DNA from: Propionibacteriaceae bacterium
GTDB taxonomy: Bacteria > Actinomycetota > Actinomycetes > Propionibacteriales > Propionibacteriaceae
DNA length: 36,613 nucleotides
Assembly (NCBI GenBank): GCA_031265875.1
Contig: JAISCA010000032.1
Span: 1 to 36,613, forward strand
Reading direction: 5' to 3'
Part shown: positions 1-36,613 of the stretch, one piece after another
Layout of the letters: each line of letters opens with the position of its first letter
Numbering within the stretch: the stretch's first letter is position 1
The notes under the pieces: model-generated
What the model was told of the DNA's origin: nothing
Databases searched by the model: none
Seen by the model: the letters and a program-made list of their open reading frames with translations, nothing else
Translations under genes and position numbers: made by a program

Positions 1-29
1 GAGTCCACAGGTTTAGGGGCTGGGCCCAC

Positions 30-35
30 TAGGGT
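30..35 (+). promoter_or_regulatory. -10 box of a leaderless promoter for the TrmH gene
   Basis: TAGGGT lies six bases before the GTG at 42, which would put the transcript start on the start codon. No ribosome binding site precedes the gene. The same arrangement recurs before about ten genes in this window. Confidence 0.55.
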
Positions 36-41
36 GACGCC

Positions 42-782
42 GTGACGACCGATCCCAGCCCGGCCCCGGCCGAGGCCATCAGCGCCGGTCCGACCGAGGC
101 CCAGACCGAGGCTCTCGGCCCCGATCCGGCGGAAGGCCCGCTCGACGGTTGGGCAGACGGTCCGCTCGACCCCTCGGTCAGCTCGCCGGCCCCGGTCGGC
201 GTCGGACCAGCTCCTCAACCGTGGCCGGACGACCCCCGCTTGGACCGCGCCCTGCTGGCCCACGGCGACCGGCGCAACGTCATCGACGCCTACCGCTATT
301 GGACCGTCGAGGCGATCAGAGCCGAGCTCGACCAGCGCCGCCGGCCCCTCCAAGTGGCGATCCAGAACTGGCAGCACGACTTCAACATCGGCTCCATCGT
401 GCGCACCGCCAACGCCTTCAACGTCGCCCGGGTCCACATCGTCGGACGTAAGCGCTGGAACCGGCGCGGAGCCATGGTGACCGATCGCTACCTCCAACTC
501 AGCCACCACGACTCGGTCGAGGCCTTGGTCCAGGCTTTGGACGGCCTGCCCCTGATCGGGGTGGACAACGTGGCCGGTTCGGAGCCCTTGGAGCGGACCC
601 GGTTGCCCCGGGCTTGCTGCCTCTTCTTCGGCTCAGAGGGGGACGGCCTGACCGAGGCCGCTCTGGCCGCCTGCCATCGGATCGTGGCCATCGCCCAATA
701 CGGTTCGACTCGCTCCCTCAATGCCGGCGCGGCCGCCGCCATCGCCATGTACCACTGGGGCTTGGATGCGGCCGTCGACTGA
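42..782 (+). CDS. TrmH/SpoU-family RNA 2'-O-methyltransferase
   Basis: SPOUT-fold enzyme expected to methylate a ribose 2'-OH in rRNA or tRNA using S-adenosylmethionine. All three SpoU motifs are visible in the C-terminal two thirds: NIGSIVRTANAF around residue 115, FGSEGDGLTEAAL around 195, and STRSLNAGAAAAIAMY near 225, which forms the knotted cofactor pocket. The first 65 or so residues are acidic, rich in Pro, Ala and Gly, and probably disordered; they are not part of the usual fold. The GTG start is chosen because a TAGGGT -10 box sits six bases upstream, and the GTG at 34 runs straight into a stop. The target nucleotide cannot be told from sequence. It is followed by a small membrane protein gene and fba. 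Confidence 0.85.
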   Translation: MTTDPSPAPAEAISAGPTEAQTEALGPDPAEGPLDGWADGPLDPSVSSPAPVGVGPAPQPWPDDPRLDRALLAHGDRRNVIDAYRYWTVEAIRAELDQRRRPLQVAIQNWQHDFNIGSIVRTANAFNVARVHIVGRKRWNRRGAMVTDRYLQLSHHDSVEALVQALDGLPLIGVDNVAGSEPLERTRLPRACCLFFGSEGDGLTEAALAACHRIVAIAQYGSTRSLNAGAAAAIAMYHWGLDAAVD

Positions 783-812
783 CTGTCGCCCGGGGGCGGA
801 ATCCTCCACCAC

Positions 813-818
813 TATGAT
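813..818 (+). promoter_or_regulatory. -10 box of a leaderless promoter
   Basis: TATGAT is a near-perfect -10 box seven bases before the ATG at 826. It supports 826 as the start over in-frame ATGs at 721, 814 and 817. Confidence 0.5.
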
Positions 819-825
819 GGGAGCC

Positions 826-1341
826 ATGTCCGAAGAGCTGACGGTCGGGTTCAACCCCATGCCGGCCGCCGAGCGCGTGGCGTATTACTCCGGGCTGGTC
901 CGGTCACGTCTGATCTGGCTGATCGTGGCCGTCGCCATCTGTGGTGTGATCTGGGCCTGGCAACAGCTCGACCTGGCCCGCGGTCTGCAATTGCTCATGA
1001 TCGGGCTGGCCTATTCGGCGATCTGGCTGGTGGCCGCTCTGGCCGGTCTGATCAACTCTCGTCGTCTGCTCAAGAGCATCGGCCAAGGCATAGCGGTGCG
1101 GGTCGGCCACTGGGGCATCGACCTCTTAGGCGGAGTCCTGCCCTGGGCCGACGTGACCAAGGTCTCGACCACGCGGGGCCGCTTCGGATCGGGTCCCAGG
1201 CTCGACGTCCACAGCGCCAGCGGCGAGGTCCGTCGGCTGCCCTTCATGTACCTCGACACCATGCCCGGCACCATCGACGCCGCCGTCCGAGCCTATTCCC
1301 GGGGGACGAGGTGGTTGGACACATCTCGTTTGGGCAATTGA
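826..1341 (+). CDS. small membrane protein with two TM helices, function unknown
   Basis: 171 residues. Two hydrophobic segments (about residues 28-45 and 54-75) form a TM hairpin and are followed by a soluble region of about 90 residues, beginning near IAVRVGHWGIDLLGG, that looks like a small beta-rich domain of the PH type. I do not recognise a catalytic motif. The start at 826 is preferred over the longer reading from 721, because that would overlap the upstream methyltransferase and because a TATGAT box lies seven bases before 826. It lies directly upstream of fba on the same strand, but fba has its own ribosome binding site after an 87-base gap. No function is assigned. Confidence 0.65.
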   Translation: MSEELTVGFNPMPAAERVAYYSGLVRSRLIWLIVAVAICGVIWAWQQLDLARGLQLLMIGLAYSAIWLVAALAGLINSRRLLKSIGQGIAVRVGHWGIDLLGGVLPWADVTKVSTTRGRFGSGPRLDVHSASGEVRRLPFMYLDTMPGTIDAAVRAYSRGTRWLDTSRLGN

Positions 1342-1428
1342 CACATCGTTCTGGTCGCGCTCCCCGCGATCAGGGCGCCCCCACCCCACACTGAACCTCA
1401 ATCAACACCGACAGTCAGGAGACGAAAT

Positions 1429-2454
1429 ATGCCTATCGCAACCCCAGAGGTTTACGCTGAGATGATCCAGCGGGCCAAAGAAGGCAAGTACGCCTTCCCC
1501 GCCATCAACATCTCCAGTTCGCAGACCCTCAACGCCGCCCTGGCCGGCTTCGCCGAGGCTGGCTCCGACGGCATCGTCGAGATCTCGACCGGTGGCGCCG
1601 AGTACGCCTCCGGGCCGACGGTCAAGAACATGGTCACAGGCGCCGTCGCCCTGGCTGAGTACGCCTACGTCGTGGCCCAGAACTACCCCGTCAACATCGC
1701 CTTGCACACCGACCACTGCCCCAAAGAGAAGCTCGACGGCTACGTGCGTCCGCTCATCGACATCTCGCTGGAGCGGGTGGCGCGCGGCCAGGAGCCCCTC
1801 TTCCAGTCCCACATGTGGGACGGCTCGGCCGTCTCCCGGACGGAGAACCTGCAGATCGCCCAGGAGCTGCTGGCTCTGACCAACCGGGCCCATCAGATCT
1901 TGGAGATCGAGGTCGGCGTGGTCGGCGGCGAGGAGGACGGCGTCTCGAACGAGATCAACGACAAGTTGTACTCCACCGTCGAGGACGGTCTGGCCACGGT
2001 CGAGGCCCTCGGCCTGGGTGAGAATGGGCGTTACATCACCGCTCTCACTTTCGGCAATGTCCATGGTGTCTACAAGCCCGGCGCGGTCAAGCTGCGGCCC
2101 GAGGTCCTGAAGCAGATCCAAGACGCCGTCGGCGCCAAGTACGGGGTCGACAAGCCCTTCGCGTTGGTCTTCCACGGCGGCTCCGGCTCCTCCGCCCAGG
2201 AAATTTCCGACGCGGTCGACTACGGCGTGGTGAAGATGAACGTCGACACCGACACCCAGTACGCCTTCACCCGCCCGGTGGTCGATTTCATGTTCCGCAG
2301 TTACGACGGCGTGCTCAAGATCGACGGCGAGGTCGGCAACAAGAAGCAGTACGACCCCAGGGCTTGGGGCAAGGCCGGCGAGGCCGGCATGGCCCAGCGT
2401 GTCATCGAGGCGGCCACCCGGTTGCGTTCGGCCGGTCAGACCCTGCACTCCTGA
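1429..2454 (+). CDS. fba: class II fructose-bisphosphate aldolase
   Basis: Glycolytic and gluconeogenic enzyme, zinc-dependent, that cleaves fructose 1,6-bisphosphate into dihydroxyacetone phosphate and glyceraldehyde 3-phosphate. The sequence has the class II signature HTDHCP at 93-98 (catalytic Asp95, zinc ligand His96), the VGGEEDGV segment near 164-171, zinc ligands in GNVHG (His212) and FHGGSG (His249), and the phosphate-binding NVDTDTQ at 271-277. Its 341 residues match the longer class II-A aldolases. A clear AGGAGA ribosome binding site lies at 1417-1422, seven bases from the ATG. Transcription ends at a strong hairpin shared with the convergent reductase gene. Confidence 0.95.
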   Translation: MPIATPEVYAEMIQRAKEGKYAFPAINISSSQTLNAALAGFAEAGSDGIVEISTGGAEYASGPTVKNMVTGAVALAEYAYVVAQNYPVNIALHTDHCPKEKLDGYVRPLIDISLERVARGQEPLFQSHMWDGSAVSRTENLQIAQELLALTNRAHQILEIEVGVVGGEEDGVSNEINDKLYSTVEDGLATVEALGLGENGRYITALTFGNVHGVYKPGAVKLRPEVLKQIQDAVGAKYGVDKPFALVFHGGSGSSAQEISDAVDYGVVKMNVDTDTQYAFTRPVVDFMFRSYDGVLKIDGEVGNKKQYDPRAWGKAGEAGMAQRVIEAATRLRSAGQTLHS

Positions 2455-2495
2455 GACTCGCAGAGTCGAAGAGTCGATCGGAACCGCCCAGATCT

Positions 2496-2547
2496 AAGAC
2501 TCCAGGCCCCGGCCAGCCCTGCGCGGTCGGCCGGGGCCTGGAGTCTT
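2496..2547. terminator. bidirectional terminator between fba and the aldo/keto reductase
   Basis: A perfect 19-base-pair inverted repeat (arms 2496-2514 and 2529-2547, 14-base loop) whose outer ends read AAGACT and AGTCTT. It sits 41 bases after the fba stop and 16 bases after the stop of the opposing gene, so it can serve both. Confidence 0.85.
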
Positions 2548-2563
2548 CCGTTCGGTCAGGCCG

Positions 2564-3604
2564 TCAGGCCTGGCTGGGGCCGGCCCAGAGATTGATGCCG
2601 GCCTCCTGGCCGTACTGGTCGATCAGGCCGAGTTCCGCCGCCGTGAAGTCGAGTCGGCTCAGCGCTCCCAGGCTGTCCTCCAATTGGGCCACGCTGGAGG
2701 CGCCGATCAAAGCCGAGCTGACACGGTCGTCGCGCAACACCCAGGCCAGGGCCATCTGGGCCAGCGACTGGCCCCGGGCCTGGGCCAGGGCGTTGAGCTG
2801 GGCGATGTTGGCTAGGTTCTCCGGCGTCAGGAAAGCGGTCGACAAGGACTTGCGCTGAGCCGCCCGGGAGCCGGCCGGCAGCCCGTCGAGGTATTTGTCC
2901 GTCAACATGCCTTGGGCCAGGGGCGAGAAGGCGATGCAGCCGACGCCGGTCCGGCCCAGCAGGTCGATCAGCTCCGGTTCGATCCAACGGTTGATGATGG
3001 AGTACGACGGTTGGTGGATCAGCAGCGGCGTGCCCAGTTGGCGCAGCCCGTCGACCGCTTGCTGGGTGCGCTGGGCCGAGTAGGACGAGACGCCGACGTA
3101 GAGGGCCCGCCCGGAGCGGACGGCTTGGTCGAGCGCGCCCAGGGTCTCCTCCAGCGGCGTCGAGGCGTCGAAGTGATGGTGATAGAAGATGTCGACGTAG
3201 TCCAAGCCCATCCGTTCCAAGGACTGGTCGAGCGAAGCTAAGAGGTACTTGCGCGAGCCGAGGTCGCCGTACGGACCCGGCCACATGTCCCAGCCGGCCT
3301 TGGAGCTGATCACCAGCTCGTCCCGGTGGGAGCGGAAGGACTCCTTCCAGTGGCGGCCGAAGTTGGTCTCGGCCGCCCCGTAAGGCGGGCCGTAATTGTT
3401 GGCCAGGTCGAAGTGGGTGACGCCGAGGTCGAAGGCCCGGCGCAAGATGGCGCGCTGGCGCTCGAAGGGCACGTCGTCGCCGAAGTTGTGCCACAGGCCG
3501 AGCGAGATGGCGGGCAGGGCCAGCCCGGAACGGCCGACCCGACGGTAGGGCATACGACCGTCGTAACGATCCGGGTCAGGCGTGTGGGGAGGTAGGACGG
3601 GCAT
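2564..3604 (-). CDS. aldo/keto reductase, YghZ/Gpr type
   Basis: NADPH-dependent reductase of the AKR14-like group, whose E. coli member YghZ reduces L-glyceraldehyde 3-phosphate and methylglyoxal. The 346-residue protein follows YghZ throughout, with [13 protein letters not shown] near residue 30, [12 protein letters not shown] at 63-74, [13 protein letters not shown] at 117-129, and [11 protein letters not shown] further on. The catalytic tetrad is visible as Asp66, Tyr71, Lys102 and a His in YHHH at 141-144. The AAAGGAA ribosome binding site sits just before the ATG at 3604. A role in detoxifying triose phosphate by-products fits its place next to fba but is inference. It is transcribed divergently from purA. 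Confidence 0.88.
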
Positions 3605-3669
3605 GGGGTTCCTTTCGCGGGCCGGCCCGGCGCCGCAGGGTCGCGCCGGTCAGGATTGGCAGCGCTTCC

Positions 3670-3675
3670 ATCCTA
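3670..3675 (-). promoter_or_regulatory. possible -10 box for the aldo/keto reductase gene
   Basis: On the minus strand this reads TAGGAT, about 65 bases before the start codon. No convincing -35 box is seen. Confidence 0.3.
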
Positions 3676-3704
3676 TCGAGGCTCAGGTCACCGGCGGGAG
3701 TCGC

Positions 3705-3710
3705 TACGAT
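3705..3710 (+). promoter_or_regulatory. possible -10 box for purA
   Basis: TACGAT, about 70 bases upstream of the purA ATG. It would give a 5' leader of about 65 bases ending in a strong ribosome binding site. No -35 match is evident. Confidence 0.35.
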
Positions 3711-3780
3711 GCCTGGGGGATTGATAGACCCGGGGCCGCGGCGACCAGCCGTGGGAGCCCGGCCGGAGGGAGGGCCGTGT

Positions 3781-5067
3781 ATGACCGGCATCGTCGTCAT
3801 CGGCACCCAGTGGGGTGACGAGGGCAAGGGCAAGGCCACCGACCAATTGGGCGACCGCGTCGACTACGTCGTGCGCTACTCCGGCGGCAACAACGCCGGT
3901 CACACCGTGGTGGTGGGCGACGAGACCTACGCCCTCCATCTGTTGCCCTCCGGCATCCTCAGCCCCCGCGCCACCCCCGTCATCGGCAACGGCGTGGTGG
4001 TCGACCTCGATGTCCTCTTCTCCGAGATCGACGCCTTGACCGCCCGCGGCGTGGCCGCCGACCGCCTCCTGGTCTCGGCCAACGCCCATGTCATCGCGCC
4101 CTACCACCAGGTCCTGGACAAGGTCACGGAGCGCTTCTTGGGCCACCGCCGGATCGGCACCACCGGTCGCGGCGTCGGTCCGGCCTACGCCGACAAGGTC
4201 AATCGGGTCGGCATCCGGGTGCAGGACCTGCTCGACCCCAAGATTTTGAGCCAGAAGGTCGAAGCCGCCCTGGAGCAGAAGAACCAATTGCTGGTCAAGG
4301 TCTACAACCGGCCCGCCATCGACGCCGAGGAGGTCTGCCAGCGGCTGCTGGCCCAGGCCGAGCGGGTGCGCCCGCTGGTGACCGACGTCGCCCGCGTCCT
4401 CAACCAGGCCCTCGACGCCGGCCAGGTGGTCTTGTTCGAAGGGGCCCAGGCCCACCACCTGGACGTCGACTTCGGCACCTACCCGTACGTCACCTCGTCC
4501 AACCCGGTGGCGGCCGGGGCTTGCATCGGGGCCGGCGTCGGGCCGACCCGGATCGACCGCGTCATCGGTATCGCCAAGGCTTACACCACCCGGGTGGGGG
4601 AGGGGCCCTTCCCGGGGGAGTTGCTGGACCAGGTCGGCGAGGGCTTGCGCCAAGCCGGCGGGGAGTACGGCACCACCACCGGCCGGCCCCGCCGTTGCGG
4701 TTGGTTCGACGCCCTGGTGGTGGAGCAAGCGGTCAAGGTCAACGCCGTGACCGATCTCTTCCTGACCAAGCTCGACGTCCTGACTGGGTATGACCGGGTG
4801 CCGGTGGTGGTGGCCTACGACATCGACGGTCTGCGCCACGACACCATGCCGATGACCCAAACCGAGTTCCACCACGCCCAGCCCGTCTACGAGCAGCTGG
4901 AGGGCTGGAGCGAGGACATCTCCGGCTGCCGCCGCTTCGACCAGCTGCCGCCGGCCTGCCAACGTTACGTCCGCCGCCTGGAGGAGCTGACCGGCGCCCG
5001 TATCTCCGGCATCGGGGTCGGCCCCGGCCGGGAACAGGTCATCATGTTGCACGACCTATTGGCCTGA
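3781..5067 (+). CDS. purA: adenylosuccinate synthetase
   Basis: Catalyses the GTP-dependent joining of IMP and aspartate, the first step from IMP to AMP. The N-terminal [11 protein letters not shown] loop carries the catalytic Asp14; NNAGHT carries His42. IMP-binding [11 protein letters not shown], the SSNPVAAGA stretch and the [13 protein letters not shown] region are all intact. From the ATG at 3781 it has 428 residues, the usual length. An in-frame ATG at 3709 was rejected because the canonical N-terminus begins two residues after 3781 and a GGAGGGAGG ribosome binding site precedes that codon. It stands alone rather than in the purD-purB or purC-Q-L units. Confidence 0.96.
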
Positions 5068-5380
5068 GCGGCTAATCCTGACGGCGGCCGCGCCCTTTGG
5101 CCCGCCTCCACCGACCCGGCCCCAGCGGAGCGGCCGGGTGTGGACACGCCAGCGGGCGGTTGCGACCACTTTTTCCGCGTGTCGGCGTGTGTGAGGCTCC
5201 GTTCTCGGCGTTGGGGGTTGGCGTGATCGAGCGGTACGCGCGGGGAGACTGGCCCAGCCGCCCCTCTTTGGCCGCCCCCGATAGAATCGCTCCGGCGGGC
5301 CGGCCGCAGAGGCTCGCCGACGCGATTGAAGCGTTCAGACTCGTCAGAGTCGATATCCAACTGACAGGGATTGGAGCGTT
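5068..5380 (+). other. intergenic region before the DUF89 unit
   Basis: No convincing gene. It contains one copy of a short motif, GGTTGCGAC (5158-5166), that recurs in other gaps here; a TAGAAT box at 5282-5287 that could be a -10 element; and a small hairpin, GACTC-GTCA-GAGTC, near 5338-5351. An ORF beginning at 5097 is a frame shadow with no homology I recognise. Confidence 0.5.
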
Positions 5381-5506
5381 ATGCCCAGGTCCACCCACCC
5401 CTACTCTGACGGTCGCAGGCCCTTCCGGCTCGCCTCCGCCGCCCGCCGCTGGGTGGACCGACGGGACGGCTCCACCGCCGCCGATCTGGGCCAGGTGGCC
5501 GTATGA
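5381..5506 (+). CDS. candidate 41-residue basic small protein, coupled to the DUF89 gene
   Basis: A 42-codon reading frame (starts MPRSTHPYSDG, ends DLGQVAV). GGAG at 5373-5376 precedes the ATG by four bases, and a second AGGGA lies slightly further up. Its TGA overlaps the ATG of the DUF89 gene as ATGA, the usual sign of translational coupling. It is rich in Arg, with no cysteine and no membrane helix. I do not recognise the family. It could be a real small protein, a leader peptide for the downstream phosphatase, or chance in GC-rich sequence. The absence of any other ribosome binding site for the DUF89 gene favours translation. Confidence 0.4.
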   Translation: MPRSTHPYSDGRRPFRLASAARRWVDRRDGSTAADLGQVAV

Positions 5507-6405
5507 GGTTGCAAGTCACCTGTGTGGGCTGCCAGGTCAGCACCGTCGCGCGGGCGCTGAGCCGGGTCGAAGCCCCGGCCCAACGCAAGCTGGATCTGAT
5601 CGAGGACTACAGCTTGAAGTTCCAGACCGGGGGCGACGTCTGTCTGACCATCAACGACTTCTATCGCCGGGCCAAGGTCGCCGTCGGCTCATTCGACCCC
5701 TTGGCCCAGGACAAGGCGGAGCAGAACGCGGTCGCCCTCCAGGCCCTGCCCTTGGCCCGCGCCATCCTGGACGAGCAGCCCGACCGGTTGGCCACCGCCA
5801 TCAGACTGGCCGTCATCGGCAACATGATCGATTTCGCCTTCGGCGACCACTTCGACGTTGAGACGGCCGTCCGCGGCCTGTTGGACCTGGAGTTCGCGAT
5901 CGATGACTACGACGCCTTCCGGGACCGGCTGGCCCAGGCCAGCTCGCTGACGCTGTCCTGTGACAACGCCGGCGAGGTCATCTTCGACGGCGTCCTGGTC
6001 GAGGAGATCGCCCGCTTCCGGGCCGAGCGCGGCTTGCCGCCGCTCGACATCGCCGTCATCGTCAAATCCGGCCCCGTCATCAACGACGCCATGCGGGCCG
6101 ACGCCGAGCTGGCCGGTTTGGACCGCTTCGCCACCATCGTCGAGTCCGGCACCGACGGCATCGGCCTGCCGCCGACCGAGATCGACCCGGCCGTGCACGA
6201 TCTCTTGGTCCGATCGGACCTGATCCTGGCCAAGGGCATGGCCAATTTCGAGTCGACCTTCGACTACCCGGTCTTCGCCCAGCACACCTTCTATCTCTTC
6301 AAGGCCAAGTGCCTGCCGGTGGCCCAGGTCGCCCAAGCCCCAGTCGGCGGCATGGTCCTCGCCGACGGCGCCACCCGCTCGCCCGCCTGGGCCGACCCAG
6401 CCTGA
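5503..6405 (+). CDS. DUF89/ARMT1-family metal-dependent phosphatase
   Basis: Member of the DUF89 family of damage-control phosphatases, which hydrolyse side products such as sugar phosphates. This is the short prokaryotic form: paired cysteines at the N-terminus (CVGCQ, 7-11), metal-binding DNAGE at 154-158 preceded by a short hydrophobic strand, KSGPVIND at 188-195, KGMANFE at 244-250, and the family C-terminus FKAKCLPVA at 266-274. It has 300 residues. The start overlaps the stop of a candidate 41-codon ORF. The next gene downstream, 250 bases away, begins the carbohydrate operon, so a role in clearing a sugar-phosphate by-product of that pathway is a reasonable inference but unproven. Confidence 0.82.
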   Translation: MRLQVTCVGCQVSTVARALSRVEAPAQRKLDLIEDYSLKFQTGGDVCLTINDFYRRAKVAVGSFDPLAQDKAEQNAVALQALPLARAILDEQPDRLATAIRLAVIGNMIDFAFGDHFDVETAVRGLLDLEFAIDDYDAFRDRLAQASSLTLSCDNAGEVIFDGVLVEEIARFRAERGLPPLDIAVIVKSGPVINDAMRADAELAGLDRFATIVESGTDGIGLPPTEIDPAVHDLLVRSDLILAKGMANFESTFDYPVFAQHTFYLFKAKCLPVAQVAQAPVGGMVLADGATRSPAWADPA

Positions 6406-6489
6406 GCGACCCCGTCGGCGGTCGCCGCACCGAACGGCGCGTGGGCCGATCCCGTACCGAAGAACTCTCAAATTAAGTCCGTCGACCTA

Positions 6490-6520
6490 TTGCGGTGATC
6501 ATTTGATCATAGTATGATCA
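6490..6520 (+). promoter_or_regulatory. promoter with palindromic operator for the carbohydrate operon
   Basis: TTGCGG (6490-6495), a 17-base spacer and TATGAT (6513-6518) form a good sigma-A type promoter. A perfect 17-base palindrome, TGATCATA-G-TATGATCA, spans 6504-6520 and covers the -10 box. A third TGATCA lies at 6496-6501 in the spacer. The position suits repression by the SorC-family regulator encoded at the end of the cluster; the pairing is inference. Confidence 0.7.
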
Positions 6521-6656
6521 GAAGTGCATCCTCGGTCGAAGGTCCTTGCCGCGACCGGAGCCCGGGGATCACCCTCCGCCCTGGGGGCATCCGTTGATAG
6601 CGGCCCGCAGCCGCCTGACAGAGACGTCACGACATTCCAAGATGGGAGCAACGCAA

Positions 6657-8201
6657 ATGGGCAAATACGTTATCGGAATCGATTCCGGCACTTCGGTGGT
6701 CAAATCAGTCCTATTCGATCTCAGCGGCAATGAGCTGTTCGTGTCAGCCCGCCCGACACCGGTCTTCGAGCCCAAGTTCGGCTGGTCCGAGTTCGACCTG
6801 GAGACTGACTGGGTCGAGGTCGCCGCTGGTCTCAAGGCCTTGATCGCCCAAGCCCAGATCGACCCGGGGGAGGTCGTCGGCATCGGTATCACCGGCAAAT
6901 GCGGTGGCTGTTCCTTCCTCGATCAGGACCTGAAGCCGTTCCGCCACGGCATCCTTTGGAACGACGCCCGCTGCGCCGACCTGATGGACGAGTGGATCGC
7001 CAACGGCAAGATGGCCGCCGTCTTCAAGGAGACCGCCAACTGGCTGATGACGGCCAACTACGGCCTCATGCTGCCCTGGCTGAAAGCCAACGAGCCGGAG
7101 ACCTTGGCCCGCTCGGTCCACTTCGTCACCTCGAACATGTACATCGCCTACAAGCTGACCGGCAATCTGACGGCCAACGGCTCCGACTACTTCGGCGTCG
7201 TCGGCGGTGACAGCCATGTCAGCCTCAAGGCCCTGGAACTGTGCGGCGTGCCGGAGTTCTACGACCGCTTCGTGCCCCAGACCGAGCCCCAACAGCCGGT
7301 CGGCGTCGTCACCGCCGCCGCGGCCGAGGCGACCGGGCTCAAAGCTGGCATCCCCGTCACCTCGGTCGGCTGGGACGTCACCGGCTGCGCCGCCGGCGTG
7401 GGCGACATCCATGACGGCCAGGTCAACATCATCCTGGGCACCTCCGGCGTCACCACCATGGTGCTGCCGAACTTCCCCAACGGCGACCCCATGCTGGGTT
7501 CGACCTCGACCTGCAACGTGCCCGGCAAGTGGCTGCAGATGATCGCTCCGCTGACCGGCACGCCGAACTCGGACTGGTTCGTCAACAATTTCACCTACGA
7601 GGACAAGGTCAAGGCCAAAGAGCAGGGCATCTCCGTCTACCAGTTGTTCGACCAAGAGGTCGAGCGGGTCGGGCCCGGCAGCTACGGCGTCATCTACCAT
7701 CCGTACATGAACGCCGCCGGCGAACGCGCGCCCTTCACCGACACGGCCGCCCGGGGCAACTTCTTCGGTCTGTCCACCCGGGCCAACCGTTACGCCATGC
7801 TGCGGGCCGTCTATGAGGGCATGGCTTTCTCCAACAAGCACTGCGTCGACGAGTACGCCCTCGCCCCGGTCGACATCCGGCTGTCCGGCGGCGGCGCCAA
7901 GTCGCCGGTCTGGTGCCAGATCTTCGCCGACATCTTCAATCTGCCGGTCTCCCTGGTCTCCGGCACCGAGTACGGCGCCAAGGGCGGGGCCTGGATGGCG
8001 GCCCTGTCGGCCGGCTGCTTCGCCTCCCAGGAGGAGGCCGTGGCCAGCTTCTGCCAGGTCGACAAGGTCTACCAGCCGATTCCTGAGAACGTGGCCGTGT
8101 ACCAAGAGCTGTACCCGGTCTACACGGCCATTCCGTACGCCCTGATGGACGCCTGGCACGCCCGTTCGGCCGCGCTCAAGCGGCTGGGCATCGAAGGTTA
8201 G
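6657..8201 (+). CDS. FGGY-family carbohydrate kinase
   Basis: ATP-dependent sugar or polyol kinase of the xylulokinase/glycerol kinase superfamily, 514 residues. The N-terminal phosphate loop is GIDSGTSVVKSVLFD (7-21); the presumed catalytic base is Asp240 in GWDVTG; GTSG near 260 and the adenosine-binding LSGGGAKSPVWCQIFADIF near 400 are the later ATPase motifs. The start at 6657 is chosen because GGGAG lies eight bases upstream and the canonical N-terminus starts here; the in-frame ATG at 6546 would add 37 unrelated residues. The substrate is not evident; xylulokinase, erythritol kinase and LsrK-like kinases are the nearest groups I can name. It is the first gene of the operon and has its own operator-bearing promoter. 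Confidence 0.88.
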   Translation: MGKYVIGIDSGTSVVKSVLFDLSGNELFVSARPTPVFEPKFGWSEFDLETDWVEVAAGLKALIAQAQIDPGEVVGIGITGKCGGCSFLDQDLKPFRHGILWNDARCADLMDEWIANGKMAAVFKETANWLMTANYGLMLPWLKANEPETLARSVHFVTSNMYIAYKLTGNLTANGSDYFGVVGGDSHVSLKALELCGVPEFYDRFVPQTEPQQPVGVVTAAAAEATGLKAGIPVTSVGWDVTGCAAGVGDIHDGQVNIILGTSGVTTMVLPNFPNGDPMLGSTSTCNVPGKWLQMIAPLTGTPNSDWFVNNFTYEDKVKAKEQGISVYQLFDQEVERVGPGSYGVIYHPYMNAAGERAPFTDTAARGNFFGLSTRANRYAMLRAVYEGMAFSNKHCVDEYALAPVDIRLSGGGAKSPVWCQIFADIFNLPVSLVSGTEYGAKGGAWMAALSAGCFASQEEAVASFCQVDKVYQPIPENVAVYQELYPVYTAIPYALMDAWHARSAALKRLGIEG

Positions 8202-8220
8202 ACCAGCGCGGACCAGCCAT

Positions 8221-8263
8221 CTGATCGACTGGTCCAAGCCATCGAGCTGGACCAGTCGATCAG
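8221..8263 (+). other. intercistronic hairpin between kinase and lyase genes
   Basis: A perfect 15-base-pair inverted repeat (arms 8221-8235 and 8249-8263, 13-base loop) in the 113-base gap. No T-tract follows and four same-strand genes continue beyond it, so an mRNA-stabilising or processing element is more likely than a full terminator; a duplex binding site for a regulator is also possible. Confidence 0.6.
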
Positions 8264-8314
8264 GCCGAACCAAGCGGATCAACCGAACCAATCAACCGAG
8301 AGGGTAGCCCGACC

Positions 8315-9211
8315 ATGTCACCGAGTCCGTCTTTCCGAGGTGTCACCACCGAGTTGTTGACCCCCTTCAACGCCGACGGATCGATCGCCTTCGATCTGTT
8401 GCGCGGCGAAGTCGAGCGACAAGTCGCCGCTGGCGTGGCCGGGCTGTTCACCAACGGCCTGGCCAGCGAGTCATTGTCCCTGGACGCCGCCGAGCGCGTC
8501 GCCACGACCGCCTGTGTGGTCGAGGCGGCGCGCGGCCGGGTCCCGGTGATGGCCAACGTGGTGGCCAGCAGCCTGCCCGAAGCCGAGCGGGTCCTGCGCG
8601 GCTACGAGGCCTTGGGCGTCGACGCGGTCTGCCTGCAGGCCCCGTACGTCTACGCCGTGCCGCAGCCGGCCCTGTTGGCCTATCTCGACCGGCTGGCCCA
8701 GGCGACCGAGCTGCCCTGTGGCTTCTACAACGCGCCCCAGACCGGCAACACGGCCAGCCCGGAGACGGTCTACCGGCTGTTCGCCGGCAATCCGAATGTG
8801 CATTATTACAAGGAGTCGACCATCGACTTCCTGCACATCCAGACCACCTTGCGGTTGATCTCAGGTCCCGAGGTCGAGTTCCTCAACGGCACCGACGCCA
8901 CCACCGTCTCGGTCCTCAAACTGGGCGGCCAGGGCGTCGTGTCGCTGATCTCGGCCGTCTTCCCCGAAGCCGTCCTGGCCCTGACCGCAGCGGCCCAGGC
9001 CGGGGACTGGGAAGCGGCCCAGGCGGCCCAGGACCGGGTCCTGCGCATCCGCCAGGCCCTCAAGACCGGGCCCTTCGACGCCGGCTACAAGTTCGCCGCC
9101 GGGCTGGTCGGCTGCCCGCTGGGGGCCATGAGACCGCCCTTGGCCGAGTTGAGCCCAGCCGAGGCCGCCACCATCGAGCGCGACCTGAGAGCCCTCGGGC
9201 TGGTCGGCTGA
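8315..9211 (+). CDS. DapA/NAL-superfamily Schiff-base lyase or aldolase
   Basis: TIM-barrel class I aldolase related to dihydrodipicolinate synthase, N-acetylneuraminate lyase and 2-keto-3-deoxy sugar-acid aldolases, 298 residues. The Schiff-base lysine is Lys166 (YYKES) and the catalytic tyrosine Tyr138 (GFYNAP). The pyruvate-carboxylate loop, GTTGE in the classical enzymes, here reads GLASE (48-52), so both threonines are lost while the glutamate stays. This argues against true dihydrodipicolinate synthase and suggests another substrate or reaction. GAGAGGG precedes the ATG. Its place beside a sugar kinase and DeoC points to sugar breakdown rather than lysine synthesis. Confidence 0.8.
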
Positions 9212-9260
9212 ACTGCCAGCCGACCCCGATCCAAGAAGCCATCCAAGTCAAGGAGATGCC

Positions 9261-9932
9261 ATGAATCTGACTCGGTCCCAACTGGCCGGTCTGATGGACC
9301 ACACACTGCTCAAGGCGGTCGCCACCCCGAGCGACATCGCTCAAATCTGCCAGGAGGCGATTGACATCCAGGCCGCCTCGGTCTGCGTCAATCCGGTCAA
9401 CGTGCCCCAGGTCGCCCAGCTGCTCAAGGGCACAGGCGTCAAGGTCTGCACCGTCATCGGCTTCCCGCTGGGGGCCAACGCCAGCGCCACCAAGGCCTAC
9501 GAGACCAAGCGGGCCATCGCCGACGGGGCCGAGGAAGTCGACATGGTCATCAACCTGGGGGCCCTCAAGGCCGGCCAGGACGAGACCGTCTACCAAGACA
9601 TCGCAGCCGTGGTGGAAGCCGCCGCCGGCGTCTTGGTCAAAGTCATCATCGAGACCAGCTATCTGACCGACCCGGAGAAGGTGCGGGCCTGCCAGGCGGC
9701 GGCCCGGGCCGGGGCCGATTTCGTCAAGACCTCGACCGGCTTCGGCGGCGGCGGGGCCACACCGGCCGACGTCGCTCTGATGAAGCGGTCCATCCCCGCC
9801 GGCATGAAGGTCAAAGCCTCCGGCGGGATGCGGACCTGGGCCGACGTCGAACCCAATCTGGCCGCTGGGGCCGACCGTCTCGGCCTGTCCGCCAGTCTGG
9901 CCGTCCTGGCCGGGGCCGACCTGCCCGACTAG
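9261..9932 (+). CDS. deoC: deoxyribose-phosphate aldolase
   Basis: Class I aldolase that splits 2-deoxyribose 5-phosphate into acetaldehyde and glyceraldehyde 3-phosphate. The 223-residue sequence has MDHTLLK at the N-terminus, Asp94 in EEVDMVIN, the Schiff-base Lys156 in DFVKTSTGF, and the proton-relay Lys185 in KASGG. AGGAG lies five bases before the ATG. Its presence in an operon without nucleoside phosphorylase or phosphopentomutase, but with a kinase, a dehydrogenase and a second aldolase, suggests it may act on a different phosphorylated deoxy- or keto-sugar; this is inference. Regulators of the SorC/DeoR type control deoC operons in some Firmicutes. Confidence 0.92.
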
Positions 9933-9961
9933 AAGCCAAGATCTAAGGAAAGGGGGCCATC

Positions 9962-10768
9962 GTGCCCGAGAAGTCAACCAAACCCGTCATCGCCGTGTCC
10001 GGCGGCGGCCAAGGCATCGGCCGGGGCATCCTGCTCTACTTCGCCGAGCGCGGCTACGACGTCGCCATCGTCGACGTCGACCAAGATCAGATGGCGGTCA
10101 CCGCGGCCGACTGCGAGGCCCTCGGGGCCGAGGTCCTAGCCCTGGTCTGCGACGTCACCCAGTCCAACCAGGTCGACGCCGCCTACGCCCAGTTGGCCGA
10201 GCACTACGGCCGCCTCGACGTCCAAGTCAACAACGCCGGCATCCTGCGTCGGCAACGTATCATGGACTCGACCGACGAGGTGACCCAGGCCGTCATCGGC
10301 GTCAACGTCTTCGGCGTCATCCACACCTCCCGGGCCGCCATGCGCATCATGGTGCCGCAGGGCTCCGGCAACATCATCACCGCCCACTCCCTGCTGGGCG
10401 ACCGCATGCCGGACGCCGGCTTGGGCGTCTACTCCGCCACCAAGGCCTTCGTGGCCAGCTTGACCAGGGTGATGGCCGCCGAGTGCGCGCCCTACGGCAT
10501 CCGCGTCAACGGTTACGCCCCGTCGGTGACAGACTCGGCCATGGTCCACCACATCATCGAGGAACGGCCGGTGGCCAAGCTGGACCAGATCTCGATGCGC
10601 GAGTTCGGCCGCCCGGAGCAGGTCGGCAAGATCTGCTGGTTCCTGTGTTCCGACCTGGCCGAGTACACCACCGGCGCGTCGATCCCGACCGACGGCGGCT
10701 CCTGGCTGGTCCAGCGGCCCTTCTTGCCCTGGGAGGCCGCCGGCAAGATCGAACCTCGGCAGCGGTAG
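9962..10768 (+). CDS. short-chain dehydrogenase/reductase, probably NAD-dependent
   Basis: Classical SDR of 268 residues. The nucleotide-binding loop reads SGGGQGIG (13-20) instead of TGxxxGIG; Asp38 at the end of the second strand favours NAD(H) over NADP(H). NNAG is at 90-93 and the catalytic Ser143, Tyr157 and Lys161 are present in the expected spacing. It resembles polyol and acetoin/butanediol dehydrogenases, so oxidation of a sugar alcohol or reduction of a keto-sugar is likely. The GTG start follows AAGGAAAGGGGG by a few bases, 29 bases after deoC. The C-terminus after the usual TDGGSW motif carries an extra segment, FLPWEAAGK, of unknown meaning. Confidence 0.85.
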   Translation: MPEKSTKPVIAVSGGGQGIGRGILLYFAERGYDVAIVDVDQDQMAVTAADCEALGAEVLALVCDVTQSNQVDAAYAQLAEHYGRLDVQVNNAGILRRQRIMDSTDEVTQAVIGVNVFGVIHTSRAAMRIMVPQGSGNIITAHSLLGDRMPDAGLGVYSATKAFVASLTRVMAAECAPYGIRVNGYAPSVTDSAMVHHIIEERPVAKLDQISMREFGRPEQVGKICWFLCSDLAEYTTGASIPTDGGSWLVQRPFLPWEAAGKIEPRQR

Positions 10769-10781
10769 GCGAAGATTAACC

Positions 10782-11123
10782 ATGCCTTATGTACATGTGC
10801 GCGTCGGCCGCCCGCTGACCGATCAGGAACGCGACGCCCTGGGAGACCGAGTGGGCCGGCTGATCGAAGTCATCCCGGACAAGTCGTTCGTCAAGACCAT
10901 GATCGACATCGACGACGATTGCCGGATCTATCGCGGTGGACGACGGACCGCTTGCGCCTTCATCGAGACCCAGCTGCGTCGGCCCAACGAGACCGAGGCC
11001 AAGCGTGATTACGCCGAAGGTTTGTTCACGGTCTGCCAGGACGTCCTGGGGTTGTCGAACGATCAGGTCTACCTCACCGTCGTCGAGGTCGACCATTGGG
11101 GCTCGTCCGGGCGGTACCGCTAG
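10782..11123 (+). CDS. MIF/tautomerase-superfamily protein
   Basis: 113 residues with the size and topology of MIF-like tautomerases. Pro2, which becomes the N-terminal catalytic base after Met removal, is present (MPYVHV), Lys34 fits the conserved lysine of MIF, and the C-terminal half (GLSNDQVYLTVVEVDHWG) matches the MIF strand-and-turn pattern. Such enzymes interconvert keto and enol forms. It lies 13 bases after the SDR stop, so it is almost certainly cotranscribed. In this operon it might handle an enol or keto acid released by one of the aldolases; that role is inference. The ribosome binding site is weak. Confidence 0.72.
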   Translation: MPYVHVRVGRPLTDQERDALGDRVGRLIEVIPDKSFVKTMIDIDDDCRIYRGGRRTACAFIETQLRRPNETEAKRDYAEGLFTVCQDVLGLSNDQVYLTVVEVDHWGSSGRYR

Positions 11124-11272
11124 GGGAGACAACTCACTAGGGGCGTCGAGGCCAGGCGGCGGTCTAGCGGTCTCCGGCGGGCCGGTGGCGTTCGAGCCAG
11201 CGGGCGGGGGGAAGAACTAGGTCGGAACGGTCGCGGGTCTCTCCCGCGGCCCAAACATGAGAGCATGTCTGC

Positions 11273-12226
11273 GTGTATGTCAGTTTGGCCCGGATCGCCC
11301 ATATGTATTACGAGGAGGAGCTGACCCAGCGGGAGATCGCCGACCGCCTCGACATCTCGCGTATCCGAGTCTCACGGGCTCTCCAGCAGGCCCGGGCCTC
11401 TGGCGTGGTGACGATCTCGATCCGTTACGCCGGGGTCTTCGTGGAGGAGGAGTCCGCGCTCAGGGCCATGTTCCCCGGCGTCCAGTTCATCATCGCCGAC
11501 GCCCTCGACGGGACTGGCCCGCAGGTCCGTGACGCCGTCGCCACGACGGCCGCCGACTACCTGGCCACGGTGCTGCGGCCCGACCACAAGGTCGCCGTCG
11601 GTTGGGGCGAGACGATGCACCTCCTGGCCAGCAAGACGACCAGTCGCTGCGCCGAGGCCGAGTTCATCCCGCTGATCGGCGGTCAGGGGGCCGCCGCCCT
11701 CGACGTCCACGCCACCCTGATCGCCCACGCCATGGCCCAGGGGTCCGGCGGGCGGGCCCTGCCCCTGCTGGCGCCGGCCGTGGCCCAGTCGGTCGAGCAA
11801 CACGACATGATCGTCCAGGACCCCGGCATCCGCGCCACCCTCGACGCCGCCCGGCGGGCCGACTTCGCCGTCTACTCCGTCCAGGCCCCCCTGTCGCCCG
11901 ACGCCACCTTCGGCCGGGCCGGTTATTTCACCAGCGGCGACTTGGAGCTGTTGCGCCACGACGGCGTCCTGTCCGACCTGGTCTCGATCTGCTACCTCGA
12001 CCAACGGGCCCGTCCCACCGCCGACTCCCTCTCCCAGCGCGCCGTCGCCCTGCCCCGGGACGAGCTGCGGGCCATCCCGACCAAGGTCATCGTGGGCGGT
12101 GGCTTGAGCAAGGCCGAGGCCCTCAGAATCGCCATCTGGGCCGGTTACGCCGATGTCGTCATCACCGATCATCTGGTGGCCCGGCATCTGATGGCCGAGC
12201 GGAAAGCGCCGCCGGCCGCCGACTGA
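11273..12226 (+). CDS. SorC-family transcriptional regulator
   Basis: 317 residues: an N-terminal helix-turn-helix (LTQREIADRLDISRIRVSRAL, about residues 18-38) followed by the large SorC sugar-binding domain (for example VAVGWGETMHLLA and FIPLIGGQG near 110-145). Members sense a phosphorylated sugar and repress or activate a neighbouring catabolic operon. The GTG at 11273 gives a slightly short but complete N-terminus. It lies 150 bases downstream of the tautomerase gene, so it may be at the end of the same transcript or have its own promoter. The palindrome at 6504-6520 in front of the kinase gene is its likely target. Confidence 0.86.
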   Translation: MYVSLARIAHMYYEEELTQREIADRLDISRIRVSRALQQARASGVVTISIRYAGVFVEEESALRAMFPGVQFIIADALDGTGPQVRDAVATTAADYLATVLRPDHKVAVGWGETMHLLASKTTSRCAEAEFIPLIGGQGAAALDVHATLIAHAMAQGSGGRALPLLAPAVAQSVEQHDMIVQDPGIRATLDAARRADFAVYSVQAPLSPDATFGRAGYFTSGDLELLRHDGVLSDLVSICYLDQRARPTADSLSQRAVALPRDELRAIPTKVIVGGGLSKAEALRIAIWAGYADVVITDHLVARHLMAERKAPPAAD

Positions 12227-12316
12227 AGCCGCCTCGCGCCCTCTTCGACCCGGCCCCGCCCGGACCCGTGCCTTCGGCCGTAGGCCGGCCCGGACCAGCA
12301 CACCGGCTGACCCCAC

Positions 12317-12322
12317 TAGGCT
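12317..12322 (+). promoter_or_regulatory. -10 box of a leaderless promoter for purD
   Basis: TAGGCT, six bases before the GTG start, with no ribosome binding site in between. Confidence 0.55.
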
Positions 12323-12328
12323 GGCGGC

Positions 12329-13705
12329 GTGACTGATCTGACTGTCCTGGTGGTCGGCTCGGGCGGGCGTGAGCACGCTTTGGCCTCGGCCCTGGCCCGC
12401 GATCCCAAGGTCGCCCGCGTCCACGTCGGTCCGGGCAATCCCGGCACTTGGCGGCTGAGCCAGCGTTACGGGCTGAGGCCCGGTGACCCGGTCTGGGACC
12501 AGTTGGTCGGGCTCGATCCCCTGGACGGCGCCGCCGTCGTGGCGCTGGCCCGCCAGCTGGGCGCCGGTCTGGTCGTGGTCGGACCCGAGGCCCCACTGGT
12601 GGCAGGGGTGGCGGACCAGGTCCGTCAGGCCGGTCTGGCTTGTTTCGGACCGTCCGCCGAGGCCGCCCGGTTGGAGGGGTCGAAACAATTCGCCAAGCAG
12701 ATCATGGCGGCGGCGGGAGTGCCGACGGCCCGCTCCTATTACTGCGTCGACCAGGCTGAGGCGGCCCAAGCCCTGGACCTATTCGGTCCCCCCTACGTGG
12801 TCAAGAACGACGGTCTGGCCTCCGGCAAGGGCGTGGTGGTGACCTCGGACCGCAGCCAGGCCCTGGCCCACGCCGCCGTCTGCGGCCAGGTCGTGATCGA
12901 GGAGTACCTGGACGGGCCCGAGGTCTCCCTCTTCGCCATCTCGGACGGCCGTCAGGCCCTGCCCTTGATCCCGGCCCAGGACTTCAAACGGGTCCAGGAC
13001 GGCGACGCCGGCCCCAACACCGGCGGCATGGGCGCCTACGCCCCCCTGCCCTGGGCCCCGCCCGACTTGGTCGCCGTCACCATGTCGCGGGTGATCGAGC
13101 CCACCATCGCGGAATTGGCCAACCGGGGCACGCCCTTCGCCGGGCTGCTCTACGCCGGCTTGGCCTTGACCAGCCGGGGCCTGCGCGTGGTCGAGTTCAA
13201 CGCCCGCTTCGGCGACCCCGAGACGCAAGCCATCCTGCCCCTGCTGCGGACCGGCCTGGGCCAGCTCCTCCTGGCCGCCGCCGAAGGACGCTTGGACCGC
13301 TTCGGCCCCCTCAGCTGGGCCGAAGGCGCCAGCTTGACCGTCGTCCTGGCCGCCCAAGGCTACCCGGGCCGGCCGGCCTCGGGCGGGCTGATCGCCGGTC
13401 CAGCCCTGACCCAGCCCCCGCCCGGAGTCGAGATCATCCAGGCCGGCACCGCCCTCGACCGGGACGGTCGCCTGGTGGCGGCCGGCGGTCGCGTGCTCGA
13501 CGTGGTGGCGCGGGGGGCCGACCTGGCCGGAGCCCGGGCGGCGGCCTACGCCGCCATCGCCGGATTGGACGCCCCCAGCCTGTTCTGTCGCTCGGACATC
13601 GCCCTACGCGCCGCTCAAGGCCTGATCGGCCCGGTTCGTCCGGTCGGCCCAGTCGACCCAGCCAGTCCGGTCGGCCCAACTGACCTGGGGGAGGACCGCC
13701 CATGA
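12329..13705 (+). CDS. purD: phosphoribosylamine-glycine ligase (GAR synthetase)
   Basis: ATP-grasp enzyme of purine synthesis that joins phosphoribosylamine and glycine. VVGSGGREHALA at the N-terminus, VVGPEAPLVAG, GPSAEAARLEGSKQFAK, the ATP-grasp loop NDGLASGKGV, GGMGAYAP and EFNARFGDPETQ are all present. At 458 residues it is somewhat longer than usual, largely through a C-terminal tail after residue 430 made of repeated GPV-type units, which is probably disordered. The GTG start is set by the -10 box six bases upstream. Its stop overlaps the purB start (ATGA), so the two are translationally coupled. Confidence 0.95.
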   Translation: MTDLTVLVVGSGGREHALASALARDPKVARVHVGPGNPGTWRLSQRYGLRPGDPVWDQLVGLDPLDGAAVVALARQLGAGLVVVGPEAPLVAGVADQVRQAGLACFGPSAEAARLEGSKQFAKQIMAAAGVPTARSYYCVDQAEAAQALDLFGPPYVVKNDGLASGKGVVVTSDRSQALAHAAVCGQVVIEEYLDGPEVSLFAISDGRQALPLIPAQDFKRVQDGDAGPNTGGMGAYAPLPWAPPDLVAVTMSRVIEPTIAELANRGTPFAGLLYAGLALTSRGLRVVEFNARFGDPETQAILPLLRTGLGQLLLAAAEGRLDRFGPLSWAEGASLTVVLAAQGYPGRPASGGLIAGPALTQPPPGVEIIQAGTALDRDGRLVAAGGRVLDVVARGADLAGARAAAYAAIAGLDAPSLFCRSDIALRAAQGLIGPVRPVGPVDPASPVGPTDLGEDRP

Positions 13706-15132
13706 CCGTGCCCGACGTCCTGGCCACCCGCTACGCCTCCGCCGCCATGTGCCAGCTGTGGTCGCCCGAGCACAAGATCACAGCCGAGCGGCGGCTTTGG
13801 ATCGCCGTCTTAGAGGCCCAGCGCGACCTCGACGTCGACTTCGGCGGCGACGACCCGGACGCCGTCATCGCGGCTTATCGAGCCCAGGTCGACCAAGTCG
13901 ATCTGGCCTCCATCCAGGCCCGTGAGTACGTCACCCGGCACGACGTCAAGGCCCGCATCGAGGAGTTCAACGCCCTGGCCGGCCACGAGCACATCCACAA
14001 GGGCATGACCTCGCGCGACCTGACCGAGAACGTCGAGCAGGCCCAGATCCTGGCCAGTCTCAAGCTGGTCCGCTCGCGCGCCGTCACCCTGGTCGCCCGG
14101 CTGTCCGAACTGGCCTGCCGCTACGGCGAGCAGGCCCTGACCGGCCGCTCGCACAATGTGGCGGCCCAGGTCACCACCTTGGGCAAGCGTTTCGCCAGCG
14201 TGGCCGACGAACTCTTGCAGGCCATCGCCCGGCTGGACGCTCTGATCGTCCGCTACCCCATGCGCGGGATCAAGGGCCCGATGGGCACCAGCCAGGACAT
14301 GCTCGACCTGTTGGGCGGCGACTTAGACAAGTTGGCCGAGTTGGAGCGCCGGGTGGCCGAGCATCTCGGCTTCGCTCGGACCTTGATCTCGACCGGCCAG
14401 GTCTACCCCCGGTCGTTGGATTACGAGGTCGTCACCGGGCTGGTCCAGCTAGCCGCCGCCCCGGCCAACTTGGCCACCACCATCCGGCTGATGGCCGGCC
14501 ACGAGCTGGTCACCGAGGGCTTCAAACCGGGCCAAGTCGGCTCCTCCGCCATGCCCCACAAGATGAACACCCGTAGTTGTGAGAGGGTCAACGGGCTGAC
14601 CGTGGTCCTGCGCGGCTACTCCGCCATGCTCGGCGAATTGGCCGGCGACCAGTGGAACGAGGGCGACGTGTCCTGTTCCGTGGTCCGCCGGGTCGCCCTG
14701 CCGGACGCCTTCTTCGCCTTCGACGGCCTGGTCGAGACCTTCTTGACCGTGTTGGACGGTTTCGGCGCCTATCCGGGCGTGATCGCGGCCGAACTCGACC
14801 GCTACCTGCCCTTCCTCACCACCACCAAGGTCCTGATGGCGGCCGTCCGCCAAGGCCTGGGCCGGGAGCAGGCCCACGAGATCATCAAGACCCACGCCGT
14901 GGCCGCCGCCTTGCGGATGCGTCAGACCGGCGGGTCCAACACGCTGTTGGACGACCTGGCCTCAGACCCCCGCCTCGGCCTGACCCGTCAGCGATTGGAC
15001 CGGATCGTGGCCGCCCCGATCGAGCTCAGCGGCGCCGCTCGCGACCAAGTCATGGCCCTGGCCCAGCGAGTCGCCCAATTGCTCGAGTCCGACCCGACCG
15101 CCCAGTCCTACCAGCCCGGCGCCGTGCTCTGA
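13702..15132 (+). CDS. purB: adenylosuccinate lyase
   Basis: Fumarase/aspartase-superfamily lyase that acts twice in purine synthesis, releasing fumarate from SAICAR and from adenylosuccinate. The superfamily signature is SSAMPHKMNTRSCERVNGL near residue 275-293, including the catalytic-loop serine. HKGMTSRDLTEN near 95-106 and GRSHNVAAQVTT near 150 (catalytic His) are typical. It has 476 residues. The ATG overlaps the purD stop. The end of the gene is followed by an inverted repeat at 15206-15252 that may act as a terminator. Confidence 0.95.
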   Translation: MTVPDVLATRYASAAMCQLWSPEHKITAERRLWIAVLEAQRDLDVDFGGDDPDAVIAAYRAQVDQVDLASIQAREYVTRHDVKARIEEFNALAGHEHIHKGMTSRDLTENVEQAQILASLKLVRSRAVTLVARLSELACRYGEQALTGRSHNVAAQVTTLGKRFASVADELLQAIARLDALIVRYPMRGIKGPMGTSQDMLDLLGGDLDKLAELERRVAEHLGFARTLISTGQVYPRSLDYEVVTGLVQLAAAPANLATTIRLMAGHELVTEGFKPGQVGSSAMPHKMNTRSCERVNGLTVVLRGYSAMLGELAGDQWNEGDVSCSVVRRVALPDAFFAFDGLVETFLTVLDGFGAYPGVIAAELDRYLPFLTTTKVLMAAVRQGLGREQAHEIIKTHAVAAALRMRQTGGSNTLLDDLASDPRLGLTRQRLDRIVAAPIELSGAARDQVMALAQRVAQLLESDPTAQSYQPGAVL

Positions 15133-15205
15133 GGCGCCCCTCCACTCGTCGCACAGACGTAGCCCGCTCCACCACCGCTCAATCACGTCTGCCCCGTCGC
15201 CGACA

Positions 15206-15252
15206 GAGCAGTTGCGACGCTCGACACGCTGTTAATAGCGTCGCAACAGCTC
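15206..15252. repeat. imperfect inverted repeat after purB
   Basis: Arms 15206-15221 and 15237-15252 (16 bases, 15 matching; the inner 11 perfect) around a 15-base loop. Each arm contains GTTGCGAC next to GAGC, a motif repeated in several other gaps of this window. It could end the purD-purB transcript, although no T-tract follows. Just downstream, 15248-15273 and 15351-15376 share a similar CGATCG-GGCCGTC stretch. Confidence 0.55.
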
Positions 15253-15403
15253 GATCGCGGCCGTCGCCGTCGCCGACCGGACGGTTACGACGACTGGCCC
15301 CGGCTGTACCCGACGCTACGGCGCACGCACCGCCGTAGATGCGGTTGGAACAGTCGATCGTGGCCGTCACCGTTGGCGAGCAGCGGGTGGACGACCGCTG
15401 GCC

Positions 15404-15937
15404 TCAGCGTTGGTACAGGGCGGTCAGACGGGCCCGGGCGATGGTCGAGAACAGAGCTGTGAAGGCGGCGGTGGTGCAGGTGGCGGCCGGGGTCAGGCCG
15501 AGGCTGGGCCCGGCCAGGGCGTGGACGGCGAAGATGTAGCGGTGGGGGCGGTCGCCGGGTGGGGGAGCGGCCCCGAGATAGCCCGGGTCGCCGCTGTCGT
15601 TGCGCAACGCGAAGGCCCCATCGGGCAGGTTGGCGTGGCCGGGTTGGCCCACCCCCCGAGGCAAGCAGGTCACGGTGGCGGGCAGGTCTACTACGGTCCA
15701 GTGCCAGTAGCCGGCCGGGGTCGGCGCGTCGGGGTCGAAGCAGTTGACTAGGAAAGACTTGGTGTCGGCCGGGAAGCCGGACCACTTCAGGGCCGGCGAC
15801 AGATTGGCCCCGGCCGCCACATGGTCGTCGGGCAAGCCGACACCGTCGCTGATGTCGACGCTGGTCAAGATGAACGAGGGGACGTCGGGCAGCAAGTCGT
15901 AGGGGTCGGGGGCGACGGTGCGCGCTTTGAGATCCAT
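15404..15937 (-). CDS. YbhB/YbcL-type PEBP family protein
   Basis: 177-residue member of the phosphatidylethanolamine-binding protein family, cytosolic since no signal peptide is seen. The ligand-pocket motifs are present: DPDAP followed by YWHWTVVDLP, and the PHRYIFAVHAL segment matching GxHRY. Bacterial relatives have no firm function; roles in binding phosphate groups or inhibiting proteases have been proposed. The ATG at 15937 is preferred over the one six codons upstream because AGGAGA lies just before it. It stands alone, facing purB and diverging from the SprT-like gene. Confidence 0.85.
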   Translation of the reverse strand: MDLKARTVAPDPYDLLPDVPSFILTSVDISDGVGLPDDHVAAGANLSPALKWSGFPADTKSFLVNCFDPDAPTPAGYWHWTVVDLPATVTCLPRGVGQPGHANLPDGAFALRNDSGDPGYLGAAPPPGDRPHRYIFAVHALAGPSLGLTPAATCTTAAFTALFSTIARARLTALYQR

Positions 15938-16069
15938 GGTGTCTCCTTCCACCACTTAGGCCGGGCCGGTGGCATCGCTGCCACCCGACGGCCGCTACTC
16001 CCAGTCTCGCGCCGATCGTCGGTCGGGTCCAGTGTCCTTGGGGTCAGTCCTACCGAGGATCCTTTTCTC

Positions 16070-16089
16070 GAGTGGTCCTCTCACCACTC
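16070..16089. other. short hairpin in the PEBP/SprT gap
   Basis: GAGTGGT and ACCACTC pair perfectly around a six-base loop. It lies between two divergent genes, so a regulatory site is as likely as anything else. Confidence 0.3.
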
Positions 16090-16208
16090 CAGTCCGGCGG
16101 CACGGCGCTAGAGAGGGCCGGGAACACGGTCCGCTTCTTTTGGAGTTTCGGCCCGGTGCCCCGATGCGGTCGCGGCCCAAAGGTGGGGGATCGCCCGGCC
16201 CGATGCAC

Positions 16209-16214
16209 TAGGTT
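16209..16214 (+). promoter_or_regulatory. -10 box of a leaderless promoter for the SprT-like gene
   Basis: TAGGTT, six bases before the ATG at 16221, no ribosome binding site. Confidence 0.5.
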
Positions 16215-16220
16215 CGGCCC

Positions 16221-16670
16221 ATGACCTCACTGGTTTGGGCGCGTCAGCGGGCCAGCCGACTGGTCGACCAGCACCTCGGCGGCGACTGGAGCTTCGATTT
16301 CGACCACGCTCGGGCCCGGGTCGGTTGCTGCCACTTCCAGACCCGTCGTATCACCGTCTCCCGTCACCTGACTCCCCAACTGTCGCAGCAGGAGCTGGAG
16401 CAGGCCGTCCTGCACGAGATCGCCCACGCCCTGGTCGGGGCCGAGGCCGGCCACGGCCCGGCTTGGCGCCAGATCGCCGGCCGGCTCGGCTACACCGGCC
16501 GGCGCACCATCGACCTGCCTGCGGCTAGGCGACAGGCCCGCTGGCGGGCCGTCTGTCCGCGCGGCCACGAGTTGTTACGCCACCGCCGCCCGCCGGACGG
16601 CGCCTGCTGCGGGGCCTGCGCCCGTCAAGGCGAGCGCCATCGGTTGGTCTGGCAGGATCGCCGGGCCTGA
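16221..16670 (+). CDS. SprT-like zinc metalloprotease-fold protein
   Basis: 149 residues with the SprT domain: zinc-binding HEIAH at 65-69 with the catalytic Glu66, a third ligand His78 in the HGPAW motif, and a C-terminal zinc ribbon (CPRGH near 112, CC and C near 129-133). Eukaryotic SPRTN proteins digest DNA-protein crosslinks; the bacterial members are not well characterised, so a similar role is inference from family only. The start is fixed by the -10 box six bases upstream. It is followed by 640 bases without a gene. Confidence 0.82.
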   Translation: MTSLVWARQRASRLVDQHLGGDWSFDFDHARARVGCCHFQTRRITVSRHLTPQLSQQELEQAVLHEIAHALVGAEAGHGPAWRQIAGRLGYTGRRTIDLPAARRQARWRAVCPRGHELLRHRRPPDGACCGACARQGERHRLVWQDRRA

Positions 16671-17197
16671 CGCCCCATTGGCCGGTCGCCCCGTTGGCCG
16701 CAGCTGCTCGATCGACCTCGTCTCTGCCGCCGATCGAGCGATCGCGTCCACCGAAACGCCGGAGCGACGTACGCGACCGCCCGATCGCCCCACCTCCGCC
16801 GTCGGTTGAGCAATTGCGTCCACCGACATCCACCGACACCGCCGGAGCGCACACTTGACCGACCTCCGTACTGGAACCGTCGGCGGACGTGCGGGTGAGT
16901 CGGCCCCGGTCCCTCTGTTGCGCTCAATCGCCAAGACGTAGGCTGGAGGCAGGCCAGGGCGCGCGGGCTTCAGTGCGGTCGGCGCCGGATTGGGACTCGT
17001 CGTCAGGCCAACCGGCGCTCAGTGCGCGGTCGCGCGGGATCGGCCGTCTGAGGGCCGTCTAGATCGCCCACCGTCCAGTCGAACCGGGGTCCGTCCGCTG
17101 GTGATTCGCCCGCCCGGCCCCGCTTGGCGGCGGCTCCCGAACCGTCGCCCGATCCAACCCACTCACTACCAAACCAAATATTGATCACAAGTCAGAC
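16671..17197. other. gene-poor region with a direct repeat
   Basis: No gene is supported. Two copies of a 26-base unit, at 16729-16754 and 16801-16826, match at 21 positions and all five differences are transitions; both are followed by CGCCGGAGCG. The unit contains the GAGC-TTGCG core also seen around 15206. A TAGGCT box at 16939-16944 could be a -10 element but no start codon fits it. The end becomes AT-richer towards the lut promoter. Confidence 0.5.
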
Positions 17198-17237
17198 TGG
17201 ACTACACGTTCAGTCGGTCTACAATCTAGACTGACCG
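17198..17237 (+). promoter_or_regulatory. promoter and candidate operator of lutABC
   Basis: TGGACT (17198-17203), 16 bases, then TACAAT (17220-17225). An imperfect palindrome, arms 17211-17221 and 17227-17237 with nine of eleven pairs and a perfect GTCTA-CAATC-TAGAC centre, overlaps the -10 box. AGACTG occurs at 17194 and 17228. A GntR-type lactate regulator would suit this, but none is encoded in the window. Confidence 0.55.
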
Positions 17238-17309
17238 GTGAAAGACAACGAAGTCGGCCGAGACCATTGATCAGTCCATTCGGCGGACACATGGTCCGAT
17301 TGGAGTCCC

Positions 17310-18065
17310 ATGAGCGCAAGTTCACAAAAAGTCGTGGCGTTATTCGCCACCTGCATCTCCGACCTGATGTACCCCAACACACCCAAGGCGGTGGTGGCCC
17401 TGCTGGAGCGGCTGGGCTGCCGGGTGGAGTTCCCCACGGCTCAGACCTGCTGCGGCCAGATGTTCACCAACACTGGCTACTACCCCGAGGCCTTGGGCTC
17501 GGTCCGGGCCTACGTCCGGGCCTTCAGCAAGTACGAGCACATCGTGGCCCCCTCCGGCTCTTGCGTCGGGTCGGTCCGCGAGCAGCACCCGATGCTGGCC
17601 GCTAGCTCCCGCGACAAAGGCCTGCAGCGCGCGGTCGAAGAGGTCGTGGCCCGGACTTGGGACATCACCGAGTTCCTGACCGACGTGCTCCAGGTCGAGG
17701 ACGTCGGGGCCTACTTCCCGCACAAGGTGACCTATCACCCGACCTGTCACTCGGTCCGAGTGGCCAAGGTCGGCGACCGGCCCTACCGGCTCTTGAACAA
17801 GGTCCGGGGTCTGACCCTGCTCCCCTTGGAGGACTCCGACCAGTGCTGCGGCTTCGGCGGCACCTTCTCGATCAAGAACCCGGACATGTCGACCGCCATG
17901 GCCACGGCCAAGGCGCGCCACGTCGCCAACTCCGGCGCCGAGTACCTCGTGACGGCCGACAACGCCTGTCTGATGAACATCGGCGGCGTGCTGAGCCGGG
18001 GACGCAGCGGCGTCAAGACCATCCACCTGGCCGAGATCCTGGCCACGACCGAGCCTGAGGAGTGA
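17310..18065 (+). CDS. lutA: L-lactate utilisation protein LutA (CCG-domain subunit)
   Basis: One of three subunits of the iron-sulfur L-lactate oxidising complex that lets cells grow on lactate. It has 251 residues with two cysteine-rich CCG domains: TCCGQ near residue 46 and SDQCCGFGG near 183, preceded by the partner cysteine motif YHPTCHSVR near 147. These bind iron-sulfur or heterodisulfide-type centres. GGAG is four bases before the ATG. The stop lies within the ribosome binding region of lutB. It is the first gene of a three-gene operon with its own promoter. Confidence 0.92.
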   Translation: MSASSQKVVALFATCISDLMYPNTPKAVVALLERLGCRVEFPTAQTCCGQMFTNTGYYPEALGSVRAYVRAFSKYEHIVAPSGSCVGSVREQHPMLAASSRDKGLQRAVEEVVARTWDITEFLTDVLQVEDVGAYFPHKVTYHPTCHSVRVAKVGDRPYRLLNKVRGLTLLPLEDSDQCCGFGGTFSIKNPDMSTAMATAKARHVANSGAEYLVTADNACLMNIGGVLSRGRSGVKTIHLAEILATTEPEE

Positions 18066-18067
18066 CC

Positions 18068-19600
18068 ATGACGACCACCGCTCTGCCCCATCCGACCCGT
18101 CGTCTGACGCCGGCCCCACCGCCCGGCGATCTGCTCGACACCCCCAAATTCCCCAAGTCGGTCAAACGCTATCTAGGCAACTCCCAGCTACGGGCCAACC
18201 TCCGTCACGCCACTGGCACGATCCGGGCCAAACGGGCCCGGGTGACGGCGGAACTGTCCAATTGGGAGCAGTTGCGTCAAGCCGGCGAGGCCATCAAGAA
18301 CCGCACCGCCCGCCACCTCGACGTCTACCTGGAACAGCTGGAGGCCAATCTGATCGCCAACGGGGCCCAGGTCCACTGGGCCTCGACGGCGGCCGAGGCC
18401 AACCGCATCGTGGTCGACCTGGTCAAGGCCAAGGGCGTCTCCGAAGTGGTCAAGGTCAAGTCGATGGTGACCCAGGAGATCGAGCTGAACGAGGCCCTGG
18501 AGGCCGCCGGCGTCGCCGCCTGGGAGACCGACCTGGCCGAGTTGATCGTCCAGTTGGGCCATGACCGGCCCAGCCACATCCTGGTTCCGGCCATCCACCG
18601 CAACCGTTCCGAGGTGCGCGAGATCTTCCTCCAGGAGATGAAGTTGTACGGTCGGGCCGCGCCCAAGGACTTGAGCGACAATCCACCCGATCTGGCCGGG
18701 GCCGCCCGGGCCCATCTGCGCGAGAAGTTCATGCGGGCCAAGGTCGGCATCTCCGGGGCCAACTTCATGGTGGCCGACAGCGGCACCTTGGTGGTGGTCG
18801 AGTCCGAGGGCAACGGCCGGATGTGCCTGACCCTGCCCGAGACCCTGATCTCGGTCGTGGGCATCGAGAAGACGGTGCCGACGCTGGAGGACCTGGAGGT
18901 CTTCTTGCAGTTGTTGCCGCGCTCCTCGACCGGCGAGCGGATGAATCCGTACACCTCGATGTGGACCGGCGTCACGCCCGGCGACGGCCCGCAGGAGGTC
19001 CACGTCGTCCTGGTCGACAACGGTCGCACCAAGGTGCTGGCCGATCCGATCGGCCGGCAGGCCCTGCGCTGCATCCGCTGCTCCGCCTGCATGAACATCT
19101 GCCCGGTCTACGAGCGCGTCGGCGGCCACGCCTACGGCTCGGTCTATCCCGGCCCCATCGGCGCCATTCTGACGCCGCAGTTGCGCGGCACCGCCTCCGC
19201 CATCGACCAGTCCCTGCCTTACGCCTCCAGCCTCTGCGGGGCCTGCGCCGACGTCTGCCCGGTCCGCATCCCGATCCCGGAGTTGCTGGTCCACATGCGC
19301 CACCGCGTGGTCGAGGAGCGCAAGCGCAAGCATCCCGGCCTGGAGCGCACCATCATGAAGGTGGGCGGCTGGATCATGGGCCGGGGCTCCCGCTTCGGCG
19401 CCGTCGAGAAGTTGGCCGGCAAGGCGCGCGGCATCCTGCGCAAGGACAAGCTCGGGCCGATGCCCTGGCCGGCCTCGCCTTGGACCAACGCCCGCGACCT
19501 GCCCTTGCCGCCGGCGCAGTCCTTCCGTGACTGGTGGAAGTCCGGCCAGGCCGACAACCCCTTCGTTTCCAGCCAGCCCGCCGAGGAGGCCCGACCGTGA
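18068..19600 (+). CDS. lutB: L-lactate utilisation iron-sulfur protein LutB
   Basis: Ferredoxin-type subunit of the lactate oxidation complex, 510 residues. An N-terminal LUD domain (GANFMVADSGTLVVVE near 235) is followed by two 4Fe-4S motifs, RCIRCSACMNICPVYE near 335-350 and CGACADVCPVRIPI near 393, and a C-terminal LutB domain. The ATG at 18068 is preferred to the GTG at 18062, because GAGGAG at 18057-18062 is the ribosome binding site and would overlap the GTG. It begins three bases after the lutA stop and its own stop overlaps the lutC GTG. Confidence 0.93.
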   Translation: MTTTALPHPTRRLTPAPPPGDLLDTPKFPKSVKRYLGNSQLRANLRHATGTIRAKRARVTAELSNWEQLRQAGEAIKNRTARHLDVYLEQLEANLIANGAQVHWASTAAEANRIVVDLVKAKGVSEVVKVKSMVTQEIELNEALEAAGVAAWETDLAELIVQLGHDRPSHILVPAIHRNRSEVREIFLQEMKLYGRAAPKDLSDNPPDLAGAARAHLREKFMRAKVGISGANFMVADSGTLVVVESEGNGRMCLTLPETLISVVGIEKTVPTLEDLEVFLQLLPRSSTGERMNPYTSMWTGVTPGDGPQEVHVVLVDNGRTKVLADPIGRQALRCIRCSACMNICPVYERVGGHAYGSVYPGPIGAILTPQLRGTASAIDQSLPYASSLCGACADVCPVRIPIPELLVHMRHRVVEERKRKHPGLERTIMKVGGWIMGRGSRFGAVEKLAGKARGILRKDKLGPMPWPASPWTNARDLPLPPAQSFRDWWKSGQADNPFVSSQPAEEARP

Positions 19601-20247
19601 GCAAGTCAGACATTCTGGCCCGGATCCGTAACAGCCTGATCGACGTCACCCAAGACGATCCAGTCTTGGATGTGCCGGTGGACTGGCAGTACGGTCAGGC
19701 CACCGCCGTGGCCGAGCCGATCGAATTGTTCATCGAGCGCGTCATCGACTACAAGGCCACCGTCGTCAGGGCCGCCAGCGAGAAGGACGTGCCGCGTCTA
19801 GTGGCCGAGGGGTTGGCCCAGGCCCAGGCCACCAGTCTGGTGGTGCCGGCCGGCGTCGACCCGGCTTGGGTGGCTCAGGCCGCCCAGGCCGGCGTCGAAT
19901 TGGTCCAAGACGATCCGCCGCTGTCGCATCAGCGCCTGAACGAGATCTCGGCTGTCATCACGGCCTCCGTCGTCGGCATGGCCGAGACCGGCACCATCGC
20001 CCTCGACCACCGGGGGGACCAGGGCCGGCGCGAGCTGTCCCTGGTGCCGGACATGCACGTCTGCGTCATTCGGACCGACCAGATCGTGACCGACGTGCCT
20101 CAGGCCATGGCTCGTCTGGCCCCCTCGCTGCGCCAACACCAGCCGGTGACTTGGATCTCCGGGCCCTCGGCCACCAGCGACATCGAGTTGAGCCGGGTCG
20201 AAGGCGTGCACGGTCCCAGGACCCTGCACGTCATCGTGGTCGGCTGA
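19597..20247 (+). CDS. lutC: L-lactate utilisation protein LutC
   Basis: LUD-domain subunit of the lactate oxidation complex, 216 residues. The family motif GMAETGTIALDH lies near residue 128 and the C-terminal signature GPSATSDIELSRVEGVHGP near 185-203. The GTG overlaps the lutB stop as GTGA, with GAGGAGG just upstream, which rules out the longer in-frame ATG at 19534. It ends the lut operon; purC follows after 87 bases with its own promoter. Confidence 0.92.
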   Translation: MSKSDILARIRNSLIDVTQDDPVLDVPVDWQYGQATAVAEPIELFIERVIDYKATVVRAASEKDVPRLVAEGLAQAQATSLVVPAGVDPAWVAQAAQAGVELVQDDPPLSHQRLNEISAVITASVVGMAETGTIALDHRGDQGRRELSLVPDMHVCVIRTDQIVTDVPQAMARLAPSLRQHQPVTWISGPSATSDIELSRVEGVHGPRTLHVIVVG

Positions 20248-20322
20248 GCGTCGGCCCGACTGTCTAAGGCCCCGGTCCGCCACGCGCCCAACGCCGACGC
20301 TGGCGGGCCGGGCCGGCCGCCG

Positions 20323-20328
20323 TAGACT
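20323..20328 (+). promoter_or_regulatory. -10 box of a leaderless promoter for purC-purS
   Basis: TAGACT, six bases before the GTG at 20335, with no ribosome binding site. Confidence 0.55.
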
Positions 20329-20334
20329 ACCTCC

Positions 20335-22122
20335 GTGATCTCGACTGCTGCGCTGCCGCTCATCCATGAAGGCAAGGTCCGTCGCCTCTACGCCCTGCCC
20401 GACCCCAATCAGGTCCTGATCGTCGCCACCGACGCCATCTCGGCCTTCGATCAGGTGCTGTCGACGCCGATCCCGGACAAGGGCGCCGTCTTGACCCAGC
20501 TGTCGCTGTGGTGGTCGGAACAGCTGGTGGACATCTGCCCCAGCCATGTCATCTCGACGGAGGTGCCGCCCGACGTGGTGGGCCGGGCGGTGGTCTGCGA
20601 ACGGCTGGAGATGATTCCGGTCGAGTGCGTCGCCCGGGGTTACATCACCGGTTCCGGTTGGGCTGAGTATCAAACCACGGGCCGGGTCACCGGCATCGAA
20701 TTGCCGCCCGGGCTGCGCCACGCCGACCGCTTGCCGGAGCCCATCTTCACCCCCGCCCACAAGGCCCCGTTGGGCCAGCACGACGAGAACATCAGCTTCG
20801 ATCGGTTGGTCGAGTTGGTCGGTCCAGAGCTGGCCGGGCGGCTGCGCGACCTGACGCTGGCCCTTTTCGCCCGCGGCTCCCGTATCGCGGCCGAGCGCGG
20901 CGTCATCCTGGCCGACACCAAGTTCGAGTTCGGGCGCCGCCCCAACGGCGACATCGTCTTGGCCGACGAGGTCCTGACCCCCGACTCGTCCCGTTTCTGG
21001 GACGCCGCCCAGTACCAACCCGGCGCCCAGATCCCCAGTTTCGACAAGCAGTACGTGCGTGACTGGCTGGCCTACGACTCCGGCTGGGACCGCTCCTCCG
21101 ATCAGCCCGCGCCGCCGCTGCCCCGGATGGTGGTGCAAGCCACCCGGGACCGCTACCTGGAGGCGTACACCCGTCTGACCGGCCGGGGCTTCAGCCCGCC
21201 CAAGTCGACCGCCGTCTTGGCCCAACCGGTCCCGTTGGCCCAGGCCCGCCCCCGCAGCCGTTTCGTGGTCGACGTCATGCCCAAGCCGGAGATCTTGGAC
21301 CCGCAGGGCAAGGCCATCACCGGCGCCTTGGCCCGCATGGGCCATCATGGCTTCTCCGTCCGCCAGGGCAAGCGTTTCGAGATCGAGGCCTTGGCCGAGG
21401 CCAGCGACGATGTGCTGGCCCAGGTCAGCAGCTTCGCCGAAGCCCTGTTGGCCAATACGGTGATCGAGAATTTCACCGTCACGGCGGTCGAACCCGCTCC
21501 CGCCCCGATCCCGGCCGGCCCGGCGCCGGCCCGGTTGGCTCTGCCGCCGGCTCCGGCCCCATCGGCGCCGACCTTCGGCGCGGTCGCCGCCCCAGTCCCG
21601 CCGCCGGCCCCGTCGTTGGTGGACCCTGCTTCGGGTCAGGTGGTCGAGTCGCCAGCGAGCCCAGTCTGGAATGCGCCGGTCGCCACTCCGGTCGCTCCAG
21701 AGCCGGGCCCAGCCTTCTTCGCGCCGGCTCCAGCGCCGGCCGCCGCCGCTCCGTTCGTTCCGGCCCCGGCGGCCAGTCCGGTCCCACCCGTCTTGGACGG
21801 GGGCGCCTTGTCCGCCCTGTCCGAGGACTTGGCCGAGGCCTTGCGCGCGCTCAAAGCCACCGCCGACGCCATGGTCTCCCTGGCCGGCGCCCAAGAGCCG
21901 GCCCCAGCCCCAGCGCCCGCCCAGGTTCCGCCGCCGGCCGCCCCAGCCGCTCCAGTCTGGGCTGCGGCGGTGCCGCCTGCGGTCGCCCCGTTCCCACCGG
22001 CCGCTCCCGTCGTAGCGCCGCCGGCCGACTCGGTCGTACCACCGCCGGCCGACCCGCCGGTCGCCCCGGTCGTACCGCCGCCGGCCGCGCCTGACGCCGC
22101 CGGGTCCGGTCAGGGGGTCTGA
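20335..22122 (+). CDS. purC-purS: fused SAICAR synthetase - PurS with a long Pro/Ala tail
   Basis: 595 residues in three parts. Residues 1-290 are SAICAR synthetase (PurC), with HEGKVRRLY at 11-19, ATDAISAFD at 31-39, the substrate segment VECVARGYITGSGW and ADTKFEFG at 193-200. Residues 308-386 are PurS, the small subunit of FGAM synthase, with VVDVMPKPEILDPQGKAI and VRQGKRFEIE. Residues 387-595 are about 200 residues of proline, alanine and valine with PAPAP runs, broken by one likely amphipathic helix (487-517, SEDLAEALRALKATADAMV). The reading frame is open throughout, with no stop between the parts. purQ and purL follow at once and make the rest of the FGAM synthase. The tail is likely disordered; a tether or partner-binding role for the embedded helix is inference. 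Confidence 0.9.
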   Translation: MISTAALPLIHEGKVRRLYALPDPNQVLIVATDAISAFDQVLSTPIPDKGAVLTQLSLWWSEQLVDICPSHVISTEVPPDVVGRAVVCERLEMIPVECVARGYITGSGWAEYQTTGRVTGIELPPGLRHADRLPEPIFTPAHKAPLGQHDENISFDRLVELVGPELAGRLRDLTLALFARGSRIAAERGVILADTKFEFGRRPNGDIVLADEVLTPDSSRFWDAAQYQPGAQIPSFDKQYVRDWLAYDSGWDRSSDQPAPPLPRMVVQATRDRYLEAYTRLTGRGFSPPKSTAVLAQPVPLAQARPRSRFVVDVMPKPEILDPQGKAITGALARMGHHGFSVRQGKRFEIEALAEASDDVLAQVSSFAEALLANTVIENFTVTAVEPAPAPIPAGPAPARLALPPAPAPSAPTFGAVAAPVPPPAPSLVDPASGQVVESPASPVWNAPVATPVAPEPGPAFFAPAPAPAAAAPFVPAPAASPVPPVLDGGALSALSEDLAEALRALKATADAMVSLAGAQEPAPAPAPAQVPPPAAPAAPVWAAAVPPAVAPFPPAAPVVAPPADSVVPPPADPPVAPVVPPPAAPDAAGSGQGV

Positions 22123-22125
22123 GCC

Positions 22126-22803
22126 ATGCGCGTCGGAGTGGTGACCTTCCCCGGTTCGCTCGACGACGTCGACGCCACCCGGGCGGTCCGCCTCTGCGGC
22201 GGCCAGCCGGTCGCCCTGTGGCACGCCAGCGACACGGTCAGCGACGTCGACGCCGTCATCTTGCCCGGCGGCTTCTCCTACGGCGACTACCTGCGCGGTG
22301 GCGCCATCGCCCGTTTCTCGCCGGTCATGACTGAGATCATCCGCCTGGCCGGGCTCGGTCTGCCGGTCCTGGGCATCTGCAACGGCTTCCAGGTCCTGTG
22401 CGAGGCCCATCTGTTGCCCGGCGTCTTGACCCGTAACGCCCAGCGCACCTTCATCTGCCGGGACCAGACGCTCAAGGTCTGCTCCACCGACACGGTCTGG
22501 ACCAATGACTTCAGCCGCGACGAGGAGATCGAGATCGTGGTCAAACACGGCGAGGGCAATTACACCGCCGACGCCGACACCATCGCCCGGCTGAACGACG
22601 AGGACCGTGTCGTCTTCCGTTACGTCGGCAACCCCAACGGTTCGGCCGACGACATCGCCGGGGTGACCAATCGACGCGGCAACGTGGTCGGCCTGATGCC
22701 TCACCCAGAGCACAACGTCGACCCCTTGACCAGCGACTCGACCGACGGGCGGCGTTTCTTCGTCTCCGTGGAGCGTTTCTTGAGCGTCGCCATGACCGCC
22801 TGA
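22126..22803 (+). CDS. purQ: FGAM synthase glutaminase subunit
   Basis: Class I glutamine amidotransferase that supplies ammonia to PurL for making formylglycinamidine ribotide. The 225-residue protein has the oxyanion loop [11 protein letters not shown] near 47-57, the nucleophile Cys85 in GICNGFQ and the catalytic HPEHN segment near the C-terminus. The ATG lies three bases after the purC-purS stop, with GGGGG in the preceding codons acting as a ribosome binding site. Confidence 0.95.
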
Positions 22804-22827
22804 CGGCCCCTGGCCGAGCCAGCCCTG

Positions 22828-22833
22828 TACAGT
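22828..22833 (+). promoter_or_regulatory. possible internal -10 box for purL
   Basis: TACAGT, seven bases before the GTG at 22841. It matches the spacing seen at other leaderless genes here and suggests purL can be transcribed separately from purQ. Confidence 0.4.
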
Positions 22834-22840
22834 GTCAGTC

Positions 22841-25108
22841 GTGGCAGACACGGTGACTCACGCTCAAGTGACTCCGAGCACCTCCCAGCCTTGGGCGGAG
22901 TTGGGCCTCAAGGTCGACGAGTACGAAAGCATTCGAGCCATTCTGCGGCGGCGGCCGACCGCCTGTGAACTGGCCATGTACTCAGTCATGTGGTCGGAGC
23001 ACTGCTCGTACAAGTCCTCCAAGCTCCACCTCAAGCGCTTCTCCGAGCTGCCCCAGACCACCCCCCGCGGTCCGCTCCTGGCCGGCATCGGCGAGAACGC
23101 CGGCGTGGTCGACATCGGCCACGGCTGGGCCGTCACCTTCAAGATCGAGTCCCACAACCATCCTTCTTACGTCGAGCCCTACCAGGGGGCGGCCACCGGC
23201 GTCGGCGGCATCGTACGGGACATCCTGGCCATGGGCGCCCGGCCGGTCGCGGTGATGGACTCGCTCCGTTTCGGCCCCATCGACGCGCCTGACACCGCCC
23301 GCGTCCTGCCCGGCGTGGTGGCCGGCGTCGGTGGTTACGGCAACTGTCTCGGCCTGCCCAACTTGGGCGGCGAAGTCGTCTTCGACCGTTCCTACGCCGG
23401 CAACCCGCTGGTCAATGCCCTCTGCGTCGGCGTCATGCGCCACGACGACATCCACCTGGCCCACGCCAGCGGAGTGGGCAACAAGGTCATCTTGTACGGC
23501 GCCACTACCGGCGGCGACGGCATCGGCGGGGCCTCTGTCTTGGCCTCCGAGACCTTCGAGGCCAGCGGGCCGACCAAGCGGCCCTCGGTCCAGGTCGGCG
23601 ACCCCTTCATGGAGAAGCTGCTGATCGAGTGCACCCTGGAGCTGTTCGCGGCCGGGCTCATCACCGGCATCCAGGACTTCGGCGCCGCCGGTTTGAGCTG
23701 CGCCACCTCGGAGCTGGCCAGCGCCGGCTCCGGGGGTATGCACGTCGACCTCGACGCCGTGCCCCTGCGCGACCCCACTCTGGCGCCGGAAGAGATCCTG
23801 ATGAGTGAGTCGCAGGAGCGCATGATGGCGGTGGTGCGCCCGCAGGATGTGACCATGTTCATGGCCATCTGCGCCAAGTGGGACGTGCTGGCCACCGTCG
23901 TGGGCGAAGTCATCGAAGGCGACCGGCTGCTGATCGACTGGCAGGGCGAGCGGGTGGTCGACGTCGACCCCAGGACGGTGGCCCACGAGGGGCCGACCTA
24001 CGATCGTCCGATCGCCCGTCCGCTCTGGATCGACCAGGTGCGGGCGGACCGGGCCGAGGAACTGCCTAGGCCCGACAGCGGTCCCCAGCTGGCCGACCAA
24101 TTGATGCGCCTGCTCGGTTCGCCCAATCTGTGCGACGTCTCCTGGGTGACCGATCAGTACGACCGTTTCGTACGGGGCGACTCGGTCTTGGCCCAACCCG
24201 AGAACGCCGGCATGTTGCGGATCGACCCGGACAGCGGCCTGGGCATCGCCTTGTCGACCGATTGCAACGCCCGCTTCGCCTTCCTCGATCCCTACCGGGG
24301 GGCGCAGCTGTCCCTGTTGGAGGCTTACCGCAACGTCGCCATCACCGGGGCCGAGCCGGTGGCGGTGACCGACTGCCTCAATTTCGGCTCGCCCGAGGAC
24401 CCCGAAGTGATGTGGCAGTTCGTGGAGGCCATCCGGGGCTTGGTGGACGGTTGCCGCGCCCTCGGCACACCCGTCACTGGTGGCAATGTGTCCTTCTATA
24501 ACAAGACTGGCGAGCAGGCCATCATGCCCACGCCGACCATCGGCATGCTAGGCGTGATTGACAATGTGGCCTGGCGTATCAAGTCTGGTTTTGTCAGCCC
24601 CGGTGACGCCGTCTACCTGCTCGGGCGCACTCGCGAGGAGTTGTCCGGTTCGGCTTGGGCCGAGGTCATCCACGGCCACCTGGGCGGTGAGCCGCCAGCC
24701 GTCGACCTGGAGCAGCACCGCCGCTTGGCCAGCTTCTTCGTCGCCGCCGCCCGCCAGCGCTTGGTGGTGTCGGCCCACGACCTGTCCGACGGCGGCCTGG
24801 CCATCGCCTTGGCCGAGTCCTGCCTGCGCCACGGCCTGGGCGTCGAGATCGCCCTGCCCGGCGACGCCTTCCTCAACCTCTTCTCCGAGACCTCCGGCCG
24901 GGTCCTGGTCTCGGTCAAGCCCAGCAATGAGTTCGAGCTGATCAAGTTGGCCAACGAGCACGATCTCAAGCTGTCCCGCCTGGGCCAGGTCAGCCAGTCC
25001 GAGCAATTGACCGTCGAGGGCCAGTTCTCCCTCCGCCTGCCCGCCCTGCGCCGTAACTGGCAGTCCCCGATCCCGACCGCCCTAGGTCTGACCCCCCCGA
25101 CCGCCTGA
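22841..25108 (+). CDS. purL: FGAM synthase large subunit (small-type PurL)
   Basis: ATP-dependent synthetase subunit of the PurLQS complex. With 755 residues it is the short form that requires separate PurQ and PurS, matching the upstream genes. Visible motifs are [10 protein letters not shown] near 48-57, [28 protein letters not shown] near 100-127, and [10 protein letters not shown]; the second half repeats the AIRS-like fold (DCLNFGSP and [13 protein letters not shown]). The GTG at 22841 is preferred over the GTG at 22832 because a TACAGT box lies seven bases before it. The gap from purQ is 37 bases. Confidence 0.94.
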
Positions 25109-25252
25109 CCCGTTCGTCTCCCCGCCATTAGGCTGACCCCAGTAGGTCGGAACTCGTCGTTCGCGTCTGACTCGCCGCCGACCGGTGACTTACGGTCCGC
25201 GACACGCCGCAGGGCCAGTCGCAACCGTCGCTCGGCGACCAAGCGATTGGTC

Positions 25253-25477
25253 CTATGACACTGCGTAGCGGGTCCGCTCGACCTCATCCGCCCAGGCCGC
25301 GTCGCGCGGCCACCCATCCAGCGCGTCCGCCGCGCTGGACAAAGTGTACGGACGCACCGGGCGAACTTCGGCCACCGCTTTACCGCCGCGCATGATGGTG
25401 AACGACTCTTGACGCTCTACGGCATCCAGCAGCTGCGAGAAGGATCGCGCCGCTTTGGTCGCCGTGATGATATTCAT
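25253..25477 (-). CDS. orphan Phd/YefM-type antitoxin
   Basis: 74 residues resembling the Phd/YefM antitoxins that bind DNA as dimers through the N-terminus and neutralise a toxin through the C-terminus. ATKAARSFSQLLDAVERQE and the FTIMRGGKAVAEVRPV stretch (28-43) are typical. No toxin gene follows: the 144 bases to the purL end hold no ORF of suitable size, and none lies upstream. A TACCCT box six bases before the ATG suggests a leaderless transcript. It could be a solitary regulator or a remnant of a lost toxin-antitoxin pair. Confidence 0.7.
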   Translation of the reverse strand: MNIITATKAARSFSQLLDAVERQESFTIMRGGKAVAEVRPVRPYTLSSAADALDGWPRDAAWADEVERTRYAVS

Positions 25478-25483
25478 GACGGC

Positions 25484-25489
25484 AGGGTA
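25484..25489 (-). promoter_or_regulatory. -10 box of a leaderless promoter for the antitoxin
   Basis: On the minus strand TACCCT ends six bases before the ATG at 25477. Confidence 0.4.
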
Positions 25490-25899
25490 TCGAATGAATC
25501 AGATTTAACTATGGGCCTGGCACAAGGCAGATCGTTCCCCGACCTGTGTCTCATTACGGGGCTCCGCCCCGCTCCCCGGCCCGGACGCTCTGCGGGCGGC
25601 CGGACTGGAAGATGTCTGCCGTGGCTCCCTGCGGGTACGGGAACCGTGCCCGACTGATCCGGAACAGTCACCTTCGGCTTCCCAACCGTGGCTTGGGCCG
25701 GGTACGGCCGGGCTCAGTGGTCGTATCAGTCCGGTCGGTGGGGGAGGGTTATGCGATTGGACAGTTACGACGGTTTCGCCCGGCGTGTCGAGTGCCGGAA
25801 GTCTCCTCTCGGTTGCGGGGTGGACGCGACCGACGGGTTTCGTGCGATGGATGGTAAATGGAGTGAGCCGATGGGGTGTTTGAGACGGGCCAGCGTCGA
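25490..25899 (+). other. intergenic region before the M20 dipeptidase
   Basis: About 410 bases with no supported gene. An ORF continuous with the dipeptidase frame runs upstream to 25688 but has no homology and no ribosome binding site, so it is read as leader. A short CGGGGC-TCC-GCCCCG hairpin lies near 25557-25571. Base composition is slightly less GC-rich than the coding regions. Confidence 0.45.
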
Positions 25900-25905
25900 T
25901 ATGCT
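25900..25905 (+). promoter_or_regulatory. -10 box of a leaderless promoter for the M20 dipeptidase
   Basis: TATGCT, seven bases before the ATG at 25913. It decides this start over the longer frame from 25688. Confidence 0.45.
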
Positions 25906-25912
25906 CGTCGCC

Positions 25913-27298
25913 ATGACTGAATCTCAGGGTCCAATGGCGGACCGCCCCACCGCGTCGACGGCTTCAGCGGCGGCCGTTCCCGAGCCGGCTTGGGCGCAGG
26001 AGATAATCGACGATCTGACCCGCTTGGTGGCGGTGCCCTCGATCGGGGCCCAGGCCGAGCACGCCGACGACTTGGCCCGCTCGGCCTCTCTAGTGGCCGA
26101 GCTGCTGAGCCAGGCCGGCTGCCCCGAGGTCCAGGTCTTGGACGATTGCTCGGCCCCGGCCGTGCTGGGCCGCTACCCGGCCCCGCCGGGGGCGCCGACG
26201 GTCTGCCTCTACGCCCACCACGACGTCCAACCGGTCGACCTGGCCGACTGGCGTACCCCGCCTTTCCAGCTGACTCGGGTGGGGGAGCGCTTGTACGGGC
26301 GCGGCGCCGCCGACGACAAGGGCGGCTTGGCCGCCCACCTGGCTTGTCTGCGCCGGCTGGGGCCGAACCCGCCGGTCGGGTTGACCGTGTTCATCGAGGG
26401 CGAGGAGGAGGTCGGCTCGCCCCACGTCGACCAGTTCCTGGCCCGCTACCGGGAACAACTGCGGGCGGATGTCTACGTCATCGCCGACGCCGACAACTGG
26501 GACGTCGGCTACCCGGCCCTGACCACCTCTCTGCGCGGGGTCTGCCTGGCCTTGGTCGAGGTCGCCACCTTGGACCACGCCGTCCACTCGGGCCAATTCG
26601 GCGGCGTCCTGCCAGACGCCCTGACCACCCTCTGCCACCTGCTGGCCAGCTTGCACGCCCCGGACGGGTCGGTCGCCGTGGCCGGGCTGGAAGCTCGGAC
26701 CAGCTTCGCCGTCGACTACCCGGACGACCGCTTCCGGACCGAGGCCGGCCTCCTGCCCGGCGTGGCCTACCTGGGCCAGGGCTCCTTGGCCGACCGGCTC
26801 TGGGCCGGGCCGGCCATCACCGTCATCGCCTTAGACGCGCCCAGCCTGGAGCAGGCCTCCAACACCCTGCTGCCCCGCGCCCGCGCCCTGGTCTCCCTGC
26901 GCGTGCCGCCCGGCCTCAAGGCGGATCAAGCCCTGGCCCAGTTGACCGACCACCTCCAGACCCACGCCCCCTGGGGCGCCCAGGTCCAAGTCACCCCCGC
27001 CGCCGCTGGCGACCCGGCCCAGATCGCGGTCGACGGCCCCTTCGCCCAAACCGCCCTGGCGGCCTGGGGCGAGGCCTTCGGCCAGACCCCGGCCCTGATC
27101 GGCCAAGGCGGCTCCATCCCCTTGGTCAACCAACTGTCGAGCGTCTACCCCGAGGCCAGCCTGATCGTCAGCGCCGTGGGCGACCCCGACTCCCGCATGC
27201 ACGGGGCCAACGAGTCCGTCCATTTCGGCGACCTGATCCGCTCGGTCGAGGCCGAGGTCGCCTTCATCCGACGGCTAGGCGACGCCGCCCAGGGGTAG
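25913..27298 (+). CDS. M20-family metallopeptidase (dipeptidase)
   Basis: Zinc-dependent exopeptidase of the M20 family, close to the dipeptidases related to CNDP. The 461-residue protein has YAHHDVQPV (100-108) with metal ligands His102 and Asp104, the bridging Asp in GAADDKGG (131-138), the catalytic and ligand glutamates in EGEEEVGS (162-169), a dimerisation lid domain in the middle, and GGSIPLV and MHGANES near the C-terminus. It is cytosolic. The 3' end of the gene is repeated in diverged form at 27783-27869, beyond the small lipoprotein gene. Confidence 0.9.
   Translation: MTESQGPMADRPTASTASAAAVPEPAWAQEIIDDLTRLVAVPSIGAQAEHADDLARSASLVAELLSQAGCPEVQVLDDCSAPAVLGRYPAPPGAPTVCLYAHHDVQPVDLADWRTPPFQLTRVGERLYGRGAADDKGGLAAHLACLRRLGPNPPVGLTVFIEGEEEVGSPHVDQFLARYREQLRADVYVIADADNWDVGYPALTTSLRGVCLALVEVATLDHAVHSGQFGGVLPDALTTLCHLLASLHAPDGSVAVAGLEARTSFAVDYPDDRFRTEAGLLPGVAYLGQGSLADRLWAGPAITVIALDAPSLEQASNTLLPRARALVSLRVPPGLKADQALAQLTDHLQTHAPWGAQVQVTPAAAGDPAQIAVDGPFAQTALAAWGEAFGQTPALIGQGGSIPLVNQLSSVYPEASLIVSAVGDPDSRMHGANESVHFGDLIRSVEAEVAFIRRLGDAAQG
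27212..27298 (+). repeat. direct repeat, copy A (3' end of the dipeptidase gene)
   Basis: 87 bases that match 27783-27869 at 75 positions, including a run of 44 identical bases (27227-27270 against 27798-27841). This copy is the functional end of the dipeptidase gene, including its TAG. Confidence 0.85.
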
Positions 27299-27374
27299 TC
27301 CGCCAGATCGGGCTCCACGGCGTATCCATTGTCCGGCGAGTGATGATCAAGAGGAGCTGAGAGGTGGCGAGGGC

Positions 27375-27743
27375 ATGTCGAGAGTTCGAATCGCTGTACT
27401 ACTGTCGTTGGCTGTCGCTGCGCTGTTCGGGGCGGGAGCCTGCGCGGCCAGCCCAGAATCGGCGTCCGTTAGCACTGAGGAAACTACGGCCTGGCAGCGG
27501 GGTACGGTCGGCGAAAGCGTTGTCGAGTTGGCGGTCCTTCAAGCCCTCAAAGACGAGTACGCCAAGGGTGCCGCCTGGGACACGCAGTCGAACACGGTGA
27601 CCGTGACTGTGTTCGCGGACGGGGACACGCTGTCGGCTGAGCGGCTGCGCGATTACGAGAGCCGAGCCGCCGCTGTCGTCAATGGCGCCGCAGTGGTCGT
27701 ACGGGTTGACCCGGGAGCTCCACCCACGTTGGCCGACTCGTGA
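27375..27743 (+). CDS. small predicted lipoprotein, family unknown
   Basis: 122 residues. A signal peptide of about 22 residues (SRVRIAVLLSLAVAALF) ends in GAGAC, so Cys23 is a plausible lipidation site, although the -3 position is Ala rather than Leu. The mature part starts with a Ser/Glu/Thr-rich stretch and then has alternating beta-like and helical segments (NTVTVTVFADGD, LRDYESRAAAVV) but no motif I recognise. Codon use is less GC-biased than the neighbours. The gene sits exactly between two diverged copies of the dipeptidase 3' end, so it probably arrived by an insertion or recombination event. Confidence 0.6.
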   Translation: MSRVRIAVLLSLAVAALFGAGACAASPESASVSTEETTAWQRGTVGESVVELAVLQALKDEYAKGAAWDTQSNTVTVTVFADGDTLSAERLRDYESRAAAVVNGAAVVVRVDPGAPPTLADS

Positions 27744-27782
27744 ACTCTGAGGCCCAGGTCCCGCTCGGCGAGCTATGAAGCT

Positions 27783-27869
27783 GGGTCTGTCCACTATGGC
27801 GACCTGATCCGCTCGGTCGAGGCCGAGGTCGCCTTCATCCGCCGCCTGGGCGACAGCGCTCAGAGGTAG
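27783..27869 (+). pseudogene. direct repeat, copy B: detached 3' end of an M20 dipeptidase gene
   Basis: In frame it reads GSVHYGDLIRSVEAEVAFI, then RRLGDSAQR and a TAG, against ESVHFGDLIRSVEAEVAFI and RRLGDAAQG in the intact gene. Of twelve base differences, most are synonymous or conservative, which means both copies evolved under coding selection after they split. Similarity stops abruptly upstream. It is therefore a leftover of a second dipeptidase allele or paralogue rather than a fresh copy. Confidence 0.75.
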
Positions 27870-27914
27870 AGTTCGCCTGATCTTGATACCGGCGGTCGCC
27901 CTACCGGGGCCGGG

Positions 27915-27920
27915 TAGACT
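27915..27920 (+). promoter_or_regulatory. -10 box of a leaderless promoter for purF
   Basis: TAGACT, six bases before the GTG at 27927, identical in layout to the purC-purS promoter. Confidence 0.55.
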
Positions 27921-27926
27921 GACGCC

Positions 27927-29438
27927 GTGCTGCGTGGCGATGGCAGGTTGACGGCTGAATTCGACCCACTGGAGAAGGCGCCGCGTGACCAATGCGGTGT
28001 CTTCGGCGTTTGGGCCCCCGGTGAAGATGTCGCTAAGTTGACTTATTTTGGGCTCTATGCCCTCCAACACCGGGGTCAGGAGTCGGCCGGCATCGCGGCC
28101 TCCAACGGTCAGAACATCCGTGTGATCAAAGACATGGGCCTGGTCTCGCAGGTCTTCGACGAGAACGCGCTGTCCTCCCTGCCGGGCGATCTGGCCATCG
28201 GCCACACCCGCTACTCCACCACCGGGGCGTCCTGCTGGGACAACGCCCAACCGACTTACCGCGCGATCGGCCAGGGTGGCTTGGCCCTGGCCCACAACGG
28301 CAATCTGACCAACACCGACGAGCTGGCCGAACGTTTGCGCCGGCGCAACCCCAGCGAGCCCATTCCGACCAAACGGAGCCTCGACTCGACCAATGACACC
28401 TCCTTGATCACCGCCCTCTTGGCCACCGACCCCAGGCCGCTGCGGGAGGCCGCCCTCGACCTCCTGCCCACCCTGCGCGGGGCCTACTGCCTGGTCTTCA
28501 TGACCGAGACCGCCCTCTACGCCGCCCGCGACCCTCAGGGCGTCCACCCCTTGGCGCTGGGCCGGCTGGAGTCGGGCTGGGTGGTGGCCAGTGAGTCCTG
28601 CGCCCTCGACATCGTCGGCGCCACCATGGTGCGCGAGATCGAGCCGGGCGAGTTCTTGACCATCGACGCGGCCGGACCGCAGTCGGTCCGTTTCGCCCCC
28701 GCCCGGCCCAAGGGCTGCCTCTTCGAGTACGTCTACCTGGCCCGCCCCGACTCCACCATCGCGGACCGGCGCATCCAGTCGGTCCGGCTCCAGATCGGCC
28801 GCACTCTGGCCGCCGAACATCCGGTCGAGGCCGACCTGGTCATTCCGGTGCCGGAGTCCGGCACGCCGGCGGCGGTCGGTTACGCCGAGGCCTCCGGCAT
28901 TCCCTTCGGTCTCGGTCTGGTCAAAAACTCCTACGTCGGACGCACCTTCATCGAGCCCTCCCAGACCATCCGTCAGCTCGGCATCCGACTCAAGCTCAAC
29001 CCCCTGCGCGACGTCATCGCCGGCCGTCGTCTGGTGGTGGTGGACGACTCGATCGTGCGCGGCAACACTCAGCGCGCCCTGATCCGGATGTTGCGCGAGG
29101 CTGGCGCGGCCGAGATCCACGTCCGCATCTCCTCGCCCCCGGTCAACTGGCCCTGTTTCTACGGCATCGACTTCGCCACCCGGTCCGAGTTGATCGCCCC
29201 CGGCATGTCGGTGGCGGACATCTGCCGCTCGATCGGGGCCGACTCGTTGGGCTACATCTCCCTGGACGGCCTGGTGGCCTCCACCGCAGTCCCGGCCGAC
29301 CACCTCTGCCGGGCCTGTTTCGACGGCGTCTACCCGATCCGGGTGCCGGAGAGCAGCGCCCAGCGGATGGGCCTGACCCAGCCGGCCGAAGAGGCGGACG
29401 ACCCCGTCTGGCAAGACTTGGTGGCCCGGGCCGGCTGA
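27927..29438 (+). CDS. purF: amidophosphoribosyltransferase
   Basis: First committed enzyme of purine synthesis; makes phosphoribosylamine from PRPP and glutamine. The 503-residue protein begins with a 22-residue propeptide that must be removed to expose the nucleophile Cys23 (DQCGVFG). The glutaminase half has LQHRGQESAG and THTRYSTTG-like GHTRYSTTG; the PRPP-binding loop is RRLVVVDDSIVRGNT near 362-376. Cysteines in KGCLFEY, NWPCFYG and the CRAC pair near the C-terminus fit the 4Fe-4S cluster of the Bacillus-type enzyme. The GTG start is set by the -10 box six bases upstream. The purM gene follows after 182 bases. Confidence 0.95.
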   Translation: MLRGDGRLTAEFDPLEKAPRDQCGVFGVWAPGEDVAKLTYFGLYALQHRGQESAGIAASNGQNIRVIKDMGLVSQVFDENALSSLPGDLAIGHTRYSTTGASCWDNAQPTYRAIGQGGLALAHNGNLTNTDELAERLRRRNPSEPIPTKRSLDSTNDTSLITALLATDPRPLREAALDLLPTLRGAYCLVFMTETALYAARDPQGVHPLALGRLESGWVVASESCALDIVGATMVREIEPGEFLTIDAAGPQSVRFAPARPKGCLFEYVYLARPDSTIADRRIQSVRLQIGRTLAAEHPVEADLVIPVPESGTPAAVGYAEASGIPFGLGLVKNSYVGRTFIEPSQTIRQLGIRLKLNPLRDVIAGRRLVVVDDSIVRGNTQRALIRMLREAGAAEIHVRISSPPVNWPCFYGIDFATRSELIAPGMSVADICRSIGADSLGYISLDGLVASTAVPADHLCRACFDGVYPIRVPESSAQRMGLTQPAEEADDPVWQDLVARAG

Positions 29439-29620
29439 CTCGGCCCGGCTGGCGCGGGTCGCGCCGGCGGCGCGGAGCTGTGACCCGCTGGGACGACACG
29501 GACTCCACTCCGGTGGATGACACGGGTCGCGACGATGGCGTGGAGCCGTAGGCTGGGACCGTACTTGTGGTCGGCCCAGTCCTTAGGGGAGAGCCGCAGC
29601 CGAGAAGAGGAGACAGCCCA

Positions 29621-30682
29621 GTGAGCCAGTCCGCCTACGCCCGCGCCGGCGTCGACATCGCCGCCGGCGACCGTGCCGTCGAACTGATGCGCCAGGCCGT
29701 CGCCAGCAGCCGTCGGCCCGAGGTGATGGGTGGTTTGGGCGGCTTCGCCGGCCTCTTCGACGCCTCGGCCTTGAAGGCGTACCGTCGACCGGTCCTGGCC
29801 ACTTCGACCGACGGCGTCGGCACCAAGGTGGCCATCGCGGCCGCCCTCGGCGTCTACGACACCATCGGCTACGACCTGATCGGCATGTTGGTCGACGACC
29901 TGGTGGTGGTGGGGGCCGAACCGCTCTTCGTGACCGACTACATCGCCTGCGGGCGGGTGGTGCCAGAGCGAGTGGCGGCGATCGTGTCCGGCGTGGCCGC
30001 CGCCTGCGCCGAGGCCGGCGCCGCCCTCCTGGGCGGGGAGACGGCCGAGCACCCCGGCTTGCTGGGGCCGGACGAGTTCGACCTGGCCGGCGCCACCACC
30101 GGCGTGGTCGAGGCTGACGCCTGCCTGGGCCCGCAGCTGGTGCGGGCCGGCGACCGCGTCTTGGCCCTGGCCTCCTCTGGTTTGCACGCCAACGGCTATT
30201 CGCTGGTCCGCCACGTTTTGTTGGACCAGGCCGGTTGGTCCCTGGAGCGTCAGACGCCCGAGTTGGGGCGCAGCTTGGGCGAGGAGTTGCTGACGCCGAC
30301 CCGGGTCTACGCCCGTCCCCTGCTCGAAGCCCTGGCCGCCGCCGAGGTGCACGCCCTCAGCCACATCACCGGCGGTGGCCTGGCCGGCAACCTGGCCCGG
30401 GTCGTGCCGGAGGGGCTCAAGGCCGTCGTCGACCGGTCGACCTGGACCCCGCCGGCCATCTTCGAGCTGGTGCGCCAGGTCGGCCAGCTCAGCCAAGCCG
30501 ACGTCGAAGCCGCCCTCAACATGGGCGTCGGCATGGTCGCGATCTTGCCCGAGGCCTCCCTGGCTCCGGTCCAATCCGTCCTAGCCAGTCACGCTGTGGT
30601 CAGCTGGTCGCTGGGTCAGATCGAGGCCGCCGACGACGCCGGCGGGTCCGTCGCCCTGGTCGGGCGCCATCCGGCCACTTGA
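29621..30682 (+). CDS. purM: phosphoribosylformylglycinamidine cyclo-ligase (AIR synthetase)
   Basis: Closes the imidazole ring of AIR using ATP. From the GTG at 29621 it has 353 residues, the usual length, with the N-terminal YARAGVDIAAGD, STDGVGTK, DLIGMLVDDLVVVGAEPLFVTDYIA, GGETAEHPG and the HITGGGLAGNLARV motif near the C-terminal third. AGAGGAGA at 29606-29613 sits seven bases before the GTG; the GTG at 29567 in the same frame is rejected. A TAGGCT box near 29549 would give a leader of about 60 bases. Confidence 0.95.
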   Translation: MSQSAYARAGVDIAAGDRAVELMRQAVASSRRPEVMGGLGGFAGLFDASALKAYRRPVLATSTDGVGTKVAIAAALGVYDTIGYDLIGMLVDDLVVVGAEPLFVTDYIACGRVVPERVAAIVSGVAAACAEAGAALLGGETAEHPGLLGPDEFDLAGATTGVVEADACLGPQLVRAGDRVLALASSGLHANGYSLVRHVLLDQAGWSLERQTPELGRSLGEELLTPTRVYARPLLEALAAAEVHALSHITGGGLAGNLARVVPEGLKAVVDRSTWTPPAIFELVRQVGQLSQADVEAALNMGVGMVAILPEASLAPVQSVLASHAVVSWSLGQIEAADDAGGSVALVGRHPAT

Positions 30683-30709
30683 GCCGCACAGCCCAACCGG
30701 TGGCGCCTT

Positions 30710-30738
30710 TTGGCGCACACGACCGCCTCCGGTAATCT
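30710..30738 (+). promoter_or_regulatory. promoter for the DUF3073-hydrolase pair
   Basis: TTGGCG (30710-30715), a 17-base spacer and TAATCT (30733-30738), placed 75 bases before the DUF3073 start. Confidence 0.5.
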
Positions 30739-30812
30739 TGGGGGCACGACAGATCTCATCCATTGAACGCCGCGGTCCACCGCCGGCTACGAGCAGCGAG
30801 GGGGCTGACCCT

Positions 30813-31055
30813 ATGGGGCGCGGCCGAGCGAAAGCAAAGCAGACTAGAGTCGCTCGCGACTTGAAGTACAGGTCAGTCTCCACCGATTTCGCATCCTTGG
30901 AAGCTGAACTGCGCGGATCCTCCGGGCTGGACGACATTCCGCCGGCTTACGCCGATCTGGCTGAGGCTTACCTCGAAGAAGACGTGGACGAGTCTGACGA
31001 TCTCTCCGACGAGGTGGAGGCGAACGATGACGGCGAATCGCGGCCTGTCACATAA
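30813..31055 (+). CDS. DUF3073 family protein
   Basis: 80-residue actinobacterial protein of unknown function, routinely found just after purM. It opens with the family signature MGRGRAKAKQTRVARDLKY, a basic stretch, and ends in a strongly acidic tail (EEDVDESDDLSDEVEANDD). The sharp charge split suggests a nucleic-acid or ribosome binding head with an acidic tail, but this is only inference. GAGGGGG lies eight bases before the ATG at 30813; the longer in-frame start at 30738 is inside the promoter. The end overlaps the next gene by 29 bases. Confidence 0.88.
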   Translation: MGRGRAKAKQTRVARDLKYRSVSTDFASLEAELRGSSGLDDIPPAYADLAEAYLEEDVDESDDLSDEVEANDDGESRPVT

Positions 31056-32145
31056 GGCAGTCGATCTCATCAGTAAGTGGCGTTCTGTCCTGTCTGGTTC
31101 CCAGGACGAGATCGTGGCTCCCCCAGAACCGTCTCAGGCGTCGGCTCAGTCTCTCCAGCCGGCCTTCTGGTCCGACCAGTGGGCCCCGGACGTCTACCTT
31201 GAGGGCTACGAGACCCTGACCTGGCATATGCCTGACCGCCCCCACCTGCCGGAGGAGGGCGACGGCTATCTCAAAGCCACCTTGGTCAGGCCCCGGCCGG
31301 ATCAGTCCACCCGTGCCATCCTGCACATCCACGGCTGGAATGAGTATTTCTTCGAGGACCATCTGGCGCGGGTCTGGCAAGGCTTGGGCTATGACTTCTA
31401 CGCCCTCGACCTGCACCGTTACGGCCGCAGCCTGCAGCCGGGCGAGCTGTTCGGGTACACCGACTCCATCACCGGCTACTTCGAGGAGATCGACGCCGCC
31501 GTCGACTTGATCAAGCGGACCCACTCCCAGATCGTCCTGAGCGGGCACTCGACCGGCGGATTGACCTGCGCCATGTGGGCCGACGCCCGCCCCGGCCAAT
31601 TGGTCGGCTTGGTCTTGAACTCGCCCTGGCTCGATCTGCAGGGCTCCTTCTTGACCCGTCTGCTGACGCCGCCGATCGTCAAGGGCTTGTCCACCAAGGC
31701 CCCCACCATGGAGCTGCCCAAGGCCGAGTCCGACCTCTACATCCGTTCCCTGCACCAGGCCTTCGGCGGCGAGTGGAACTTCGACCTGGCTCTCAAAAAG
31801 CCGTCCAGCAGTCCGATCCGCCCCGGCTGGCTGGCCGCCGTGGTGCGGGCCCAGGACCGGATCGCCGACCGGCTCGACATCGACGTGCCAATCCTGCTGG
31901 CCCTGTCCGCCCGTAGCTCCGCGCCCAAGCAATTCGAGGACGAGGACGTCAGACGGACCGACCTCGCGCTCGACGTCGAACTGGTGGCGGCCCGCGCCCC
32001 CAAACTGGGCTGGCACGTCAGCCTGGTGCGGTTGGAGGGCGCTCTGCACGACATCGCTCTGTCGGCCGAGCCGGTCCGCCGTCGCTTCTTCGACGAGATC
32101 CGGCGCTGGGACCTGGCCTATGTCAGCGGCCCCAAAGCTCACTGA
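31027..32145 (+). CDS. alpha/beta hydrolase (lysophospholipase-like)
   Basis: 372-residue serine hydrolase of the monoacylglycerol lipase/lysophospholipase type. The oxyanion-hole motif is HIHGWNEYFF near 100-109, the nucleophile is Ser175 in GHSTGG, and the catalytic His is probably in GALHDI near 340. There is no signal peptide, so it acts in the cytosol or at the inner face of the membrane. GGAGG lies about six bases before the ATG, which overlaps the DUF3073 coding region in another frame, so the two are translationally linked. The natural substrate is unknown. Confidence 0.86.
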   Translation: MTANRGLSHKAVDLISKWRSVLSGSQDEIVAPPEPSQASAQSLQPAFWSDQWAPDVYLEGYETLTWHMPDRPHLPEEGDGYLKATLVRPRPDQSTRAILHIHGWNEYFFEDHLARVWQGLGYDFYALDLHRYGRSLQPGELFGYTDSITGYFEEIDAAVDLIKRTHSQIVLSGHSTGGLTCAMWADARPGQLVGLVLNSPWLDLQGSFLTRLLTPPIVKGLSTKAPTMELPKAESDLYIRSLHQAFGGEWNFDLALKKPSSSPIRPGWLAAVVRAQDRIADRLDIDVPILLALSARSSAPKQFEDEDVRRTDLALDVELVAARAPKLGWHVSLVRLEGALHDIALSAEPVRRRFFDEIRRWDLAYVSGPKAH

Positions 32146-32257
32146 GACCGAGGTCCACTGAGGCCGCGAACAGGCTGAGCGGTCGTCGCTGGGGCCGTTC
32201 CGACTGACCTGCGCTGACCCAGCCGGGCCGATCGCTCCGCTTCCGTCAGTCTCGTCG

Positions 32258-32286
32258 TGGCGAACCGGGGGCCGATGACATAGACT
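32258..32286 (+). promoter_or_regulatory. promoter of the tRNA-Glu gene
   Basis: TGGCGA (32258-32263), 17 bases, TAGACT (32281-32286), about 25 bases before the tRNA. A small ACGTT-CAC-AACGT hairpin lies between. Confidence 0.5.
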
Positions 32287-32310
32287 GGCCGAGCACGTTC
32301 ACAACGTCAT

Positions 32311-32383
32311 GTCCCCATCGTCTAGGGGCCTAGGACACCGCCCTTTCACGGCGGCAGCACGGGTTCGAATCCCGTTGGGGATG
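32311..32383 (+). tRNA. tRNA-Glu (anticodon TTC)
   Basis: A full cloverleaf can be drawn: acceptor GTCCCCA against TGGGGAT (one G-U pair), anticodon stem CCGCC/GGCGG around CTTTCAC with TTC at 32345-32347, and a T-arm with GGTTCGAAT. CCA is not encoded. Confidence 0.95.
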
Positions 32384-32468
32384 CGAGGTGGACCGAGCGG
32401 GTGACGGGCCTGGGGCTCATCACCTAGTCGGCTCCGCGTCAGAACTAGCTCTCAGCCGTCCGCTGGGA

Positions 32469-32474
32469 TATAGT
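32469..32474 (+). promoter_or_regulatory. -10 box before tRNA-Asp
   Basis: TATAGT, 41 bases before the tRNA-Asp gene. It suggests a separate promoter for the Asp-Phe pair. Confidence 0.4.
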
Positions 32475-32515
32475 TCATCGGGCTGGTCCGCCAGTCTCAA
32501 GGTCCTAGCACCTAG

Positions 32516-32589
32516 GGCCCCGTAGCGCAGTTGGTTAGCGCGTCGGCCTGTCACGCCGAAGGTCGCGGGTTCAAGTCCCGTCGGGGTCG
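32516..32589 (+). tRNA. tRNA-Asp (anticodon GTC)
   Basis: Acceptor GGCCCCG against CGGGGTC (one G-U pair), anticodon stem TCGGC/GCCGA around CTGTCAC with GTC at 32550-32552, and a T-arm with GGTTCAAGT. CCA is not encoded. Confidence 0.95.
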
Positions 32590-32604
32590 CCGAGAGCATC
32601 ACCC

Positions 32605-32678
32605 GGCCAGGTAGCTCAGTAGGTAGTAGCGCATCCCTGAAAAGGATGAGGTCGCCGGTTCGACCCCGGCCCTGGCCA
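32605..32678 (+). tRNA. tRNA-Phe (anticodon GAA)
   Basis: Acceptor GGCCAGG against CCTGGCC, anticodon stem CATCC/GGATG around CTGAAAA with GAA at 32639-32641, T-stem GCCGG/CCGGC. It starts 15 bases after tRNA-Asp. CCA is not encoded. Confidence 0.95.
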
Positions 32679-32735
32679 CGAACGAGGCCGAGCTGTGTCC
32701 GCTTTCAGCGGACCGCGCTCGTTCGTCCTTCATTC
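32679..32735 (+). terminator. terminator of the tRNA unit
   Basis: CGAACGAG (32679-32686) pairs with CTCGTTCG (32718-32725), and inside it GTCCGCT-TTC-AGCGGAC (32697-32713) forms a perfect seven-base-pair hairpin. A T-rich stretch follows. It begins immediately after tRNA-Phe. Confidence 0.7.
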
Positions 32736-33275
32736 CTTGGGAGCCAAGCCCCCAATCCCCCTTGCCGTGGTTGGGTTCGTCTACCGGGTGCGTTTGCTGG
32801 GATGGGACTTTTTGCGGGTTCCGTTCGTTCGCTTCGGCCTGTTCGCCTGTGCTCGGGTCTTGAGATTCTCCAGACAGGGTCTGGAGAATCTCCCCTGATG
32901 CTTGATTAACTAAGATTGGCGTATTCTATAAAGTCATTGTTCATTTTAGTCGCGCCCCAAAGCGGGCGGTCAAATTTGCTGGCGTATGTTCCAGCAGAGC
33001 TATATAGCCGTAGACGGCTTGCTTCTGGCCCGACCGCCCTAAGTGTCATTCCTCCGGGGTGATGATCGTGGCTAGTGAGCGGGCTTGGAGAGCGGCTGCG
33101 AAGTTGTCCGTCGGGGGCGGGTTCCACCAGTGGTCCGAGGGCGGGCGGCTGATGTTGACGGCGCTGGAACTCGCATTGGAGCACGCAATACGACCGGTGT
33201 CTGAGGTGATTAGACCACGATCTCGTAGGGGCTTGCCTGCGTATGCCTGACTGGTGTCCTGGCGTCGGGAAAGGG
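32736..33275. other. gene-poor region with lower GC, possible degraded sequence
   Basis: No gene is supported. A 14-base-pair hairpin with a three-base loop lies at 32862-32892. From about 32890 to 33060 the sequence becomes clearly AT-richer than anywhere else in the window, with ATAT and AATTT stretches. Several frames give short protein-like pieces without a start. A 63-codon ORF at 33059-33250 has no homology I recognise. Sequence next to tRNA genes is a common landing place for mobile DNA, but no repeat of a tRNA end is seen. Confidence 0.45.
32862..32892. other. strong hairpin downstream of the tRNA genes
   Basis: Perfect 14-base-pair inverted repeat, arms 32862-32875 and 32879-32892, loop AGG. 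No T-tract follows on either strand, so its role is open. Confidence 0.5.
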
Positions 33276-33308
33276 GCGACCGCCCCGGGGGTGGGCCGGG
33301 GCGGTCGC
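33276..33308 (-). terminator. terminator of the SH3 peptidase gene
   Basis: Perfect 13-base-pair GC-rich stem (33276-33288 with 33296-33308, seven-base loop), 22 bases after the stop codon on the minus strand and followed there by CCTTTCCC. Confidence 0.75.
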
Positions 33309-33330
33309 TGTGGTTGGGAATGAACGTCGG

Positions 33331-34923
33331 TTACGGGTTCACGCTGATGTGGACGTGGTCGATGTGGTTCTCGGTGTCGGAGCCGCGGTCGGCCATCCAA
33401 CGCCAGCCCTCTCTGCTACGGGCCACGGACCAGATGTGTTGATTGAAGATGACGTAGTTGATGTTCAAGGAGACCGCTCGCTCCACGAAGAAGGCCGCGA
33501 TCTGCTCACCCAAGGCCCGGTTGTTGCGGTAGTCGGGCAACATGATGTCGACCGCCCGGCCCATGTCGTGGTCGCCCACGCCGGTCCGGTAGGCCTGGCC
33601 GTAGTAGGTGTAGATCTGGGGGAAGTTGGCTTGGGACAACCTCACCACTTCGGTCGCGTACGGGGTCAGACCCTGCAGGCCGACCGAGCCGCCGGTGTTG
33701 ACCAAGGTCGGTTTGGTCTCGGACAGGTAGTCGCCGGAGACCCAGCGCGTGGTCCCGCCGTAGATGATCTGGTACCAGCCGCTCTCGGTCACCCCGGTGA
33801 TGTCGACCGCCGTGCCGCCGTTGATCAGGCCCACCTTGGTGCTGGAGACCGAGGGCTGGGTACGGACGTTGAGGTTGGTCGTGGTGTAGAGCTGGCCCAC
33901 CGCCACGGCCCCGGAGCCGCCGCCGGGAGCGGGCGCCGTGACTTCGGCCAAGTACTTGGCGTTGACCCAGCGGATCTCGTCGTGCCAGACGATTTGGGCC
34001 ACGCCGTTCTCCTCCAGGCCGGTGATGTCGACGATGGTGCCGGTCGGGATGTCGCCGTAGTCGTAGAAGTCAGCCGCCGAGGAGCTACGCAGCATCAGCG
34101 CGGTGGTGGCGCGGCGCTGACCCACCACGGCGGGCAGAGCCGGGGTCTCGGGGGTCGGCTCAGTCGTCTCCGGGGGAGTCTCCGGATCGGGCTCCGTCGG
34201 CGTCGGCTCGGTCGTCGGCGGCGTCTCAGGCGGTGTGGTCTCGGTCGGCGGGGTCTCAACCGGCGGGTCCACCGGCGGTGGCGTCTCGGCCGGGGGAGCC
34301 GGCGGCTGAGTCGGTTCAGTCGGTTGGGCCGGATCAGTGGGCTGGGTCGGTTCAGTGGGCTGGGCGGGTTCGGTCGGTTGGGCCGGTTGAGTGGGCTCGG
34401 TCGGCTGGGCCGACGACTCCAACTTGATCCAGGAGGTCGAGACCCAACGTTGGGTCGATCCCCAGACGATCTGGGAGAAGCCGTTCGAAGTCACGCCGGT
34501 CAAGGTCACAGCGGCCCCGTAGGGCAGCACTTCGACCCGGCTGTGGCTGGTCGAGGGGCCGACGCGAACGTTCAGAGCGGCCGTCGTGCGGGCCTGGCCG
34601 GTCGGGCCGCTGCCCAGCGACGGGTTGGCCCCGGAGGAGGTGAAGTACTGGCTGGAGACGTAGCCGGGGCGGCCGTGATAGTCGACTGGGGTCCACCCGT
34701 CGACCGAGGGGCCGGTCGCGTCGATGGTCCAGCCCCAGGCCACGTAGCCGATGATGGCCCGCGCGGTCGAGGGGCCGGAGCGGACGTTGACTGTGGTGGT
34801 GGCCCGGATCGGTTCGGCGGCCTGGGCGTTCGCACCCATGACGAGGCCGTCGAGTCCTTGGGCGGCCAGCACCAGGCTGGCCACTGCGGCCACCATGGTG
34901 GCGACCCGTTTGGTCTGTTTCAC
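33331..34923 (-). CDS. secreted SH3-domain protein with an M15-like C-terminal domain
   Basis: 530-residue exported protein, probably a peptidoglycan peptidase. A signal peptide (about 1-35, ending near ANAQA) is followed by two bacterial SH3 domains marked by VNVRSGPST and LNVRVGPSTS, a linker of roughly 90 residues rich in Pro, Thr and Glu with repeated QPTEP units, two more SH3 domains (LMLRSSS, LNVRTQPS), and a C-terminal domain with DHDMGRAVDIM and HIDHVHIS. The last two motifs supply the His, Asp and His zinc ligands expected of LAS/M15 D,D-peptidases. The GTG at 34923 is chosen because AGGAAGG lies seven bases before it and the signal peptide starts there; the in-frame ATG at 34983 lies in the leader. 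The SH3 domains would hold it to the cell wall. Confidence 0.85.
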   Translation of the reverse strand: MKQTKRVATMVAAVASLVLAAQGLDGLVMGANAQAAEPIRATTTVNVRSGPSTARAIIGYVAWGWTIDATGPSVDGWTPVDYHGRPGYVSSQYFTSSGANPSLGSGPTGQARTTAALNVRVGPSTSHSRVEVLPYGAAVTLTGVTSNGFSQIVWGSTQRWVSTSWIKLESSAQPTEPTQPAQPTEPAQPTEPTQPTDPAQPTEPTQPPAPPAETPPPVDPPVETPPTETTPPETPPTTEPTPTEPDPETPPETTEPTPETPALPAVVGQRRATTALMLRSSSAADFYDYGDIPTGTIVDITGLEENGVAQIVWHDEIRWVNAKYLAEVTAPAPGGGSGAVAVGQLYTTTNLNVRTQPSVSSTKVGLINGGTAVDITGVTESGWYQIIYGGTTRWVSGDYLSETKPTLVNTGGSVGLQGLTPYATEVVRLSQANFPQIYTYYGQAYRTGVGDHDMGRAVDIMLPDYRNNRALGEQIAAFFVERAVSLNINYVIFNQHIWSVARSREGWRWMADRGSDTENHIDHVHISVNP

Positions 34924-34951
34924 GACGAAACCTTCCTGCTGTTGTGGTGGC

Positions 34952-35022
34952 GTCACGGGACACCTCGGCCCGCCCCGTCTCAATTGGGCGGCGGCGCCGA
35001 TTCAAAATGCTTCAGTCGTGAC
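34952..35022 (-). promoter_or_regulatory. candidate structured 5' leader of the SH3 peptidase mRNA
   Basis: Between the predicted transcript start near 35018 and the GTG lies a leader of about 95 bases. GTCACG at its 5' end (35017-35022) can pair with CGTGAC (34952-34957), enclosing an inner CCGCCC/GGGCGG helix. I could not match it to the ydaO (c-di-AMP) consensus. Confidence 0.35.
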
Positions 35023-35024
35023 CG

Positions 35025-35054
35025 AACTTACGACTCCCCGATCGGACTGGACAA
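35025..35054 (-). promoter_or_regulatory. promoter of the SH3 peptidase gene
   Basis: On the minus strand TTGTCC (35049-35054), an 18-base spacer and TAAGTT (35025-35030). Confidence 0.45.
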
Positions 35055-35071
35055 GGCCTGGAGTTGTCCAG
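35047..35071. promoter_or_regulatory. inverted repeat in the divergent SH3/zincin promoter region
   Basis: CTGGACAA and TTGTCCAG (35047-35054 and 35064-35071) pair perfectly around nine bases. It overlaps the -35 box of the SH3 gene and lies about 60 bases before the -10 box of the zincin gene, so it could be an operator for one or both. An alternative stem, CCTGGA-GTTG-TCCAGG, overlaps it. Confidence 0.45.
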
Positions 35072-35127
35072 GAATGCGACACGCCGAGTGCGGGAAGCGA
35101 ATTGCACGAGTGTGATTATGTGGCCGC

Positions 35128-35133
35128 TACGAT
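35128..35133 (+). promoter_or_regulatory. -10 box of a leaderless promoter for the zincin gene
   Basis: TACGAT, seven bases before the ATG at 35141; the ATG at 35132 overlaps the box and is rejected. Confidence 0.5.
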
Positions 35134-35140
35134 GGCTCGC

Positions 35141-35494
35141 ATGGCTGTCGATATCTCCGATGATGAATTCGAGGACTTAGTCGCTGAAGCCCTCGACTCA
35201 ATTCCTCCGAGTTTCTGGGAGAGGGTCGATAATTTGGTCGTCCTGATCGAACCTGAGGCTCCCGAGTCCGACCCCGACCTGCTCGGTCTGTACGACGGAA
35301 TCTCCTTGTCAGAGCGAGATACGTCGTACGGCATGGTGCTGCCGGACCGGGTCCTGGTGTTCCGTGAGTCGCTGAAGCGATTCTCTCAAAATCGGGCCGA
35401 CTTAGCCGAGCAAGTGGCGATCACGGTGGTGCATGAGATAGGCCATTTCTTCGGCTTCGAAGACGACGATCTAGATGAATTGGGTTGGGGCTGA
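35141..35494 (+). CDS. zincin-like metallopeptidase family protein (PF06262 type)
   Basis: 117-residue acidic protein of the small actinobacterial zincin family (formerly DUF1025). The zinc-binding helix is HEIGHFFGFEDDDLDELGW at 98-116, with His98, Glu99 and His102. The N-terminal part (FEDLVAEALDSIPPSF) is characteristic of the family. No signal peptide is present, so it is cytosolic. Whether it is a true protease is unknown. The start is fixed by the -10 box. It converges with the next gene, 53 bases away. Confidence 0.87.
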   Translation: MAVDISDDEFEDLVAEALDSIPPSFWERVDNLVVLIEPEAPESDPDLLGLYDGISLSERDTSYGMVLPDRVLVFRESLKRFSQNRADLAEQVAITVVHEIGHFFGFEDDDLDELGWG

Positions 35495-35547
35495 AGCGGG
35501 ACCGGCCTGGGCCACCCGAACCAGTTTCTCAACCCTGACGTGAGGGT

Positions 35548-36234
35548 TCAGTCCGAGGCCGCTATCGCGCCGTCGATAATCGCCCAACTCTGGGCTTGGG
35601 CCGACACCCAGACCGCCGGTCGACCCAATGAATCCGGTCCCAACCAGCCGGCCCGCAACTGGCTGGTCTCGACCACGCTGGCGCCGACCGCCATGGCCGC
35701 CACCGCCCGGGCGCTGGGGCCAGGGCAGCGCACGGCCAGACAGTCCAACCGGCCGGACAGGGCATTGACCGACAGGGTGTCGAGGCTGGCTGGGTCGAAG
35801 CCATCGGCCACCACCACCAGCCCGCAGTCCAGACGGCGAGCCTCTTCGATCGGGGCCAGCAGCTCCCGGAAGGAGCCGATCCGTTCGGCCACCAGCACCA
35901 GCGGCCGCCACAGCACCGCCCAGCGGGTATCCGGATCGGTCACGAAACGGTCCCTGGCCCAACCGCCCTCCAAACTGGTGGACTTCGCGATGGCCTGTTC
36001 CAACCGTTGACGCTGGTCTGGGGTCAGCGGCTGGCCGGCCCGGGCCTGGTCGAAAGCGTGGGTTGGCACGTAATGGGGTTTGCCTCGGTCTGGCTCCAGC
36101 CCTGGCACCACCCGCTCCGGCGGTTCGGCCAAGGCCGCCCGCCGCCGTAAACGATTGGTCCGGTCGACCCAGGCCCCGCCCAGCAGCGCCACCAGGGCGA
36201 GAAGGGCGACCCCCCCTAGCACCGACCAATCCAT
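35548..36234 (-). CDS. membrane-anchored GroEL apical-domain-like protein
   Basis: 228 residues. One TM helix (about 5-23) is followed by DRTNRLRRR, so by the positive-inside rule the rest faces the cytoplasm. Residues 97-205 follow the apical domain of GroEL: FVTDPDTRWAVL against FVTDTERMEAVL, then ELLAPIEEARR, LVVVADGFDPASLDTLSVN against LLIIAEDVEGEALATLVVN, LSGRLDCLAVRCPG against IRGTFKVVAVKAPG, and a segment matching ILTGG. The final AIIDGA recalls TIVDGA at the edge of the apical domain. The equatorial ATPase domain and its GDGTTT loop are absent, so it cannot fold proteins by the ATP cycle. It may hold or recruit substrates at the membrane. The comparison is from memory of GroEL sequences. 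Residues 24-95 have no clear match. The ATG at 36234 has no ribosome binding site. Confidence 0.75.
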   Translation of the reverse strand: MDWSVLGGVALLALVALLGGAWVDRTNRLRRRAALAEPPERVVPGLEPDRGKPHYVPTHAFDQARAGQPLTPDQRQRLEQAIAKSTSLEGGWARDRFVTDPDTRWAVLWRPLVLVAERIGSFRELLAPIEEARRLDCGLVVVADGFDPASLDTLSVNALSGRLDCLAVRCPGPSARAVAAMAVGASVVETSQLRAGWLGPDSLGRPAVWVSAQAQSWAIIDGAIAASD

Positions 36235-36294
36235 GTCCCACAGTCTGCCAGCCCCAGATCACGCTCTCGTGGCTTGGGCGGGCCGGGAGCCTCC

Positions 36295-36405
36295 TCAGGC
36301 GAGCGCGGCGATCACGCCATCGACGAAGTCGGGGCGCCACCAGCCACCGCCCGCCCCGTGCGCGGCAGGGGGATTGGTGAACTCGACCAGACCCTCTAGT
36401 CCCAT
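36295..36405 (-). CDS. candidate 36-residue small protein
   Basis: Reads MGLEGLVEFTNPPAAHGAGG and continues GWWRPDFVDGVIAALA. Codon use is like the neighbours. It lies 60 bases upstream of the chaperonin-like gene on the same strand. No ribosome binding site or -10 box is obvious before the ATG, though GAGGAGG follows its stop. It may be real, but could be chance. Confidence 0.3.
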   Translation of the reverse strand: MGLEGLVEFTNPPAAHGAGGGWWRPDFVDGVIAALA

Positions 36406-36546
36406 ACTCACAGGGCAGTTACGACGTTTTAGTCTTTGTGGTGGTCGACGGGTCGTGACCCGGGTTACGACTGACGCCTGTGGGCTGTCTTCAGCGTGAT
36501 TTGTCCGGCTCGTCGTCCGTCGGGCCCTGGCCCGGCGGGCATGACC

Positions 36547-36612
36547 TCATAGGAGCTTGTCCATAAGACCCGAAAACGTCTTGTCTGCCCGCCGAGCCGG
36601 GGTGTCACCCTT
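36547..36612 (-). CDS. possible C-terminal end of a gene entering from the right edge
   Basis: An open minus-strand frame reaches the window edge and ends KGDTPARRADKTFSGLMDKL-L-stop. It is too short to identify. One other minus-strand frame is also open here, so the call is weak. Confidence 0.22.
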   Translation of the reverse strand, partial: KGDTPARRADKTFSGLMDKLL

Positions 36613-36613
36613 C

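Follow-up and report, generated by a model that had tools for sequence, protein, structure and literature searches.

The window, a stretch of 36,613 nucleotides from the genome of a Propionibacteriaceae bacterium, carries a gene for a short protein in which an N-terminal membrane helix precedes what an earlier note took for the apical domain of a chaperonin without its ATPase. Engineered fragments have served to explore whether a lone apical domain is of use to a living cell. This locus raises the question of whether a bacterium makes such a domain of its own, and what the domain would do at the membrane.

Architecture of the TM-apical protein

The coordinates of the gene, which we term TM-apical, are collected in Table 1. 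NCBIfam GroEL models matched residues 80-181 of the protein (best 7.9e-12), and the best match of the single protein among PDB chains was the isolated apical domain of Thermus thermophilus, 1srv (1.1e-9). A profile of 27 orthologues gave 1.2e-24 with T. thermophilus GroEL and 1e-19 with E. coli GroEL (1aon), laying profile positions 80-220 on chain residues 182-331, and all 27 members individually match a GroEL model. Chance resemblance to GroEL was ruled out by these NCBIfam and PDB matches, obtained with single members and with the profile. The identity to GroEL/Cpn60 apical domains is about 20-32%, and the predicted structure has the apical-domain fold with equivalents of helix H and helix I, their limits in GroEL being taken from excerpts of PMC4973282. 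The resemblance to the apical domain that the earlier note had read from the C-terminal part of the protein was thus borne out by both profile searches and structure prediction.

The GroEL matches cover only about residues 174-335 of the chaperonin, residues 1-70 of our protein being the membrane helix and tether, and the orthologues run a median of 5 residues past the position of GroEL 333. NCBIfam chaperonin scores do not exceed 44 bits, the cut-offs being 352 or higher. Both the equatorial ATPase domain, whose loss had been noted earlier, and the intermediate hinge domain are absent from the 228 residues in the NCBIfam and PDB matches. Pfam assigned no domain to the window protein, the only hit being Metal_resist at E 0.48, which we took as chance; at E 0.01 it matched 0 of the 27 members, and the chain contains no lipid-kinase domain.

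Table 1. Positions in the window of the TM-apical gene, its parts and its convergent neighbour
Feature	Position	Strand	Remarks
TM-apical gene	35548..36234	-	228 aa, ATG start, TGA stop
Transmembrane helix, residues 4-23	36166..36225	-	N-out/C-in by charge; model helix 3-36
Basic flank and tether, residues 24-70	36025..36165	-	Motifs D-R..R-R, PPxRxIPG, PxY(L/V)
Extra helix, residues 72-84	35983..36021	-	Modelled confidently, directly before the apical domain
Apical domain, residues 84-221 = GroEL 191-335	35572..35985	-	
Helix H equivalent, residues 122-134	35833..35871	-	L126 = L234, I129 = L237, E130 = E238
Helix I equivalent, residues 148-160	35755..35793	-	T153 = T261, V156 = V264, N157 = N265
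Invariant Asn157 codon (GroEL N265)	35764..35766	-	
-10-like hexamer CAGACT	36242..36247	-	Ends 7 nt before the ATG
Zincin-like metallopeptidase (PF06262), convergent neighbour	35141..35494	+	

The membrane helix was found where the earlier note had placed it, and its basic, inward-facing flank is a family trait: in 44 of 45 distinct orthologues the segment that follows the helix carries more positive charge than the N-terminus, which predicts a cytoplasmic apical domain. Asp24 and Tyr55 are invariant in the 27 proteins of orthologue alignment A1; for Tyr55 the invariance rests on A1, since the rows of the N-terminal alignment A4 were cut at a Tyr and carry it by construction. From residue 24 to the position of GroEL G198 the distance has a median of 70 residues and a range of 51-191 (45 sequences). 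In one orthologue (L009:1396-2538, minus strand) the tether has expanded to 191 residues through Pro/Asp/Glu-rich near-repeats. Judged by sequence and predicted fold, the TM-apical protein is a stand-alone Group I chaperonin apical domain with one N-terminal membrane helix and a flexible tether.

The orthologues align with each other from the start of the frame, their starts having been picked by a script as the start codon closest to profile position 1. In 36 of the 45 orthologues a CANN[CA]T motif ends 5-12 nt (mostly 6-7) upstream of the start, compared with a mean of 1.3 and a maximum of 5 of 45 in shuffled sequences. The conserved spacing supports the chosen start codon and suggests a leaderless transcript, and the hexamer is probably a leaderless promoter. 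At window positions 36242-36250 (minus strand) and upstream of the orthologues we also observed a conserved TGnCANN[CA]T-like element, which may be an extended -10 of leaderless type and departs from the usual TANNNT form.

Distribution, origin and selection

Searching 197 genomes of the family, we found a match outside GroEL frames in at least 136 genomes and at least 21 of 29 genera, a lower bound counted by hand among the matches listed, down to E 3.3e-28. Most matches span nearly the whole profile from the membrane helix to the C-terminus, so that the layout described in the earlier note is conserved among homologues; named carriers are Micropruina, Enemella, Friedmanniella and Microlunatus kandeliicorticis, besides Propionibacteriaceae MAGs. 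A divergent copy occurs in a 22nd genus (g4). For the other seven genera (g2, g11, g13, g14, g22, g26, g27) no TM-apical row was among the matches listed, an absence that is unsure, as a third match in each of the genomes G028 (g11) and G108 (g14) falls beyond those listed.

At E 1e-28, a threshold that would miss weaker orthologues outside the family, the full profile found 70 of 245 genomes sampled from the order and 2 of 246 sampled from the class, all belonging to the family itself. The N-terminal profile A4, from which L030 was omitted for its short tether, likewise gave strong matches only within the family among 293 order and 246 class genomes. Its weak matches elsewhere (best 1.0e-5 and 2.4e-5, respectively) lie in long frames and were taken for other transmembrane helices. 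A phage or plasmid origin was rejected, as tblastn matches to 10 phage and 27 plasmid records included 0 covering 80% of the query; among the 20 of 37 listed, which leave out 17 of the plasmid records, coverage was 36-50%. Where the matched region was annotated it read GroEL, and the other records lacked either annotation or a feature at that place.

In a tree of 20 TM-apical proteins, 21 GroELs of the order and E. coli GroEL, the TM-apical proteins are set apart by a branch with 100/100 support that is about 2.4 changes per column long (0.22 + 2.19 across the midpoint root); 11 of the 20 sit on long branches, and the source GroEL is not indicated by the tree. The window's genome carries two GroELs besides the TM-apical protein. 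These two full-length genes (L002 and L003, G000:C51) share a contig, separated by about 19 kb; the tail of one product contains His, that of the other is a Gly-Met tail. Nei-Gojobori dN/dS ratios for five TM-apical pairs were 0.31, 0.20, 0.20, 0.43 and 0.44, with the membrane helix and tether below the apical part in 5 of 5 pairs. The TM-apical family is therefore one clade, conserved across the bacterial family and under purifying selection.

Gene neighbourhood

The earlier note had also raised the conservation of the neighbours. A cluster with an SH3 protein is present in 24 of 28 loci and the zincin metallopeptidase gene in 19 of 28, on the opposite strand to TM-apical in 18 of the 19; we do not claim that the metallopeptidase shares the function of TM-apical. 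A DUF202 (YidH-like) gene follows downstream on the strand of TM-apical in 11 of 28 loci, mostly adjoining it, with a second DUF202 gene in 7 of 28. In the window the SH3 protein (33334-34983, minus strand) has three SH3_3 matches and a long Pro/Thr/Glu-rich linker, and is syntenic with TM-apical in many loci; its C-terminal part, outside the Pfam matches, is reminiscent of M15-like peptidases. Consecutive genes for tRNA-Glu, tRNA-Asp and tRNA-Phe occupy 32311-32679 (plus strand).

Across 49 hand-chosen genomes DUF202 is present in 18, at up to 150 bases from TM-apical in 9, at about 3 kb in 1 and elsewhere in 8. Given the first start codon of the frame, the two genes overlap by 4 nt in L096 and L102. 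One draft genome has both in a single frame of 375 aa (L013:1492-2616, plus strand), a possible fusion. The remaining 31 of the 49, including the window's genome, gave no DUF202 match, and at least 22 of these carry TM-apical (23 with the divergent copy of G021), which rules out DUF202 as a general partner. The excerpts of the literature on E. coli yidH tie it to H2O2 sensitivity, NADPH and iron, and report that cellular D-alanine was not lowered on overexpression; we left this literature out of the mechanism.

Conservation of the binding groove

We compared the groove between helices H and I with reference letters that we take to be those of E. coli GroEL. Asn265 is retained in 45 of 45 orthologues and in 5 more divergent ones (L108-L112), and ranks 1 of 138 positions by information content. 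Among the 45, hydrophobic residues fill the positions of L234, L237 and V264 in 96%, 100% and 100%, respectively; Thr is found at T261 in 39, Phe at F204 in 42 and an acidic residue at E257 in 34. At the Y199 position, 42 have W, L, Y, F or M. The outer positions differ: Y203 is mostly replaced by D, R or E and V263 by E or A, and I270 is mostly T, R or K, being hydrophobic in 24%. The R268 position is mixed. Information content at 15 groove positions is 2.44 bits compared with an overall mean of 2.0 bits (P 0.042; P 0.051 for 8 core positions). Of the 15 groove positions, 9 have a plurality residue identical to that of E. coli, compared with 36 of 130 other positions (p 0.017) and with 23 of 69 when the comparison stays within the block 195-278 (Fisher p 0.078).

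We also considered R197, K207, E209, K245, E255, R284, R285, R322 and K327, which we assume to be inter-subunit contact or salt-bridge sites. The plurality residue is kept at 1 of these 9 putative sites (Fisher 0.27). On the sequence comparison the groove would be partly kept and the ring contacts may be gone, neither statistic being strong. Outside the groove the family has its own Trp at 212, 323 and 331, Tyr or Trp at 311 and Cys at 320, and these sites are among the seven most informative positions.

Possible function at the membrane

The best explanation overall, to which we give a probability of roughly 0.55, is that the tethered apical domain binds a few partners through the H/I groove without ATP. 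At the membrane the groove would take up a segment, extended or amphipathic, from one partner protein or from a few, as engineered minichaperones do in that neither ATP nor a closed chamber would be needed, and release would be passive. We infer this from the kept groove floor, the membrane location and the biochemistry of minichaperones, the latter from excerpts of PMC2695268 and PMC4973282. With Asn265 and the groove floor retained and the outer positions Y203, V263 and I270 mostly polar, a narrow ligand set is to be expected, so that the protein would serve particular membrane or exported proteins as their receptor or holdase and would lack the promiscuity of GroEL. The 'minichaperone or peptide receptor' of the earlier note may thus be apt, by analogy with the engineered fragments. 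More tentatively, the protein could be the first natural minichaperone, anchored in the membrane and independent of ATP, which in one bacterial family and beside two GroELs takes hold of unfolded or emerging stretches of membrane and exported proteins.

Several observations go against binding in the groove. Y203, V263 and I270 mostly lack the hydrophobic side chains that GroEL uses, the excess of conservation in the groove is marginal, and the membrane helix and tether evolve more slowly than the apical domain in all five pairs. Asn265 might be retained for folding and not for binding, and the surface with the family-specific Trp, Tyr and Cys sites may be the working one. This last point leads to the strongest alternative, which we nevertheless consider rather unlikely: a scaffold or assembly adaptor acting through a surface other than H/I. 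It might, for instance, be a subunit of DUF202 membrane proteins or partner them, and its chaperonin origin would then be a matter of ancestry only. The high conservation of those sites, the downstream DUF202 genes, close by in half of the genomes that have one, and the single in-frame fusion fit such a role, and a CCT-like apical domain within PIKfyve offers a precedent (excerpts of PMC2846930). Against it stand the TM-apical carriers among the 31 genomes that lack DUF202, the 8 of 18 in which the genes lie apart, and Asn265 as the single most informative position.

Asn265 bears on a further alternative, that the groove docks the mobile loop of the cell's own GroES and so brings GroEL-GroES or its clients to the membrane. 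Helices H and I of GroEL also bind GroES (excerpts of PMC4973282 and PMC2695268), Asn265 is named for GroES binding (PMC2741606), and two GroELs are encoded in the genome. Several residues around the groove are polar, which speaks against such docking. A lone apical domain without the avidity of a ring would also bind GroES weakly, and we regard this alternative as improbable. That the gene is a decaying GroEL fragment or a spurious frame, as the other open frames overlapping it on both strands of the GC-rich window might suggest, can practically be dismissed given profile matches in at least 21 genera, mostly near full profile, dN/dS of 0.20-0.44, the conserved promoter-like hexamer and a single clade apart from both GroELs.

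Comparison with known systems

The membrane-bound apical domain without ATPase of the earlier note is established at the level of sequence anatomy and predicted fold and is conserved across the family. As that note had supposed, no natural stand-alone Group I apical domain was found among the papers listed in searches of the open-licence PubMed Central literature. Groove binding without ATP would mean, if it involves clients, that the binding head of a chaperonin works without ring, lid or ATP. The TM-apical gene is small and testable, and Micropruina, Microlunatus and Enemella are among the named genera in which relatives occur.

The genome's own two GroELs, like GroEL/Cpn60 in general, have an apical domain homologous to that of the TM-apical protein, which in contrast has no equatorial or intermediate domain and presumably no cavity and is held by a single membrane helix. 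Closer in extent are the engineered minichaperones (GroEL 191-376, 191-345 and 191-336; PDB 1kid, 1jon and 1dk7), which have the same fold within almost the same limits, a likeness known here from sequence and prediction. Like them, the TM-apical protein has helices H and I without the ATPase and presumably without a ring, and evolution has seemingly made and kept a minichaperone-like fragment with nearly the same boundaries and tied it to the membrane. Unlike them, it is the product of a natural gene with an anchor and tether, lacks the loop around GroEL 280-284, is mostly polar at Y203, V263 and I270, and has new conserved Trp and Cys positions.

Within the open-licence PubMed Central literature searched, the nearest natural reuse is the apical-like Fab1_TCP domain of PIKfyve/Fab1, likewise employed outside a chaperonin. 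According to the excerpts of PMC2846930 that domain is eukaryotic, of Group II origin, closest to CCT3, and lies inside a large lipid kinase, unlike the TM-apical protein. If the TM-apical protein binds one partner, it would be a bacterial counterpart to the apical domain of PIKfyve.
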